DNA of 64,000 nt from Brevundimonas viscosa (lineage in GTDB: Bacteria; Pseudomonadota; Alphaproteobacteria; Caulobacterales; Caulobacteraceae), in contig NZ_FOZV01000005.1 of NCBI RefSeq assembly GCF_900116065.1, forward strand, positions 72,001 to 136,000, in the 5' to 3' direction. The position numbers were made by a program, and so were the translations under genes. A model generated the notes under the pieces. That model was not told the DNA's origin, made no database searches, and was given only the letters and a program-made list of their open reading frames with translations. Every line of letters begins with the position of its first letter. The first letter of the stretch is position 1. Positions 1 through 64,000 of this stretch are shown here, piece by piece.

Positions 1-85
1 CGCTGGCGCCGGCGTCGTCGGCGGCGATCTCCGGGGCGTCCGGATCCTCGGGCGTGGCGGCGGGGTCGATGGGCTGGTCGGTCAT
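1..85 (-). CDS. Unidentified protein, N-terminal fragment
   Basis: Only the first 28 codons lie in the window and the gene runs off the left edge. The ATG at 85 is preceded on the minus strand by a full AAGGAGG ribosome binding site at 91-97, which makes the start credible. The visible residues are rich in Asp, Glu, Pro and Ala, with no signal peptide or recognisable motif. It is divergent from purL, with about 95 bases between the two starts. No function can be assigned. Confidence 0.6.
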   Translation of the reverse strand, partial: MTDQPIDPAATPEDPDAPEIAADDAGAS

Positions 86-181
86 CAGGGCCTCCTTGGC
101 GTCAGCCAATCAATGAAAGGCCGCCGCCGATGTTCCGCTTGCGGCTGACACGACTCCGTTCTGCCGCTATGAGGCGCGGCC

Positions 182-2397
<2,216 letters not shown>

Positions 2398-2398
<1 letters not shown>

Positions 2399-2721
2399 TG
2401 CGGGCTGCGGTCGCGCTGGCCGCGCTGGCGCTGGCCGGCTGCGAGGGAGGCGGCGATCCGGTCGAGAGCGCCCTGCGCGAGGCGGCGGCCGCCAACCACG
2501 CCGCGGTGACGAAGGAGACGGTGGTCGACCCCGCACCGGCAGCCGACCCGGACGCCGCAGTGGTGACGCGGCTGCTGACGGCCGAGACACAGGCGCTGGC
2601 CGCCGCGGAGACGGCCCTGGCGGCGGCGAGCGACCCGGCGGTCCGGCGACTGGCCGCGGCGTCGCGCGACGCTCACCGCGCCCGCATCGCGGAACTCGAG
2701 GCGTGGCGTCCGACAGAGTGA
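2398..2721 (+). CDS. Small Ala-rich putative lipoprotein
   Basis: A 107-residue protein of unknown function. It begins with a short hydrophobic segment ending in the lipobox-like LALAGC, so Cys15 is the probable lipidation site and the rest would be periplasmic. The mature part is mostly Ala, Glu and Arg and looks helical (for example TAETQALAAAETAL). Its ATG overlaps the purL stop, so it is probably translated from the purL transcript. I recognise no family. Confidence 0.7.
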
Positions 2722-2774
2722 CGACCGTCACATTTCCCGGCTAGGTCGGAGCCTCGAAGCCGAGGAGATCCCGC

Positions 2775-4343
2775 ATGCGCCTGCCCGATTCCGTATCCCG
2801 CCGCGGCCTGATGCTGGCGCTCGGCGCCGGCGGCGTTGTGCTGGGCTCGGGCCGGCAGGCGCTGGCCGATCCGGTCTTCGCCGAATACCCCTTCCAGCTG
2901 GGCGTGGCGTCAGGCGATCCGACCCCGGACGGCTTCGTGATCTGGACACGGCTCGCCCCCCGCCCGCTGGAGCCCGGTCACGGCATGCCCTCGGCGCCCG
3001 TGCCGGTGAGGTGGGAAGTGGGAACGGACCCAAGCCTGTCGAACGTGGTCCGTCGCGGCGAGGCGCTCGCCCGCCCCGAGCTGGGCCACGCCGTCCATGT
3101 CGAGATCGAGGGGCTGGAGCCCGGCCGGGACTATTTCTACCGCTTCATCGCCGGGGCCGAGCGGACCGCGACGGGGCGGGCGAAGACCGCGCCGGCGGCC
3201 GGGACGGCGGTGGCGCGGTCGCGCTTCGGCGTGGTCGGCTGCCAGGCGTACGAGCAGGGCTTCTACACCGCCCACCGGCGGATCGCGGGCGAGGATCTGG
3301 ATTTTGTCTACTGCTACGGCGACTACATCTACGAGGGCCGCGGCAGCCGGACCTATACGGGCTCGGGCGGGACGATGGAGAATCCGCGCCAGCACATCGG
3401 CGGCGAGACCTACAGCCTCGACGATTACCGGCGTCGGTACGCCCAGTACAAGATGGATGCGGACCTGCAGGCCAGCCACGCGGCGGCGGCGTGGTTCGTG
3501 ACCTGGGACGACCATGAGGTGGCCAACAACTGGGTCTCGGCGATCGACGACGGCGTGCCGCCGGAGGTCTTCCTGCTGCGCCGGCAGGCCGCAGCCCAGG
3601 CCTTCTACGAGCACATGCCGCTGCGCCGCTCGGCCTTCCCGCGCGGCGCGGAAATGCAGCTGTACCGGCACGCGGCGTGGGGCGACCTGCTGGATCTGAA
3701 CTTCCTCGACACCCGGTCGCACCGCTCCGACCAGCCGTGCGGCGACCAGTGGGCGACGACCTGCGAGGGCGTCAACGACGCCGCCGCCCAGGTGCTGGGC
3801 GAGGCGCAGGAGCAGTGGCTGTACCGCAATCTCGACCGCTGCCGGGCGCACTGGAAGGTGCTGGCGCAGCAGATCATGGTCATGGACCTGGAGCGGCGGG
3901 AGGGCCCGGAGCCGGGGTTCAACCTCGACACCTGGGCGGGCTACCGCATCCCGCGCCAACGGCTGCTCGACCGGCTGCACCAGCGCCGCATCGGCAATGT
4001 CATCGTGCTGACGGGAGACGAGCACCAGAACTATGCGGGCGAGCTGTATCGCGACAGCCGCAATCCGGAAGAACTGCCCGTCGCAGCCGAGTTCGTGACC
4101 ACCTCGATCAGCTCGTCCGGCGACGGGGTGGACCAGCAACCGCGGGGCCGCCAGTATCTCGCCGACAACCCGTTCCTGAAGTTCAACAACGCCCAGCGGG
4201 GCTACGTCGTCTGCGACGTGACGCCGGAGGCCTGGCGCACCGAGTTCAAGGTGCTGGACAAGGTTTCGGAGCGGAACGGGACGCTGACGACGCGGGCGGT
4301 CTACGCCGTCGAGAGCAACGACGGACGGGTCGTGCCGGCCTGA
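2775..4343 (+). CDS. phoD: PhoD-family alkaline phosphatase/phosphodiesterase, Tat-exported
   Basis: A 522-residue metallophosphoesterase of the PhoD family, which releases phosphate from phosphomonoesters or diesters outside the cytoplasm. The N-terminus carries a twin-arginine signal (SRRGLMLAL, then a hydrophobic stretch ending in QALA). An N-terminal beta-sandwich domain (LGVASGDPTPDGFVIWTRLAP) is followed by the catalytic domain, with CYGDYIYE, WDDHEVANNW and LTGDEHQNY as metal-binding segments. Family members use Fe/Ca at the active site. It stands alone after purL and the lipoprotein, and no Pho box was identified. Substrate specificity is unknown. Confidence 0.92.
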   Translation: MRLPDSVSRRGLMLALGAGGVVLGSGRQALADPVFAEYPFQLGVASGDPTPDGFVIWTRLAPRPLEPGHGMPSAPVPVRWEVGTDPSLSNVVRRGEALARPELGHAVHVEIEGLEPGRDYFYRFIAGAERTATGRAKTAPAAGTAVARSRFGVVGCQAYEQGFYTAHRRIAGEDLDFVYCYGDYIYEGRGSRTYTGSGGTMENPRQHIGGETYSLDDYRRRYAQYKMDADLQASHAAAAWFVTWDDHEVANNWVSAIDDGVPPEVFLLRRQAAAQAFYEHMPLRRSAFPRGAEMQLYRHAAWGDLLDLNFLDTRSHRSDQPCGDQWATTCEGVNDAAAQVLGEAQEQWLYRNLDRCRAHWKVLAQQIMVMDLERREGPEPGFNLDTWAGYRIPRQRLLDRLHQRRIGNVIVLTGDEHQNYAGELYRDSRNPEELPVAAEFVTTSISSSGDGVDQQPRGRQYLADNPFLKFNNAQRGYVVCDVTPEAWRTEFKVLDKVSERNGTLTTRAVYAVESNDGRVVPA

Positions 4344-4455
4344 TCGTCCCCCGGGACATGGTGGAGATTCCGGGGTGGAATTGGGCGACTTGCGGGGTGG
4401 AAAGGCGAGACAACATCGATAGCCGCCCCTTCCGCTTGGCCTCCGGGCCCGCCCC

Positions 4456-5286
4456 TCACGGCGTCGGCAGGTAATCCCCGGGCGCGACAAGGTGGAAACC
4501 GGGCGTGGTTTCGACCATCTGCCGGAGCCAGTAATTGTGGCCCGAGCCGTAAACCACCACGATCCGGTCGCCGGGCCGGGCGACCTGCAGCAGGCGGGCG
4601 AATATCTGGGCGTTGCGGGCGTACCAGCGCGCGTTGAGCACGGCGCCCGGCTGGTCGTCGCCGGCGCCGAAGGCCATCAGCCGGGCGTAGAAGCCTTGGT
4701 CCCACTGAACCCGATCGGGCGCGTTGATCCGCGCCAGCAGCTGGCCGACGGTTTCCGTCGCCTGCCGCCGTTCGAGATCGGCGAGCATGGCGGCGATCTC
4801 GCCGTGCATGGCGCCGAGGCGCGCCTCGCCGCCGTTGGCCGAGGCCCAGGCCTGCACGTCCTCGAACGGGAAGTAGGACGGCTGGCCCTCGCGGTCCTGC
4901 TCGTCGATGGCGTAGACGCGTTCGAGCCCGAGCCGGTGCGCAAGCCGGTAGCCGAGCTGGACCCGCTCGTCGGGGTTGGTCAGCAGGTCGGCGGGGGTGA
5001 ACTCCGGGTAGCGGTGGTCCAGCATCGTCGTCTGGTCGCGGGCGATGCGCTCGACCGCCACGGCGGTCGGCCGGAAGCGGGCCAGGGCCCCGGCGACGGC
5101 TTCCAGCTGGGCCTGCTTCTCGGGCGTGGTGACCGGGTCGATGCGGGCGTTGTGCACGTCCTGACCGGGGTTCGACATGTGATAGCTGCCGAGGATCATC
5201 ACCTCGATGCGCTCCGGCCCGGGCGTCTGGGCCAGGGCGGCGGTCGGCAGGACGAGGGCCGCGAGGGCGGCGAGCATCTTCAGCAT
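4456..5286 (-). CDS. DUF5694-like exported protein
   Basis: About 276 residues with an N-terminal signal peptide (MLKMLAALAALVLPTAALA). I chose the ATG at 5286, which has GGAG about eight bases upstream, over a GTG five codons earlier. Segments such as VMILGSYHMSNPG, AVAVERI and VVYGSGHNYWLRQM resemble the DUF5694 family, which is distantly similar to TraB/GumN-type proteins with conserved His and Glu residues. Its biochemical role is not established. It is convergent with phoD and upstream of neither neighbour's operon. Confidence 0.75.
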   Translation of the reverse strand: MLKMLAALAALVLPTAALAQTPGPERIEVMILGSYHMSNPGQDVHNARIDPVTTPEKQAQLEAVAGALARFRPTAVAVERIARDQTTMLDHRYPEFTPADLLTNPDERVQLGYRLAHRLGLERVYAIDEQDREGQPSYFPFEDVQAWASANGGEARLGAMHGEIAAMLADLERRQATETVGQLLARINAPDRVQWDQGFYARLMAFGAGDDQPGAVLNARWYARNAQIFARLLQVARPGDRIVVVYGSGHNYWLRQMVETTPGFHLVAPGDYLPTP

Positions 5287-5371
5287 GGATGGGCTCCGCA
5301 CGGGTGTTCGCGGAGAGAGGCCGCGGCGGCCGTCGGCGGATGCAGGCCGCGCCGTTAACTCTGCGACAGAT

Positions 5372-6193
5372 TCAGACGGTGGGCACGGTCTGACTCAGCC
5401 GCCCGCCCACGCGGATCGGCTCGACGCGGGTGGCCAGTCCGGTCCGGTCGTCCGTCTCGACGTAGACGCCGCACACCGTGGCCGGGCCGTGAGCCGGCGT
5501 GTAACGCCCGCCGGAGAGGCGGGTGGTGAAGCGCCGCAGCGGCTCTTCCTTGTCGTTGCCGATCACCGAGTCGTAGTCGCAGCAGCCGCCGGCGTCGGTC
5601 TGGTAGGCGGTGCCGTTCGGCAGGATCTGGCAGTCGGCGGTGGGCACGTGGGTGTGGGTGCCGACCACCAGCGAGGCGCGGCCGTCGCAGAAGTGGCCCA
5701 TGGCCATCTTCTCCGAGGTGGCCTCGCAGTGCATGTCGACGATGATGGCGTCGGCGGCCATGCCCAGCGGGCAGGCCGCCAGCTCCCTTTCGACGGCGCT
5801 GAACGGGTCGTCCATCGGATCCATGTGGATGCGGCCGAGCACGTTCATGACCAGCACCTGCTTGCCCGAGTGGGTCTCGAACAGGTTGGCCCCGGCGCCG
5901 GGGGCGTCCATCAGGCGCGGATAGTTGAGCGGCCGGATCAGGCGCGGCTCGCGCACGATGTAAGTCAGGGCCTCGCGCTGGTCCCAGCTGTGGTTGCCCA
6001 GCGTCAGGCAGTCGGCGCCGGCCATGAACAGGTCGTTGGCGGTGTTCTCGGTGATGCCGAAACCGCCGGCGGCGTTCTCGGCGTTGATCACGACGAAGTC
6101 GAGCTTCAGGTCGCGCTTCAGGCCGGGCAGATGGTCGCTGAGGCCGTCGCGGCCGGACTTGCCGACCACATCGCCGAAGAACGCGAGACGCAT
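5372..6193 (-). CDS. YmdB-family metallophosphoesterase
   Basis: A 273-residue member of the TIGR00282/YmdB family of cytosolic calcineurin-like phosphoesterases; characterised members hydrolyse cyclic nucleotides and influence RNA decay in Firmicutes. Metal-binding segments are clear: FFGDVVGKSGRD at the N-terminus, INAENAAGGFGIT, TLGNHSWDQ, DMHCEATSEKMA and VGTHTHVPTAD. It lies seven bases downstream of the formyl-THF cyclo-ligase gene on the same strand, so the two probably share a transcript. The role in this organism is inferred from the family only. Confidence 0.9.
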   Translation of the reverse strand: MRLAFFGDVVGKSGRDGLSDHLPGLKRDLKLDFVVINAENAAGGFGITENTANDLFMAGADCLTLGNHSWDQREALTYIVREPRLIRPLNYPRLMDAPGAGANLFETHSGKQVLVMNVLGRIHMDPMDDPFSAVERELAACPLGMAADAIIVDMHCEATSEKMAMGHFCDGRASLVVGTHTHVPTADCQILPNGTAYQTDAGGCCDYDSVIGNDKEEPLRRFTTRLSGGRYTPAHGPATVCGVYVETDDRTGLATRVEPIRVGGRLSQTVPTV

Positions 6194-6199
6194 GGGAGA

Positions 6200-6751
6200 T
6201 CAGACCTTTCGCGCGGCGGTATAGCCGGTCTCGGTCAGAACGCCATGCAGGCGGATATCGTGCCCCTCCAGCGGCAGGCGGTCGACCTGCTGTCCGGCGT
6301 AGGCCAGGCCGATGCGCCGGGCGGCCGGAAGCGCCGCGAAGGTCCGGTCGTAGTAGCCGCCGCCCTGCCCCAGCCGCCCGCCGGCGTCGTCGAAGGCCAG
6401 CAGCGGGGTGAGGATCAGGTCGGGTGTGACAGGCTCGGCCAGCGGCAGCGGCGCGGGAACGCCGGCGAGGTCGAGCTCCAGCGGATCGCCGAAGCGCCAG
6501 CGGCGAAAGATCATCGGCGCGTCCAGCTCGACGACCACCGGCAGGCAGAGCTCGCGGCCGTCCCGCTCCAGCGCCATGCAGACGGCGTCGGCGTCCAGTT
6601 CGGAGCCAATGGCGCGATAGACGGCGACGATCCCGCCCGCCGGCAGGTCGCCGACGTGGGCGGCGGCGCGGGCGGCGGCCTCCGGCGACTGGCCGGCCAG
6701 TTCCTTGCGGTGGGCGCGCATGGCGGCGCGGAGCTCGCGCTTGTCGGTCAT
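6200..6751 (-). CDS. 5-formyltetrahydrofolate cyclo-ligase
   Basis: This enzyme converts 5-formyl-THF to 5,10-methenyl-THF with ATP, feeding the one-carbon pool. The start is set at MTDKRELRAAMRAHRK (183 residues), which matches the usual family N-terminus; the open frame extends upstream to 6853 only because a GC-rich repeat is read through. The family signature LGQGGGYYDR is present near residue 125. No good ribosome binding site precedes this ATG. In many proteobacteria this gene follows zapA and the 6S RNA gene. Here the same order holds on the minus strand, but with two extra genes between zapA and the RNA. Confidence 0.92.
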   Translation of the reverse strand: MTDKRELRAAMRAHRKELAGQSPEAAARAAAHVGDLPAGGIVAVYRAIGSELDADAVCMALERDGRELCLPVVVELDAPMIFRRWRFGDPLELDLAGVPAPLPLAEPVTPDLILTPLLAFDDAGGRLGQGGGYYDRTFAALPAARRIGLAYAGQQVDRLPLEGHDIRLHGVLTETGYTAARKV

Positions 6752-6779
6752 GGGGGAGAGGTAGCGCATGGGAGGGGCC

Positions 6780-6865
6780 GACGTCGCCCCCTCCCCCTGC
6801 GGAGCGGGGAGACGAGGCGAGCTGGCGGTCGCCCCCGCCACCATGCTTCGCATGGTCCCCCTTCC
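6780..6865. repeat. Dispersed GC-rich palindromic repeat, copy A
   Basis: Read on the minus strand, it starts CCTCCCCCGCAGGGG, continues AGGGGGACC, forms a small hairpin (ATGC gaa GCAT) and closes with GGTGG and a G-run. The same layout occurs near 19231, 38512-38562 and 43632-43702. It lies just upstream of the cyclo-ligase start and fakes an N-terminal extension of that frame. Confidence 0.7.
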
Positions 6866-6881
6866 CCTGCGGGGGAGGAAT

Positions 6882-6972
6882 GCGCTCAGGCAGCGAGGCT
6901 CCGGAAGCCGACCCTCCGATCAAGTCGGAGGGTGACGACGACGCGCTCAAGCAGCGAGGCTCCGCGAGCCGA
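6882..6972. repeat. Direct repeat pair flanking a hairpin
   Basis: Two near-identical 30-base copies lie at 6882-6911 and 6943-6972 (shared core GCGCTCA, GCAGCGAGGCTCC and AGCCGA; about three differences). Between them is a perfect 8-bp hairpin, CCCTCCGA/TCGGAGGG, at 6912-6932. With copy A this makes a repeat mosaic between the cyclo-ligase gene and the 6S-like RNA. No coding potential was seen. Confidence 0.75.
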
Positions 6973-6984
6973 GCGTTAGCGTCG

Positions 6985-7172
6985 AAAAAGGGAGGAAGGT
7001 TGGCGGCGCCGCGAGGACCGTGAAGGACTGTTCAATCCTCTCGACCTGGGTAGCCAGGTGGGCTCCGTGTGCCCAGGCCCTCGAGCCCGGACAGGGACAG
7101 ATCCCGTAGAGAGAATTAAGGTCGCGAGGATTAGTCGCCTTCGACGTGAGCCGCAGCAGGACCCGCCAAGGA
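6985..7172 (-). ncRNA. ssrS: Candidate 6S RNA
   Basis: The minus strand can fold into one long irregular rod, as 6S RNA does. Three nested pairings hold it together: TTGGCGG (7163-7169) with CCGCCAA (7000-7006); GAAGG..GACT (near 7135-7145) with AGTCCTTC (near 7022-7030); and a 13-base arm at 7119-7132 with its near-perfect complement at 7033-7045. A T-rich run follows the 3' arm near 6985. Proteobacterial 6S RNA, which binds the sigma70 holoenzyme in stationary phase, commonly lies between zapA and the formyl-THF cyclo-ligase gene, as here. The ends are estimates and sequence homology was not tested. Confidence 0.65.
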
Positions 7173-7214
7173 CGAAGATAGTCGCTTCTCGGGGGCGGAA
7201 CAATGGCGCCTTGC

Positions 7215-8563
<1,349 letters not shown>

Positions 8564-8567
<4 letters not shown>

Positions 8568-9055
8568 CGGGCGGCTTCGGTGCTGGAGGAGGCGGTGGAG
8601 AAGGCGACCGCCAGACGGTCGGCGAACGGCCTGGACTGCAGGGCGTCCAGCGCGCCGACCAGAACGTCCGCGAGCGGCTGGCCGAGGTCCTCGTCGAGCC
8701 CGCGGGAGGCGATCTCGGTGGCCTCCCAGCACCGCTCCAGCAGGGGCAGCCGGTCCAGTGCGAAGGGGGTCAGGGCGACGATGCGCTCGCGCGCGTCGCT
8801 GCCCGCCTCGAGAGCGACCCAGCCGCGGGCGGCCATCTGGGCCACGGTCTGGCTGATGGCCGAATGGGTGACGCCGGTGCGGGTCGACAGGGCGCGGAGG
8901 GTCGCGGGGCCGTCGTTCAGCAGCGCCCGGACGATCGGCGTGTAGCGGGGCCGGTAGTCGAGACCGGCGTCGGCGTAGAGCAGCTCCACCGCCCCGTCGA
9001 GGTGTTCGATGAGGCGGCGCAGCAGGACGCCGTGGGTGCGTAGCGAATGAGCCAT
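8564..9055 (-). CDS. MarR-family transcriptional regulator
   Basis: A 163-residue winged-helix protein. The recognition region reads GPATLRALSTRTGVTHSAISQTVAQMAARGWV, followed by the wing (SDARERIVALT), typical of MarR repressors that release DNA on ligand binding. The start is the ATG at 9055, a few bases below a sigma70-like -10 element, so the mRNA may be nearly leaderless. It overlaps the S41 peptidase start by four bases and probably controls that gene and itself. The ligand is unknown. Confidence 0.88.
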
Positions 9056-9064
9056 GAGCCGCGA

Positions 9065-9092
9065 TGTATAAGCACTGTTACACCCGTTCAAA
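9065..9092 (-). promoter_or_regulatory. marR promoter with imperfect palindrome
   Basis: On the minus strand, a -35-like TTTGAA (9087-9092) and a -10 TATACA (9065-9070) are separated by 16 bases. The -10 overlaps an imperfect 18-bp palindrome at 9065-9082 (TGTA..TACA ends), a plausible MarR operator. Transcription would begin about 9058, two or three bases before the ATG at 9055. Confidence 0.5.
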
Positions 9093-9129
9093 TGACAAAT
9101 CTGACAGGCTTGAGCCCGCTTTGGGCATG

Positions 9130-9438
9130 TCAGAGGCCTTGGGCGATCTTCTCAAGCCGGGCGGCGACGGCGTTGAGGGCCTCGGCGACGCCGTCCTGGG
9201 AAGCCGCCGCCGGCGCGGGGGCCGCGCCGCCGTTGAGCCGGGCTTCGTGCAGTTCGTCGGCCAGCAGCAGGCCGGCCATGAGGAACAGGCGCAGGTCGCC
9301 GACGTGGCCGACCTCGCCCGCGACCTGACGGACATGGCCGTCAAACTGCTTCGCGAGGATGCGGACCCGCTCCTCCTGCCCGTCGGCGCAACCGACGGCG
9401 TAGGGACGGCCGTTGATGTCGACCGTGACGGTGGCCAT
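9130..9438 (-). CDS. zapA: Cell division protein ZapA
   Basis: ZapA is a small FtsZ-binding protein that bundles protofilaments at the division septum. The 102-residue product begins MATVTVDINGRPYAVGCADG, the typical ZapA head domain, then VGDLRLFLMAGLLLADEL, and ends in a helical coiled-coil segment. It follows the DUF4164-like gene with an ATGA overlap. The usual downstream neighbour is the 6S RNA gene, but the marR-S41 pair lies in between here. Confidence 0.9.
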   Translation of the reverse strand: MATVTVDINGRPYAVGCADGQEERVRILAKQFDGHVRQVAGEVGHVGDLRLFLMAGLLLADELHEARLNGGAAPAPAAASQDGVAEALNAVAARLEKIAQGL

Positions 9439-9695
9439 CAGCGCGCCTCCTGTTCCGTCAGGGTGTCGCGGATGGCCTCGGCCGCCCGTTCGAGCGCACG
9501 GGCGGCGTCGCGGCCGGCGGCCTCCAGCTCGTGGATGCGGGCGCGATCGGTCTCGCTGGACGGCTGGGGGGCGAACAGGTCGTCGTCGGGCACGCGGCTG
9601 CCCCCCGCCGCCCGGCTCTTCAGCTCCAGCAGGCGACGTTCCAGCAGGACGAGCGCGCGGTCGACGCGATCCCTGGCGGCCGAAGCAGCATCCAT
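9438..9695 (-). CDS. Small coiled-coil protein upstream of zapA (DUF4164-like)
   Basis: An 85-residue, Arg/Ala/Glu-rich, probably coiled-coil protein with no signal peptide (segments VDRALVLLERRLLELK and ARALERAAEAIRDTL). It overlaps the zapA start by four bases, so the two are co-translated. Small proteins of the DUF4164 type occupy this place in other alphaproteobacteria. A role together with ZapA in division is an inference from position only. Confidence 0.75.
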   Translation of the reverse strand: MDAASAARDRVDRALVLLERRLLELKSRAAGGSRVPDDDLFAPQPSSETDRARIHELEAAGRDAARALERAAEAIRDTLTEQEAR

Positions 9696-9792
9696 CGGTC
9701 ACATTCTCCTCGAAAGCGTATAGAACCCGCAGGCGCGCCGGGGTAAAGCGGCGCGCCTCCCTTTTTCCGCCTCCCGACGAAAGGTCCCCGCC

Positions 9793-11787
9793 GTGACCGA
9801 CGCCAAAGCCGTATCCGCCAAGCCTTCAAGCAAGCAGATGGCGGACGCCATCCGGGTGCTGGCGATGGACGGGGTCGAGAAGGCGAAGAGCGGCCACCCC
9901 GGCATGCCGATGGGCATGGCCGACGTCGCGACGGTGCTGTTCTCGAAATTCCTCAAGTTCGACGCCTCGCGCCCCGACTGGGCCGACCGCGACCGCTTCA
10001 TCCTGTCGGCCGGCCACGGCTCGATGCTGATCTACGCCCTGCTGCACCTGACTGGCTACAAGGACGCGACGAAGGATGAGCTGTCGAACTTCCGCCAGTG
10101 GGGCTCGAAGACCGCCGGCCACCCCGAGTACGGCCACATGCCGGGGGTGGAGACGACGACCGGTCCGCTGGGCCAGGGCCTGGCCAACTCGGTCGGCTTC
10201 GCCATGGCCGAACGCCATCTGGCGGCGCGGTTCGGCGAGGACCTGGTCGACCACCGCACCTGGGTCATCGCCGGCGACGGCTGCCTGATGGAAGGCGTGT
10301 CGCAGGAGGCGATCACCCTCGCCGGACGCTATCGGCTGAACAAGCTGACGGTGCTGTGGGACGACAACGAGATCACCATCGACGGCAAGGTGTCGCTGTC
10401 CGACGCCACCGACCAGAAGCAGCGCTTCAAGGCGGCCGGCTGGGCGGTGAAGGCCATCGACGGCCACAACGAGCACCATATCCGCGCCGCCCTGAAGTGG
10501 GCGACGAAGCAGGACAAGCCGACGCTCATCGCCTGCCGGACGAAGATCGGCCGCGGCGCGGCGACCATGGAAGGCAGCCACAAGACCCACGGCGCGGCGC
10601 TGGGCGCGGCCGAGGTGGCGGCGACGCGGCTGGGCCTGTCGTGGACGCACGATCCGTTCGAACTGCCCGCGACCATCGAGAAGGCGTGGCGCAAGGTCGG
10701 CCGCCGCGGGGCCAAGGCGCGCAAGGCGTGGGAGGCCCGGCTGGCCGCCTCCTCGCAGGCGGCGGAGTTCACCCGGGCCATGAACGGCGAGCTGCCCGCC
10801 GGCGCCTTCGACCGGCTGGAGGCGAAGATCGCCGAACTGGTCGAGACCAAGCCGGCGCAGGCCACCCGCCAGGCGTCGGGCGCGGCGCTGGATGAGCTGT
10901 TCGCGGCCGTCCCGGAGCTGATCGGCGGCTCGGCCGACCTGACCGGCTCGAACAACACCTTCGTCAAGGGCACGCCGATCTTCGACGCCCCGACCTACGA
11001 GGGGCGCTACGTCAACTGGGGCATCCGCGAGCACGGCATGGCCGCGGCCATGAACGGCATGGCGCTGCATGGCGGTGTGATCCCGTACGGCGGCACCTTC
11101 ATGGTGTTCTCGGACTACAGCCGGCCGTCGATCCGGCTGGCGGCGCTGATGGGCGTTCGGGTCATCCACGTGCTGACCCACGACTCGATCGGCCTCGGGG
11201 AGGACGGGCCGACCCACCAGCCGGTCGAGCACCTCGCGGCGCTGCGGGCCATTCCGAACCTGCTGGTGTTCCGCCCGGCCGACACGGTCGAGGCCATGGA
11301 GTGCTGGAAGCTGGCGCTGGAGCACAAGGCGACGCCCTCGGCGCTGGCCCTGTCGCGGCAGAAGACGGCGGCGGTGCGGACCGCGGCGGCGTCGGAGAAC
11401 CTGTCGGCCAAGGGCGCCTACGAGCTGAAGGCGGCGAACGGCGAGGCCAGGGCGACCCTGTTCGCCACCGGCACCGAGGTGCCGGTCGCCCTGGCCGCCG
11501 CCGAGCGACTGGAAGCCGAAGGCACGCCGACGCGGGTCGTGTCGGTTCCCTGCTTCGAGCTCTTCTTCCAGCAGGATGCGGCCTACCAGGCGTCGGTGCT
11601 CGGCCGCGGCACGGTGCGCGTGGCTGTCGAGGCCGCCATCCAGCAGGGCTGGGAGCGGTTCATCGGCGAGGACGGCGGCTTCGTCGGCATGACCGGCTTC
11701 GGCGCCAGCGCCCCCGCCGAGGTGCTGTACGAGAAGTTCGGCATCACCGCCGAGGCGGTGGTCGAACAGGTCAAGGCGCGCCTCTGA
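9793..11787 (+). CDS. tkt: Transketolase
   Basis: A thiamine-diphosphate enzyme of the non-oxidative pentose phosphate pathway that moves two-carbon units between sugar phosphates. At 664 residues it is full length. The N-terminal domain has [13 protein letters not shown] and the ThDP/Mg segment AGDGCLMEG followed by DDNEITIDG. The pyrimidine domain contains [14 protein letters not shown] and [17 protein letters not shown]. The start is GTG at 9793. The stop overlaps the esterase start (TGATG). The glycolytic genes about 6.4 kb downstream form a separate unit. Confidence 0.97.
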
Positions 11788-12623
11788 TGCGCCGGGTCCT
11801 CGCCGTCCTTCTGGTCGCGGCGGGGATCGCCCTCGCGCCAGCCGCGCTGGCGCAGACGGCGCCGACGGAAACGCCGATCGTCATCGGCACGTCGTACGCC
11901 CTGCCCTCCGCCGCCTATGGCGGGACGCGGGAGATCAACGTCTGGCTGCCGCCCGGCTATGCGGAGGGCGAGGCGACCTATCCGGTGCTCTACCTGCTGG
12001 ACGGCGGGACGACCTGGCAGGACTTCCACCACATCTCCGGCTTGGCGCAGCTGGGCACGGTGAACGGGACGACGCGCGACGTGATCGTGGTCGGGGTGGC
12101 CTCGGTCGACCGGCGCAACGAGCTGGCCCTGCCGACGGAGAACCCGGAGCTGATCGCGCAGTATCCGACCCAGGGACAGTCGGAACGGTTCCGGGGGTTC
12201 CTGCGGGACGAGGTCCAGCCCTTCGTCGAGGGGCGCTTCCGCACCAGCGGCGAGACGGCGCTGATGGGCGAGTCGCTGGCGGGCCTGTTCGTGGTCGAGA
12301 CCTTCCTGAAGGCGCCGGAGATGTTCGACGCCTACGTCGCGGTCAGCCCGAGCCTGTGGTGGGACGGCGGTGAACTGGCGGCGCAGGCGGGCGCGCACCT
12401 GCGCGATCATTCCAACGATCCGCGCACCCTGATCCTGACGCTCGGCGACGAGGGGCCGGAGATGCAGGCGCCGATGGAGGTGCTGACGGCCAACCTGCAC
12501 CGGCATGCGATGCCGGGCCTGACCTGGGACTACACGCCCCGCCCGACCGAGAGCCACGCCACCATCTACCACGGGGCCGCGCTGGACGCCGTCCGGCAGC
12601 TCTTCCCCGCCCCGACGCCCTGA
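11787..12623 (+). CDS. Exported alpha/beta-hydrolase esterase (PF00756-like)
   Basis: A 278-residue secreted hydrolase with a signal peptide ([22 protein letters not shown]). [25 protein letters not shown] is cut here to its core, [10 protein letters not shown], which is characteristic of the esterase D/Fes/IroE group. The nucleophile elbow is GESLAG, and the late histidine of [10 protein letters not shown] can complete the triad. It starts inside the tkt stop codon region, so expression is coupled to transketolase. The substrate, a siderophore, ester or acyl compound, cannot be told from sequence. Confidence 0.87.
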
Positions 12624-12637
12624 GCAAGGACGCCCCG

Positions 12638-13831
12638 ATGAAACTCGGCACGCCTCTTTCCGACACCGCGACCCGCGTTATGCTTCTCGGGGCCGGGGAG
12701 CTGGGCAAGGAAGTGGCCATCGAGCTGCAGCGGCTGGGGGTCGAGGTGATCGCGGTCGACCGCTATCCGAACGCGCCGGCGATGCAGGTGGCGCATCGCA
12801 GCCATGTCGTGCCGATGACCGATCCGCAGGTGCTGAACGGGGTCATCCTGGCCGAGGCGCCGCACATCATCGTGCCGGAGATCGAGGCCATCGCCACAGA
12901 CGTGCTGGCTCAGGTCGAGGCGGCCGGGCTCGCGCGGGTGATCCCGACGGCGCGGGCGACGCAGCTGACCATGAACCGCGAGGGCATTCGCCGGCTGGCC
13001 GCCGAGGAGCTGGGCCTTCCGACCAGCCCCTACGCCTTCGTCGAGAGCGCGGCGGAACTGGCCGAGGCGGCGCAACGCATTGGCCTGCCGGTCTTCGTCA
13101 AGCCGGTGATGTCGTCCTCGGGCAAGGGCCAGTCGATGGTCGAGACGCTGCAGGCGGTGGACGCGGCCTGGGCCTACGCCCAGTCGGGCGGGCGGGTCGA
13201 GACGGCGCGGGTCATCGTCGAGGGGAAGATCGACTTCGACTACGAGATCACCCTGCTGACAGTGCGCTCGATGCGGGACGGGCAGGTGGTCACCGACTTC
13301 TGCGAGCCGATCGGGCATCGGCAGGAAAGGGGCGACTACGTCGAGAGCTGGCAACCGCAGGCGATGAGCCCGGCGGCGCTGGCGCGGGCGCAGGAGATCG
13401 CCGGCAAGGTGACCGACGCTCTCGGCGGGCTGGGCGTGTTCGGGGTCGAGCTGTTCGTGGAGGGCGACGAGGTGTGGTTCTCGGAGGTGTCGCCGCGGCC
13501 GCACGACACCGGCCTGGTCACCTTGGCCAGCCAGCGGATGAGCGAGTTCGCCCTGCACGCCCGGGCCATTCTCGGCCTGCCGGTCGACGTCAGCCGCCGC
13601 GACGTGGCGGCCAGCGCGGTGATCTACGGTGGGATGGAGGCGGCCGGGATCGCGTTCGAGGGCGTGGCCGAGGCGCTGTCGGTCCCGACGGCCGACCTTC
13701 GCCTGTTCGGCAAGCCGGAGAGTTACGAACGGCGGCGCATGGGCGTGGCGCTGGCGCGGGGCGATGACGTCGACCAAGCGCGAGCGCGGGCGCGTGAGGC
13801 CGCCGGCCGGGTGAGGCCGGTCGCCGGCTAG
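12638..13831 (+). CDS. purT: Formate-dependent GAR transformylase PurT
   Basis: PurT makes formyl-GAR from GAR, formate and ATP, the folate-independent alternative to PurN in purine synthesis. The 397-residue ATP-grasp protein has the N-terminal [20 protein letters not shown], the VVPEIEAIA segment, the ATP-grasp core [12 protein letters not shown], and [25 protein letters not shown]. It begins 14 bases after the esterase gene and may be co-transcribed with tkt. Its last four bases overlap the convergent S41 peptidase gene. Confidence 0.96.
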
Positions 13832-15084
13832 AGCCCCGGCGCGGCGCCGCCTTCGGCAGCGGCCAGCGTGGGTTGCGACAGGGCGGCGATGGCGGCCAGC
13901 AGGGCGGCGTCTCCTTCGGCCGGCAGGTCGGGGGTCACTCCCCGCTTCTCCAGACGCACGCCGCCAGCCGTGACGAAGTCGGCGCGGCTGAGCGTCAGCT
14001 TGCCGCCGTCGGGCAGGCGGGTCTCCTGCGAGATCAGCACCGCCCCGGCCGTCGGCTCGCCGATCACCAGGGCGCGGCGGGCCTCCTGCAGCGCGGCGGG
14101 AGTCAGCTCGGCGGCGCTGCGGCTGTCGCCGTCGACCAGCACCACGACCTCATGCGGGGCCGGCCCCTCGAGGGGGCCGCAGCCGCCGGCGGTGCGCATC
14201 TCGATCGTGCGGCCGGAACGGCCGGTGCGCGTCGCCCAGCGCAGGTCCCGCGGCAGGAAGCAGCTGAGCACCGCATCGGCCTCCATCAGCCGGCCGCCCG
14301 GATTGCCGCGCAGGTCGACGATCACATCGACATCAGGTCCGGTGCGGGCCAGTTCCTCGCCCATCCAGTCGCCGAGGCCCGCCTCGAAGCCCTCGACGCG
14401 CAGCACGACGACGCCAGGGCGGGAGCGGTCTGCGACGAAGGCGGGTTCCGGCTCGAGGATCTCCGGCGCCACCTGCAGGGGACGGGGGGCGCCGGTCTCA
14501 TCGGTGAAGTCCAGCTGGATGGGCCGGCCCGCCTCGACGTCCTGCTCGGGACTCCACTGGCCCGGCTCGCCGGTGGCGAGCGTCCAGCCGGCGCGGACGC
14601 CGGCGCGGTCGGCCGGCGATCCGGGCCGCACCCGCTCGACGCGGTAGTGACCGGAGGCCGGATCGATGGCGCGCAGAGAGACGCCGATGGCCGGCCGGCG
14701 CTCGCGAAGGGTGTCCTGGCGGCGGGCCACGGCCGGCGGCGCGGCCCCGGCGTGGTCGTCGTCGAGCAGATCCAGCATCTCGTTGAGCGCGGCATAGAGA
14801 GCGCGGTCGTCGGCGGCCGCGAGCGCGCGGGGCCGGAAGGTGCGGCGGGCGGCGTTCCAGTCCACACCGTGCAGGCCGGGGTCGTAGTACTGGGTGCGGA
14901 CGTCGCTCCACACCCGGTCGAAGACGCGGCGGTTCATGCGGACGCGATCGCGTCCCGGCGCAGCGGCCTCGACCGACACCGCTTCGGGAAAGGGACCGCC
15001 GGCGAAGGCAGGGCTGGCCCACGTCAGACACAGGCCGGCGACGGCCGCGACGGCCAGACGATCGAGAAGGCGGCGGAACCCCAT
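13828..15084 (-). CDS. S41-family peptidase with PDZ domain, exported
   Basis: A 418-residue protein with a signal peptide ending near SPAFAGG. The order is an N-terminal helical domain ([15 protein letters not shown]), a PDZ-like domain ([18 protein letters not shown]) and the S41 catalytic fold ([29 protein letters not shown]). The serine in DSRSAAEL sits at the nucleophile site. The segment where carboxy-terminal processing proteases carry the catalytic lysine reads [12 protein letters not shown] here, with no lysine, so the catalytic mechanism or activity is uncertain. It is convergent with purT. Confidence 0.85.
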
Positions 15085-15140
15085 GGATCAACGTTAGGGC
15101 GCCGATCCTCGCCACGCCAAATCACGAAGTCGCCGGACGA

Positions 15141-15743
15141 TTACTCCGCCTCGCGCCGCTCGAGGCGGCGGGTGATGACCCGCACTTCGCCGTCGCCGCC
15201 GCGCTCGCCCTCTTCGAGGAAGCCGGAGCCGTCGACGTCCATGCGGGCGAAGGCTTCGCGCAGCCGGGCGGTGAACTCGGCCTCGCTGACCTTGTCGTCG
15301 CCGTCGGCGTCCATCCGGGCGGCGGCGTGGCCGTCGCCGGAGTCGAAGTGGAAGACGTGCGGCCCACCCTCTCCGCCGGGGCCGCGGATGACGATCTCAT
15401 GGCGCTCGCCCGGGGCCGAGGGGCCGTCGTGCCGGCGCAGTTCGAAGCGGTGCATCCCCGGCTCGCCGCCGCGCAGGATCATGACGTCGTGCTCGCGGTC
15501 GCCGTGACGGCTGGCCAGCTCCTCGCCCGACAGGCGGCCGTCGCCGTCCCGGTCCAGTCGCGCGAAGGCTTCATTCATCGGAGTGGCGAACTCCTCGCGG
15601 GTCACCTGGCCGTCGCCGTCGCGGTCCATGGCGGCGTGGCCGTGCGGCCCCATCATCATGAAGCGGGTGTGCGCCTCGGGGGGCGACGGCGGCGCAGGCG
15701 GTTCCTGCAGCAGGACGGCGGACAGGGCGATCAGGGTGAGCAT
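15141..15743 (-). CDS. Exported EF-hand calcium-binding protein
   Basis: About 200 residues with a short hydrophobic N-terminus (MLTLIALSAVLLQEP). Four EF-hand-type loops are visible: DRDGDGQVTREE, DRDGDGRLSGEE, DADGDDKVSEAE and DVDGSGFLEEGE. Their spacing gives two pairs, separated by a His/Gly-rich linker. It probably binds calcium in the periplasm. The gene is divergent from an OmpR-type regulator and histidine kinase, and both directions share a palindrome-bearing region, so it is a likely target of that system. The frame continues upstream to 15953 but only through the regulatory region. Confidence 0.85.
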   Translation of the reverse strand: MLTLIALSAVLLQEPPAPPSPPEAHTRFMMMGPHGHAAMDRDGDGQVTREEFATPMNEAFARLDRDGDGRLSGEELASRHGDREHDVMILRGGEPGMHRFELRRHDGPSAPGERHEIVIRGPGGEGGPHVFHFDSGDGHAAARMDADGDDKVSEAEFTARLREAFARMDVDGSGFLEEGERGGDGEVRVITRRLERREAE

Positions 15744-15800
15744 GGGGTTTCGACTCCGTTGTCGTTGAGCGAAGTCGACCACCCTGCCCTTGCCGCCGTG

Positions 15801-15835
15801 TTTCAGACGCGGGATCCAATGTTTCAGCGCTGAAA
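15801..15835. promoter_or_regulatory. Perfect palindrome and direct repeat, probable operator
   Basis: Between the divergent EF-hand and regulator genes there is a perfect 14-bp palindrome, TTTCAGCGCTGAAA (15822-15835). A further TTTCAG at 15801 lies 21 bases, two helical turns, upstream. OmpR-family proteins bind such phased repeats, so this is a candidate autoregulatory operator. Confidence 0.55.
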
Positions 15836-15869
15836 TGACGGCGACCGCCGGCTCGGCCATGATGGCGGC

Positions 15870-16586
15870 ATGCAGACGGAACCGCAGCGCATCCTCGTCG
15901 TCGACGACGACCCCGGCATCCGCGAGGTGCTGTGCGACTACCTGGGCCGGCACGGCTACGAGACGGCCGGGGCCGCCTCGGCGGCGGAGATGGACCGGGC
16001 GCTGGCGGCGCGGGTGCCCGACCTGATCGTGCTGGACCTGATGATGCCGGGCGAGGACGGCCTCTCGGTGTGCCGGCGCATCGCCGGAAAGGGCCCGCCG
16101 GTGGTCATGCTCAGCGCCATGGGCGAGGACACGGACCGGATCATCGGCCTTGAGCTCGGGGCCGACGACTATCTGGCCAAGCCCTGCAATCCGCGTGAGC
16201 TGCTGGCGCGGGTGCGGGCGGTGCTCCGGCGGCCCCGCGAGGAAACAGCCGCCGAGGGCCCGGCCTTGCTGTTCGCGGGGTGGCGGCTGGATCTGCTCCG
16301 CCGCGAACTGATCCGCCCCGACGGCGAACTGGTCGCCCTGTCGGCCGGTGAGTTCGCGCTGTTGAAGGCCTTCGCCGAACGGCCGGGCCGGGTGCTGACG
16401 CGCGAACAGCTGCTGGAGCGCGCGCGCGGGGCCGACGCCGACGTCTTCGACCGGGCCATGGACGTGCAGATCAGCCGGCTGAGGAAGAAGCTGGACGACG
16501 GTTCGGGGCTGGAGATGATCCAGACCCTGCGCGGCGAGGGCTACATGTTCGACGTCCGGGTCGAGCGCCGCCGGGGCGCCGCGTGA
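15870..16586 (+). CDS. OmpR-family response regulator
   Basis: A 238-residue two-domain regulator. The receiver has the acidic pocket (LVVDDDPG), the phosphorylated Asp in LIVLDLMMPGEDG, Ser in MLSAMG and Lys in LAKPCNPREL. The C-terminal winged helix includes LSAGEFALLKAFAERPGRVLTREQLL, cut here to the motif LSAGEFALLKAF, and QISRLRKKLDD. The stop overlaps the kinase start by four bases, making a cognate pair. The divergent EF-hand gene suggests the system responds to divalent cations or envelope state; that is inference. Confidence 0.94.
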   Translation: MQTEPQRILVVDDDPGIREVLCDYLGRHGYETAGAASAAEMDRALAARVPDLIVLDLMMPGEDGLSVCRRIAGKGPPVVMLSAMGEDTDRIIGLELGADDYLAKPCNPRELLARVRAVLRRPREETAAEGPALLFAGWRLDLLRRELIRPDGELVALSAGEFALLKAFAERPGRVLTREQLLERARGADADVFDRAMDVQISRLRKKLDDGSGLEMIQTLRGEGYMFDVRVERRRGAA

Positions 16587-18094
16587 GGCGGCCGTCCTCC
16601 CTGCCCGTCGTGGTCCAGGTCGGCGCCCTTGCGGCGCTGGCCGTGGTCATGTCCCAGGCGGTGGCCTTCGCCGTGATCGTCCTGGCGCCCGAGCCGCGGC
16701 CGGCGGGGATCAGCATCGCCGACGCCGCCCGGGCGCTGGAGGGCGAGGCGGCGGAGACCGCCGACGGGCGACCGCTGCGCCGTCGACTGACCGATCGCCC
16801 GGTGTCCCGCAGCGAGGCCGACCAACGCAATCCGCTGGCGCTGGCGATCCGCGGCGGACTGGCCAACAGGCTCGAGGTCCCGATCGAGCGGGTGGCGGTC
16901 TCCATCGAGGCGCCGATGCGGCGCTTTCCCGGGCCAGGCCCGGGCCGGCGGGGCGAACGCCCGGTCGAGAACCTCGTCTTCGTCCGCCGCGGCGAGGACG
17001 TGATCGTGCCGGGCGCGCCGGCCGGTCAGGAGGCGACGGCGCAGGCGCCGGCCGCCGCCGTCCGCCTGCATGCCCAGGTGCACGGGCGACTGGCGGCGGG
17101 GGCGCCCGTCGTGGTCGGCGAGCAGACGCGGCACTTCACCGTGATGACGGACCGGCTGACGTTCGCGCCTTTCTCCGCCTCGCTGCAGCTCGAGGACGGG
17201 CGCTGGGCCACGGTCGAGCCGCCGCGCAACCTGCTGTCGCCGTGGCAGATGCGGCTGCTGTTGGCGCTGGGCATATCCATGCTGCTGCTGGCGCCGCTGG
17301 TGTGGTGGATGGCGCGGCGACTGACGCGGCCGATCCGGGCGTTCGCCGAAGCCGCCGAACGGCTGGGCGCCGACCCCGAGGCGTCGCCCCTGAAGCCCTC
17401 GGGCCCCCGCGAGGTGCGGACCGCCATCCATGCGTTCAACGACATGCAGGCGTCGCTGCGGGACCACATCCGCCAGCGCACCCAGACGGTGGCGGCGATC
17501 GCCCACGACCTGCGCACGCCTCTGACCCGGCTGCGCTTCCGGGCCGAGCAGGCGCCGGATGCGGTGCGCGACCGGATGGCCTCGGACATCGAGGAGATGG
17601 ACGCCCTCATCGGCCAGGCCATGGCCTTCGTGCGCGGCGAGGCGAGGCCCGAGGCCCGGGAGGCGCTGGATCTGGCGGCGCTCGCGCAGGATTGCGCGCG
17701 AGGCTTCGCCGAGACGGGGGCGGCGGTGGCCTTCGAGGGCGGAGCCGCCCTGTCCGTGACGGGCGACACAGCCGCCCTGCGCCGCGCGCTCTGCAACCTC
17801 ATCGGCAACGCCGTGAAGTACGGCGGCGACGCCCGGGTCCGCGCCTTCGCAGAGGGCGAATCGGCCGTGGTCGAGATCGAGGATCGGGGGCCCGGTCTGC
17901 CGGAAGGCGAGCTGGAGGCCGTGTTCGAGCCCTTCCAGCGAGGGGAGCGGTCGCGAAACCGCGAGACCGGCGGCGCCGGGCTGGGCCTGACCGTAGCGCG
18001 GCAGGCGGCCCGGGCGGCGGGCGGGGACGTGGCCCTGCGCAACCGCCCGGAAGGCGGGCTCGCAGCCAGGCTCGCCCTGCCCCTGAACCGCTGA
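16583..18094 (+). CDS. Sensor histidine kinase (HAMP, EnvZ-like)
   Basis: A 503-residue membrane kinase. A first transmembrane helix near residues 12-35 and a second near 225-245 enclose a periplasmic sensor of about 190 residues. A HAMP segment follows (ARRLTRPIRAFAEAAERLG). The dimerisation domain carries the phosphorylated His in AAIAHDLRTPLTRL, and the ATPase domain has NLIGNAVKYG, DRGPGLPEGE and GGAGLGLTVARQ. It is co-translated with the response regulator. The signal is unknown. Confidence 0.93.
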   Translation: MRRPSSLPVVVQVGALAALAVVMSQAVAFAVIVLAPEPRPAGISIADAARALEGEAAETADGRPLRRRLTDRPVSRSEADQRNPLALAIRGGLANRLEVPIERVAVSIEAPMRRFPGPGPGRRGERPVENLVFVRRGEDVIVPGAPAGQEATAQAPAAAVRLHAQVHGRLAAGAPVVVGEQTRHFTVMTDRLTFAPFSASLQLEDGRWATVEPPRNLLSPWQMRLLLALGISMLLLAPLVWWMARRLTRPIRAFAEAAERLGADPEASPLKPSGPREVRTAIHAFNDMQASLRDHIRQRTQTVAAIAHDLRTPLTRLRFRAEQAPDAVRDRMASDIEEMDALIGQAMAFVRGEARPEAREALDLAALAQDCARGFAETGAAVAFEGGAALSVTGDTAALRRALCNLIGNAVKYGGDARVRAFAEGESAVVEIEDRGPGLPEGELEAVFEPFQRGERSRNRETGGAGLGLTVARQAARAAGGDVALRNRPEGGLAARLALPLNR

Positions 18095-18112
18095 CACGCA
18101 ATTCGGCCAAGC

Positions 18113-18160
18113 GTTACAGTCAATCACGCCTTGTTACAGCCGCGGGGTTGAATCCCCGCG
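18113..18160 (+). promoter_or_regulatory. Repeated GTTACAG motif and hairpin upstream of gap
   Basis: Two GTTACAG copies lie 20 bases apart (18113 and 18133). The second extends to TGTTACAGC, which recurs in inverted form upstream of the aldolase gene at 20612-20620. A perfect 7-bp hairpin follows (CGCGGGG/CCCCGCG, 18141-18160), without a T-run. It could serve as a shared operator or promoter element for glycolytic genes, or as the terminator of the kinase gene. Confidence 0.4.
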
Positions 18161-18214
18161 CCGCCGGTTCCATTGAAGCGCCAACCACAAACCCCGCTTC
18201 CAGGAGCCCGCCCC

Positions 18215-19222
18215 ATGACCGTCCGCGTCGCCATCAACGGTTTCGGCCGCATCGGCCGTCTCGTCCTGCGCTCGATCGCCGAGCACGGCCGCAAGGACAT
18301 CGAGGTGGTGGCGATCAACGACCTGGGCCCGGTGGCCACCAACGCCCATCTGCTGAAGTACGACTCGGTGCACGGGCGCTTCCCCGGCACGGTCGAGAGC
18401 GGCGAGGACTGGATCGACGTCGGGACCGGCAAGATCCGGGTCACGGCCATCCGCAATCCGGAGGAGCTGCCGCACAAGGACCTCGGCGTCGATATCGCCA
18501 TGGAGTGCACCGGCCTGTTCACCTCGAAGGACAAGGCCTCGGCGCACCTGAAGGCCGGCGCGAAGCGGGTGCTGGTTTCGGCCCCGGCTGACGGCGCCGA
18601 CAAGACCATCGTCTACAAGGTCAACCACGAGACCCTGACCGCCGACGACATCGTCGTCTCGAACGGCAGCTGCACCACCAACGCCCTCGCCCCGGTGGCC
18701 AAGGTGCTGCACGACCTGTTCGGCATCGAGCGCGGCTACATGACCACCATCCACGCCTACACCGGCGACCAGCCGACGCTGGATACGATGCACAAGGACC
18801 TGTACCGCGCCCGCGCCGCCGGCCTGTCGATGATCCCGACCTCGACCGGCGCGGCCAAGGCCCTGGGCCTCGTGCTGCCGGAGCTGAAGGGCAAGCTGGA
18901 CGGCTCGTCGATCCGCGTGCCGACCCCGAACGTCTCGGTCGTCGACCTGAAGGTCGTGGCGGGCCGGGAGGTGTCGGTCGAGGAAATCAACACGGCGCTG
19001 CAGGCCGCCGCCGACGGTCCGATGAAGGGCGTGCTGCACACGACGATGGACCCGGTGGTGTCGATGGACATGAACCACGTCTCGGCCTCGTCGACCGCCG
19101 CCCTGCCCCAGACCCAGGTGGTCGACGGCAAGCTGGCCCGGGTGCTGAGCTGGTACGACAACGAGTGGGGCTTCGCGACGCGGATGAGCGACACCGCGCT
19201 GGTGATGGCGAAGTTCCTCTGA
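18215..19222 (+). CDS. gap: Glyceraldehyde-3-phosphate dehydrogenase, type I
   Basis: Interconverts glyceraldehyde 3-phosphate and 1,3-bisphosphoglycerate with NAD(P). The start is the ATG at 18215 behind CAGGAG, giving 335 residues that begin [15 protein letters not shown], the Rossmann dinucleotide motif. The catalytic cysteine is in [12 protein letters not shown], and [14 protein letters not shown] closes the protein. Upstream in-frame codons to 18173 are not needed. It is the first gene of a gap-pgk-aldolase run in one direction. Confidence 0.97.
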
Positions 19223-19230
19223 TGTTGCGT

Positions 19231-19373
19231 CCCCTCCCCGTCGCGCAGCGATGGGGAGGGGGACCGCAAAGCGGTGGAGGGGTCCTCGCCGCACCGAATC
19301 CGGGGCCGGCGGCCCCTCCGTCACGACGCGCCGGCGCGTCGCGCCACCTCCCCATCGCTGCGCGACGGGGAGG
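19231..19373. repeat. Long inverted repeat between gap and pgk (repeat copy B)
   Basis: A perfect 27-base inverted repeat has arms at 19233-19259 and 19347-19373, so the gap-pgk mRNA could form a stem of 27 pairs closing a loop of about 87 bases. Each arm can also fold alone (CCTCCCC/GGGGAGG). The left end continues into GGGGGACCGC aaa GCGGTGGAGGGG, the same layout as the repeats near 6780, 38512 and 43632. The right arm ends 15 bases before the pgk start at 19389. Confidence 0.85.
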
Positions 19374-19388
19374 AGACAGGAGACGCAC

Positions 19389-20585
19389 ATGACCTTCCGC
19401 ACCCTCGACGACGCCCGCGACCTCGGCGGCAAGACCGCGCTCGTCCGCGTGGACTTCAACGTGCCGATGGAGGACGGGCGGGTGACCGACGACACCCGGC
19501 TGCGGGCGGCGGTCCCGACCATCCAGCGGCTGCGCGACGCCGGGGCCAAGGTGGCCCTGCTGGCCCATTTCGACCGGCCCAAGGGCCAGCGGGTGCCGTC
19601 GATGAGCCTGGAGCAGGTGGTCGACGAGCTGTGCGAGGTGCTGGGCGCGCCGGTCCAGTTCGCCCCCGACTGCGTGGGCCCGGAGGCGAAGACGGCGCTG
19701 GACGATCTCGCAATCGGCGGCGTGATCCTGCTGGAGAACGTCCGCTTCCACGCCGGCGAGGAGAAGAACGACCCCGCCTTCGCCGCGCAGCTGGCCGAAC
19801 TGGGCGACATCTACGTCAACGACGCCTTCTCTGCGGCGCACCGGGCCCACGCCTCGACCGAAGGACTGGCGCGCCTGCTGCCGGCCTACGCCGGGGAGTC
19901 GATGCGGCGCGAGCTGGAGGCGCTGGACAAGGCGCTCGGAACGCCGGTCAAGCCGGTGCTCGGCATCGTCGGCGGGGCCAAGGTGTCGACCAAGCTGGAC
20001 CTGCTGAAGAACCTCGTCGGCAAGCTGGACCGGCTGGCCATCGGCGGCGGCATGGCCAACACCTTCCTGTTCGCGCAGGGCGTCGACATCGGCGGCTCGC
20101 TGGCCGAGCGCGACATGGCCGATACGGCGCGCGAGATCCTCGCCGAGGCGGAGGCGAAGGGCTGCGAGATCCTGCTGCCGCGCGACGTGGTGGTGGCGAC
20201 CGAGCTGAAGCCAGACGTCGAGACCCGCACCGTTCTGGCGCGCGAGGAGATCGGCGACGACGAGAAGATCCTCGACGCCGGCCCGCTGACGGTCGAGGCG
20301 CTGGTCAAGGCCATGGCCCTGTCGCGCACCCTGATCTGGAATGGACCGCTGGGCGTGTTCGAGGTCCCGCCGTTCGACGCAGCCACCGTCAAGGCGGCCC
20401 AGGCGGCGGCCCAGCTGGCCAGGACCGGGGCGATCATCGCCGTGGCCGGCGGCGGCGACACGGTGGCGGCGCTGCACCACGCCGGGGTCGTCGACGACAT
20501 GACGTTCGTGTCGACCGCGGGCGGCGCCTTCCTCGAATGGATGGAGGGCAAGCCCCTGCCGGGAGTCGAGGCTCTGCGCGCCTGA
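19389..20585 (+). CDS. pgk: Phosphoglycerate kinase
   Basis: Transfers phosphate from 1,3-bisphosphoglycerate to ADP in glycolysis, and the reverse in gluconeogenesis. The start is placed at [16 protein letters not shown] (398 residues), behind a GGAG-rich leader; the upstream frame to 19251 is read-through of the inverted repeat. Substrate-binding [15 protein letters not shown] and AHFDRPKG are present, as are [21 protein letters not shown] and the C-terminal GGGDTVAAL. It probably shares a transcript with gap, with the repeat between them as a possible processing or attenuation site. Confidence 0.97.
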
Positions 20586-20611
20586 CGCTTGCTCAGGAGT
20601 GCGGCGAAACT

Positions 20612-20620
20612 GCTGTAACA
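20612..20620 (-). promoter_or_regulatory. Inverted copy of TGTTACAGC upstream of the aldolase gene
   Basis: The nine bases at 20612-20620 are the exact reverse complement of the TGTTACAGC at 18132-18140 upstream of gap. The position, 65 bases before the aldolase ATG, suits a regulator site. It may also form part of a -10 element (TGTAAC). Confidence 0.3.
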
Positions 20621-20684
20621 ATGCGTGACTTCGGGCGTGGAGGGGGCTAGATGACCCCGAAACAACAGGCTCGAGGAGGCACTC

Positions 20685-21710
20685 ATGGATCTGGCGGCGC
20701 TCAACGCGGTGGCCGAGGCGATGGTCACGCCCGGCAAGGGCATTCTGGCGGCCGACGAGTCCACCGGCACCATCAAGAAGCGCTTCGACGCCATCGGGGT
20801 CGAGAACACCGAGGACAATCGCCGCGACTACCGCGAGTGCCTGTTCCGGGCCGAGCAGACCATGCGCGAGCACATTTCGGGCGTGATCCTGTTCGAGGAG
20901 ACCCTGTACCAGGATGCGAAGGACGGCACGCCGCTGGTCGACCTGATCACCGCCGCCGGCTCGATCCCGGGCATCAAGGTCGACAAGGGCGCCACCAAGA
21001 TGGCCGGGTTCCCCGGCGAGACGGTGACCAAGGGCCTCGACGGCCTGAGCAAGCGCGTCCGCGCCCACTACGAGCGGGGCGCCCGCTTCGCCAAGTGGCG
21101 CGCCGTGATCGACATCGCCGACGGCGTGCCGACCTGGGGCTGCGTCAAGGCCAACGCCCACGCCCTGGCCCGCTACGCCCGCATCTGCCAGCAGGAGCAG
21201 GTGGTGCCGATCGTCGAGCCTGAGGTGCTGATGGACGGCGCCCACGACATCGACCGCTGCGACGAGGTTACCCGCTGGACCCTGCAGACGGTGTTCCAGG
21301 AGCTGTACGAGCAGCGCGTCGCCCTGGAGGGCATCATACTGAAGCCGAACATGGTGATCTCGGGCAAGGGCGCCCGGCGTCAGGCCTCGGTGCAGGAAGT
21401 GGCCGAGCGCACCATCGCCGCGCTGAAGGCCACCGTGCCGTCGGCGGTGCCGGGCATCGCCTATCTGTCGGGCGGCCAGACCGACGAGCAGGCCACCGCC
21501 CACCTCGACGCCATGAACCGCATCGGCGGCTTCCCGTGGAAGATGACCTTCTCGTACGGCCGCGCCCTGCAGGCGGCGCCGCAGCGGGCCTGGTCGGGCA
21601 AGGCGGAGAACGCCGTGGCCTGCCAGGAGGCCTTCCACCACCGCGCCCGCATGAACGGCCTCGCCTCGCTGGGCCAGTGGGAGCAGGCGCTGGAGAAGAA
21701 GGCGGCCTGA
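20685..21710 (+). CDS. Fructose-bisphosphate aldolase, class I
   Basis: A 341-residue class I (Schiff-base) aldolase that cleaves fructose 1,6-bisphosphate. It begins MDLAALNAVAEAMVTPGKG and carries ILAADESTGTIKKRF, KWRAVIDI, VPIVEPEVLMDG and EGIILKPNMVISG. The lysine of ILKPNMV is the Schiff-base residue in this family. GGAGG precedes the ATG closely. It is the third glycolytic gene in a row, 99 bases after pgk. Confidence 0.95.
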   Translation: MDLAALNAVAEAMVTPGKGILAADESTGTIKKRFDAIGVENTEDNRRDYRECLFRAEQTMREHISGVILFEETLYQDAKDGTPLVDLITAAGSIPGIKVDKGATKMAGFPGETVTKGLDGLSKRVRAHYERGARFAKWRAVIDIADGVPTWGCVKANAHALARYARICQQEQVVPIVEPEVLMDGAHDIDRCDEVTRWTLQTVFQELYEQRVALEGIILKPNMVISGKGARRQASVQEVAERTIAALKATVPSAVPGIAYLSGGQTDEQATAHLDAMNRIGGFPWKMTFSYGRALQAAPQRAWSGKAENAVACQEAFHHRARMNGLASLGQWEQALEKKAA

Positions 21711-21755
21711 TCCGCCGGCGCCGGGGGGGCCGTCCGGTCTCCCCGGTCTTCATCG

Positions 21756-22388
21756 TCAGCGGTAACGCGACTCCATCCGCCAGCGCACATCGCGGGCCCG
21801 CGCCTCGGCGTCGTCGAGTTCGCGCTGCGCCCGCCGCCACTCGCGCTCGGTGTCTTCCCGCTCGCGCCGCAGCTCGCGGATGCGGTTGCGGATGACGTCC
21901 CGCTCGGCGTCGGTGAGCCTCTCGGCCCGCAGCTCACGCTGCTTGGCGTCGAGTTTGTCGTCCAGCTCCTCGAGCCGGTAGGCGTTGCTGTCGATGCGGC
22001 TCCGGGCTTCCGACACCGCCTGTTCGGCGAGATGGATGACCCGGCCGTCCTCGTAGGCGATCAGGAAATCCCGCTCCACGTCCGCGGGACAGACGCCGGC
22101 GTAGCCGCCGCCCTGCGCTCCCACCCGGAAGCCGTTTTCGATCGTGCAGTAGCGCAGGACGCCGTCGCTCCAGCCCGCGCGATAGGCCGCGTCGTCAGGA
22201 ACCACGCCATGCTTGACGCAGGCCTCGGCGTGCTCGCCCAGACGGCTCATGGCGTAGCCGGCCGCTCCGTCGGAGAAGCCCTGGCCGGCCCAGTCGCCTG
22301 CCAGACACTGTTCCTCGCTCATGGTGGCGCAACTGCCCACCCCCAGGGCGACTGCCGCAAGCGCGGCTGCAGACAAGATGGCGCGCAT
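21756..22388 (-). CDS. DUF2799-like lipoprotein with C-terminal coiled coil
   Basis: A 210-residue probable lipoprotein: the hydrophobic N-terminus ends in GVGSCATMS, a lipobox with Cys20. Residues 25-110 contain the DUF2799-type pattern with paired cysteines (EEQCLAGDWAGQGFSDGAAG, YCTIENGFRVG, YAGVCP). The C-terminal third (residues 125-205) is a charged helical coiled coil dominated by Arg and Glu. The function is unknown; the position suggests an outer-membrane or periplasmic structural protein. It is convergent with the aldolase gene. Confidence 0.78.
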   Translation of the reverse strand: MRAILSAAALAAVALGVGSCATMSEEQCLAGDWAGQGFSDGAAGYAMSRLGEHAEACVKHGVVPDDAAYRAGWSDGVLRYCTIENGFRVGAQGGGYAGVCPADVERDFLIAYEDGRVIHLAEQAVSEARSRIDSNAYRLEELDDKLDAKQRELRAERLTDAERDVIRNRIRELRREREDTEREWRRAQRELDDAEARARDVRWRMESRYR

Positions 22389-22513
22389 GGGCCCCTCCCC
22401 CGAAAGACCGTTAACCTTTGCCCCAAGCTGAGCCGTTGGGAAAGCCCCGGCGTTGACCCCGCGAGCGGCCGTCAGGCAAGACGGGTCACCGCCCGCCGGC
22501 GGCGGAGCTGCTC

Positions 22514-23515
22514 TTGTCCGACGAACCCCTGATCACCGAAGACGACGAACCGGTCGTGCTGCAGGCGCGGATCGAGACCGGCGGGATGCGGCTGGACAAG
22601 GCGCTGGCCGGGGCCTTTCCGGACCTGTCGCGAGCACGGTTGCAGGCCCTCCTGGCGGCCGGCGCAGTGAGCCGCGACGGGACGCCGGTCTCAGGCGGGT
22701 CGGCGAAGGCGGCCGCGGGTCTGTATTCGGTGGCGGTTCCCCCGGTCGCCCCGGCGGATCCGCTTCCCGAGGCCATTCCGCTGACCCTCCTGTTCGAGGA
22801 CGACGACCTGATCGTCATCGACAAGCCCGCGGGCATGGCGGCGCATCCGGGACCCGGATGTGAGACAGGCACGCTGGTGAACGCCCTGCTGCACCACTGC
22901 GGCGACAGCCTGTCCGGGATCGGCGGCGTCGCCCGCCCGGGCATCGTGCACCGGCTGGACAAGGACACCTCGGGCGTGATGGTCGCCGCCAAGTCGGACC
23001 GGGCCCACGCAGGCCTTTCGGCGCTCTTCAGCGCCCACGACATCGAGCGCACCTATATCGCCCTGACCCGCGGGGCGCCGACGCCGCCCAGGGGGCGGAT
23101 CGAGACCCTGATCGGACGCTCGTCCTCGGATCGAAAGAAGATGGCTGTGCTGCGTTCGGGCGGGCGCCATGCGATCACCGACTATGTGGTGGAGGCCATG
23201 TTCGGCGTCCCCGCGAAGGCGGGCGGGACGCCCATGGCGGCGCGGGTCGCCTGCACCCTGCACACGGGGCGGACCCACCAGATCCGCGTCCACCTCGCCT
23301 CCAGGGGCGCGCCGATCCTTGGCGATCCGGTGTATGGCTCGGGCAGTCCGGCCGCGCCGGTCAGAGCCGCGGTCGCCGAAGCGGGACTGCAGCGCCAGGC
23401 GCTGCACGCCGCGGTGCTGGGTTTCGTCCATCCGGTCACCGGTGAGGCGCTGAGGTTCCAGACCGCCCCGCCAGCCGACATGCGCGCTCTGGAAGAGAAG
23501 TTGTCGGATCTCTGA
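22514..23515 (+). CDS. RluA-family pseudouridine synthase (RluD-like)
   Basis: A 333-residue RNA pseudouridine synthase. An N-terminal S4 RNA-binding domain (GMRLDKALAGAFPDLSRARLQALL) is followed by the catalytic domain. The catalytic aspartate lies in VHRLDKDTSGVM, and RTHQIRVHLAS is also typical. The start is TTG at 22514, chosen because GGCGGAG lies seven bases upstream and no ATG or GTG fits the S4 domain. The gene just precedes rpoH, an arrangement also seen in other alphaproteobacteria. The 23S rRNA target positions are inferred from RluD, not shown. Confidence 0.92.
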   Translation: MSDEPLITEDDEPVVLQARIETGGMRLDKALAGAFPDLSRARLQALLAAGAVSRDGTPVSGGSAKAAAGLYSVAVPPVAPADPLPEAIPLTLLFEDDDLIVIDKPAGMAAHPGPGCETGTLVNALLHHCGDSLSGIGGVARPGIVHRLDKDTSGVMVAAKSDRAHAGLSALFSAHDIERTYIALTRGAPTPPRGRIETLIGRSSSDRKKMAVLRSGGRHAITDYVVEAMFGVPAKAGGTPMAARVACTLHTGRTHQIRVHLASRGAPILGDPVYGSGSPAAPVRAAVAEAGLQRQALHAAVLGFVHPVTGEALRFQTAPPADMRALEEKLSDL

Positions 23516-23531
23516 GGGTTCGAAGTGCGTC

Positions 23532-23560
23532 TTGATTTAGGACTGACTATGAGGTATACG
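23532..23560 (+). promoter_or_regulatory. Candidate sigma70 promoter of rpoH
   Basis: TTGATT (23532-23537) and TATACG (23555-23560) are separated by 17 bases, in an AT-richer patch just after the pseudouridine synthase stop. Transcription from here gives an rpoH leader of about 165 bases, long enough for a structured, temperature-sensitive 5' region. No convincing heat-shock sigma32 promoter was found. Confidence 0.45.
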
Positions 23561-23733
23561 GAGCCACATTCGGTGCAGTGGCGCCGGGGCAACGGTCACG
23601 CTTTGCTGTGACGATCCGCCTCTGACAAAGACGGAAACCCGAACCTATCTCACCGGTTGAGGGGCGAGACGCCGGCGCACGTGCGTGGCCGACGCCGCAG
23701 GGCCCGCTCGTTACTTTTGGTCGGAGGGACCAC

Positions 23734-24621
23734 ATGGCTGCTACCAGATCGCTCGCGGTGATGTCGCCTGAACAGGGACTGTCGCGATACCTGACGGAAA
23801 TCCGCAAGTTTCCGATGCTGAGCAAGGACGAGGAGTTCATGCTCGCCAAGCGTTGGTCGGAGCACCAGGACCCCGAAGCCGCGCACCGCCTCGTCACCTC
23901 GCACCTTCGCCTCGTGGCCAAGATCGCCATGGGCTATCGCGGCTACGGCCTGCCGATCGGCGAAGTGATCTCCGAGGGCAACGTCGGCCTGATGCAGGCG
24001 GTGAAGAAGTTCGACCCGGACAAGGGCTTCCGCCTGGCGACCTACGCCATGTGGTGGATCCGCGCCTCGATCCAGGAGTACATCCTGCGCAGCTGGTCGC
24101 TCGTGAAGATGGGCACCACGGCGGCGCAGAAGAAGCTGTTCTTCAACCTGCGCAAGGCCAAGAGCCAGATCTCGGCCTTTGAGGAAGGCGACCTGCATCC
24201 GGATCACGTCGAGACGATCGCCACCAAGCTGGGCGTGACCCATCAGGACGTCATCGACATGAATCGCCGGCTGGGCGGCGACGCCTCGCTGAACGCGCCG
24301 TTGCGCGCCGACGGCGAGAGCGAGTGGCAGGACTGGCTGGCCGACGACACGGCCGTCTCGCAGGAGACCCAGCTGGCCGAGGACGAGGAGAAGTCGATCC
24401 GCATGAGCCTGCTGCAGGAGGCCATGGAGGAGCTGACCGACCGCGAGAAGCACATCCTCACCGAGCGCCGGCTCAAGGACGATCCGGTCACCCTCGAGGA
24501 GCTCGCCGGGCAGTACGGCGTGTCGCGCGAGCGGGTGCGTCAGATCGAGGTGCGCGCCTTCGAGAAGCTTCAGAAGGCGATGCGCGCCGCGGCCGAGGAG
24601 CGGAACCTGGTCAACGCCTGA
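23734..24621 (+). CDS. rpoH: RNA polymerase heat-shock sigma factor RpoH (sigma32)
   Basis: Directs RNA polymerase to chaperone and protease promoters after heat or protein stress. The 295-residue protein has region 2 (VTSHLRLVAKIAMGYRGYG, RLATYAMWWIRASIQEYIL), the RpoH box region near QKKLFFNLRKAK, and region 4 with VSRERVRQIEVRAFEKL. QKKLFFNLRK is the hallmark that separates RpoH from other group 3 sigmas. GGAGG precedes the ATG. A terminator follows at once, so rpoH is expressed alone. Confidence 0.96.
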   Translation: MAATRSLAVMSPEQGLSRYLTEIRKFPMLSKDEEFMLAKRWSEHQDPEAAHRLVTSHLRLVAKIAMGYRGYGLPIGEVISEGNVGLMQAVKKFDPDKGFRLATYAMWWIRASIQEYILRSWSLVKMGTTAAQKKLFFNLRKAKSQISAFEEGDLHPDHVETIATKLGVTHQDVIDMNRRLGGDASLNAPLRADGESEWQDWLADDTAVSQETQLAEDEEKSIRMSLLQEAMEELTDREKHILTERRLKDDPVTLEELAGQYGVSRERVRQIEVRAFEKLQKAMRAAAEERNLVNA

Positions 24622-24644
24622 TTAAGGCCGTTCGACAGGGAAGG

Positions 24645-24669
24645 AGGCGGGCGTTCAGCCCGCCTTTTT
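24645..24669 (+). terminator. Rho-independent terminator of rpoH
   Basis: A perfect GGCGGGC/GCCCGCC stem with loop GTTCA at 24646-24664 is followed by TTTTT. It overlaps the last codons of the convergent response regulator gene, so the two transcripts overlap at their 3' ends. Confidence 0.88.
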
Positions 24670-25461
24670 CATGGGCTCGGCCTGGTGCATCGCCAGCAGA
24701 CCGCCGATCGGCGCCGACAGGGTGGCCTTGGTCGCCGGCCCCGAGGCGAGGCTGACTTCCAGCGCGCCGACGGCCACCGCCAGCCGTGAGTCCGCCCCTT
24801 TCATCGCCACGGCCTTGAGGGCCGACGCCTGTTCGCGGATAGCGCGGACGGCCTGCATCGGGTCGCGATCGAACTGGTCCAGGGCGGAAGCCAGGATGCG
24901 CATGGCCTGGTCCTTCGCCGCCGCCAGGGCGGCCGCCCCCGTCGCGGCCCGGTCGCTGCGCCGCTTGCCCGGTCCGCTGTACTCGCCGGAATTGAAACGC
25001 CGTCGATCGGGCCCGACGTATTCCACCGCCTCGACCCAGTCGCGTGGCTTCAGCGCGACGTTCTCGACCCGCCGCTGCAGATCGGCGCTGGTGAACGGCT
25101 TGCGGAGGAACTCGTGCACGCCCGCATCGCGCGCGCCGAGGATCGTCGATGCGGTCGCCTCCGCCGAGATCATGATGATCGGCGCGCGGCGGCACGGCAG
25201 GTCTGAACGCCGCAAGCGGCGAGCCAACGCCTCGCCGTCGAGACCCGGCCCGGACCGCTCGGTGAAGACGATGCCCGGTTCCAGGGCGGCGGCGGCCTTC
25301 ATGGCCCGGGTGTCCGCCGCCTCGACCGCGATCTCGCGCGCCCCCAAGGCCTTCATGAGATCCGTGAGCAGGCGGGCGGCATGCGTGTTGGGGTCCACGA
25401 TCAGGACCCGTTTCGTCACCGGCTCCAGCCGGGCCAGAAGGCGATGATCGACAGCAAACAC
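24655..25461 (-). CDS. Response-regulator-like protein with Glu at the phosphorylation site
   Basis: A 268-residue protein with an N-terminal receiver domain (residues 18-135) and an uncharacterised helical C-terminal half. The receiver keeps IVDP, Ser in IIMISAE and Lys in FLRKPF. At the phospho-Asp position the expected pattern (PDLVLLDxxxPGMDG) reads PGIVFTERSGPGLDG, so Glu68 replaces Asp. A VGPDRRR motif and a similar SGPGKRRSDR follow, then an alpha-helical tail. The GTG at 25461 has GGAGG upstream; a GTG at 25419 is possible. It is convergent with rpoH. No DNA-binding or enzymatic output domain is recognisable. Confidence 0.83.
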   Translation of the reverse strand: MFAVDHRLLARLEPVTKRVLIVDPNTHAARLLTDLMKALGAREIAVEAADTRAMKAAAALEPGIVFTERSGPGLDGEALARRLRRSDLPCRRAPIIMISAEATASTILGARDAGVHEFLRKPFTSADLQRRVENVALKPRDWVEAVEYVGPDRRRFNSGEYSGPGKRRSDRAATGAAALAAAKDQAMRILASALDQFDRDPMQAVRAIREQASALKAVAMKGADSRLAVAVGALEVSLASGPATKATLSAPIGGLLAMHQAEPMKKAG

Positions 25462-25530
25462 GCAGAACCCTCCACCTCCCGGTTCAATGACAGGACAGGG
25501 TTAAGGCGACTTGAACGCTGTGGTGGAGCG

Positions 25531-26826
<1,296 letters not shown>

Positions 26827-26909
26827 GATGCTTCTCCGCCGATCCGACTTCCGGAATGCGGGCGCAGCCTATAGCGGCGGAATCGTCGGGTGTCCTCCCG
26901 GCGCGGGGA

Positions 26910-28061
26910 TTATTCGGCCATCGCCGTCTCGAACGCCCAGTCGAGCCACGGCGTCAGCGCCTCGATGTCGGCCGTGTCGACCGTGCAGCCGCACCAGATG
27001 CGCAGGCCGGCCGGCGCATTGCGATGGCTTTCGACATCGAACGCCGCGCCTTCATCCTCGACCAGCGCCTTCATTCGCCGCACCAGGGCTTGCCGCGCCG
27101 GCTCGTCCATCGTCGTGACGCGCGGATCGACGATCTTCAGGCAAACCGAAGTGGTCGACCGTGTCGCGGGGTCTTCCGCCAGATAGTCGATCCAGTCCGC
27201 CTGTCGCACCCAGGCGTCGAGCGCCGCCGCATTGGCGTTCGTCCGGGCGACGAGCGCGTCCAGCCCCCCGGCCGCGAGTCCCCACTCCACGGCGTCGATC
27301 CAGTCTTCGAGGGTCCACACCGAGAAGGTGTTGATCATTGATCCGCTCGCCAGCGTCCGGTCGAAACCGTTGGCGTCACGCAGGCGCAGCACCTTCGGAA
27401 CAGGCCGCGGCGGCGCATAGCGGTCCAGCCGCGCCACCGCTCGCGGCGACAGCGCCGCAACGCCCAGTCCTGCCTCGCCGCCCAGCGCTTTCTGGAAGCT
27501 GAAGGTCACCACGTCGAGCCGGGCCCACGGCAGCGGCATGGCGAACGCTGCGGAAGTCGCGTCGCAGATCGTCAGCCCCTCGCGGTCGGCCGCGATCCAG
27601 TCCGCGCCCGGCGCCCGCACGCCGGAGGTCGTCCCGTTCCACGGGAAAACCAGGTCGCTGGCGGGATCGACACGGGAAACGTCGGGAAACCGCCCGTACG
27701 GAGCGGTCAGCACCTCCGGCTCAAGGCCAAGGTGGTCCCGGATGTCGGTCGCCCAGACCTGCCCGAAGTTCTCGAAGGCGAGCACCTGCACCGGCCGCTC
27801 GCCCAGCATCGACCACAGGGCCGCCTCGACCGCCGCGGTGTCCGACCCGGGAACGTAGACCACCTGCCAGTCCGCCGGGACCTGCAGCAGCTCGCGCGTC
27901 AGCCTGAGTCCGTGGGCGAACCGCGCCACCACCTCCGGCGCACGGATGCCCCGGCCGAGCAGTTCGTGCGGCAAGGTCTGGCTCGACCACCCCGGACGCT
28001 TCGCCGTCGGTCCCGAAGAGAACCACGGCCGCGCCGGCTTCAAGTTGGGACGGTTCGCCAT
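26910..28061 (-). CDS. serC: Phosphoserine aminotransferase
   Basis: A PLP enzyme that transaminates 3-phosphohydroxypyruvate to phosphoserine in serine synthesis (it also acts in the pyridoxal pathway in some bacteria). The product is 383 residues from the ATG at 28061: MANRPNLKPARPWFSSGPTAKRP, trimmed here to its key part WFSSGPTAKRP, is the alphaproteobacterial form's N-terminus. The PLP lysine is in VTFSFQKALGGEAG. The start overlaps the stop of the upstream J-domain gene (ATGA). serA, often adjacent in relatives, is absent here, where purA follows directly. Confidence 0.93.
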   Translation of the reverse strand: MANRPNLKPARPWFSSGPTAKRPGWSSQTLPHELLGRGIRAPEVVARFAHGLRLTRELLQVPADWQVVYVPGSDTAAVEAALWSMLGERPVQVLAFENFGQVWATDIRDHLGLEPEVLTAPYGRFPDVSRVDPASDLVFPWNGTTSGVRAPGADWIAADREGLTICDATSAAFAMPLPWARLDVVTFSFQKALGGEAGLGVAALSPRAVARLDRYAPPRPVPKVLRLRDANGFDRTLASGSMINTFSVWTLEDWIDAVEWGLAAGGLDALVARTNANAAALDAWVRQADWIDYLAEDPATRSTTSVCLKIVDPRVTTMDEPARQALVRRMKALVEDEGAAFDVESHRNAPAGLRIWCGCTVDTADIEALTPWLDWAFETAMAE

Positions 28062-28969
28062 CAGTCTCGGAACGGCCGGATCGGCGCCTTGTCGCGCACG
28101 CCCTGGGCCCATTTGGTGAGAGTGGGATCCTCGTCACCAGGGAGCATGATCATCAGGCGCGCCAGGAGGTCGCCTCGCTTGCCGCCGGCGAACGCCCCGC
28201 GCCCCTTCAGCCGCAGGACCTTGCCCGAGCTGGACCCCTTCGGAATGGTCACGCTGACCGTACCCTCGGGCGTCCGGACCGGCGTCTTCCCCCCCAGCAA
28301 CGCGTCGGCAAGGGCGATGGGCAGATCCATGCTGAGATCGGCGCCGTCGCGGGTGAATACCGGATGCGGCGCGATCCGCAGTTCGATCAGGGCGTCGCCA
28401 TTTTCGCCGCCCCGTCCGGCTGCGCCCTGCCCCTTCAGGCGGATGACCTGCCCGTCCGCCGCCCCCTTCGGAATCGCGACATCGAGCACTCGCCCGTCCG
28501 AAAACTGGATGCGCCGGGTCGCCCCGCTGATCGAGTCCTCGAGGCTGATCTCAAGCGTCGCTCGCACGTCGGAGCCCCGACCGCTGAAGCCGCCCCGACC
28601 CGGACGGGCGCCGCCGCCGAACATGCCGCCCAGAATCTCGTCGAGGTCGATGTTCTCGAAGCCGCCGCGGGCGCCTGCTCCGAACGGACCTTGCCCGGGG
28701 CCGCCCGTTCCCCCGCGAGGGCCGCCGAAGCCGCGGAATTGCTCCCGCCCGTCTGCGTCGATCTCTCCGCGATCGAACTTCGCCCGCTTCTCGGCGTCGC
28801 CGAGCAGATCGAAGGCGGCTGTCACCCGCTTGAATCGATCCTCTGCCGCCTTGTCGCCGGGGTTCTTGTCAGGGTGGAGATCCTTGGCGAGCTTGCGGAA
28901 CGCCTTCTTGATTTCGTCCTGGCTCGCGCCCCGGGCTACGCCGAGTTCCTTGTAGGGATCGCCCGCCAC
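28061..28969 (-). CDS. DnaJ-class co-chaperone, CbpA-like
   Basis: A 302-residue J-domain protein. The J domain covers residues 4-70 with the essential HPD in LHPDKNPGD. A Gly/Phe-rich segment follows (residues 75-115), then two DnaJ C-terminal beta domains (DVRATLEISLEDSISGATR, TVSVTIPKGSSSGKVLRLKG). The CxxCxGxG zinc finger is missing, so it is of the CbpA (type II) class that stimulates DnaK ATPase. It precedes serC with a four-base overlap, and the GTA cluster ends 90 bases upstream. Confidence 0.92.
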   Translation of the reverse strand: MAGDPYKELGVARGASQDEIKKAFRKLAKDLHPDKNPGDKAAEDRFKRVTAAFDLLGDAEKRAKFDRGEIDADGREQFRGFGGPRGGTGGPGQGPFGAGARGGFENIDLDEILGGMFGGGARPGRGGFSGRGSDVRATLEISLEDSISGATRRIQFSDGRVLDVAIPKGAADGQVIRLKGQGAAGRGGENGDALIELRIAPHPVFTRDGADLSMDLPIALADALLGGKTPVRTPEGTVSVTIPKGSSSGKVLRLKGRGAFAGGKRGDLLARLMIMLPGDEDPTLTKWAQGVRDKAPIRPFRD

Positions 28970-29059
28970 TCGAATGTCGCTCCGTTGGGCCGCCGCCCGC
29001 CAAACACAGAGCTTCCAGTTAGGGCATCGCCGCCGTTCCGCAAAGGCGCCGCCTCGCGT

Positions 29060-32000
29060 TCAACCCGGACGCACTTCCGATTCAAGTCCCCAGCCCCAGC
29101 CGTCGCCCCACTGACTGACGGCGAAGCGGGCTGCCTCCGCGCCCTCCGGAAAATCGACGACGGCCTCCGAGGCCGGATAGAGGGCTTGCGTTCCGGAGAC
29201 CTCGAAAATTCGCAACTCGCCCTCGGCGCCCAGGACCCGCACCCTGAACCGCAGCGGATCGGAGGGAGCCGGCTCTTCCGCCCATCGGTCGCCGTCCAGG
29301 CGATGACGGGCGATCCAGCTCAGATCGAAGCCGCCGTCCACGCGGCGGATGGCGCGCGCATGGGCGGGGCTCCACGGTCGCACCCCGACGCCGCGCGCCG
29401 CCCACAGCTTTTCGGTGAAGCGGGGGCCGCCAGCCGGGAGACCGCTCAACCCCGCGCGCCAGACCAGCGGCAGACCTCGCTCGGCGGGCGGCGAGTCCAC
29501 CCGCGGCAGCTGCCCGTCCAGCATCACGCAGAGGGCGTCGGCCGGTGCGCCGCCGGCCGTCGTACCCTGCTGTCCCCGCAGCAGCCCGGTCAGCCGCCAC
29601 ACGTCGCCGCCGACCAGGTCGGCGTTGCGGAACTGCAGCAGTTCCCATTCCTCTCCGGCCTCGACCAGCACCACATTGGCGCCGGCGAGGACCGCATCCG
29701 CCGGGCGACTCTGCGGCGCCCGGCCTTCGAGGCGGACAAGCAGGGCGTTGGTCTCGTCCCAGCGGTGCCGCGGTCCTGATGACAGCGGTTCGTTCAGCCT
29801 TCCGACGGTTGCCGGCTCGGCCACCTCCGCCCGCACCGTCAGGGCATGCGGAGCCGGCCCCGCCAGCACCTGCATCGGCCTCCAGGGATCGGCAGCCACC
29901 ACCGCCAGCGGCCGGAGGTCGGATTCGGCGCCCGGCAGCGGCGGCGGGTCGAGTAGACGGAGGAAGGGCGCTCCGGCAGCCGGAACCGCCTCCGGCGCCG
30001 CAGGCAGGCGATCGTCCGCTTCCGCTTCAGGCGCGGAGATGGGCTCCAGCATGGCTGAAGGCGTCCCGTCGAGATCCAGCCGGACCACCCGCCAGTCGCC
30101 GCCGCGGAGTTCCAGCGAGACCACGTCGCCGGCCTCGAGCCGCAAGGCGTCCACCGGGCCGGGATGCAGGGTCAGCGTCTCTGCCGCGGCGTCCGCGAGC
30201 GCGCGGGCTGCGGCCGCCCGCGCCGTTGCGCCTGAGCACACGGCGGGCAGCTCCAGATCGACGCCGCCGCCGTCGGCCGCGCTGCGGACGCTCTCGGCCC
30301 CGGTCTGGTAGTCGCGATTGCCGTCGATGAAGCGCACGCGCGCAACGGCCGGCGGCGTTTCGAGCACCCGCTCGGCGCGAACGCCCGTCCCCTCTTCCGG
30401 CAAGGCCAGGTCATCGGCGGCCAGGAACGCTGCGGGCGGCTCCACGCCGCGCACCGCCACCCGTCCGCCGCGCTCCGACAGGGTCAGCCCAAGGGCCCGG
30501 ATCAGTGGCTCAAGGGCGTCGCGGGTGCGCATCGGCCGGTCGATGAGGTAGCCGGAGATTCCATCAGGCACGCCGGCCACCTCGAACATGTCATCCGTCA
30601 GGCCGCCCCGGCGCAGGATGGCCGCGATCAGGTCGTCCGCCTCTCCCGTCAGTCGGCCGTTCAGCCAGTGACCGGTGCGCCAGGCTGGCGCATCGGCCCA
30701 GACGTCGGCCCGGCCCGGAAAGGCGGGCCACGGCCGCGCATCCCAGCACCAGGCGTCGACTCCGGTCAGCATCGGTCCGCCGTAGACGGGCGAGATCGGA
30801 TTATTGGCGGCGAAATGGGCGAGGACGGCCTCGAGCGCCCGCCTTTGCATCCGGTCGTCGCGCGCGCCCGTCGAATCCGGCGGAAGCGACCCTTCGGAGC
30901 TCTTCGGGTCCTGGAACAGGTTGGGCGCATTGCCGCCCCGGTCCACCGCGGCGCAGCCGAACTCGGTCAGCCGCACCGGCTTCATGCCCGGAACCCACGC
31001 CGTCGGCTGGCCGGCGCGCACGCCGCCCGGCCGGTCATGGTGCGGACGGCTCCACCAGCTCACGAGATCCTTGACCCGGAACACCCAGTCCTCGCCGTGC
31101 GCCGTGTCGACGATCGGGGTCCGGACCTGCGCCGCACGGTCCGCCTCGGACGCGTACCACCAGTCGAAGCCTTCGCCCCCGGCCACCTGCGCGGCGAGGT
31201 AGGCGGGATCGTCGGGCCCGCCGAATGAAGCCGCGTCGAGGCCGCCGTCGCCGCCCCTCCAGTCGCCCAGCGGCGGGTACCAGTCCACGGCGACGTAATC
31301 GATCGCCGGATCGGCCCACAGCGGATCCAGGTGGAAAGCCACCTCCCCGCCGTCCCGCAGTCCGGCGTACTCTGACCAGTCGGCGGCGTAGGACAGCTGG
31401 ACCTCCGGCCCCGCCACGGCCCGGCACTCCGCCGCCAGCGACCGGAGCTCGGCGACCGCGGGAAAGCCGCCGCCGGCGTCCTGCGTCAGCGTCAGGCCGC
31501 GCATCTCCGAGCCGATCAGCAAGCCGTCCGCGCCGGTCTCCGCGGCGAGCCCGGCGTAGTGCAGCGCCAGCCGCCGCAGACCCCAGCCGTCGGCAGTCCC
31601 GAACAGGGCGGCCACATCCTCGGCGGCCTCGCCCTCGGGCCTTCCGCACACCCGCCCGCGCCATGGGTAGGCGGCCTGCTCGGCGCCGCCGTACGGGTCC
31701 GGCAAGCCGTTGCCGGGCGGGATGTCCATGAAGACGAAGGGATACAGCGTCACCTCCAGCCCCCGCGCCTTCAGCTCGGCCACGGCCTGACGCACGCTCT
31801 CGTCGGACGGCGTGCCGCCGTAGGCGGGCGCGCCGCCGCTTCCGGAGATCAGATGGGCGGTCTGCCGATCCAGTCCCGCCGCCGACCAGACCAGGGGCTC
31901 CGTCGGCTTGTCGCGTCGCTCGACACCCGGCCGGATCAGACATTCGCCGGCGCGCAGATCCGTCCCGAACCAGCCGATCACCAGGCTGACGCGCTTCAGC

Positions 32001-32767
32001 CCGGGGCACTGCGCCTGCAGATGGTCCAGCGAGACCACCAGGTCCGGCCGCCCGTCGCCGGCATGCAGGTTCTCCGCACTGGTGCGGGTCAGCCCCTCGC
32101 GACGCATCACCGGTTCTGTCGCCAGCACGAACTCGCCGGCTCCCGGGATCAGGCACACGCCCTCGAGACGATCCCCAAGCCGCGGCTCGCCGCCCCGCGG
32201 ACGCCGGAACACCTCAAAGGCCAGTTGCGGCGCGCGATCGCCATAGGGACCGAGCGGCAGGTCTTCGAACACGACATAGGCCGTGCCGCGATAGGCCGGA
32301 GCGTCGCCCTCGATCGACTCGATCAGCGGATCGGGCGTCTGGTCCGGCCCGCCCCGGTGCACCCGCATCGTGACGCCCGTCAGGTCCATCGGCCGGCCGT
32401 CCGCCCAGACCCGACCGACGCCGTCGATCTCCCCCTCGCACAGGGCGACGGCGAAGCTGAGCGAATAGCCGTAGTCGACCGTCCGCGGCCCGCCCTTGCC
32501 GCCTGCGGAGGTGCGCCGGCCCTCCAGGAAGCGCGCCGCCCAGATCATCTGGCCGGTCACCCGGGCGCGCCCGAACACGCACGGCAGCGGCGCGCCCTCG
32601 GCCGTGCCCTGCACCTTGAGCTCCTGCAATCTCGGTCCGCGCTGGCGCGGCGGCTGCAGGCCCGCGATCGCCGCACTGTCCACCATGCCGCCGAGCATGG
32701 CCCCGAGGCTCGCTCCCAGCGGCCCGCCGATCGCGCCGCCGGCCGCCCCGAACACCATCTGCGCCAT
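29060..32767 (-). CDS. GTA baseplate multidomain protein (g15 equivalent)
   Basis: At 1235 residues this is the largest GTA structural protein, the counterpart of RcGTA g15 that forms the tail tip fibre and baseplate. The N-terminal 50 residues are Gly-rich and hydrophobic (MAQMVFGAAGGAIGGPLGAS). A TIM-barrel-like domain spans roughly residues 380-720 (PYPWRGRVCG-like entry, YVAVDWYPPLGDWRGG). A phage-tail beta domain follows around 770-930 (TRDALEPLIRALGLTLSERGG). In RcGTA-type agents this protein contacts the recipient cell. Its ATG is one base from the stop of the NlpC/P60 gene. Confidence 0.95.
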   Translation of the reverse strand: MAQMVFGAAGGAIGGPLGASLGAMLGGMVDSAAIAGLQPPRQRGPRLQELKVQGTAEGAPLPCVFGRARVTGQMIWAARFLEGRRTSAGGKGGPRTVDYGYSLSFAVALCEGEIDGVGRVWADGRPMDLTGVTMRVHRGGPDQTPDPLIESIEGDAPAYRGTAYVVFEDLPLGPYGDRAPQLAFEVFRRPRGGEPRLGDRLEGVCLIPGAGEFVLATEPVMRREGLTRTSAENLHAGDGRPDLVVSLDHLQAQCPGLKRVSLVIGWFGTDLRAGECLIRPGVERRDKPTEPLVWSAAGLDRQTAHLISGSGGAPAYGGTPSDESVRQAVAELKARGLEVTLYPFVFMDIPPGNGLPDPYGGAEQAAYPWRGRVCGRPEGEAAEDVAALFGTADGWGLRRLALHYAGLAAETGADGLLIGSEMRGLTLTQDAGGGFPAVAELRSLAAECRAVAGPEVQLSYAADWSEYAGLRDGGEVAFHLDPLWADPAIDYVAVDWYPPLGDWRGGDGGLDAASFGGPDDPAYLAAQVAGGEGFDWWYASEADRAAQVRTPIVDTAHGEDWVFRVKDLVSWWSRPHHDRPGGVRAGQPTAWVPGMKPVRLTEFGCAAVDRGGNAPNLFQDPKSSEGSLPPDSTGARDDRMQRRALEAVLAHFAANNPISPVYGGPMLTGVDAWCWDARPWPAFPGRADVWADAPAWRTGHWLNGRLTGEADDLIAAILRRGGLTDDMFEVAGVPDGISGYLIDRPMRTRDALEPLIRALGLTLSERGGRVAVRGVEPPAAFLAADDLALPEEGTGVRAERVLETPPAVARVRFIDGNRDYQTGAESVRSAADGGGVDLELPAVCSGATARAAAARALADAAAETLTLHPGPVDALRLEAGDVVSLELRGGDWRVVRLDLDGTPSAMLEPISAPEAEADDRLPAAPEAVPAAGAPFLRLLDPPPLPGAESDLRPLAVVAADPWRPMQVLAGPAPHALTVRAEVAEPATVGRLNEPLSSGPRHRWDETNALLVRLEGRAPQSRPADAVLAGANVVLVEAGEEWELLQFRNADLVGGDVWRLTGLLRGQQGTTAGGAPADALCVMLDGQLPRVDSPPAERGLPLVWRAGLSGLPAGGPRFTEKLWAARGVGVRPWSPAHARAIRRVDGGFDLSWIARHRLDGDRWAEEPAPSDPLRFRVRVLGAEGELRIFEVSGTQALYPASEAVVDFPEGAEAARFAVSQWGDGWGWGLESEVRPG

Positions 32768-33220
32768 TCAGCCCGCTCCGTTTTCGGCAAGAGGCCAGGT
32801 GAACGCAGCCACCAGCCGGCGCCGCCACCAACTCCCCATCCAGCTCTCGACCACGGCGCGACCCCAGTACGCATGGATCATCCGCGCCTCGCCTGTCGCG
32901 CACGCCTCGCTCAGGATCGCGCAATGCTTGGCGGGGCAGCCGGGCGCCATCCGGAACAGGAGCACATCCCCGGGCTCGGCCCGGTCCAGGGGGATCTCCC
33001 GGAGCCACCGGCGCGCGGCGGCCCACAGCGTTTCCTCGCCGCCGACCTCCGCCCAGTCCGGCGCATAGGGCGGCGGCGCTTCCGGCTCGGGACCGATCAC
33101 CTCGCGCCAGATTCCGCGGAGCAGGCCGAGGCAATCGGCGCCCTCGCCCCTGACGCTCGCCTGATGCCGGTAGGGCGTTCCGATCCAGCCGCGCGCGGCC
33201 GACAGGATCACGACCCTCAT
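32768..33220 (-). CDS. GTA tail cell-wall peptidase, NlpC/P60 type (g14 equivalent)
   Basis: A 150-residue NlpC/P60-fold protein, matching the RcGTA g14 peptidase that is thought to open the recipient peptidoglycan or assist tail assembly. The nucleophile Cys30 lies in GEGADCLGLLRG and the catalytic His99 in PAKHCAIL, both in the expected order. It overlaps the stop of g13 by four bases and abuts g15. Activity is inferred from the intact dyad. Confidence 0.93.
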   Translation of the reverse strand: MRVVILSAARGWIGTPYRHQASVRGEGADCLGLLRGIWREVIGPEPEAPPPYAPDWAEVGGEETLWAAARRWLREIPLDRAEPGDVLLFRMAPGCPAKHCAILSEACATGEARMIHAYWGRAVVESWMGSWWRRRLVAAFTWPLAENGAG

Positions 33221-33870
33221 CGCCGGCTCCCCCCGTCGTTGCGCCCGCCTTGGACCGGCGTCGCGGTCAGGAAATCGTCGCCCGGCACGTCGGGGAAGCC
33301 CTGGAAGTTCACGCCGTTGGAGAAGACGCCCGTGCAGGTCGCCCAGCGCCTGTCACAGGTCGCGCCGGGAAAGGTCGCGAGATCCACCCGGCAGCGCTCG
33401 TCGCCCAGCACGGCGTCGCAGTCCCGGCCGCAGGTTCGCCCGACGACGCGTTCGAGAGCCGCCAGCGGCCCCTCCAGTTCGGCCACGAAACGATCGCCCT
33501 CGCAGCGGATCCTCGCCAGGCGCGCCTGCTGCAAACGCACCCCCAGATCCGGCCGTCGCCAGTCGACCCGCCACAAGGCCACGTCGGCCCGATCGTACAG
33601 TCCGGCTTCGACATCCTCTGCGCGCAACGCCTCGTCATCCAGCCCGCCGGCGGCGGAGAGGGTCCCGCAGGTCCCGCCGATCTCCCCGTCCACCGCGCCT
33701 GCCGTCCACCCGCTCGCCGCGCGGCACAGCACGCCGTCGACGTCCAGGTCGCGGTCGTGATCAGTGAACCCCGACACCACGCCATCGCGCCGGGTCAGGA
33801 TCCAGACATGACACAGCGGCGCCGCTCCGCTCTCGATCCGGGCCGCCATTTCCTCCGGCACATGTCGCAT
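33217..33870 (-). CDS. GTA tail hub protein, DUF2163 (g13 equivalent)
   Basis: A 217-residue DUF2163/TIGR02218 protein, the counterpart of RcGTA g13 in the tail hub. The N-terminal part (ARIESGAAPLCHVWILTRRDG, then FTDHDRDL) is typical. A cysteine cluster in the C-terminal half (RTCGRDCDAVLGDERC, TCDRRW) matches the place where the family can hold a metal or iron-sulfur centre. It lies two bases downstream of the distal tail gene and overlaps g14. Confidence 0.93.
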   Translation of the reverse strand: MRHVPEEMAARIESGAAPLCHVWILTRRDGVVSGFTDHDRDLDVDGVLCRAASGWTAGAVDGEIGGTCGTLSAAGGLDDEALRAEDVEAGLYDRADVALWRVDWRRPDLGVRLQQARLARIRCEGDRFVAELEGPLAALERVVGRTCGRDCDAVLGDERCRVDLATFPGATCDRRWATCTGVFSNGVNFQGFPDVPGDDFLTATPVQGGRNDGGSRR

Positions 33871-33872
33871 GG

Positions 33873-34496
33873 TCAGACCCGAATCTCGATCAGCGGCACA
33901 GCCGCCATCCGACCCGCCTCGAAACTCTCCAGCGTCACCTCGATGCGATCGGTGTCGAACCGCACCGGAACGTCGAATTCGAAGCCGGCCGACACGGGCA
34001 CGTCCGCCGCCGGAGCCGTCTCCAGCGTCACAAGGCCGGTCGAGTCGTCGACGCCGAAGGCGCCGGTCTCCAGCCCGTCGACCGTCACCCGCACCGTCCC
34101 CGCCACCGGTTTGGAGATCCGGCGTTGCAGGGCGGACTCGCCCTCGCCGTAGCGCTTCACCAGCTGGAAAGACGTGCGCGATCCGTCGCCGACGCCAAGC
34201 GCCTGGTCGGTCGGCCCGGGAGCCTCTCCAGAGGAACAGGAGCGGTAATCCGCGAAGTCCCGGAACCGGAAGCCGTACAGCTGGCCTTTCCGAGCTTCAA
34301 AGAAGGCGGTCAAGGCCGCCATGTCGGACAGCGACCGCAGGGTCGCGCCGATCAGGTAACGCCGCCGACCTTCGGCCCACGGCGTGGACCGGCGCTCGAA
34401 GCCCGAGGCCAGGGTGACGATCTCGGTCCGCCTCTCGATTCCACCAGTCGAGCCGAACGCAAGTCGCGCCGGCAGCCTCACCTCATGAAAACTCAT
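33873..34496 (-). CDS. GTA distal tail protein, DUF2460 (g12 equivalent)
   Basis: A 207-residue TIGR02217/DUF2460 protein that in RcGTA forms the distal tail ring. The N-terminus MSFHEVRLPARLAFGSTGG is highly typical, followed by FFEARKGQLYGFRFRDFADYRS (key part QLYGFRFRDF). It is the first gene of the last GTA block. The plus-strand DUF805 gene separates it from the tape-measure gene, with 128 bases between the two divergent starts. It therefore needs either its own promoter or read-through across that gene. Confidence 0.94.
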   Translation of the reverse strand: MSFHEVRLPARLAFGSTGGIERRTEIVTLASGFERRSTPWAEGRRRYLIGATLRSLSDMAALTAFFEARKGQLYGFRFRDFADYRSCSSGEAPGPTDQALGVGDGSRTSFQLVKRYGEGESALQRRISKPVAGTVRVTVDGLETGAFGVDDSTGLVTLETAPAADVPVSAGFEFDVPVRFDTDRIEVTLESFEAGRMAAVPLIEIRV

Positions 34497-34624
34497 CTAG
34501 TCTCCTCGCGGAACAGACCGCCGGAAGCGCCAGGCGCCGAACGCCTCCGCAGGGGTTCCCTTGTCCGGCGAGCGGGGTTCGGTCATGGTTCGGGCCGCAA
34601 CCGCGTGTCAGGGAGGGCCGCTGC

Positions 34625-35110
34625 ATGACCATGGACTCTTCAACCCAGGTTCAGAGCTTCGACTGGAAGCATCTGTTCTTCTCGTTCGAGGGCCGCACCC
34701 GTCGGTCGCATTTCTGGATCGGCTGGCTCGTCTGCCTCGGGGCGGGCGTGGTCGCGGGGTGGCTTCCGCTGATCGGAGCCGTGATCTCCATAGCGCTGAT
34801 CTGGCCGAACCTCGCCATTACGGTGAAGCGGCTCCACGATATGGGCCACACCGGCTGGCTTGCGGCGATCCCCTGGGTCGTCGGAATCGTCGGCTCGATC
34901 GTCGCCATCAGCATGATGGGCTTCAGCGCAGTCATGAACGCGTCCGCCCTCGAGAACGAGGATCCCGCTGCGATCATGGCCCTGATCGGTCCGGCCTTCG
35001 GCCTGTTCGCCCTGATGTTCCTCGTGGGTCTCGGCTTTCTGCTCTGGATCGGTCTCACCGACAGCCAGCCAGGCGACAACCGTTTCGGCCCCAATCCGAA
35101 GGGCCTCTGA
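34625..35110 (+). CDS. DUF805 membrane protein inserted antisense in the GTA cluster
   Basis: A 161-residue inner-membrane protein of the DUF805 family. The signature FEGRTRRSHFWIGWL is followed by three or four transmembrane helices (residues about 38-60, 75-92, 95-110 and 130-152) and the C-terminal GLTDSQPGDNRFGPNP typical of the family. The function of DUF805 is not established. It is on the opposite strand to all GTA genes, ends three bases before the tape-measure stop, and so sits wholly antisense to any continuous GTA transcript. GGAGGG lies upstream of the ATG. Confidence 0.92.
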   Translation: MTMDSSTQVQSFDWKHLFFSFEGRTRRSHFWIGWLVCLGAGVVAGWLPLIGAVISIALIWPNLAITVKRLHDMGHTGWLAAIPWVVGIVGSIVAISMMGFSAVMNASALENEDPAAIMALIGPAFGLFALMFLVGLGFLLWIGLTDSQPGDNRFGPNPKGL

Positions 35111-35113
35111 AAC

Positions 35114-35638
35114 CTACAGCCGGCGCGCGCCCAACCTGACGGCGCGCGCCAGCATCTGGGCGATCTGCGCCTCTGAACGCAGCAACGCGGGCGCCCCGCC
35201 GTCCATGGTGACGTTCACCGTCACGCCCCCGCCAACTGGCGGCTCCACCGTCCCGGAGACAGCCGGCCGGAACACCTCCGGTCCGCGCTCCCCGACCAGA
35301 TAGGCGCCGCCGGCCGTCACCGGCCCGCCCTCGGCCCGACTTCCGGCGAAGACCGGGCCAAGCGCCCGCCCGATCGCATCCGACAGACCCCCGCGCGCGC
35401 CCGCGGCGGCGGCGACGGCCGCCAGCACCGCCCGCGCCAGCTCGGCCAGCGTCACCTCGCCGTCGGCCGCAGCCCGCGCGAGTGATCGCGCGAGGCCTTC
35501 GCCGGCCCGGCCAAAGGCCGTCTCGATCGCCTCCGCCGCCCGCTCCGCCGGTTCTCTCAGTCCTTCCAGCGCCGCCGCCGCTTCCGCCGCCTGCTCCGGC
35601 ACCCGACCGAGGGATCCGCCCTGGCTCCATTCATTCAT
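35114..35638 (-). CDS. GTA tail tape-measure protein (g11 equivalent)
   Basis: A 174-residue Ala/Glu/Arg-rich protein in the g11 position. The middle is helical (EQAAEAAAALEGLREPAERA) and the C-terminal part reads GGAYLVGERGPEVFRPAVSG, a motif found at the end of tape-measure proteins of this class. Tape-measure length sets tail length in phages, so its small size predicts a short tail. It overlaps the 58-residue g10.1 gene by eight bases. Confidence 0.88.
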   Translation of the reverse strand: MNEWSQGGSLGRVPEQAAEAAAALEGLREPAERAAEAIETAFGRAGEGLARSLARAAADGEVTLAELARAVLAAVAAAAGARGGLSDAIGRALGPVFAGSRAEGGPVTAGGAYLVGERGPEVFRPAVSGTVEPPVGGGVTVNVTMDGGAPALLRSEAQIAQMLARAVRLGARRL

Positions 35639-35807
35639 CGGGCCACGCCTCCGCCAGCCGCTCCAACTCGCGACGATCCATCGCTCCGGGCCCTTGGCCG
35701 GGCTCCACCAGCATCCGCCACTCCCGCAGCGACAGCCGCCAGAAGGCGTCCGGCGGCACCCCGGCGGCGAACGCCCGGCGCAGCATCTCTCCCCACGGCG
35801 TCTTCAT
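35631..35807 (-). CDS. GTA small tail-assembly protein (g10.1 equivalent)
   Basis: A 58-residue open frame between g10 and g11, read from the sequence itself. It starts MKTPWGEMLRRAFAAG, contains FWRLSLREWRMLVEP and ends LERLAEAWPDE. This matches the small rcc01693-like/TIGR02216 proteins of RcGTA, thought to be a tail assembly chaperone extension. Its start overlaps the end of g10 by four bases and its stop overlaps the tape-measure start by eight bases, so it is translationally coupled on both sides. Confidence 0.88.
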   Translation of the reverse strand: MKTPWGEMLRRAFAAGVPPDAFWRLSLREWRMLVEPGQGPGAMDRRELERLAEAWPDE

Positions 35808-36094
35808 CCCGCCGCCGCGACGAACGCCCGGCTCACGGCCGCGGCGGCCTCCCGGGGATCCACGGCCGCCTGATCGAGCCCGTCCGCCGCTTCCAGCTCC
35901 CCACCGCCTCGAAGCAACGCCGCCAGCACGACCAGGAGATCGCGGGCCGATAGAAGGCGCAGGCGGTCGGCCAGGGCCGCGGCGCCCTCGACGCCCAGCG
36001 CCGCCTCGATCTCCGCCAGTGCGCCGAGCGTGAGGCAGAGCCGTCGCGGCTGGCCAGCCAGGTCGACCCGGACCTCTCCCCTTGCGCCGTTCAT
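35804..36094 (-). CDS. GTA family protein, tail assembly chaperone (g10 equivalent)
   Basis: A 96-residue protein in the position and of the size of RcGTA g10 (GTA-gcc family). It contains RRLCLTLGALAEIEAALGVEG, whose core LGALAEIEAALG is the family signature. In phages the tail assembly chaperone coats the tape measure before tail-tube assembly; that role is inferred. The start overlaps the major tail protein stop by four bases. Confidence 0.9.
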   Translation of the reverse strand: MNGARGEVRVDLAGQPRRLCLTLGALAEIEAALGVEGAAALADRLRLLSARDLLVVLAALLRGGGELEAADGLDQAAVDPREAAAAVSRAFVAAAG

Positions 36095-36504
36095 CCGATC
36101 GCCTCGAAGCTCATCTCTCCGGCGCTGGCCAGGCTTATGGCGAAGCTCGCCTCCCCCTCATGCTCGCCGGCATATTCCAGCGCGGCGACCAGGAACGGCC
36201 CCTCCAGTTGCCCGAAATCCGGCACGATCAGCCGCCAGCGGCGCGCCGACTGGTCGAAGAAGGCCTCCCGGATCAGCGCATCCGACGCCGCGTCGCGGAA
36301 GATTCCCTGCCCGCTCACCGCCGCTGACTTCACGCCGGCGCCCGCCAGCAGTTCGCGCCACCGGCCGGCGCTGTCGCCGTCGGTCGCGTCCACCGTCCGC
36401 GCGTTCAGCGCGATGGTCCGCGCTCTCAGCCCGGCGACGGTGATGAACGTCCCCGGAGCGTCCTCGATCTTCAACAGGATGTCCCTGCCTCGCTGCGCCG
36501 CCAT
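36091..36504 (-). CDS. GTA major tail tube protein (g9 equivalent)
   Basis: A 137-residue major tail protein. MAAQRGRDILLKIED and FITVAGLRARTIALN are the typical opening of the GTA tail-tube subunit, which has the beta-barrel fold shared by siphophage tubes. The closing SLASAGEMSFEAI is also typical. It forms the hexameric tube. It follows the tail terminator gene by ten bases and is coupled to g10. Confidence 0.93.
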   Translation of the reverse strand: MAAQRGRDILLKIEDAPGTFITVAGLRARTIALNARTVDATDGDSAGRWRELLAGAGVKSAAVSGQGIFRDAASDALIREAFFDQSARRWRLIVPDFGQLEGPFLVAALEYAGEHEGEASFAISLASAGEMSFEAIG

Positions 36505-36514
36505 GGCGATCTCC

Positions 36515-36913
36515 TCACATGTCCTCGGTCACGGCGCGCACCCGCATCACCGCATAGGTTCGATGCCCGGCCGGAGAGGGCCAGACGTCGGCGAACCGGA
36601 CGCCCACATCGACCGTGCGCACCCCGTCCGCCTGCAGCGCCGCATCGGACAGGCTCATGCGGATCGCCGCGACGATCGCCTTGGCCTCCTCGCTTCCGCG
36701 GAAGCGGGACACCGCCTTCAGCGTGAGCGCGTGCTCCACCCCGCCGCCTTCGCCGGGCAGCGGACGGCTTTCGCTGCGCCCGATCACGAGGTGCGGGTGC
36801 TCTGGGTTCTCCGGCGCCGCGTCCCACTGTCGATCGGCCAGCAGGGCCGAGACCCCCGGATCGGCGCGCAGGTGCGCCAGCAGCGCCTTCTGCAGCGCGC
36901 GTTCATGCATCAT
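36515..36913 (-). CDS. GTA tail terminator, DUF3168 (g8 equivalent)
   Basis: A 132-residue DUF3168 protein. It begins MMHERALQKALLAHLRADPGV and contains HPHLVIGRSESR, as in RcGTA g8, the ring that caps the tail tube where it joins the head. The start overlaps the head-closure gene stop by four bases. Assignment rests on size, gene order and these motifs. Confidence 0.92.
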   Translation of the reverse strand: MMHERALQKALLAHLRADPGVSALLADRQWDAAPENPEHPHLVIGRSESRPLPGEGGGVEHALTLKAVSRFRGSEEAKAIVAAIRMSLSDAALQADGVRTVDVGVRFADVWPSPAGHRTYAVMRVRAVTEDM

Positions 36914-37203
36914 CTCGGCCGCTCCAGATTCAGTATCGCCCGGCCGCCCACCGTCTCGCCGGAACGGATCCGCCAGTCGGCGCCGCCGAAGCGCAGCACG
37001 CGGCCGCCCTCCAGACGTGCATCCGCGCGCGTCTCGCCGGTGACGGTCTCCATGACGTGCAGCCCGCCGGCCTCGGTCCGCTCCCTGCGCCGTCGCGGCC
37101 CCAGCTTCAGCCAGACCCAGCCGAGCGGCTCATAGGTGACGCTGCGACCGCCGTAGGGCGTCTCCGCCTCCACCGCCTCCAGCAGTTCCGCCAGCGTCTT
37201 CAC
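36910..37203 (-). CDS. GTA head closure/head-tail adaptor (g7 equivalent)
   Basis: A 97-residue small beta-rich head-tail joining protein (phage_H_T_join type). MKTLAELLEAVEAETPYGG and WLKLGPRRRRERTEAGG are visible. It corresponds to RcGTA g7, sitting between the portal adaptor and the tail terminator. It is overlapped by four bases with both neighbours. Confidence 0.88.
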   Translation of the reverse strand: MKTLAELLEAVEAETPYGGRSVTYEPLGWVWLKLGPRRRRERTEAGGLHVMETVTGETRADARLEGGRVLRFGGADWRIRSGETVGGRAILNLERPR

Positions 37204-37466
37204 AGCCGCACCTGGCGATAGGGCGCGATCCAGGCCTCGACGGGCCGGATGGGCATGTCGCGCTCGCCGCGCTCATAGGCGCGCAGCACCAGCATCAGCA
37301 CCGCCAGCCGCAGCGGCGCCGGCGAGGCGGCGTCGAGAACCTGGCTGGTCTCCGCCTCGATCCGCGCCTGCGCCGCCTCGATCAGGGTCTGGATCAGCCC
37401 GTCCTCGGCGTCGTGCTCGACGCGCAGGAACAGCCTCGCCTCGGCGAGAGTCACCGCTGCGGTCAT
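37200..37466 (-). CDS. GTA head-tail connector (g6 equivalent, HK97 gp6-like)
   Basis: An 88-residue helical adaptor: TLAEARLFLRVEHDAED and LIEAAQARIEAETSQVL are typical of gp6-like connectors that dock under the portal ring. I chose the ATG at 37466 because GAGGTGG lies five bases upstream; a GTG three codons earlier overlaps that site. It lies 94 bases downstream of the capsid gene, the largest gap in the middle block. Confidence 0.9.
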   Translation of the reverse strand: MTAAVTLAEARLFLRVEHDAEDGLIQTLIEAAQARIEAETSQVLDAASPAPLRLAVLMLVLRAYERGERDMPIRPVEAWIAPYRQVRL

Positions 37467-37560
37467 AGGAACCACCTCGAATGGAATTGAAGATGGCGAG
37501 AAGCGCCAGGCGGAGGGGCTCCCCGCCGTCTGGCGCCTGTTGCCTGCTGCCTCCTAAGCC

Positions 37561-38799
37561 TCAGTTCGCGCTGAACTTCATCACCTTGATCGCGTCGAAG
37601 TCCTGCACGCCGCCGCCGACGCGGCGGGTGGTGTAGAACAGCACGTACGGCTTGGCGGAGTACGGGTCCCTCAGCACCCGCACGCCTGCCCGGTCGACGA
37701 TCAGGTAGCCGCGGCGGAAGTCGCCGAAGGCGATGGCGGGCGCATCGGCCGCCACATCGGGCATGGTCTCGATCTCGGTGACCGGATAGCCCAGCAGGCT
37801 TGCGGTCTCGCCCGCCCGCTGCGCCGGCTGCCAGATGTAGTTGCCGTCGGCGTCCTTAAACTTGCGCACCGTCGAGACCGTCCGTCGGTTCATGACGAAG
37901 CGCGCGTTCGGCCGGTACTGGGCCTTGGGCGCATAGACCAGGTCGATCAGCCGGTCGGTCGGCCCTTGCGTGGGGAAGGCCCCCGCCGAGCCCGAGGCGA
38001 CATAGCCGATCTCGCCCCAGCTTTGGCCCGCGTCGGCGACGATGTCGTAGTCGAGGAAGCCGCGCGGCTTGTTGAGGCCGTCGCCGTTGACGAAGGCCTC
38101 GGTCTCCTGCGCCGCGAAGGCGTCCTCCACCTCGCCGGCCAGCCATTCGTCCAGGTCGACGAGGGCGTCGTCCAGCAGCGTCTGCGTCGCCGCCGGGCAG
38201 GCGTAGAGGTCGGCCGCCGGGAACTCCAGCAACGCCAGCGTCGCCGGATCCGTCTCCGGCCGCGCCGCCGTCTCGGCGACCCACCCGGAGCCCACCCCCG
38301 CGATCGACACCGGCTTCCTGAACACGCCCGCCGCCACCGTCCGCACCGTCGAGATCTCGCGCATCGGCGATCCGGCCATCAGTCGCCGCTCGATGGCGCG
38401 CTCCGTCTGCTCGGGCACGACGTAGCCGCCGGAGTTCGGCGCCGTCGACAGACCCGCCTTCACCTCCAGGCCAACCCCGGCCCGCAGGTAGCCATCGAAC
38501 GCCGCCTTGGTCTCCTCTCCCGCAGGGGCAAGAGGACCGCCTAAGGCGGTGGCGGAGCTCTCGCCGATCGACGGCCGCCGCGCCTCGCTGGCGACCCGGT
38601 CCAGCCGCGCCTGCGCCGCCGCGACGGCCTGGTCGATCCGCGCCACCTTCTCCTCCAGCAGGGAGTCGGCCGACATCTTGCGCTCGATCTCGTCCAGCCG
38701 GGCGTCGTTGGCGCCTTTGAACGCCTCGAAGGCCGCCATCATCTCGTGCAGGGCGGCGCGCGCCTCCGGCGTGGCCGGAGCCTGTTTGGTCTCTTTCAT
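37561..38799 (-). CDS. GTA major capsid protein, HK97 fold (g5 equivalent)
   Basis: A 412-residue phage major capsid protein. Residues 1-75 form the delta-domain/scaffold coiled coil (LDEIERKMSADSLLEEKVARI), removed by the protease in RcGTA. The mature HK97 domain starts near residue 105 (STAPNSGGYVVPEQ) and ends with the YVLFYTTRRVGGGVQDFDAIK region. Residues 80-96 (ESSATALGGPLAPAGEE) are encoded by an in-frame copy of a dispersed palindromic repeat, exactly in the linker between the removed and mature parts. GGAG precedes the ATG, and only 47 bases separate it from a divergent gene. Confidence 0.96.
   Translation of the reverse strand: MKETKQAPATPEARAALHEMMAAFEAFKGANDARLDEIERKMSADSLLEEKVARIDQAVAAAQARLDRVASEARRPSIGESSATALGGPLAPAGEETKAAFDGYLRAGVGLEVKAGLSTAPNSGGYVVPEQTERAIERRLMAGSPMREISTVRTVAAGVFRKPVSIAGVGSGWVAETAARPETDPATLALLEFPAADLYACPAATQTLLDDALVDLDEWLAGEVEDAFAAQETEAFVNGDGLNKPRGFLDYDIVADAGQSWGEIGYVASGSAGAFPTQGPTDRLIDLVYAPKAQYRPNARFVMNRRTVSTVRKFKDADGNYIWQPAQRAGETASLLGYPVTEIETMPDVAADAPAIAFGDFRRGYLIVDRAGVRVLRDPYSAKPYVLFYTTRRVGGGVQDFDAIKVMKFSAN
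38512..38562. repeat. Palindromic repeat copy C, inside the capsid gene
   Basis: On the plus strand: CCTCTCCCGCAGGGG, then AGAGGACCGCC taa GGCGGTGGCGGAG. The layout is that of the intergenic copies near 6780 and 19231 (CCTCCCC..GCAGGGG..GGGGGACC-hairpin-GGTGG). It is translated in frame on the other strand as capsid residues 80-96, without stop codons. Confidence 0.72.
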
Positions 38800-38846
38800 G
38801 ATGTCTCCGCTTCTCAGGAACCGCGCATCGCGGTTAGGGTCCGGAG

Positions 38847-39662
38847 GTGACGCGCACGCCCCGGGAAACTCTCCACGTCCAGCCGGACCGCCGCACGGGC
38901 GGCTACACTCGCCTCGAACGGACGGTGATGGACGCCCTCGCCCGCGAACTCCGCAGCGAAGCGCCTGACCTTGCGGCCCAGTTTGCCGCCAGCCGGCCCA
39001 CCGTCCGCCGCAACTCCGGCTTCGGCGTCTTCACCGAGGTCCTCGTCCCGCCGGAGCGGCCGACCTCCGGGCCGACCGGCGAGTTCGGAACGGTCCACGT
39101 CGTGATCTCCGGCCTCGCCGATCCGGTGGCCTTCCGCGCCCGCCTGCGAAACGGCCGGCTGCTTGGACTGCTCGGCGACAGCTACGGACGGGACACCCGC
39201 TCCACCGACTTTGCATCGGTCCCCTTCGATCAGGTCTTCACCGTCGACGCGACGGGACGCTCCGTACCCTTCGAAGTCGCTTCACAGACCGTTCGCCCGC
39301 CTGCACCGCGCCCCGTCCAGCCAGCGCCGGCTCCGCCGTCACGCCCCCCGGAACCCGTCCTCGTTCAGCTCCGTACCGGTGCGACGCCGCCGCCGCGCCC
39401 AGGTCCTGCGCAGGAGCCCGCGTCGTCCCCCGCTTCATCCGGGGACCTCAGTCCCGAGGAACGGACCACCCTGCGCATCGGTCTCTGGACGGGCCTGTTC
39501 GCGCTGGGATCGATCCTCGTTCTGGTCTTCGAGGTCCCGATCCCCTTCGTCTTCATCGCCGCCTTCGTCGCGGGCCGCTTCTTCCAGACCGATCGCGGCC
39601 TCGACCTTCTCAGGCGAACGCTGACGTCGCTTCAGCAGGCGGCACGGGAACGGCAGGCCTGA
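38847..39662 (+). CDS. Unrecognised Pro-rich membrane-anchored protein inserted in the GTA cluster
   Basis: A 271-residue protein that I do not recognise. Residues 1-140 look like a folded domain (TRLERTVMDALARELRSEAP; FGVFTEVLVPPERP; GTVHVVISGLADPVAFRARL). Residues 145-205 are a Pro/Ala-rich linker. Residues 208-250 hold two closely spaced hydrophobic segments (IGLWTGLFALGSILVLVF and VPFVFIAAF-like), so the protein is probably membrane-anchored. The GTG start follows CCGGAGG. It is on the plus strand between capsid and protease genes, and its last 53 bases overlap the 3' end of the protease gene. Confidence 0.75.
   Translation: MTRTPRETLHVQPDRRTGGYTRLERTVMDALARELRSEAPDLAAQFAASRPTVRRNSGFGVFTEVLVPPERPTSGPTGEFGTVHVVISGLADPVAFRARLRNGRLLGLLGDSYGRDTRSTDFASVPFDQVFTVDATGRSVPFEVASQTVRPPAPRPVQPAPAPPSRPPEPVLVQLRTGATPPPRPGPAQEPASSPASSGDLSPEERTTLRIGLWTGLFALGSILVLVFEVPIPFVFIAAFVAGRFFQTDRGLDLLRRTLTSLQQAARERQA
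39425..39446. repeat. Hairpin-forming repeat-like segment in the Pro-rich linker
   Basis: GTCCCC (39425-39430) and GGGGAC (39441-39446) can pair across ten bases in the segment encoding SPASSGDLS. It resembles a short palindromic insert, but no second copy was found in the window, so its status as a repeat is weak. Confidence 0.35.
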
Positions 39663-40068
39663 ACCGGGCGCCCGGCAGCATAGGGAAGGTGACCAGCGAC
39701 ACCTCCCATAGATCCACCTCGACCAGCACCCTCAGGGCCCCGGCCCGGCGCGCCCGAACCGGCCGGAAGCCGATCGACAACCCGTCCATCGCGCCGGCCC
39801 GCGCCAGGGCGCCCGCGAACCTCGCCTCGGCCGACCAGTCCAGGATGCGGCCGCGGACCAGCAGCCCCTGCTCGTCCTCCGTCAATTCGTCCCACACGCC
39901 GACGACGGCGCGCCCCTCATGCTGGTGCAGCATCCGCACTCCGGCGGCCCCGGACCTCGCCAGGCTGGCGGCGAACGCGCCCCGCACCAGCACGTCCCGG
40001 TTCAGATCCGCGACGCCCCACAGAGAGGCGTAGCCCGAGATCGGCAGGCCCTCCGCGGCGCCGGTCAC
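39610..40068 (-). CDS. GTA prohead protease, HK97 type (g4 equivalent)
   Basis: A 152-residue U35-family prohead protease. ISGYASLWGVADLNRDVLVRGAF opens the fold; its core GYASLWGVADLNRD is diagnostic. The catalytic His is in MLHQHEG and the Ser in AMDGLSIGFRPV. It cleaves the capsid delta-domain during head maturation. The GTG start overlaps the g3.5 stop (GTGA). Its 3' end overlaps the end of the convergent unrecognised gene by 53 bases. Confidence 0.94.
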   Translation of the reverse strand: MTGAAEGLPISGYASLWGVADLNRDVLVRGAFAASLARSGAAGVRMLHQHEGRAVVGVWDELTEDEQGLLVRGRILDWSAEARFAGALARAGAMDGLSIGFRPVRARRAGALRVLVEVDLWEVSLVTFPMLPGARFRPAVPVPPAEATSAFA

Positions 40069-40289
40069 GACCGCGCCTCCAGTCGCCGCTCGATCCGCGC
40101 CACGCTGGCCCGCACCGCCTCGCCCTGCGCCTCCAGACGCGCCAGCCGCTCCGCCACCAGGCGCTGCTCCCCGACCCGCTCCTCCAGCGCCGCGATCCGG
40201 GCCGCGGCCCCGCCCGCCCACACCAGCCCACCCAGCGTCTGGGCCGCCAGCACGGCGATCAGGGCGACCGGCAATCTCAGACGCTCCAT
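40065..40289 (-). CDS. Small GTA protein between portal and protease (g3.5 equivalent)
   Basis: A 74-residue protein with one N-terminal transmembrane helix (LPVALIAVLAAQTLGGLVWAG) and a coiled-coil tail (VGEQRLVAERLARLEAQ). It occupies the place of RcGTA g3.5. The ATG at 40289 starts one base after the portal stop and was preferred to an upstream ATG inside the portal gene. Its function is not known. Confidence 0.8.
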   Translation of the reverse strand: MERLRLPVALIAVLAAQTLGGLVWAGGAAARIAALEERVGEQRLVAERLARLEAQGEAVRASVARIERRLEARS

Positions 40290-40290
40290 C

Positions 40291-41448
40291 TCAGCCCTCC
40301 ACACCGGCCATGCGGCGGCGCTCCTCGTCGGTGAGGAAGGCGGCGGCGTTCAACCGCGCCCACAGCGCCTCCCGCTCGGGCTGCAGCGCCGGCACGGCGT
40401 CGAGGTCCGCCTCGACCCGCACATCGGCGAACCGCCCACCCAGCCATCCGGTCAGCGCGGCCGCCGCCTTGCGCACCAGCGGCGCGACCGTGCCCCGCCA
40501 GAAGGCGGCGTTGGCCTCCCGATAGTTGGCGTAGGTGGCGTCTCCCGGAATGCCCAGCAGTTGCGGCGGTACGCCGAAGGCGAGGGCGATCTCCCGGGCC
40601 GCCGCGTGCTTGCCGGCGACGAAGTCCATGTCGGCCGGGGTCCAGCTCATCGGCTTCCAGTCCAGCCCGCCCTCGAGGATTAGCGGCCGTCCGGCGTTCC
40701 GGGCCCCGGCATGCAGGTCGTCGATCTGACCGCGCAGGGCCTCGAACTGTTCGGCGGTCAGCCCCTCGCCGTCGCGCCCGCCGTAGACCAGCGCCCCGCT
40801 CGGCCGCGCCGCATTGTCCAGCAGCGCCTTGTTCCAGGCCCCCGAGGCGTTGTGCACGTCGATGGCGAAGGCGGCCGCCTCCAGCGGCGAGAAGCCGTAG
40901 TGGTCGTCGGTTGGATGAAACAGCTTGAGATGCAGCACCGGCAGCCATCCGTCGGCCGCCCGCCCCAGCCGCACCGACCGGCTGTCGACCGCGTACTCGT
41001 AGCCTTCGGGCCAGCCCCCACGTCCCGGGATCACCATCATCCGGTCCGGCCTCAGGGACCACAGCTCCTCCGGCTCGCCCTCGCCAACCGCTTCGACATA
41101 GGCGTTTCCCGCGGTCTGCAGGGCGCCGTACAGCCCCTCCAGGAACTCGACGCCGGACTGCTCCGGATTGGGCCGCGCCAGCAGCCTGGCCAGCGGATGG
41201 TCGTCCGCCCGGACCCCGTCCGCGAAGACCGTCAGCGGGGTGGCCGCTGCGGCCTCGGCGATCATCCTGACGCAGCGGTAGACCACGGCGTTCTTGCCGA
41301 ACCCCTCGGTGGCGAGGCTCGCGTAATCCCGCGGCGTCCAGCGCGGGCGTCCCCCGGCCGAAATGGCGATCAGCGGCCCGGCGCGGCTGTCCTTGATCTC
41401 GGGCGCGGCGATGCGCCGCCGGCCGAAGGGCCGTCGCCAGTCCAGCAT
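40291..41448 (-). CDS. GTA portal protein (g3 equivalent)
   Basis: A 385-residue HK97-type portal. The N-terminus MLDWRRPFGRR and YASLATEGFGKNAVVYRCVRMIAEAAA (key part GFGKNAVVYRCVRMIA) are typical, as are LLARPNPEQSGVEFLE, GFSPLEAAAFAIDVHN and ALAFGVPPQLLGIPGD. It forms the DNA-entry ring of the head. The frame extends upstream to 41571 without homology, so the ATG at 41448 is used. In RcGTA the large terminase gene precedes the portal; here the next gene upstream is an unrelated YcgN-like protein. Confidence 0.95.
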   Translation of the reverse strand: MLDWRRPFGRRRIAAPEIKDSRAGPLIAISAGGRPRWTPRDYASLATEGFGKNAVVYRCVRMIAEAAAATPLTVFADGVRADDHPLARLLARPNPEQSGVEFLEGLYGALQTAGNAYVEAVGEGEPEELWSLRPDRMMVIPGRGGWPEGYEYAVDSRSVRLGRAADGWLPVLHLKLFHPTDDHYGFSPLEAAAFAIDVHNASGAWNKALLDNAARPSGALVYGGRDGEGLTAEQFEALRGQIDDLHAGARNAGRPLILEGGLDWKPMSWTPADMDFVAGKHAAAREIALAFGVPPQLLGIPGDATYANYREANAAFWRGTVAPLVRKAAAALTGWLGGRFADVRVEADLDAVPALQPEREALWARLNAAAFLTDEERRRMAGVEG

Positions 41449-41567
41449 GAGTTGTCTCCGTGTTCCCGGGCGGGCCCGTCTTCCCGACCCCGCCGAACCC
41501 TTCTCCGGGTCATGACTGGAGTATGGGGCGCCAGCGTCCAAGGGCGGACATTCCCGGATTGTTTTTC

Positions 41568-41579
41568 GCAAGCCCTTGC
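41568..41579. promoter_or_regulatory. Inverted repeat upstream of the GTA portal gene
   Basis: GCAAG-CC-CTTGC is an inverted repeat in an AT-richer patch of the 161-base gap between the portal gene and the YcgN-like gene. This gap must contain the promoter for the first GTA block if no terminase precedes it. No clear -35/-10 pair could be fixed. It is a candidate regulator site only. Confidence 0.35.
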
Positions 41580-41609
41580 TTTTGCCGAAGGTCTTTCCGC
41601 GAGCCGGGC

Positions 41610-42104
41610 CTACAATTCGTCCTCAGCGCCGCGTTCCGCCTTCCACTCCGGCGCCTCGAAGTCGAGAGCGTCCTCGGGCTCCTTCAGCGCCGTCTCCGAC
41701 ACCGTCTGCCCCCGCACCGACACCCCGGCCTGGTGCACCGTCTCCGCGCTGCCGGACACCAGCGGATGCCAGCTCGCCAGCGGCCGCCCCTCATGGATGC
41801 GGCGGTAGGCGCAGGACTTCGGCATCCACTCCAGCGCCTCGATGTTCCACGGCGTCAGCTTGATGCAGTCCGGCACGTGCTCCCGGCGATTGGCGTAGTC
41901 CGAGCAGGTGCAGCGCACCGGGTCGAACAGCTTGCAGTGCACCCGGGTCGGGATCACCTCGCCGGTGTCCTCGTCCTCGAACCGCACCAGGCAGCACAGC
42001 CCGCACCCGTCGCACAGGCTCTCCCACTCCGCGCGGGTCATCTGGTCCAGCCGTTTGGTTTCCCAGAAGGGCTTGGAGGCCGGGTCGGTACGCTCTACAT
42101 CCAC
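41610..42104 (-). CDS. YcgN-family cysteine-cluster protein
   Basis: A 164-residue protein of the YcgN/UPF0260 family. The cysteine cluster LCDGCGLCCLVRFEDEDTG (residues 30-48), HCKLFDPVRCTCSDYANR and VPDCIKLTP are the family signature and suggest metal binding. CAYRRIHEGRPLASWHPL is also typical. No function has been established. The start is taken as the GTG at 42104 behind GGGGAG; the frame runs on upstream only as antisense of the ABC-F gene. It is divergent from that gene, 36 bases apart. Confidence 0.85.
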   Translation of the reverse strand: MDVERTDPASKPFWETKRLDQMTRAEWESLCDGCGLCCLVRFEDEDTGEVIPTRVHCKLFDPVRCTCSDYANRREHVPDCIKLTPWNIEALEWMPKSCAYRRIHEGRPLASWHPLVSGSAETVHQAGVSVRGQTVSETALKEPEDALDFEAPEWKAERGAEDEL

Positions 42105-42140
42105 GCGCTCCCCATACGCCTCCTCCCGCCCGAAAGCACC

Positions 42141-43964
42141 ATGGCCGCGCGCCCGCCTCTCGTCGCCCTCAAGGACATTCGCCTGCAGGACGGACCTCGC
42201 CCCCTGTTCGAAGGCGTGGACATGGCCATCGAGCCGCGCACCCGCGCCGCCCTCGTCGGCCGCAACGGGGCCGGCAAGTCGACCCTGATGAAGCTGGTCA
42301 TGGGCCGGATCGAACCCGACGCCGGCGAGCGTTCGGTGCAGAGCGGAACCCGCTTCGCCTGGGTCCCCCAGGAGCCGGAGATCACCGGCGAGACCCTGCT
42401 CGACTACGCCGCTTCCGGGCCCGCCGAGCGCTGGACGGCCGAAGCCTGGCTGGCCACCTTCGGCCTCGACCCCGCCAAGCCGGCCGTGAACCTCTCGGGC
42501 GGCGAGATCCGCCGCGCCGCCCTGGCTAAGGCCTTCGCCGAGGAGCCCGACCTGCTCCTCCTCGACGAGCCGACCAACCACCTCGACATCCTCGCCATCG
42601 AGCGGCTGGAAGAGGAACTGCTGTCCGCCCGTTTCGCCGTGCTGGTGGTCAGCCACGACCGCGCCTTCCTCAACCGCGTCACCCAGTCGGTCCACTGGCT
42701 GGAGGGTCGGCGCGTCCGCACCCTGAACAAGGGCTTCGCGGCGTTCGACGACTGGGCCGGCAAGGTCATGGAGGAGGAGGCCGAGTCCCTGCGCCGGCTC
42801 AGCAAGGCCATCGAGCGCGAGACCGAGACCTTCTACAGCTCGATCACAGCCCGTCGCAGCCGCAACGAGGGCCGCGCCGCCCGCCTGCAGGCGATGCGCG
42901 CCGAGCGCGCCGAGCGGGTCCGCGACCAGACTCGCGAGCTCACCCTCGCCGTCGACTCCGGCGCGACCACCGGCAAGCTCGTCGCCGAGTTGAAGGGCGT
43001 CGCCAAGAGCTTCGGCGAGCGCACCGTTCTCAAGCCCTTCACCACCCGCGTAATGCGCGGCGACCGACTCACCATCGTCGGCCCCAACGGCGCCGGCAAG
43101 ACTACCCTGGTGAAGATCCTGCTCGGGGAGCTGGCTCCGGACGCCGGCGCGGTCCGTCTCGGCGCAAACCTCGATCCGGTCTACCTCGACCAGTCGCGCG
43201 CCGGGCTGAAGTCCGACATGACGCTCTGGGACGCCCTCACCCCCGGCGGCGGCGACTCCATCATGGTCCGCGGCCGCTCGATGCACGTGGCTGCCTACGC
43301 CAAGGACTTCCTGTTCCAGGAGGCCCAGCTGCGTCAGCCCATCTCCACCCTGTCGGGCGGCGAGCGCAACCGTCTACTGCTGGCCCGCGCCCTGGCGAAG
43401 CCGGCCAACATGCTCGTGCTCGACGAGCCGACGAACGATCTCGACATGGACACCCTCGACAAGCTCGAGGAGCTGCTCGAGGGCTACGACGGCACCCTGA
43501 TTCTGGTCAGCCACGACCGCGACTTCGTCGATCGCCTCGCCACCTCGACCATCGCCCTCAACGGCCGTGGCGACATCGTCGAAACCCCCGGCGGCTGGAC
43601 CGACTTCGTCCGCCAGAACCCCGGCTTCCTCAGTCCTCCGCAGCAGGGCGAGCGGGAGTCTTCGAACCCGAAGGCCTACGGCGGTGGAGGGGGCGCCTCC
43701 GCCCCTGCGCCCCCGAAGAAGCCGGCCGCCAAGCTGTCCTACAAGGACGCCCGCCGTCTGGAGGAGCTCGAGGGCCTCCTCGCCAGCCTCCCCGACCAGA
43801 TCGCCGGTCACGACGCCGCCCTCGCCGATCCGGACCTCTATAGCCGCGATCCGGCCGCGTTCGACCGCGCCATGAAGGCCGCCGAAAAGGCCCGCGCCGA
43901 TCTGGCGGCGGCCGAGGAGGAATGGCTGGAGCTGGAGGAGAAGAAGGCCGCCCTTGCGGGGTGA
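42141..43964 (+). CDS. uup: ABC-F family ATPase (Uup-like)
   Basis: A 607-residue cytosolic protein with two ABC cassettes and no membrane domain. Cassette 1 has GRNGAGKST (about residues 37-45) and LSGGEIRR; cassette 2 has GPNGAGKTT and LSGGERNR. The conserved linker between them is charged and helical. The C-terminal coiled coil (LEELEGLLASLPDQIAGH) is the Uup-type tail. ABC-F proteins act on ribosomes or branched DNA. Residues about 498-520 come from an in-frame palindromic repeat, placed between cassette 2 and the tail. The frame upstream to 41460 is not part of the gene. Confidence 0.9.
   Translation: MAARPPLVALKDIRLQDGPRPLFEGVDMAIEPRTRAALVGRNGAGKSTLMKLVMGRIEPDAGERSVQSGTRFAWVPQEPEITGETLLDYAASGPAERWTAEAWLATFGLDPAKPAVNLSGGEIRRAALAKAFAEEPDLLLLDEPTNHLDILAIERLEEELLSARFAVLVVSHDRAFLNRVTQSVHWLEGRRVRTLNKGFAAFDDWAGKVMEEEAESLRRLSKAIERETETFYSSITARRSRNEGRAARLQAMRAERAERVRDQTRELTLAVDSGATTGKLVAELKGVAKSFGERTVLKPFTTRVMRGDRLTIVGPNGAGKTTLVKILLGELAPDAGAVRLGANLDPVYLDQSRAGLKSDMTLWDALTPGGGDSIMVRGRSMHVAAYAKDFLFQEAQLRQPISTLSGGERNRLLLARALAKPANMLVLDEPTNDLDMDTLDKLEELLEGYDGTLILVSHDRDFVDRLATSTIALNGRGDIVETPGGWTDFVRQNPGFLSPPQQGERESSNPKAYGGGGGASAPAPPKKPAAKLSYKDARRLEELEGLLASLPDQIAGHDAALADPDLYSRDPAAFDRAMKAAEKARADLAAAEEEWLELEEKKAALAG
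43632..43702. repeat. Palindromic repeat copy D, inside the ABC-F gene
   Basis: CCTCCGCAGCAGGGCGAG, then GGGAGTCTTCG aacc CGAAG and GGCGGTGGAGGGGGC. It is the most diverged member of the family seen near 6780, 19231 and 38512, with a different inner hairpin. It is translated as a Gly-, Pro- and Ser-rich loop before the C-terminal coiled coil. Confidence 0.6.
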
Positions 43965-43985
43965 GCCGCGTTCCACCCGGCTTTC

Positions 43986-44058
43986 TGTGGATAATTCAAG
44001 CCGCTGACTCGCAAACGCGAATCTGGCCAATCCACAGATATGCACAGGGTTATGCACC
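43986..44058. promoter_or_regulatory. Cluster of DnaA-box-like 9-mers
   Basis: A perfect DnaA box in reverse (TGTGGATAA, 43986-43994) is followed by CAATCCACA (44028, 7 of 9), ATATGCACA (44038, 8 of 9) and TTATGCACC (44050, 8 of 9), all within 73 bases after the ABC-F gene. The patch is AT-rich for this genome. No origin-type neighbours (dnaA, hemE, parAB) are in the window. Confidence 0.45.
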
Positions 44059-44419
44059 GAAGCCGGGGCAATTCCGCACAGCCGCCAGGTTTCGGGCGCT
44101 TGCCTCATAGCGGGTTTCGTCGGAACGTCAACGGGCCGAGGGACACGGCGGCGCGGAAATCCGGGGAGACCCGGGGCTCAAGGCGAACCGGCCCGGCTCT
44201 CTGACCCGATGCGACCGGGGGGGTTTCGGACCTTAACGAGCGGGGGGCAGGATCAAGGCCCGATGGGCTTTCGAAGGCTTCGGCCAGAGAACGCTCTGAG
44301 GGAACCGGATCGGGATCGAAGGACGGCGCAGGGCTTCGACCTTGCGGAACGCCGGAGACCAGGAGCGCGACAGGATACAGCCGACCGTCATCGGGGTTCG
44401 CCCTGCTGACGCCGAGGCC

Positions 44420-44506
44420 GAGGTCCGAACCTCAATGGCCAAGTCCAACCCGGACTTGGCGAGGGGACGAGGAAATCCGGCTTGCCGGTGCTCTTCGTCC
44501 CCTCGC
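44420..44506. other. Three consecutive strong hairpins
   Basis: GAGGT/ACCTC (44420-44433), GCCAAGTCC/GGACTTGGC (44438-44460) and a 15-bp stem with one G-U-type mismatch (44459-44473 with 44492-44506), which itself encloses CCGGC/GCCGG. The second and third share two bases, so they are mutually exclusive at the edge. It may be a small RNA, a leader structure or a repeat cluster. No T-run follows. Confidence 0.5.
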
Positions 44507-44586
44507 TCAATTCCGGCGGGCGTCAGCCTCGACGGGCCAGATCCGTCGCCCTTCCCTTCCCTCGACCACGGCCGTAAACCAAGGCC

Positions 44587-45633
44587 ATGGGCCGTCGCGG
44601 GAATCGCCTCTCCAGACTGGATCGCCGCGCCGTCCTGGCCGGCGCCGGAGCCATGGCGGCGACGGCGGGCCTCGCCGCCTGCAACCAGTCCCAGGTCGAG
44701 CCCGACGCCGACGGCCGCATCCGGCTGCGCTTCGCCACCGATTGGCGCGCCCAGGCCGAGCACGGCGGCTTCTACCAGGCCCTCGCCTCCGGCGCCTACG
44801 AGCGGCGCGGGCTCAATGTCCAGATCATCCAGGGTGGGCCCGGCGTGAACGTGCCCCAGTTGCTGGCGTCCAACGCCGTCGAGCTGGGCATGGGCTCGAA
44901 CAGCTTCATCACCATGAATCTGGTGGCCGAGGGGGCCCCGGTGAAGGCTGTCGCGGCCTTCTTCCAGAAGGATCCCCAGGTCCTGATCGCCCATCCGGAC
45001 CCGGCCCTCCAGTCGATCGCCGATCTGGAGGGCCGCCCGTTCCTGCTCGCGGACGCCTCGATCAACGCCTTCTGGGTCTGGCTCAAGGCGAAGTACGGGT
45101 TCACCGACGACCAGGTGCGGAAATACACCTTCAATCCCGCGCCCTTCCTCGCCGACCCTCGTGCGGTGCAGCAGGGCTATCTGACCTCGGAGCCCTACAC
45201 GATCCGCAAGATCGCCGGCTTCGAGCCGAAGGTCTTCCTGCTCGCCGACGAAGGCTACCCCAGCTACGCCACCATGGTGCTCGCGCCCAACGCTTTCGCA
45301 CGCGACAACGCCGCCGCCCTGCGCAGCTTCATCGCAGCCTCGGCCGAGGGCTGGCGCGACTACATCCAGGGCGACGGCAAGGCCGCCGACGCCCTCATCC
45401 GGCAGGCCAACCCGGACATGACCCAGGACGTGCTCGACCAGGCGCGCGAGAAGCTGAAGGCGCACGGCATCGTCGACGGCGGCGATGCGGCGCTCTACGG
45501 GCTGGGAGCCATGACGGAGGAGCGTTGGGAAGCCTTCTTCACCGTCACGTCGGAAGCCGGCGTCTACCCTCCGAACCTGGATTGGCGGCAGGCCTTCACC
45601 ACCCAGTATCTCCCCGGACGCGGCCGTGGCTGA
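44587..45633 (+). CDS. ABC transporter substrate-binding protein, NMT1/THI5-like
   Basis: A 348-residue periplasmic binding protein. The N-terminus has twin arginines and a lipobox (LDRRAVLAGAG, then GLAACNQ), so it is likely a Tat-dependent lipoprotein. The NMT1/THI5 fold is recognised by RFATDWRAQAEHGGFYQALASG (key part DWRAQAEHGGFYQA) and GGPGVNVPQLLASNAVELGMG. Characterised relatives bind thiamine precursors or other pyrimidine- or flavin-related compounds. It starts the three-gene importer operon and overlaps the ATPase gene by eight bases. The substrate is not known. Confidence 0.88.
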   Translation: MGRRGNRLSRLDRRAVLAGAGAMAATAGLAACNQSQVEPDADGRIRLRFATDWRAQAEHGGFYQALASGAYERRGLNVQIIQGGPGVNVPQLLASNAVELGMGSNSFITMNLVAEGAPVKAVAAFFQKDPQVLIAHPDPALQSIADLEGRPFLLADASINAFWVWLKAKYGFTDDQVRKYTFNPAPFLADPRAVQQGYLTSEPYTIRKIAGFEPKVFLLADEGYPSYATMVLAPNAFARDNAAALRSFIAASAEGWRDYIQGDGKAADALIRQANPDMTQDVLDQAREKLKAHGIVDGGDAALYGLGAMTEERWEAFFTVTSEAGVYPPNLDWRQAFTTQYLPGRGRG

Positions 45634-46387
45634 GCCCGCCGCGGCGCTGCGAGGCGCCGTCGTGCGATACCCCGGCCGGTCGCCGCTCGGCCCGATCGAC
45701 CTTGTTGTCGACCCGGGCGAGATCGTCGCCCTTGTCGGACCCTCGGGCGCCGGCAAGTCCACCGCCCTTCGCCTGCTCGCCGGGCTTGAGCGCCCGACCG
45801 AAGGCGTCGCGACCAGCGCCGATCCCCGCCACGTCGCCTTCGTCTTCCAGGCCCCGACCCTGATGCCGTGGGCCGACGCCCTCGCCAACGTCGCCCTTCC
45901 GCTTGAGCTCTCGGGCGCTTCCCGCGAGGAGGCGCGCCGGCGGGCGAGCGCGGCCCTCGCCGCCGTGGGGCTCGGCGACCGCGCCGGCGCCCGGCCGCGC
46001 CAGTTGTCGGGCGGCATGGCCATGCGGGTGTCGCTCGCCCGGGCGCTGGTGACGGAACCGGATCTCCTGCTGCTGGATGAGCCGTTCGCAGCCCTCGACA
46101 GCGTCACCCGCCGCCGCCTGATCGAGGATCTGCACCGCCTCTGGGCCGCCCGCGCGCCGCGCCCGGCCATCGTCTTCGTGACCCATGGCGTGGAGGAGGC
46201 CGTCTACCTGGCCGCCCGCTCCGTCGTCCTCGACGGGGCCACGGGGCGGGCGGCGTCGGAGCACGATCACCCCGGCCCCCTGCCGCGCCCGCCCGGCTGG
46301 CGCGCGGATCCGGCGTTCCGCGGGGCCGTGGAGCGGCTGGCGGACGCCCTCGCCGAGGCCATGCCGCCGGCCGGAGTCGCGGCATGA
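45626..46387 (+). CDS. ABC transporter ATP-binding protein
   Basis: A 253-residue cassette of the nitrate/taurine/thiamine-precursor type. Walker A is GPSGAGKST, the Q-loop FVFQAPTLMPW, the signature LSGGMAMR and Walker B LLLLDEPFAALD. It powers import with the neighbouring permease and binding protein. The start is GTG at 45626, inside the end of the binding-protein gene. The stop overlaps the permease start (ATGA). Confidence 0.93.
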   Translation: MAEPAAALRGAVVRYPGRSPLGPIDLVVDPGEIVALVGPSGAGKSTALRLLAGLERPTEGVATSADPRHVAFVFQAPTLMPWADALANVALPLELSGASREEARRRASAALAAVGLGDRAGARPRQLSGGMAMRVSLARALVTEPDLLLLDEPFAALDSVTRRRLIEDLHRLWAARAPRPAIVFVTHGVEEAVYLAARSVVLDGATGRAASEHDHPGPLPRPPGWRADPAFRGAVERLADALAEAMPPAGVAA

Positions 46388-47136
46388 GCCGGGCCCTGCC
46401 GCCCCTGTTGCTGGGCCTGATGCTGCTCGCGATCTGGGAGACCGCCTGTCGGAGCCTTCAGGTGCCTGCCTATTTCCTCCCGCCGCCCAGCGCCGTCGCC
46501 ATGTCCCTGGTGGAGCGGGCGCCGCTTCTGGCCGGCTCCGCCCTCCAGACCTTCCGCATGGCCCTGCAGGCGCTCCTCGCCGCGACCCTGATCGGCGGCG
46601 GCCTGGCGCTCGCCGTTTCGATGAACCGGCCGGCCGAACGCGCCGTGCGCCCCCTGGCCGTGGCGCTTCAGGTCACTCCAGTCGTGGCGATTGCTCCCCT
46701 TGTGGTGATCTGGAGCGGTCTCGACCATCCGGACCGGGCCGTCGTCGCCCTCGCCGCCGCGGTGGCCTTCTTCCCGGTCTTCTCCGGTGTCCTGACAGGC
46801 CTGAAGTCCGCCGATCCCGATCTGGAGCGCCTGTTCGACCTCTACGGCGCCCCGCCCCTCCAGCGGCTGTGGCGGCTCCGGGCGCCGTCGGCGCTGCCCT
46901 TCGCCCTCGAGGGCGTCCGCGTCGCCGCAGGTCTGGCGGTGATCGGCGCGGTCGTCGCCGAGTTCGTCTCGGGCTCGGGCGCCACGCAGGGGCTGGCCTG
47001 GCGCCTGCTCGAGGCTGGCAACCGCCTGCGCACCGCCGACATGCTGGCGGCGCTGGCCTGCCTGATGGTCATGGGCCTGGCCCTGAACGCCGGCATCGCC
47101 CTGCTCGAACGTCTTTGCCGGGCACGGCTCGCCTGA
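46384..47136 (+). CDS. ABC transporter permease
   Basis: A 250-residue inner-membrane permease with about six hydrophobic segments. The EAA-loop region reads DLYGAPPLQRLWRLRAPSALP and the upstream LPPPSAVAMSL is typical of the SsuC/TauC/ThiX-type permeases. It completes the importer with the two genes upstream, with which it is translationally coupled. Confidence 0.93.
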   Translation: MSRALPPLLLGLMLLAIWETACRSLQVPAYFLPPPSAVAMSLVERAPLLAGSALQTFRMALQALLAATLIGGGLALAVSMNRPAERAVRPLAVALQVTPVVAIAPLVVIWSGLDHPDRAVVALAAAVAFFPVFSGVLTGLKSADPDLERLFDLYGAPPLQRLWRLRAPSALPFALEGVRVAAGLAVIGAVVAEFVSGSGATQGLAWRLLEAGNRLRTADMLAALACLMVMGLALNAGIALLERLCRARLA

Positions 47137-47144
47137 TCCGCGCG

Positions 47145-47159
47145 TTAGCCGCGGGTTAA
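47145..47159 (+). promoter_or_regulatory. CtrA-like box (TTAG-N7-TTAA)
   Basis: TTAG, seven bases, TTAA at 47145-47159 is one mismatch from the Caulobacter CtrA consensus TTAA-N7-TTAA. It lies 52 bases before the start of the Pro-rich exported protein and the coupled DUF2336 gene. CtrA control is inferred, since a single site of this degeneracy can occur by chance. Confidence 0.4.
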
Positions 47160-47210
47160 GGGCGGGAGCGCTAGCGTGCCATCTCCAGAACCTTGCGTCC
47201 GGAGCCTCCC

Positions 47211-48074
47211 TTGCGCCGCGCCACCTGCCTGACATCCGGCCTCACGACCGCGGCCTTCGCGTGCGTCCTCGGGCTGGCCGGAGCCGCGACGGCGCAAGAG
47301 GCGGCGGGCGCGGCCCGTGGCCTCCGCTATCTCTCCTGGCCCGGCCGCGCCGCAGCAGCCGTCCAGACCGAGGTCCCCGCGGCGGAAGCGCCGCCTGCCG
47401 ACCTGCGCCGGCCCAATCGCGTCATCCCGCACGGCGGTGCCGCGGCGGTGCGGCGCCCGGGTCTGGCTCCCGCTCCCGCGCCGGTCCGCCGCACCCTGAC
47501 CCCGGCGAGCGCCTGGCTCCGCCCGGCCCCCGCGCCGACGCCCGCGCCCCCTCCGGCTCCGGCCCCGGCCCCTGCGACGCAGCCGCCCGTGCCGGACTAC
47601 CTGCCCGACCACGGCGGCCAGCCCGCGCCGGCCGCGGTCGCCTATCCAGTCCCCTCGACGCCGCAGCCGTCTGGGCCGCCGTCTCTCCACGATCCGATGG
47701 CCCCGCGCCGCGACGCCCCGATCTTCCGCCTCGTCCCCCCGACCTCGGCGCCCGTCCCGGCGCCGGAGCCGTCAGACGATCGTTCCGCGGGGGAGGCCCC
47801 GCCGCCCCGCCCGGTCGCCGCCGTCACGGCCAATTCCGCCGACCGCCCGCAGCCGCAGGGCGCGCGCTACTACTCCGTCCACCGTCAGAACGGTCGCGAA
47901 CCGGATGCTGTCGCCCTGCCGGCGCCCAGCTACATCGACGCCCTGGCGATCACCATGACCGAGGCTCCGACCACGCCCGATCTGGCGGCGCCGGATCCTG
48001 GGCCGACGCTGATCCGCGACGCCCAGGGACGGGTTCGCGCCCAGCCGGCCGCGCCCGAGGGAGACTACCGGTGA
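47211..48074 (+). CDS. Exported Pro/Ala-rich protein coupled to a DUF2336 gene
   Basis: About 287 residues with a signal peptide (TTAAFACVLGLAGAATAQEA) and a largely disordered Pro/Ala-rich body, for example APTPAPPPAPAPAPATQPP. No family is recognised. I place the start at the TTG at 47211, six bases after GGAG; a TTG at 47193 is possible. A short ordered segment near the end (ARYYSVHRQNGREPDAV) may be a domain core. The stop overlaps the next start (GTGA), linking it to the DUF2336 protein. Confidence 0.65.
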   Translation: MRRATCLTSGLTTAAFACVLGLAGAATAQEAAGAARGLRYLSWPGRAAAAVQTEVPAAEAPPADLRRPNRVIPHGGAAAVRRPGLAPAPAPVRRTLTPASAWLRPAPAPTPAPPPAPAPAPATQPPVPDYLPDHGGQPAPAAVAYPVPSTPQPSGPPSLHDPMAPRRDAPIFRLVPPTSAPVPAPEPSDDRSAGEAPPPRPVAAVTANSADRPQPQGARYYSVHRQNGREPDAVALPAPSYIDALAITMTEAPTTPDLAAPDPGPTLIRDAQGRVRAQPAAPEGDYR

Positions 48075-49165
48075 CGGATACGACCGTGTCCCGCCTCCCG
48101 GATCTGATCGCCCTGGCCGAGGAAAGCTCCAGCGAGAAGCGCCGCGCCCTGCTGCGTGAACTCACCGACCACTTCTTCGGCACGGCGAACCGCACGGAGA
48201 CGGAGGATGGTCTGTACGGCGCTGTCCTCGCCCGGCTCGCGGACGACATGGAGGCTGCGGTCCGTGCCGAACTGGCGACCCGTTTCGCCAGCGCCCCGGA
48301 CGCTCCCCACACCCTGATCCGCCGCCTGGCCAATGACGAGGCCTCGGTCGCCGCCCCCGTGCTTTCGAACTCCCCCGTCCTTACCGACGAAGACCTGCTC
48401 GGCGTCGTGCGTCGCCACGGTCAGGACCACCTGCGCGCCGTCTCCGCCCGCGCTTCCGTTTCCGAGGCTGTCTCCGACGTGATCGTCGAGCGGGGCGACG
48501 ACGAGACGCTGGGGACCCTGCTCCGCAACGACGGCGCCCGCCTGTCGCGCAAGGCGTCCGAGACGGCGGTGGAGCGGGCCCGCTCCAACCCGGCCCTGCA
48601 CGAGGTGACGGTGTCCCGCGCCAGCCTTCCGCCGGACCTGCTCAACGACATGTATTTTGTGGTCGAGGCCCGGCTGCGCGCCCGCATCCTCGAGCAGAAC
48701 GCCCGCTTGGATCCCGCCCTGCTCGAGACGGCGCTCGCCGCCGGGCGCGCTCGCGTGGCCAGCGACGACGGGACCCTGCCTGCCGACTATTCCGAGTGCC
48801 TCGCCTATGTCGAGGAGCTCCGCGCCGCAGGACAGCTCACGCCGCAGATGCTTGCCCGCTTCCTCCGCTCCGGCGGGCGCACCTGCTTCCTGATCGCGCT
48901 GGCCCAGCTGTCGGACATCGACTTCCACACGGCCCGGCAGATCGTCGAGCGGCGCGAACTGGACGCCCTGGCCGTGGTCTGCAAGGCCGCCGATCTCGAT
49001 CGGGCCCTGTTCCTCACCTACGCGGTGGTGCTGCTCAACGACGACGGTGACGCCATGGCCAAGGCCCATGCCTACGCCCGGATGTACGCCGACCTGTCGC
49101 GTGAGGCGGCCCTGCGCACGCTTCGCTTCTGGCGCATGCGCCGCGGCGCCCAGGCGGCGGCCTGA
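48071..49165 (+). CDS. DUF2336-containing protein (first)
   Basis: A 364-residue cytosolic, all-helical protein. The DUF2336 domain is recognised in residues 20-270 (LRELTDHFFGTANRTETE, then LANDEASVAAPVLSNSPVLTDEDLL, key part DEASVAAPVLSNSP). The function of DUF2336 is not established; related proteins are common in Caulobacterales and Rhizobiales. The start is GTG at 48071, overlapping the previous stop. A second DUF2336 protein lies just beyond mucR. Confidence 0.87.
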   Translation: MTDTTVSRLPDLIALAEESSSEKRRALLRELTDHFFGTANRTETEDGLYGAVLARLADDMEAAVRAELATRFASAPDAPHTLIRRLANDEASVAAPVLSNSPVLTDEDLLGVVRRHGQDHLRAVSARASVSEAVSDVIVERGDDETLGTLLRNDGARLSRKASETAVERARSNPALHEVTVSRASLPPDLLNDMYFVVEARLRARILEQNARLDPALLETALAAGRARVASDDGTLPADYSECLAYVEELRAAGQLTPQMLARFLRSGGRTCFLIALAQLSDIDFHTARQIVERRELDALAVVCKAADLDRALFLTYAVVLLNDDGDAMAKAHAYARMYADLSREAALRTLRFWRMRRGAQAAA

Positions 49166-49178
49166 CCTGCAATTGAAG

Positions 49179-49206
49179 ACGCCCGCCGGAGGAATCCGGC
49201 GGGCGT
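49179..49206. terminator. Bidirectional hairpin terminator
   Basis: A perfect 12-bp stem (ACGCCCGCCGGA with its complement) and a GGAA loop lies between the convergent ends of the DUF2336 gene and mucR. A short T-run follows on the plus side (TTTC) and CTTC on the minus side. It is well placed to stop both transcripts. Confidence 0.8.
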
Positions 49207-49229
49207 TTCGGGATCGGACCTGGGCCCGA

Positions 49230-49655
49230 TTACTTCTTGGCGCGGGCGCGGGCCGGCTTCCGGCCGCCCTGGCCCAGTCCCATCTGCTTGGCCAGCTCGG
49301 ACCGCGCCTTGGCGTAGTTCGGGGCGACCATCGGATAGTCCTTAGGCAGCCCCCATTTGGCCCGGTATTCCTCGGGGCTCATGTTGTACTTGGTGCGCAG
49401 GTGCCGCTTCAGCGACTTGAACTTGCGGCCGTCCTCCAGGCAGATCAGGTAATCCGGCGTGATCGACTTGCGGATCGGCACCGCGGGCTCGCGCGGCTCC
49501 GGCTCTGGCTCGGCCGCGCCCGTGGAGACCTGCGACAGGGCCGCATGAATGCTCGAGATGAGTCCCGGCACCTCTGATGCCTGCACATTGTTGTTGCCGA
49601 CGTAGGCCGACACGATGTCCGCCGTCATCTCCAGCAGCTGCGAATTCTCTTCCAT
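49230..49655 (-). CDS. mucR: MucR/Ros-family transcriptional regulator
   Basis: A 141-residue H-NS-like regulator of the MucR/Ros family. The N-terminal region ([18 protein letters not shown]) drives oligomerisation and the C-terminal zinc-finger-like region ([32 protein letters not shown]) binds AT-rich DNA. Cys72, Asp75 and His85 are in the expected ligand places, but the fourth, usually a His in THYN, is Lys89 (RTKYN). In Caulobacter MucR proteins control S-phase and G1 genes with SciP and CtrA. It probably regulates widely rather than its neighbours. Confidence 0.92.
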
Positions 49656-49802
49656 TGATGTCCCACCTGGTTAATGCCCGGATCGACTGATCAGCCCCGA
49701 TCCGCCGGTGGCGCTTTGAATAAAGACGTTCGTATTTGAAAGCAATGCGGACACGGAGCGGTCTGCCGCCAGATCAGTGGACCTCCACTTTACGGCTCCG
49801 TT

Positions 49803-51020
49803 TCAGCGTCCGAAGTTTTCCGCCAGCGCCAGCATCGCTGCGCGTTCCGGCGCGGAATAGTCGTCGAGGGCCTCTTCCTCCCCGTCGCGGATCGCACGCA
49901 ATAGAGCGGGGCTCAGAGCGGACGACAACGACCAGTTCCAATAGCGCAACACCGTCTGCGCCCGGTCGACGGCAAGCATCTCATAGGTGATCTGGACGCG
50001 CTCCCAGGTTGAATCCGGGGCGCCGTCGGCATTCGTCTCGGGGCGTCGCATCGAGCGCCACAGCGCCTGCAGGTCGCTGCGCCCGAGGCCGGTCGCCTTG
50101 CACAGGATCGCCAGCGGCTCGCCACCGGGATCTCCAAGTATCTTGGCGCCTGTGATCGGCTTTACGCCCGACAGATAGGCGATCTCGCTGGCGATTTCGC
50201 GGGTCAGGCCGCCCTGTCCAGCGACCGCCACGGCCTGCTCGAGGCCACCGTACGGGCTCTTCTCGATCGCGGCCCGGTTGCGCTGCCGGCGCTCGATGAA
50301 CTGCAGCGCCTTGCGCGACACCGGGTCCTGCCAGTTCTCGGCGGCGGCCATGGCGAACACGTCCTCCGCCACCTCCTGCATGACCTCCCGCGACACGGCG
50401 AAACGCTGCAGGATGGTTCGACGCTCGTCCGGCCCGCACCACCAGAACATCACGTAAGCCCCGGAGGGCCTCAGTTCCGGCCGCTTCAGCAGGTGCGGGC
50501 ACAGGCTTCTCTCGGTCCGGCTCAGGCTGACGATGCCTTCGATCGCCACCTGCCCCAGCCGCGCGGAGCTGTTGCGCAGCACCGCCTCGATGACCGGCGT
50601 TTCGCCGAAACTCATCAGCGTCTCGGTCAGCACCTCGGAGAGACCGCGTCGGCTGGCCATCAGGAACCGGTGGTCCATCGTCGTGTCGCGGGCGCAGGCC
50701 ACAAGGTCGGCGTCGGACAACGAGGCGCACTGCTCGATCAGCAGGCCGGCGATGGACGGGTCGTCGCGCAACAGCATCCGCGCAAGGGCGTTCGGCAGTT
50801 CGGCCAGGGGCGCCAGCCGGGCCGCCACCCGCCTCCGGTCCTCGGGAGACGCCAGTCGGAGCATCTCGACCAGAAGATCGCCCGTCACGGAGCGCTCGAA
50901 GGCGTTGATCCGACTGGCCGGAAGCGACACCACATCGGCCAGCCGCTTGAGCAGCGCGTGCCGCGCGCGGAAGCCCGCGGCGGGCGCGTCCTCCTGGGGC
51001 GTGGCGGCGGGCTCGGACAT
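49803..51020 (-). CDS. DUF2336-containing protein (second)
   Basis: A 405-residue helical cytosolic protein. The DUF2336 part covers residues 35-290 (RINAFERSVTGDLLVEML, MLLRDDPSIAGLLIEQC, LRNSSARLGQVAIEGIV). The segments DDPSIAGLLI and FGETPVIEAVLRNSSARL correspond to those of the first copy, DEASVAAPVLSN and RGDDETLGTLLRNDGARL, with low identity. Function unknown. It is co-oriented with mucR but separated by 147 bases that include AT-rich sequence before mucR. Confidence 0.85.
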   Translation of the reverse strand: MSEPAATPQEDAPAAGFRARHALLKRLADVVSLPASRINAFERSVTGDLLVEMLRLASPEDRRRVAARLAPLAELPNALARMLLRDDPSIAGLLIEQCASLSDADLVACARDTTMDHRFLMASRRGLSEVLTETLMSFGETPVIEAVLRNSSARLGQVAIEGIVSLSRTERSLCPHLLKRPELRPSGAYVMFWWCGPDERRTILQRFAVSREVMQEVAEDVFAMAAAENWQDPVSRKALQFIERRQRNRAAIEKSPYGGLEQAVAVAGQGGLTREIASEIAYLSGVKPITGAKILGDPGGEPLAILCKATGLGRSDLQALWRSMRRPETNADGAPDSTWERVQITYEMLAVDRAQTVLRYWNWSLSSALSPALLRAIRDGEEEALDDYSAPERAAMLALAENFGR

Positions 51021-51068
51021 GGCCCGCCACGCTACGGCGAATGCGGTTAACCGGGCGTGACGGCCGCC

Positions 51069-52049
51069 CTACAGTCCCTCGAACAGCGCCGTCGACAGAT
51101 ACCGCTCCGCGAAGCTTGGAATGATGGCCACCACCGTCTTCGCGGCGTTCTCCTCAAGCGACGCCTGCCGGAAGGCGGCCACCAGTGCGGCCCCCGAGGA
51201 AATGCCCACCGGAATGCCCTCGATCCGCGCGGCGCGGCGGGCCATGTCGAAGGCGTCCTCGTTCGAAACCTGCTCGACCCCGTCGATGACGGCGCGGTCG
51301 ACGTTTGCCGGTATGAAACCCGCCCCGATGCCCTGGATCTTGTGGGGGCCCGGCTCGCCGCCCGACAGCACCGGGCTCGCCGTCGGCTCGACTGCGATCA
51401 TGCGGACGCCCGGCTTGCGCGCCTTCAGCACCTGGCCGACGCCGGTGATGGTGCCGCCGGTCCCGACGCCGGAGATCACGATGTCCACCTCTCCGCCGGT
51501 GTCCGCCCAGATCTCCTCCGCCGTGGTCGCCCGATGGATGGCAGGATTGGCGGGGTTCTCGAACTGCGACGGCATCACGGCGCCCGGCGTCCTTTCGAGC
51601 AGTTCATGAGCGGTGGCGATCGCCCCCTTCATGCCCTTCTCGGCCGGGGTGAGCTCCAGCTCCGCGCCCAGCAGCGCCAGCATCTTGCGCCGCTCCATGG
51701 ACATGCTTTCCGGCATGACAAGGATCAGCCGGTAGCCCTTGGCGGCCGCCACGAAGGCCAGGGCGATGCCCGTGTTGCCGCTCGTCGGCTCGATCAGCAC
51801 GCCGCCGGGGGCCAGCCGGCCCGTCTGCTCCAGCGCCTCGATCATCGCCACACCGATGCGATCCTTCACCGAGGCCAGCGGGTTGAAGAACTCCAGCTTC
51901 GCCAGCACCCGCGCCTTCGGCTTCAGCTCTGCCGACAGTCGCGGCAATCCCACCAGCGGGGTGTCGCCGATCGTGTCGACGATCGACTCGTAGACCTTGC
52001 CGCGCCCGGCCTTCGTGTGCCGGGCGGGATCGTAGGGGACGTCGGTCAT
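51069..52049 (-). CDS. cysK: Cysteine synthase A
   Basis: O-acetylserine sulfhydrylase: a PLP enzyme that makes cysteine from O-acetylserine and sulfide. It has 326 residues from the ATG at 52049 ([20 protein letters not shown]). The PLP lysine lies in [15 protein letters not shown], the substrate loop is [13 protein letters not shown], and the phosphate cup is [12 protein letters not shown]. The reading frame runs on to 52523 only as antisense of fliI. It is divergent from fliI. Confidence 0.96.
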
Positions 52050-52127
52050 GGTCGGGACCTCTGGTGGGGAAACGGGTGGTCCAGAAAGATAGGCGGCCAA
52101 GCGCCAAGGCAAAGAGCCGCTCGCAAT

Positions 52128-52144
52128 TTCATGCGCCGTTAACC
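52128..52144 (+). promoter_or_regulatory. Partial CtrA-like site upstream of fliI
   Basis: TTCA, seven bases, TTAACC at 52128-52144 carries one perfect CtrA half-site 42 bases before fliI. In Caulobacter the early flagellar operons are CtrA targets. The first half is degenerate, so this is only suggestive. Confidence 0.3.
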
Positions 52145-52185
52145 ACGTTGCCGCATCCCTGAACGCCTGTCCCCGGGGTTCCAGC

Positions 52186-53532
52186 TTGCGCAATCTTGTC
52201 GCCGCCGTCGAAGCCGTCGACCCGCTGGTCGTGACCGGCAAGGTCGCGGGCGTGAACGGCCTGCTGATCGAGTCGCGCGGCGGGCTCAGCCGCCTGGCGG
52301 TCGGCGCGCGCGCCGAGATCGAGCGCGGCCGCGGCCAGCACCCCCTCCCGGCCGAGGTCGTCGGCTTCCGCGACGCCAAGGCCCTGCTGATGCCGTTCGG
52401 CCCGGTCGAGGGCGTGGCTCCGGGCGCGGACATCCGCATCATCGACACCGCGGCCACGGTGCGCCCCACCACCGCCTGGCTGGGCCGGATCATCGACGCC
52501 TTCGGCAATCCCATCGACGGCAAGGGGCCGCTACCGACCGGGCCGGCCGGCTATCCGCTGCGGGCCCCACCGCCCCCCGCCCACTCCCGCGGCCGCGTCG
52601 GGGAGCGTCTCGACCTCGGCGTCCGCGCCATGGACGTGTTCACCACCACCTGCCGCGGCCAGCGCCTCGGCATCTTCGCCGGCTCCGGGGTCGGCAAGTC
52701 GGTGCTGCTGTCGATGCTGGCCCGTCAGGCGACCTGCGACGCCGTCGTCGTCGGCCTGATCGGCGAACGGGGCCGCGAGGTGCGCGAATTCGTCGAGGAG
52801 ACCCTCGGCGAGGAGGGTCTGCGCCGCGCCATCGTCGTCGTCGCCACTTCCGACGAACCGGCCCTGAAGCGCCGCCAGGCGGCCTACATGACCATGGCCT
52901 GCGCCGAATTCCTGCGCGACCAGGACCTCGAGGTCCTGTGCCTGATGGACTCGGTCACCCGCTTCGCCATGGCCCAGCGCGAAATCGGCCTCGCCGCCGG
53001 CGAGCCCCCGACGACCAAGGGCTACACGCCTACGGTGTTCACCGAACTGCCCAAGCTGCTGGAGCGTGCCGGTCCCGGCCCATTGCGCCCTGACGGCACC
53101 ACCGCCGCCCCGATCACGGCGCTGTTCACCGTTCTGGTCGACGGCGGCGACCACGACGAGCCCATCGCCGACGCGGTGCGCGGCATTCTCGACGGCCACA
53201 TCGTCATGGATCGTAAGATCGCCGAGCGCGGCCGCTTCCCGGCCATCGACGTGCTGAAGTCGGTCAGCCGCACCCTGCCCGGCTGCCAGACCCCGCCCGA
53301 GCGCGAGCTGAACCGCCGCGCCCGCCAGTGCCTCAGCGCCTACGCCAACATGGAGGAGCTGATCAAGATCGGCGCCTACCGCACCGGCGCCGACCCGATC
53401 GTGGACCGCGCCATCGCCCTCAACCCCGCCCTCGAGGCCTTCCTCGGCCAGGACAAGGACGACGCCACACGTCTTACCGATTCCTTTACCCGGCTCGAGG
53501 CAATCCTGAATCAGGGCATGATCCCGCAGTGA
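52186..53532 (+). CDS. fliI: Flagellum-specific ATPase FliI
   Basis: The 448-residue ATPase of the flagellar type III export apparatus, an F1-beta-like hexamer at the base of the export gate. The P-loop is [12 protein letters not shown], followed by [13 protein letters not shown] and [18 protein letters not shown] (key part [12 protein letters not shown]). [20 protein letters not shown] is typical. The start is TTG at 52186; an in-frame stop lies 27 bases upstream and no ATG or GTG is available before the conserved N-terminus. It is followed by fliJ after 13 bases. Confidence 0.96.
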
Positions 53533-53545
53533 CCGGAGAGTTCGC

Positions 53546-53956
53546 ATGACCGCCTGGGCCCAGTCGTTGATCCGGATCTCCAACTATGAGGTCGAGACGC
53601 TGCAGAAGCGCCTCGCCGAGATCACCGCCCGCCGCGTCTCCGCCGAAATGCGCATCGCGGTGCTCGAGGCCGAGGCTCAGGTCGAGCAGGAGCGCGCCCG
53701 CCAGGACGCCGAGGCCGCCCTCCTTCTTCAGGCCTATCTGACCGGCTGGAAGGTGCGCAAATCGGCCGCCGAAACCGACGTCGCCGGGATCGAGGCCGAA
53801 GAGTCCGGCGCCCGCGACGCTCTCACCGGCGCCTTCGAGGAGCTCAAGAAGTTCGAGCACGTCGCCGAGACCACACGGCTCAATCGCCTCATCGCCGCCG
53901 GCAAGCGCGAGACCGCCGCCTTCGACGAGCTTGGCCTCCGCCGCCGTGCGGTCTAG
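53546..53956 (+). CDS. fliJ: Flagellar export chaperone FliJ
   Basis: A 136-residue coiled-coil protein in the standard place after fliI. Long helices (ETLQKRLAEITARRVSAEMRI, VLEAEAQVEQERARQDAE) fit the gamma-subunit-like stalk that enters the FliI ring. Sequence similarity in this family is low, so the call rests on gene order, size and coiled-coil content. GGAG precedes the ATG. Its last bases overlap the start of the xylanase-like gene. Confidence 0.87.
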   Translation: MTAWAQSLIRISNYEVETLQKRLAEITARRVSAEMRIAVLEAEAQVEQERARQDAEAALLLQAYLTGWKVRKSAAETDVAGIEAEESGARDALTGAFEELKKFEHVAETTRLNRLIAAGKRETAAFDELGLRRRAV

Positions 53957-55037
53957 GGCGCACCCGACCCGCCGCCTCGTCCTCGGCTCGGCCGTCGCGC
54001 TCGCCGCCTGCGGCCGCCCCGCCGCCCAGACCCCTGCCGGTCCGGCCGCGCCGCTGAAAGACCTCGTCCCCGCCCCCTTCGGCGCCACGGCCATGACCGG
54101 CCAGCTGGACGACCCGGCCTGGCGCGAGGCCGTCCTCCGTCACTGCTCGCAGCTCACCCCGGAGTGGGAGCAGAAGATGGAGCGCACCCTTGGCCCCGGC
54201 TTCGCCCATGACTTCTCCGCCTCCGACCGGGTGGTCGCCTTCGCCCGCGACCACGGGCTGCGCGTCCACGGCCACACGGTCATCTGGTATTCGCAGGGGT
54301 CCGAGGTCTTCACAGACGACCTCCCCCGCGACCGCTTCGCCGCCGAATACGACCGCTACATCCACGCGCTCGTCGGTCGCTACCGGGGGCGGATGGCCGG
54401 CTGGGACGTGGTCAACGAGCCGGTGACCGAGGACGGGAACGGCCTGCGCGACTGCCACTGGAGCCGCGCCCTGGGTCCGGAGGGCTACATGGTCCGCGCC
54501 TTCCAGCAGGCGAAGGCCGCCGATCCCGACGCCGTCCTGTTCCTGAATGAGTACAATCTCGAGAACATCCCGGCCAAGGGCGCGACCTTCCTGCGCCTGG
54601 TCGAGCGGCTTCTGACGCTCGGTGCTCCGATCGACGGCATCGGGACCCAGTCGCACCTCAACATCGAGATCCCGGCCGGGCGCGTCCGCGACTTCTTCCG
54701 CGACTCCGCATCGCTCGGTCTGCCGATCCACGTCTCCGAGCTCGACTTTCCGATGCAGCGCGACGGCGGCCACTTGCCCGACCTGCGCTCCACCGCCGAA
54801 CGCCGGGCCCAGCAGGTCGCCCGCGTCGGCGAACTGGCCGAAGCCTTCGCCGCCCTGCCCGAGCGCCAGCGCTACGCCTTCACCACCTGGGGCCTGCGCG
54901 ATCCCGACAGCTGGCTGGTCCGCGCCGAAGGCAGGAACCGCACCGACGAAAGCGCCCTGCTCCTCGACGCCGAAGCCCGTCCCAACCCCGCCTACCAGGC
55001 CCTCGTCGACGCCTTCACCGGCCGCGCCGGCGCCTGA
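53946..55037 (+). CDS. GH10 endo-1,4-beta-xylanase-like lipoprotein
   Basis: About 363 residues of the glycoside hydrolase 10 family, which cleaves xylan backbones. The acid/base glutamate is in WDVVNEPV and the nucleophile glutamate in IHVSELDFP. HGHTVIWYSQ, FLNEYN and GIGTQSHLN are also family segments. The N-terminus carries twin arginines and a lipobox (RRLVLGSAVALAACGRP), so it is exported and probably lipidated. The GTG at 53946 is preferred to a TTG at 53931; both overlap fliJ. Lying behind flagellar genes is probably chance. Confidence 0.9.
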   Translation: MRSRAHPTRRLVLGSAVALAACGRPAAQTPAGPAAPLKDLVPAPFGATAMTGQLDDPAWREAVLRHCSQLTPEWEQKMERTLGPGFAHDFSASDRVVAFARDHGLRVHGHTVIWYSQGSEVFTDDLPRDRFAAEYDRYIHALVGRYRGRMAGWDVVNEPVTEDGNGLRDCHWSRALGPEGYMVRAFQQAKAADPDAVLFLNEYNLENIPAKGATFLRLVERLLTLGAPIDGIGTQSHLNIEIPAGRVRDFFRDSASLGLPIHVSELDFPMQRDGGHLPDLRSTAERRAQQVARVGELAEAFAALPERQRYAFTTWGLRDPDSWLVRAEGRNRTDESALLLDAEARPNPAYQALVDAFTGRAGA

Positions 55038-55046
55038 GCGGAAGAC

Positions 55047-55799
55047 TCACATCCGCGCCGCCGCGATCCCCGTCGTCGCCAGCGCCGCCAGCAGCCCCTC
55101 CACCGCCGCTTCCACCGCCGTCTCGTCGCGCCCCCGCACCACAAGGTTGGTGCCGATCTCGCCCACCGAGCCGTGCCCGAACGGATAGCTGCCGAAGCTG
55201 ATCTCCCGGTTGGCCCGCGCCGCCGCGCCCAGGATGTCGGCCACGCTCCCCTCGCCCACGCCGGTCACCCGCACGGTCCGCGTGTGCACCACCGCCCCGG
55301 TGCGCAGCCGCGGCGCCACGTCCTCCAGCATGGCCGTCATGATCTTCGGCACCCCCGCCATCACGAAGACGTTGCCGATGTGGAAGCCCGGTGCGTCGGT
55401 CACCGGATTGGCGATCAGGGATCCGCCCGCAGGAATCCGCGCCATCCGCCGCCGCGCCGCGTTGAACTCCGCCCCGTAGCGCCGCTCCAGGATGGCGAGC
55501 GCCTCCGGATGCTCGGCGATCCCCACGCCGAACGCCGCCGCAACCGCATCGGCGGTGATGTCGTCGTGGGTCGGGCCGATGCCCCCGGTGGTGAAGACGT
55601 AGTCGTGCCCCGCCCTCAGGGCGTTCAGCGCCCCGACGATCTGCTCGTGGCGGTCCCCGACCGTGCGCGCCTCCAGAAGCTCGATCCCCAGCGCCCCGAG
55701 GAAGCGCGCGAGGGTGTTCAGATTGGTGTCCTGTGTCCGGCCGGACAGGATTTCGTCGCCGATGATCAGCACGGCCGCGGTGGGGGATGCGTCGTTCAT
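55047..55799 (-). CDS. CinA-N-terminal/MoaB-like molybdopterin-binding domain protein
   Basis: A 250-residue protein of the competence/damage-inducible CinA N-terminal (COG1058) type. IIGDEILSGRTQDTN and VFTTGGIGPTHDDITADAVA (key part TTGGIGPTHDD) are the MoaB-like binding motifs. The deamidase/pyrazinase C-terminal CinA domain is missing, so it is a stand-alone N-terminal domain. Related proteins have ADP-ribose or FAD pyrophosphatase activity; the substrate here is not known. It is convergent with the xylanase gene and divergent from sfsA. Confidence 0.92.
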   Translation of the reverse strand: MNDASPTAAVLIIGDEILSGRTQDTNLNTLARFLGALGIELLEARTVGDRHEQIVGALNALRAGHDYVFTTGGIGPTHDDITADAVAAAFGVGIAEHPEALAILERRYGAEFNAARRRMARIPAGGSLIANPVTDAPGFHIGNVFVMAGVPKIMTAMLEDVAPRLRTGAVVHTRTVRVTGVGEGSVADILGAAARANREISFGSYPFGHGSVGEIGTNLVVRGRDETAVEAAVEGLLAALATTGIAAARM

Positions 55800-55822
55800 C
55801 CGCGCAGGCTAGAGCCTCCCCC

Positions 55823-56539
55823 ATGCGCTTCAAGTCGCCTCTCGAACGCGGAACCCTGATCCGCCGCTACAAGCGCTTTCTCGCCGATGTCACGCTTGAC
55901 GATGGCTCGACCGCCACGGTCCACGTGCCCAATCCCGGCGCCATGCTCGGCCTGACCGCGCCCGGCCTGCCCGTCTGGCTGTCCCGCTCGCCCGATCCGA
56001 AGCGCAAGCTGCCGCTGACCCTGGAGGCCGTCGAGCTTCCCGACGCCGGTCCTGTGGGCGTCAACACCCTCAACCCCAACCGCATCGCCGAGACCGCCAT
56101 CCCCCGCGGCGACATCCCCGAACTGGCCGGCTATCCAATCCTGCGCCGCGAGGTGCGCTACGACGTCGACAGCCGTATCGACATCCTGCTCCAGTCCGAT
56201 CCCGACGCCCTCCAGCGCCCGTCCTGCTGGGTCGAGATCAAGAACTGCCACTTCAGCCGTGCCGCCCGCCTCGCCGAGTTCCCGGACTGCAACACCGTTC
56301 GCGGCGTGAAGCACCTGAAGGCGCTGGAGCGGGTGGTGGAGGCCGGCGGTCGCGCCGTCATGCTCTTCATCGTCCAGCGCATGGACTGCGACATCTTCAC
56401 CACCGCCGACGACATCGACCGCGCCTACGGCCCGGCCCTGCGGGAAGCCGCCTCCCGCGGGGTTGAGGTTCTGTGCTACAGTTGCCACCTGACGCCCGAA
56501 GCGATCCGCCTGGACCGCGCCCTGCCCTGGCGGCCCTGA
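55823..56539 (+). CDS. sfsA: Sugar fermentation stimulation protein SfsA
   Basis: A 238-residue SfsA-family protein from the ATG at 55823 (MRFKSPLERGTLIRRYKRF). VHVPNPGAML, ILLRREVRY-like strands, CWVEIKNCHF and FPDCNTVRGVKHL are family features, the last region forming a nuclease-like active site. The family binds DNA and has been linked to sugar metabolism in E. coli, but its precise role is unresolved. It lies one base before the map open frame. Confidence 0.92.
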   Translation: MRFKSPLERGTLIRRYKRFLADVTLDDGSTATVHVPNPGAMLGLTAPGLPVWLSRSPDPKRKLPLTLEAVELPDAGPVGVNTLNPNRIAETAIPRGDIPELAGYPILRREVRYDVDSRIDILLQSDPDALQRPSCWVEIKNCHFSRAARLAEFPDCNTVRGVKHLKALERVVEAGGRAVMLFIVQRMDCDIFTTADDIDRAYGPALREAASRGVEVLCYSCHLTPEAIRLDRALPWRP

Positions 56540-56540
56540 A

Positions 56541-57395
56541 ATGAACAAGGGCCCCGCCGAAAGACGACCGATGTACGAGACCCCCGAACTGGACACCGAC
56601 CACTTCGTTCGCACCCACGAGATCCGCGTCCACCAGGACGAGGAGGCGTGGGAGGGCATGCGCAAGGCCGGCCGCCTCGTCGCCGAGGCGCTCGACATGA
56701 TCACCGAGTACGTCAAGCCGGGCGTCACCACGGGCGAGATCGACGACCGCATCCGCGAGTTCACCCTCGACCACGGCGCCCTGCCGGCCTGCCTCGGCTA
56801 CAAGGGCTACGAGAAGACCGTCTGCACCTCGATCAACCACGTCGTCTGCCACGGCATTCCGGGGGACAAGGTCCTGAAGGACGGCGATATCGTCAACGTC
56901 GACCACACCGTCATCGTCGACGGCTGGCACGGCGATTCCAGCCGCATGTACGCAGTCGGAAACGTCAACGCCCGCGCCCGCAAGCTGATCGACGTCACCT
57001 ACGACTCGCTCGAGGCCGGCCTCGCCGTCATCAAGCCGGGCGCCACCTTCGGCGACATCGGCTACGCCATCCAGCAGGTGGTCGAGGCCAACCGCATGTC
57101 GGTGGTGCGCGACTTCTGCGGCCACGGCATCGGCCGCCTGTTCCACGACAGCCCCAACGTCCTGCACTACGGCCGCCGCGGCGAGGGCGCGACCCTGAAG
57201 AAGGGCATGTTCTTCACCGTCGAACCGATGGTGAACCTCGGCAAGCCGCACGTGAAGGTCCTGTCCGACGGCTGGACCGCCGTCACCCGCGACAAGTCCC
57301 TCTCCTCCCAGTGCGAGCACACGATCGGCGTCACGGACGACGGCGTCGAGTTGTTCACCGCCAGCGCCGCCGGCCTGTTCCGTCCGAAGTTCTGA
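56541..57395 (+). CDS. map: Methionine aminopeptidase, type I
   Basis: Removes the initiator methionine from new proteins. The metal ligands are visible: DHTVIVDGWHGDSSR (Asp pair), CGHGIGRLFHDSP (His), TVEPMVNLG (Glu) and SSQCEHTIGV (Glu). NHVVCHGIPG is also typical. The 284-residue product starts at 56541 or at the internal ATG at 56571 (MYETPELD); the N-terminal 30 residues are outside the catalytic fold. It is followed by radC after 62 bases. Confidence 0.96.
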   Translation: MNKGPAERRPMYETPELDTDHFVRTHEIRVHQDEEAWEGMRKAGRLVAEALDMITEYVKPGVTTGEIDDRIREFTLDHGALPACLGYKGYEKTVCTSINHVVCHGIPGDKVLKDGDIVNVDHTVIVDGWHGDSSRMYAVGNVNARARKLIDVTYDSLEAGLAVIKPGATFGDIGYAIQQVVEANRMSVVRDFCGHGIGRLFHDSPNVLHYGRRGEGATLKKGMFFTVEPMVNLGKPHVKVLSDGWTAVTRDKSLSSQCEHTIGVTDDGVELFTASAAGLFRPKF

Positions 57396-57457
57396 CGACG
57401 CTGGACGTTCACCGTCTGTTCTGACATCGTGCCGCCCCGGTCGACCCGGAGGCTGTC

Positions 57458-58234
57458 ATGTCCTCAGTGCTGCCGTTTCCCGCGCCGGAACGCCGGCCAG
57501 AGCCGACGTCTGCCGCGCCGCCGGGGCGTCTGACGGCCGCCGGCCTCGGGGGCCATCGCGAGCGCCTGCGCCAGCGGGCCCGCGGCGCCGGCCTCGCCCA
57601 CCTCCCCGACTACGAACTGCTGGAGCTCTTCCTGTTCCGTAGCCAGCCGCAGGGCGACGTCAAGCCGATCGCCAAGACCTTGCTGGCCCGCTTCGGTTCG
57701 CTCGCCGCCGTCCTCGCCGCCCCGGTCGAGGATCTGATGACGGTCCGGGCCGAGGACGCCCGGGGTCGCGTGAAGGGCGTCGGCGCCGAGACCGCGCTGG
57801 ACCTGGCGGCCCTGCACGAGGTCGCCCGCCGGGTGCTGCGCGAGGAGGCGGTCACCCGGCCTGTAATCGCCTCCTGGACAGCGCTGGTCTCCTACGTCCG
57901 CGTCGCCCTCCAGCACGAGCCGCGCGAGCAGTTCCGGGTGCTGTTCCTCGACAACCACAACAAGCTGATCCTCGACGAGGTGCAGAATCGCGGCACCGTC
58001 GACCATGCGCCGGTCTATCCGCGCGAGGTGGTCCGGCGCGCCCTCGAACTCTCGGCCAAGAACCTGATCATCGTGCACAATCACCCCTCCGGCGATCCCA
58101 CCCCATCGCGCGCCGACATCCAGATGACCCGCCAGGTCATCGACGCCGCCCGGGCGCTGGAGATCGCCGTGCACGACCACCTCGTCGTCGGCCGTGAGGG
58201 CGTGGCCAGCTTCAAGCAACTGGGCCTGATGTGA
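57458..58234 (+). CDS. radC: RadC/JAB-domain protein
   Basis: A 258-residue protein with an N-terminal helix-hairpin-helix-like region ([21 protein letters not shown], key part [11 protein letters not shown]) and a C-terminal MPN/JAMM domain. The JAMM metal motif is intact in [15 protein letters not shown]. Family members are called DNA repair proteins, but a repair role has been questioned; the fold suggests a metal-dependent hydrolase. Its last four bases overlap the next start (GTGA). Confidence 0.92.
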
Positions 58235-59229
58235 CCGGACCTTCCCGCCGCACAATGCTGGCCGCCGCGCCGGTCGCCGCTCTCGCCGGCGGCGCGAGCG
58301 GACCGGCGAGAGCGCCTGCCGTCATGGTCTCCACCTGGGACTTCGGAGCCGCCGCCAACGCCGCCGGCTGGGCGGCGCGTCACGCCGGCGGTTCGGCGCT
58401 GGACATGGTCGAGGCCGGCGGCCGCGTCGCCGAGGCGGACGAGACCAACAGCTCGGTCGGCCTCGGCGGCCTGCCGGACCGCGACGGCCGGGTCACCCTC
58501 GACGCCTGCGTGATGACCTGGGCCGGCGACGTCGGCGCAGTCTGCGCGCTTGAGGACGTGGTCCACGCCGTCTCCGTCGCCCGCGCCGTGATGGAGAAGA
58601 CGCCACATGTCTTGCTCGTCGGCGCAGGCGCCCGGGCGTTTGCGGTCGAACAGGGCTTCCCGACGCAGAACCTTCTCACCCCGCGGGCCGAAGCGGCGTG
58701 GCGGGACTGGCTGCGCACCGCCGAATACGCGCCCCGCATCAACAGCGAGAACAACGACTGGCGGGGCATGCCAGGCGGCGCCGCCGACCACGACACCATC
58801 GGCCTGCTGGCCGTCGACCCCGGCGGCCGCATGGCCGGCGCCTGCACCACCTCCGGCATGGCCTTCAAGATGCGCGGCCGCGTCGGCGACAGCCCGCTGA
58901 TCGGCGCCGGCCTCTATGTCGACGACGAGGTCGGCGGCTGCACCGCCACCGGGGTCGGCGAGGACGTCGTCCGCGTCGCCGGTTCTCATGCGGTGGTCGA
59001 AGCGATGCGGAGCGGTCTCCACCCGACCGCAGCCTGCCGCCGCGTGATCGAGCGCCTCGCCCGCCTGCGCGGATCGAAGGTCGCCGCCAGCCAGATCGCC
59101 CTGCTGGCGCTCGACAAGCAGGGCCGGTCCGGCGCCTTCGCGCTGCAGCCCGGCTTCACCTATGCTGTGACCGACGCCGCCGGCGCCACCCGTATCGAGC
59201 GCGCGTCCGCCCTGTTCGAGGCCTCATGA
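58231..59229 (+). CDS. Asparaginase-2/glycosylasparaginase-family Ntn hydrolase
   Basis: A 332-residue Ntn hydrolase related to N4-(beta-N-acetylglucosaminyl)-L-asparaginase. A Tat-like signal ([17 protein letters not shown]) indicates export. The autocleavage nucleophile is the Thr in [10 protein letters not shown] (about residue 189), giving alpha and beta chains as in the family. [14 protein letters not shown] and [21 protein letters not shown] (key part [10 protein letters not shown]) are conserved. Substrate may be glycoasparagine or isoaspartyl peptides. It is coupled to radC upstream and a GNAT gene downstream. Confidence 0.92.
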
Positions 59230-59744
59230 GCACGACCCTGATCACCGCTCGCCTGACCCTCGCCCCCGCGGCTGTCTCCGACTTCGCCGACCTGGTGAAG
59301 CTGTGGGGGGATCCCGTTTTCGCCACCTCGATCTTCCCCGCGCCCCTGACCTCCGAGGACGTCTGGTTCCGCCTCCTGCGCGACATCGGCCACTGGGAGG
59401 CGCTGGGCCACGGCAACTGGTCGATCCGCGAGACCGCCACCGGTGACTACGTCGGCAGCGTCGGCGTTCTGGATTACCGCCGCCTGCTCGATCCCCCGTT
59501 CGACGCCCCCGAACTCGGCTGGGGGGTCGCCCCCCGCTTCCAGGGCAAGGGCCTCGCCTTCGAGGCGCTCTCCGCCGCCCTCGCCTGGTGCGACGACGCG
59601 CTGAACGCCCCGCGCACCGTCTGCATGATCTCGCCCGACAACGCGCCCTCGCACGCCCTCGCCGCCCGCGCCGGCTACGTCCGCTACGCCGACGCCGTCT
59701 ACAAGGGCGAGCCCGTCGTCCTGCTGGAGCGCCGCGCGGCGTAG
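59226..59744 (+). CDS. GNAT-family acetyltransferase
   Basis: A 172-residue acetyltransferase of the RimJ/RimL-like type. The start is the ATG at 59226, overlapping the upstream stop (ATGA); the frame to 58698 is antisense-type read-through. TARLTLAPAAVSDFADL opens the fold, and the acetyl-CoA loop is GWGVAPRFQGKGLAFEAL (motif Q/RxxGxG as RFQGKG). NAPSHALAARAGYV follows. The acceptor is unknown. Confidence 0.9.
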   Translation: MSTTLITARLTLAPAAVSDFADLVKLWGDPVFATSIFPAPLTSEDVWFRLLRDIGHWEALGHGNWSIRETATGDYVGSVGVLDYRRLLDPPFDAPELGWGVAPRFQGKGLAFEALSAALAWCDDALNAPRTVCMISPDNAPSHALAARAGYVRYADAVYKGEPVVLLERRAA

Positions 59745-59801
59745 CCTGACATTAAGGTTTACGGACCTATCCTCCGGCCGAACCCGGAGACCGCCTGTCC
59801 C

Positions 59802-60041
59802 ATGCCCATGCCTGTCGAAGAGCTTCGCCGGTGCCTGACCGAAGCCTTTCCCGACGCCGAGATCGCCATCGACGATCTGGCCGGCGACGGCGACCACTAT
59901 CGTGCGCGCATCGTCTCGACGAGGTTCGCGGGCCTGCCGCGGGTGCGCCAGCACCAGCTGGTCTACGCCGCCCTGAAAGGCCGAATGGGCGGCGAGCTGC
60001 ATGCCCTGGCGCTTGAGACCTCGGCCCCCGCGGGAGACTGA
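59802..60041 (+). CDS. bolA: BolA-family protein (IbaG/BolA-like)
   Basis: A 79-residue BolA protein. The conserved helix and histidine are in RVRQHQLVYAALKG, and the strand DDLAGDGDHYRARIVS matches the family. Such proteins pair with CGFS glutaredoxins to bind [2Fe-2S] clusters. The monothiol glutaredoxin gene lies one gene further along on the same strand. GTTTACGG sequence precedes the gene, but no clear promoter was fixed. Confidence 0.93.
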   Translation: MPMPVEELRRCLTEAFPDAEIAIDDLAGDGDHYRARIVSTRFAGLPRVRQHQLVYAALKGRMGGELHALALETSAPAGD

Positions 60042-60043
60042 CC

Positions 60044-60967
60044 ATGCGCTATCGTCCCTTCGGCTCGGCCGGCCAAGCCGTCTCGGCCCTGACCCTCAGC
60101 CTTGGCGCGCGCGACATCGCCCGTGGCCCCGACGCGGGCCGCGAACTGGTCTATTCGGCGCTCGAAGCGGGCATCAACAGCTACCGCCTTTGCTCGGCCG
60201 ACCCCGTTCTGGCGGAAGTGCTGGGCGACGCCCTGCAGCATGTCGACCGCAAGCTGGTCCAGGTCGCCCTCACCCTCGGGGCCGGCGACGGCCGCCGCGG
60301 CTCCGACCGCGACTTCTCCGCCGAGGGCATGACCGCCGCCATCGACCGCACCCTGCATGCCTCGCGCCTCGGCTGGTTCGACCTCGCCATCCTCCATGAG
60401 CCCGCCGAGCATGAACTGCCACAGACATCGCTGAATGCGCTCAAGGCCTTGCGCGCTACCGAGCGGGTCCGCCTGCTGGGGGTCTCCGGCGAGGGCGAGG
60501 TGATGGACGCCTACGTCTCGACGGGCGCCTTTGACGTCCTCGCCACGCCCTACCACGTCAATTCGCCGTGGCAGATCCGCCACCGCCTGCGCGTCGCTCG
60601 CGAGCAGGACATGGCGATCTTCGTGTACGACTACTTCCCCGAAAGCCTCGACACGGCCAAGAAGGCCGCCTCGGCCCATGTGGAGAAGAAGGGTTTCCTC
60701 GGCTTCGGGCGTCCCGGCGGCCGATCCAGGAAGGACCCCCTCGCCGGCGCCGGCACCTTCGCCTTCCTGCACCAGACCAACGCGTGGTCGGCCGAGGCCA
60801 TCTGTCTCGCATACGCCCTGACCGACCCGTCGGTCTCCAGCGTCCTCGTCGAAGCCTCTGACGTCGAGCGGTTGAACACCCTGGCCGTGGTGCCCGATCG
60901 GGACATGCCGCCGGGGCTGGCGGCGCAGATCGAGATGGCCCGCATCGCCAGCGTCAAGGCGGCCTGA
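60044..60967 (+). CDS. Aldo/keto-reductase-like protein lacking catalytic residues
   Basis: A 307-residue AKR-fold protein (RPFGSAGQAVSALTLSLGA, LHEPAEHEL, VRLLGVSGEGEV). In active enzymes the stretch GINFFDTADVYG supplies catalytic Asp and Tyr; here it reads GINSYRLCSADP, with Arg48 and Asp53 in their places. The catalytic lysine strand reads VQVALTLG, without Lys. The LLH-type histidine remains (AILHEP). The gene starts two bases after bolA and ends about 80 bases before grxD, so it is probably co-transcribed with iron-sulfur genes and may have a non-enzymatic role. Confidence 0.88.
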   Translation: MRYRPFGSAGQAVSALTLSLGARDIARGPDAGRELVYSALEAGINSYRLCSADPVLAEVLGDALQHVDRKLVQVALTLGAGDGRRGSDRDFSAEGMTAAIDRTLHASRLGWFDLAILHEPAEHELPQTSLNALKALRATERVRLLGVSGEGEVMDAYVSTGAFDVLATPYHVNSPWQIRHRLRVAREQDMAIFVYDYFPESLDTAKKAASAHVEKKGFLGFGRPGGRSRKDPLAGAGTFAFLHQTNAWSAEAICLAYALTDPSVSSVLVEASDVERLNTLAVVPDRDMPPGLAAQIEMARIASVKAA

Positions 60968-61046
60968 GCCCCTGCGTCCCCTGGCCGCCCTTGACCCTGC
61001 GGCCCGCCGCCCCTAGCTGACGGCCTTCACCTAAAAGGCCAGTTCC

Positions 61047-61403
61047 GTGACCGATCAAGCCGTCGCCGACCCCGTCCGCACCTTCATCGACGAGACCGTC
61101 AAGTCGCACGATGTCGTGCTGTTCATGAAGGGCACCCCGGATGCGCCGCGCTGCGGCTTCTCCTCGCTGGCGGTGCAGATCCTCGACCATGTCGGCGCGC
61201 CCTTCGTCGGCGTCGACGTGTTGCAGGACGAGGCGCTGCGCGAAGGCGTCAAGGCCTACACCGACTGGCCGACCATTCCCCAGCTGTACGTCAAGGGCGA
61301 GTTCGTCGGCGGCTCCGACATCGTGCGCGAGATGTTCAACGCGGGCGAGTTGCAGACGCTGATGGCCGACAAGGGCGTGTCGCTGGGCGGCGCCGACGCC
61401 TGA
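61047..61403 (+). CDS. grxD: Monothiol glutaredoxin, CGFS type
   Basis: A 118-residue Grx4-type protein that carries and transfers [2Fe-2S] clusters with BolA and glutathione. The active site is PRCGFSS with Cys36, and KAYTDWPTIPQLYVKGEFVGG (key part WPTIPQLYV) holds the glutathione-binding cis-Pro. The start is GTG at 61047. The stop overlaps the next ATG by one base, coupling it to a thioesterase gene. Confidence 0.95.
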   Translation: MTDQAVADPVRTFIDETVKSHDVVLFMKGTPDAPRCGFSSLAVQILDHVGAPFVGVDVLQDEALREGVKAYTDWPTIPQLYVKGEFVGGSDIVREMFNAGELQTLMADKGVSLGGADA

Positions 61404-61831
61404 TGGCCCGGCCCCAGCTGGAGCCCCGGGCGGACCGTGAAATCTTCGAGCTGCCGCTGGAAGTCCGGCCCGAACACATCGACGAGAACGGCCACGTCAA
61501 CAACGTGGTCTACGTCGGCTGGCTGCAGGACGCGGGCACGGCGCACTGGAACGCCCGTTTCGACGCCGATGCGCGCGCGAAATGGTCGTGGGTCGGCACC
61601 CGGCACGAGATCGACTACTTCCGCCCGCTGATGCCGGATGCGACTGGCGTGAAGGCCCGCACCTGGGTCGGCGACCCCCACGGTCCACGCTTCAACCGCT
61701 ACGTCCGCATCGAGGACGGGGAGGGGCGGCTCTGCGCCCAGGGCGTCACGGAATGGGTGCTGGTGGACGCCGCGACGATGCGGCCGCACCGCATCCCGGC
61801 CGACATCCTGCCCGCCTTCGAAAGGCGCTGA
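61403..61831 (+). CDS. Acyl-CoA thioesterase, hot-dog fold
   Basis: A 142-residue 4HBT-type thioesterase. HIDENGHVNNVVYVGWLQDA (key part DENGHVNN) is the signature with the catalytic Asp, and RHEIDYFRPLMPDA the second core segment. It hydrolyses acyl- or aroyl-CoA; the specific substrate is unknown. It starts within the grxD stop codon (TGATGG) and ends the bolA-led unit. Confidence 0.92.
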   Translation: MARPQLEPRADREIFELPLEVRPEHIDENGHVNNVVYVGWLQDAGTAHWNARFDADARAKWSWVGTRHEIDYFRPLMPDATGVKARTWVGDPHGPRFNRYVRIEDGEGRLCAQGVTEWVLVDAATMRPHRIPADILPAFERR

Positions 61832-61841
61832 CCGGAGAGGG

Positions 61842-62228
61842 TCAGGTCCGCGGCATCTGGTAGGGGTTCTCGACCGTCACGCGCGCCCCGGCTTCGAGGC
61901 CGAGTTCCTGGAAAGTCCAGCTGATCTCCACGCCCTCCGGAAGCGGTTGGCCGCACGAGTCCTCCTTGAGGCGTCGCAGGGTGATCACCGCTCCGTCGCG
62001 CGCCGGCCGGACCACCGCGGTCAGATCGGCCTTCTGGGTGCATCCGTTGGAGCTGACCCAGAACACCGCCTGGTCGTCCGCGATCGCGGCGGCGTGGATC
62101 GCCTCCACCTGTCCCGGCATCGCCGCGACCTCCGCCGGTCCGGCGGGTTGCAGGCGGTCGAACACGGCGCAGCCGGTCAGCAGCTGCGCCGACGCGAGGG
62201 CGGCGGCGAGGGCGATGGACGATCTCAT
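61842..62228 (-). CDS. Small lipoprotein
   Basis: A 128-residue probable lipoprotein from the ATG at 62228 (MRSSIALAAALASAQ), with lipobox LLTGCAVF and Cys21 as lipid site. Two further cysteines lie at GCTQK and DSCGQP and may pair. No family is recognised. It is convergent with the thioesterase gene, ten bases apart. Confidence 0.72.
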   Translation of the reverse strand: MRSSIALAAALASAQLLTGCAVFDRLQPAGPAEVAAMPGQVEAIHAAAIADDQAVFWVSSNGCTQKADLTAVVRPARDGAVITLRRLKEDSCGQPLPEGVEISWTFQELGLEAGARVTVENPYQMPRT

Positions 62229-62317
62229 CCCGGCCTCCTGCGCCCGGATTTCCTGAACGCCCTGATTTTGCCCCGCTTCGCCGCGGAAGGAAACCGTCGT
62301 TGTCCTTGTCCCCACGC

Positions 62318-62348
62318 AAAAAGGCCCCGGATTCCTCCGGGGCCTCTT
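62318..62348 (-). terminator. Rho-independent terminator of rpsD
   Basis: On the minus strand, a GC-rich 9-bp stem (GGCCCCGGA/TCCGGGGCC) with a GGAA loop is followed by TTTTTG. It lies 26 bases beyond the rpsD stop. Confidence 0.9.
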
Positions 62349-62373
62349 CACATTCCGTATCGTGCGGCTCGGC

Positions 62374-62991
62374 TTACGACGAGTAGTATTCCACGACCAG
62401 GTTCGGCTCCATCTTCACCGGGAACGGCACGTCGGCCAGTTCCGGCACGCGGACGTAACGGACCGAGAAACCGCGGTCGCCGATCTCGAGGTAGTCGGGG
62501 ATGTCGCGCTCCGACGATTGCTGGGCTTCCAGCACCAGCGCCATCGAGCGGGACTTCTCCTTGACCTCGATCACCTGGCCCGGCTTCACCCGGTAGGAGC
62601 CGATGTCGACCTTCTTGCCGTCGACGGTCACGTGGCCGTGGCTGACGAACTGGCGGGCGGCCCACACGGTCGGCACGAACTTGGCGCGGTAGACGATGGC
62701 GTCCAGGCGCGATTCCAGCAGGCCGATCAGGTTCTCCGAGCTGTTGCCCTTGCGGCGGGTCGCTTCGGCGTAGATCGCCGAGAACTGCTTCTCGGTGATG
62801 TTGCCGTAGTAGCCCTTCAGCTTCTGCTTGGCCTTCAGCTGCAGGCCGAAGTCAGAGACCTTCGACTTGCGGCGCTGGCCATGCTGGCCGGGGCCGTAGC
62901 TGCGCTTGTTGACCGGGGACTTCGAGCGGCCCCACAGGTTTTCACCCATGGCCCGGTCGAGCTTGTACTTGGCGCTGTGGCGCTTGGACAT
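62374..62991 (-). CDS. rpsD: 30S ribosomal protein S4
   Basis: A 205-residue primary 16S rRNA-binding protein of the small subunit. [21 protein letters not shown] is the typical alphaproteobacterial start, followed by the S4 domain ([30 protein letters not shown], key part [14 protein letters not shown]). S4 can repress its own synthesis in other bacteria by binding its leader. It is monocistronic with a clear terminator. Confidence 0.97.
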
Positions 62992-63151
62992 AAGTCACTC
63001 TCTATGTTGATGCGGCCCGGTCCCTCCCCGACTGGAGGGACGATCTCAACGGCGGTCCACGCATCGTCCGTCATGCAACGCGCCCCGGACCGAAGCCCGG
63101 GGCGTGAAGGCGGGGCTTATCGCCGCCGCCCCGTTCGGAGTCAAGGCGCGC

Positions 63152-64000
63152 TCATTCCGCGGCGGCGGCGACAGGACCGGCCGGCGCGACTTCGCCGCCC
63201 TCCGGAACCCAGCTGAAGCCGTCAGGCCCCCGCTTGAACCGCCCGACGCCCGGGAACGGGAAGTGGACGCCATAGATGCGTAGGCCATCGCGCACGCCGC
63301 GGTCCAGCAGACCGGCCCGCGTACGGATCGCCATGGCGCTGTCGGCGTCCCAGGCGTTGCGCAGCTCCGGCGCGCGGACCGAGACGATCGAGCTGTGAAG
63401 GGCGTCGCCGATGTACAGCAGCCGCTCCTCGCCGGAGGCGATCTCGAAGCCGCTGTGACCCGCCGTGTGTCCCGGCAGGGCCACGACCGTGATCGCCGGG
63501 GTGATCGCGGCGCCGGCCGCGAATGTCTGCACCTTCGGCGTGATCAGGCGCGTCAGCTCGGCCAGGCGCGGCTCTACCCGGATCTCTTCCCAGGTCGCCG
63601 CGTCCATCCGGATCGTGGCGTTGGGGAATGCCAGGGCCCCGCCGGCCGTCAGGCCGCCGATGTGGTCGCCGTGGGCGTGGGAGATCAGCACGTCGGTGAC
63701 CTGTCCGGGCTCCACCCCCGCCGCGCGCAGCGACGCCGGCAGCCGGTTCTCCGTGCCCATCTGACCGCCCGCGCCGGCGTCGATCAGCACCGTCCGCTCG
63801 CCGTCGCGAACCAGCAGCGGCTGGATCGACAGATGGATGGTCCCGTCCTGCACGCCGGCCGTGGTCAGCAGGACGGCGGTCTGAGCCGGCGGCCACGGGC
63901 TCATTTCCGGGTCGTTCGCCGGCAGGGCGAGGGCCCCGTCACGCAGCGCCGCGGCCTGCAACGCGCCGATGCGGAAGGCGTGAACATCGGCGGATGCGGC
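63152..64000 (-). CDS. Metallo-beta-lactamase-fold hydrolase, N-terminus cut off
   Basis: An MBL-fold enzyme open to the right edge, so the N-terminus lies outside. At least 282 residues are visible. The metal motif is ISHAHGDHIGG, with VVALPGHTAGHSGFEI and YIGDALHSSI giving further ligands. The family includes lactonases, glyoxalases and quorum-quenching enzymes; substrate unknown. The C-terminal tail ends in a Pro/Ala-rich stretch. A TTG inside the window (63961) is not the true start, as coding signal continues upstream. Confidence 0.9.
   Translation of the reverse strand, partial: AASADVHAFRIGALQAAALRDGALALPANDPEMSPWPPAQTAVLLTTAGVQDGTIHLSIQPLLVRDGERTVLIDAGAGGQMGTENRLPASLRAAGVEPGQVTDVLISHAHGDHIGGLTAGGALAFPNATIRMDAATWEEIRVEPRLAELTRLITPKVQTFAAGAAITPAITVVALPGHTAGHSGFEIASGEERLLYIGDALHSSIVSVRAPELRNAWDADSAMAIRTRAGLLDRGVRDGLRIYGVHFPFPGVGRFKRGPDGFSWVPEGGEVAPAGPVAAAAE

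Follow-up and report, generated by a model that had tools for sequence, protein, structure and literature searches.

The window (the whole stretch of 64,000 nucleotides analysed here, G000:C16:72001-136000, from Brevundimonas viscosa) carries the structural gene cluster of a gene transfer agent (GTA), in which genes g3 to g15, as placed by the ORF map and profile matches, all lie on the minus strand in an RcGTA-type order. Two plus-strand genes, one encoding a DUF805 membrane protein and the other an orphan membrane-anchored protein (X271), divide the cluster into three blocks as the initial annotation had described, and their coordinates and strands were confirmed. The features, in window coordinates, are the following.

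28061..28969, minus strand: dnaJ-like gene, downstream flank (PF00226, PF01556)
29060..34496, minus strand: GTA block 3, g12 to g15 (PF09343, PF09931, PF00877, PF13547)
29060-32767, minus strand: g15, GTA_TIM (PF13547)
32768-33220, minus strand: g14, NlpC/P60 (PF00877)
33217-33870, minus strand: g13 (PF09931 is among the block 3 profile matches)
33873-34496, minus strand: g12, DUF2460 (PF09343)
34561..34589, plus strand: promoter-like pair TTGTCC - 17 bp - CATGGT, 35 bp before the DUF805 ATG, conserved in the window's subclade
34625..35110, plus strand: 161-aa DUF805 membrane protein (PF05656), inserted antisense at the g11/g12 junction
35114..38799, minus strand: GTA block 2, g5 capsid to g11 tape-measure (PF05065, PF05135, PF05521, PF11367, PF06199, PF11836, weak PF09718)
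35114-35638, minus strand: g11, tape-measure (weak PF09718 in the block 2 matches)
35804-36094, minus strand: g10
36091-36504, minus strand: g9
36515-36913, minus strand: g8
36910-37203, minus strand: g7
37200-37475, minus strand: g6
37561-38799, minus strand: g5, capsid
38819..38840, plus strand: dyad AACCGC-N5-GCGGTT followed by TAGGGT, candidate promoter/operator between the divergent g5 and X271 starts
38847-39662, plus strand: X271, 271 aa, antisense insert between g4 and g5, no Pfam family above cut-off
39610..41571, minus strand: GTA block 1, g3 portal and g4 prohead protease (PF04860, PF04586)
39610-40221, minus strand: g4, prohead protease
40291-41571, minus strand: g3, portal
41610..42077, minus strand: ycgN-like gene, upstream flank directly before g3 (PF03692; start estimated from the conserved region)

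The gene order g3-g15 is shared with RcGTA of Rhodobacter capsulatus. A difference is that the block in the window begins with g3 and the terminase lies outside the cluster, at two other places in the genome; the RcGTA cluster is not known to carry antisense inserts. The genome also encodes a GafZ-type protein (DUF6456; G000:C16:213676-214080), and thus combines syntenic g3-g15 with a GafZ-type activator, the two features that define an RcGTA-type GTA. The dnaJ-like and ycgN-like flanks served as markers for locating the site in genomes that lack the GTA.

The DUF805 ORF matched PF05656 with an E-value of 8e-17 (62.1 bits, above the curated cut-off of 25.7), and its product is predicted to be all-helical (AlphaFold2 model, mean pLDDT 90). 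X271 gave nothing above cut-off against Pfam and PHROGs, in keeping with its earlier description as an unrecognised gene, and the Pfam profiles gave no VOC match, setting it apart from bleomycin resistance proteins of the CCNA_02873 kind. In its model (mean pLDDT 83) residues about 22-141 form an alpha/beta domain at the N terminus (pLDDT about 95), followed by a disordered Pro-rich linker and, at the C terminus, transmembrane helices. PDB sequence and fold searches returned no significant match for either protein. The tight 3' packing reported for the window was also borne out: 3 bp separate the DUF805 stop, whose last base is 35110, from the g11 stop beginning at 35114, and X271 overlaps g4 by 53 bp (39610-39662).

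Both inserts are real genes under purifying selection, as judged from their low dN/dS and from the homologous antisense ORFs found at the same junctions in relatives (79 for DUF805, 62 for X271). Median dN/dS (NG86) was 0.21 for DUF805 over 19 pairs (0.10 between the window and L059) and 0.36 for the fast-evolving X271 over 17 pairs (0.37 for the same comparison); the corresponding medians were 0.21 for g12 and 0.13 for the capsid gene.

A simple sigma-70 consensus scan found no promoter, and comparative footprinting was more informative. The pair TTGTCC-17-CATGGT is the sole conserved block of the DUF805-g12 gap in the window's subclade, and it points towards DUF805. The pattern TTGTNN-N17-CAYNNT occurred upstream of DUF805 in 16/51 loci, those of the window's subclade, as against 0/51 on the reverse strand and 0.04% of shuffles, and we infer that it is a candidate promoter belonging to DUF805 in that subclade. 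A generic promoter pattern matched only 14/95 of all DUF805 copies, and we therefore claim no family-wide promoter. Since no comparable conserved block faces g12 in this gap within the subclade, g12-g15 probably rely on read-through from upstream. The 47-bp gap between g5 and X271 holds a dyad and TAGGGT that are unique in the genome and that most aligned relatives retain with some alterations; they may function as a promoter/operator. A search for intrinsic terminators yielded none that was convincing (4 sites found versus 2.5 expected).

We mapped the GTA genes in about 200 Caulobacteraceae loci (80 around the capsid gene plus further stretches from other genomes of the family; for part of the loci the genus label was inferred from kinship). 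Across this sample g4/g5 and g11/g12 were recurrent insertion junctions, and both gene pairs are directly adjacent in Phenylobacterium-like loci (e.g. L144, L145, L155), so that the inserts lie between genes that are neighbors in relatives. In the first 101 loci, which were scanned for insert orientation, 14/18 homology-supported families and 189/198 genes were antisense (sense, 4 families with 9 genes). The bias is modest at the family level (p about 0.03), the gene count is inflated by shared ancestry, and the 14 antisense families include one at g3-g4 (c6) that looks low-complexity and may be spurious. X271 is the usual antisense occupant of g4/g5 in the window's genus. Elsewhere this junction holds unrelated antisense genes, which encode a protein of glyoxalase/bleomycin-resistance type in Caulobacter loci (L148, L154, L156), a P-loop protein (L119, L121), a 4HBT thioesterase accompanied by an M20 peptidase (L124, L132) and membrane proteins without an assigned family.

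Antisense DUF805 was present at g11-g12 in 62/87 near-complete GTA loci, from Brevundimonas-type, Caulobacter-type and some other genomes, often in tandem with up to four copies (L143); no sense-oriented copy was found at a GTA locus. The remaining 25/87 lack it, and in the Phenylobacterium-like loci L144, L145, L155 and L157 g11 abuts g12. X271 adjoined the GTA capsid gene in 20/20 same-genus genomes with a match. An alignment model did not detect it in the sampled genomes of other genera (another search gave weak matches only), and it was never seen outside the GTA junction, including in the GTA-less loci sampled; it is still present in two partly deleted GTAs (L234, L236). Conservation of the two genes at their positions extends across genera for DUF805, which the Phenylobacterium-like loci lack, and is restricted to the window's genus for X271. 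Intact GTAs without DUF805 and/or X271 are common.

DUF805 was also found where the GTA was gone. An antisense copy persists between ycgN and dnaJ without GTA genes in L180, L181, L226, L227 and L230, and in L231 a copy at the same site lies beside a g12 remnant; the L231 copy may be damaged, as one TGA falls within its tblastn alignment. In a tree, DUF805 of L227 was sister to the GTA-borne copy of L141 from the same genus (100/99) and that of L231 grouped with the GTA-borne copy of L193 (100/99), positions that deletion of the GTA with retention of DUF805 would predict. Five more distant GTA-less copies (L241, L252, L261, L274, L275) are weaker evidence because their long branches leave orthology unsure. 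Partial GTA deletions have kept DUF805 in L132, L124/L182, L179, L237 and L228 and lack it in L234, L236 and L254, and in G058 the gene has moved away from the GTA. Many GTA-less genomes are without DUF805, and most GTA-less loci consist of a bare ycgN-dnaJ spacer of 100-200 bp. Retention of DUF805 after GTA loss is thus frequent and not universal; six retaining loci entered the sample because DUF805 had been found there, and the counts give no rate. We considered that DUF805 might have occupied the ycgN-dnaJ site before the GTA arrived and rejected this as less parsimonious, because DUF805 sits mid-cluster and a g12 remnant lies beside it in the GTA-less L231.

Phage morons, lambda bor for example, are autonomous genes that lie between phage genes adjacent in relatives, sometimes on the opposite strand, and benefit the lysogen. 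We favor, as the probable explanation, that DUF805 and X271 are passengers of this autonomous, moron-like kind in the cluster of a domesticated prophage, an RcGTA-type GTA, and the comparative data fit the suggestion in the initial annotation that they are cargo or moron genes. The passengers would occupy two tolerated junctions and be read from their own promoters while the GTA is off. An antisense orientation may have been favored since a constitutive promoter facing the GTA direction would leak costly expression of structural genes, and because a sense gene lacking a promoter would be active in no more than the few cells about to lyse. DUF805 would be the old and stable occupant: either the family acquired it early or the Phenylobacterium line lost it, and it would be maintained for a role in the host that is independent of the GTA. 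The g4/g5 site would be a variable cargo bay, in which the window's genus carries X271 and Caulobacter a protein of bleomycin-resistance type. The entire GTA cluster of C. crescentus is served by one start site together with GafZ antitermination (PMC11150451), and since a GafZ-type protein is encoded here too, antisense read-through over both inserts is likely in GTA-on cells. The processive, antiterminated transcript would then cross both genes as a by-product, with no regulatory circuit necessary.

DUF805 fits the moron description best: it is dispensable to the element and probably valuable to the host, being retained without the GTA and under purifying selection. X271 shares the first half of this description, as GTAs exist without it, and it is a less certain passenger because it is restricted to the GTA junction; a GTA-linked function is possible. 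The differences from classical morons are that the carrier is a GTA, that the inserts are nearly all antisense and that DUF805 outlives the element. Several observations count against autonomous passengers: the DUF805 footprint is conserved only in the 16/51 loci of the window's subclade, the simple sigma-70 scan found no promoter, many GTA-less genomes are without DUF805, the orientation bias is modest at the family level, and X271 is never off the GTA junction, an oddity if it were a fully independent passenger.

The confinement of X271 to the GTA junction in its genus, its persistence in L234 and L236 and its absence from the GTA-less loci would fit a role of both inserts in GTA-specific accessory functions (envelope, release, or protection of producer or recipient) needing different timing, and both are indeed predicted membrane proteins. 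We consider this unlikely, as DUF805 persists without a GTA and was relocated in G058, and intact GTAs lacking either gene are common. Moreover, C. crescentus uses the LypABC system, encoded elsewhere in the genome, for GTA release (PMC13236601). We retain autonomous passengers as the preferred reading of DUF805, and less firmly of X271.

The initial annotation had also proposed an excludon-like switch, in which GTA and antisense transcripts are mutually exclusive, so that the inserts, when expressed, hold the GTA off and are themselves silenced when the GTA is induced. In the excludon of Listeria a single long antisense RNA silences one gene while encoding another, and the window resembles it in its convergent, close-packed 3' ends and probable long antisense transcript; in 18/41 loci X271 overlaps the g4 stop or ends no more than 10 bp from it, and the single start site and antitermination of C. 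crescentus (PMC11150451) make antisense read-through likely. However, an excludon is a conserved overlapping pair with opposed functions, and here the partners separate freely: DUF805 occurs without a GTA, GTAs occur without DUF805 and/or X271, and the inserted families are interchangeable. The overlaps are likewise mostly unconserved, with 3' gaps whose median is 61 bp for DUF805 and 178 bp for X271. A switch is therefore not required by the comparative data, which reveal no mutual dependence; GTA-on cells, in addition, lyse, and silencing there would have little inherited effect. We regard the switch as very improbable. That the inserts are selectively neutral and persist by chance in a prophage undergoing decay is scarcely credible and already disfavored by dN/dS and phylogenetic spread: some GTAs of the genus are decaying (L132, L234, L236, L254) and the window's structural cluster is without a terminase, but DUF805, X271, g5 and g12 are under purifying selection and DUF805 is conserved across genera.

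There is precedent for an antisense gene within a GTA locus. In the C. crescentus GTA locus the antisense gene CCNA_02873 is annotated as bleomycin resistance, and its deletion accounts for the zeocin hypersensitivity of a whole-cluster GTA deletion (Gozzi et al., PMC9632790). The Caulobacter loci L148, L154 and L156 resemble this arrangement, whereas the window has an unrelated protein, X271, at g4/g5 and a second antisense site at g11/g12 that is unmentioned in the open-licence papers searched, where a query for DUF805 and gene transfer agents returned nothing. Phage morons and one published antisense GTA gene are thus already known, and with them, in part, the g4/g5 site; apparently new, within the open-licence papers searched, are that DUF805 occupies an antisense site family-wide, that it survives loss of the GTA and that there are two recurrent, mostly antisense insertion sites.

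GTAs persist despite the death of producing cells. If antisense passengers that benefit the host reside at fixed sites of GTA loci, the conservation of these loci could in part be reverse hitchhiking, as deleting the cluster would be costly because a useful passenger gene goes too. A more far-reaching idea, which we hold to be quite unlikely, is that GTA clusters are long-lived carriers of antisense cargo with fixed bays. Owing to this orientation, cells of the GTA-off majority would express the cargo whereas in producers the GTA transcript would silence it, so that cargo such as bleomycin resistance or X271 would pay for a costly locus; the X271 protein would then be linked to the GTA and would help or shield kin that are not producers. 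Under the autonomous-passenger reading that we prefer, phenotypes of whole-cluster GTA deletions may stem from passengers, as zeocin sensitivity did in C. crescentus (PMC9632790); DUF805, itself conserved and unremarked in this connection in the open-licence papers searched, would be a second confounder of such deletions.

The GTA cluster of the window lacks a terminase gene, as seen at the junction of g3 with the ycgN-like gene directly before it (41571-41610). The gene is also absent from the GTA clusters of close relatives (loci L059, L061, L063, L079, L080 and L125); most relatives carry it inside the cluster. The window's own genome (G000) holds two intact terminase-like genes outside the GTA cluster:

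G000:C7:537569-538804, terminase-like gene, intact
G000:C14:64410-65732, terminase-like gene, intact

A relative, G143, likewise has two intact terminase-like genes elsewhere in its genome. In the window's GTA cluster, the usual cluster promoter may have been lost along with the terminase gene.

DUF805, the antisense membrane-protein gene between g11 and g12, was found about 457 kb from the GTA locus in a genome of the same genus (L235, G058:C2:536836-537315) and has therefore moved out of the cluster there. In L143, L146 and L075, the g11/g12 site carries antisense DUF805 in tandem, as arrays of two to four divergent copies.

The g8/g9 junction is a third antisense insertion site, seen in a Caulobacter subgroup (L137, L138 and L139), where the insert encodes a DUF6882 protein. 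Decaying GTA clusters occur within the window's genus (L234, L236, L254 and L276), by either a g6-g14 deletion joining g5 to a truncated g15 or near-total loss. Brevundimonas-type GTA loci were also present in records titled Pseudanabaena, Porphyrobacter and Bordetella (L077, L096 and L120), which are probably contaminant contigs or mislabelled bins.
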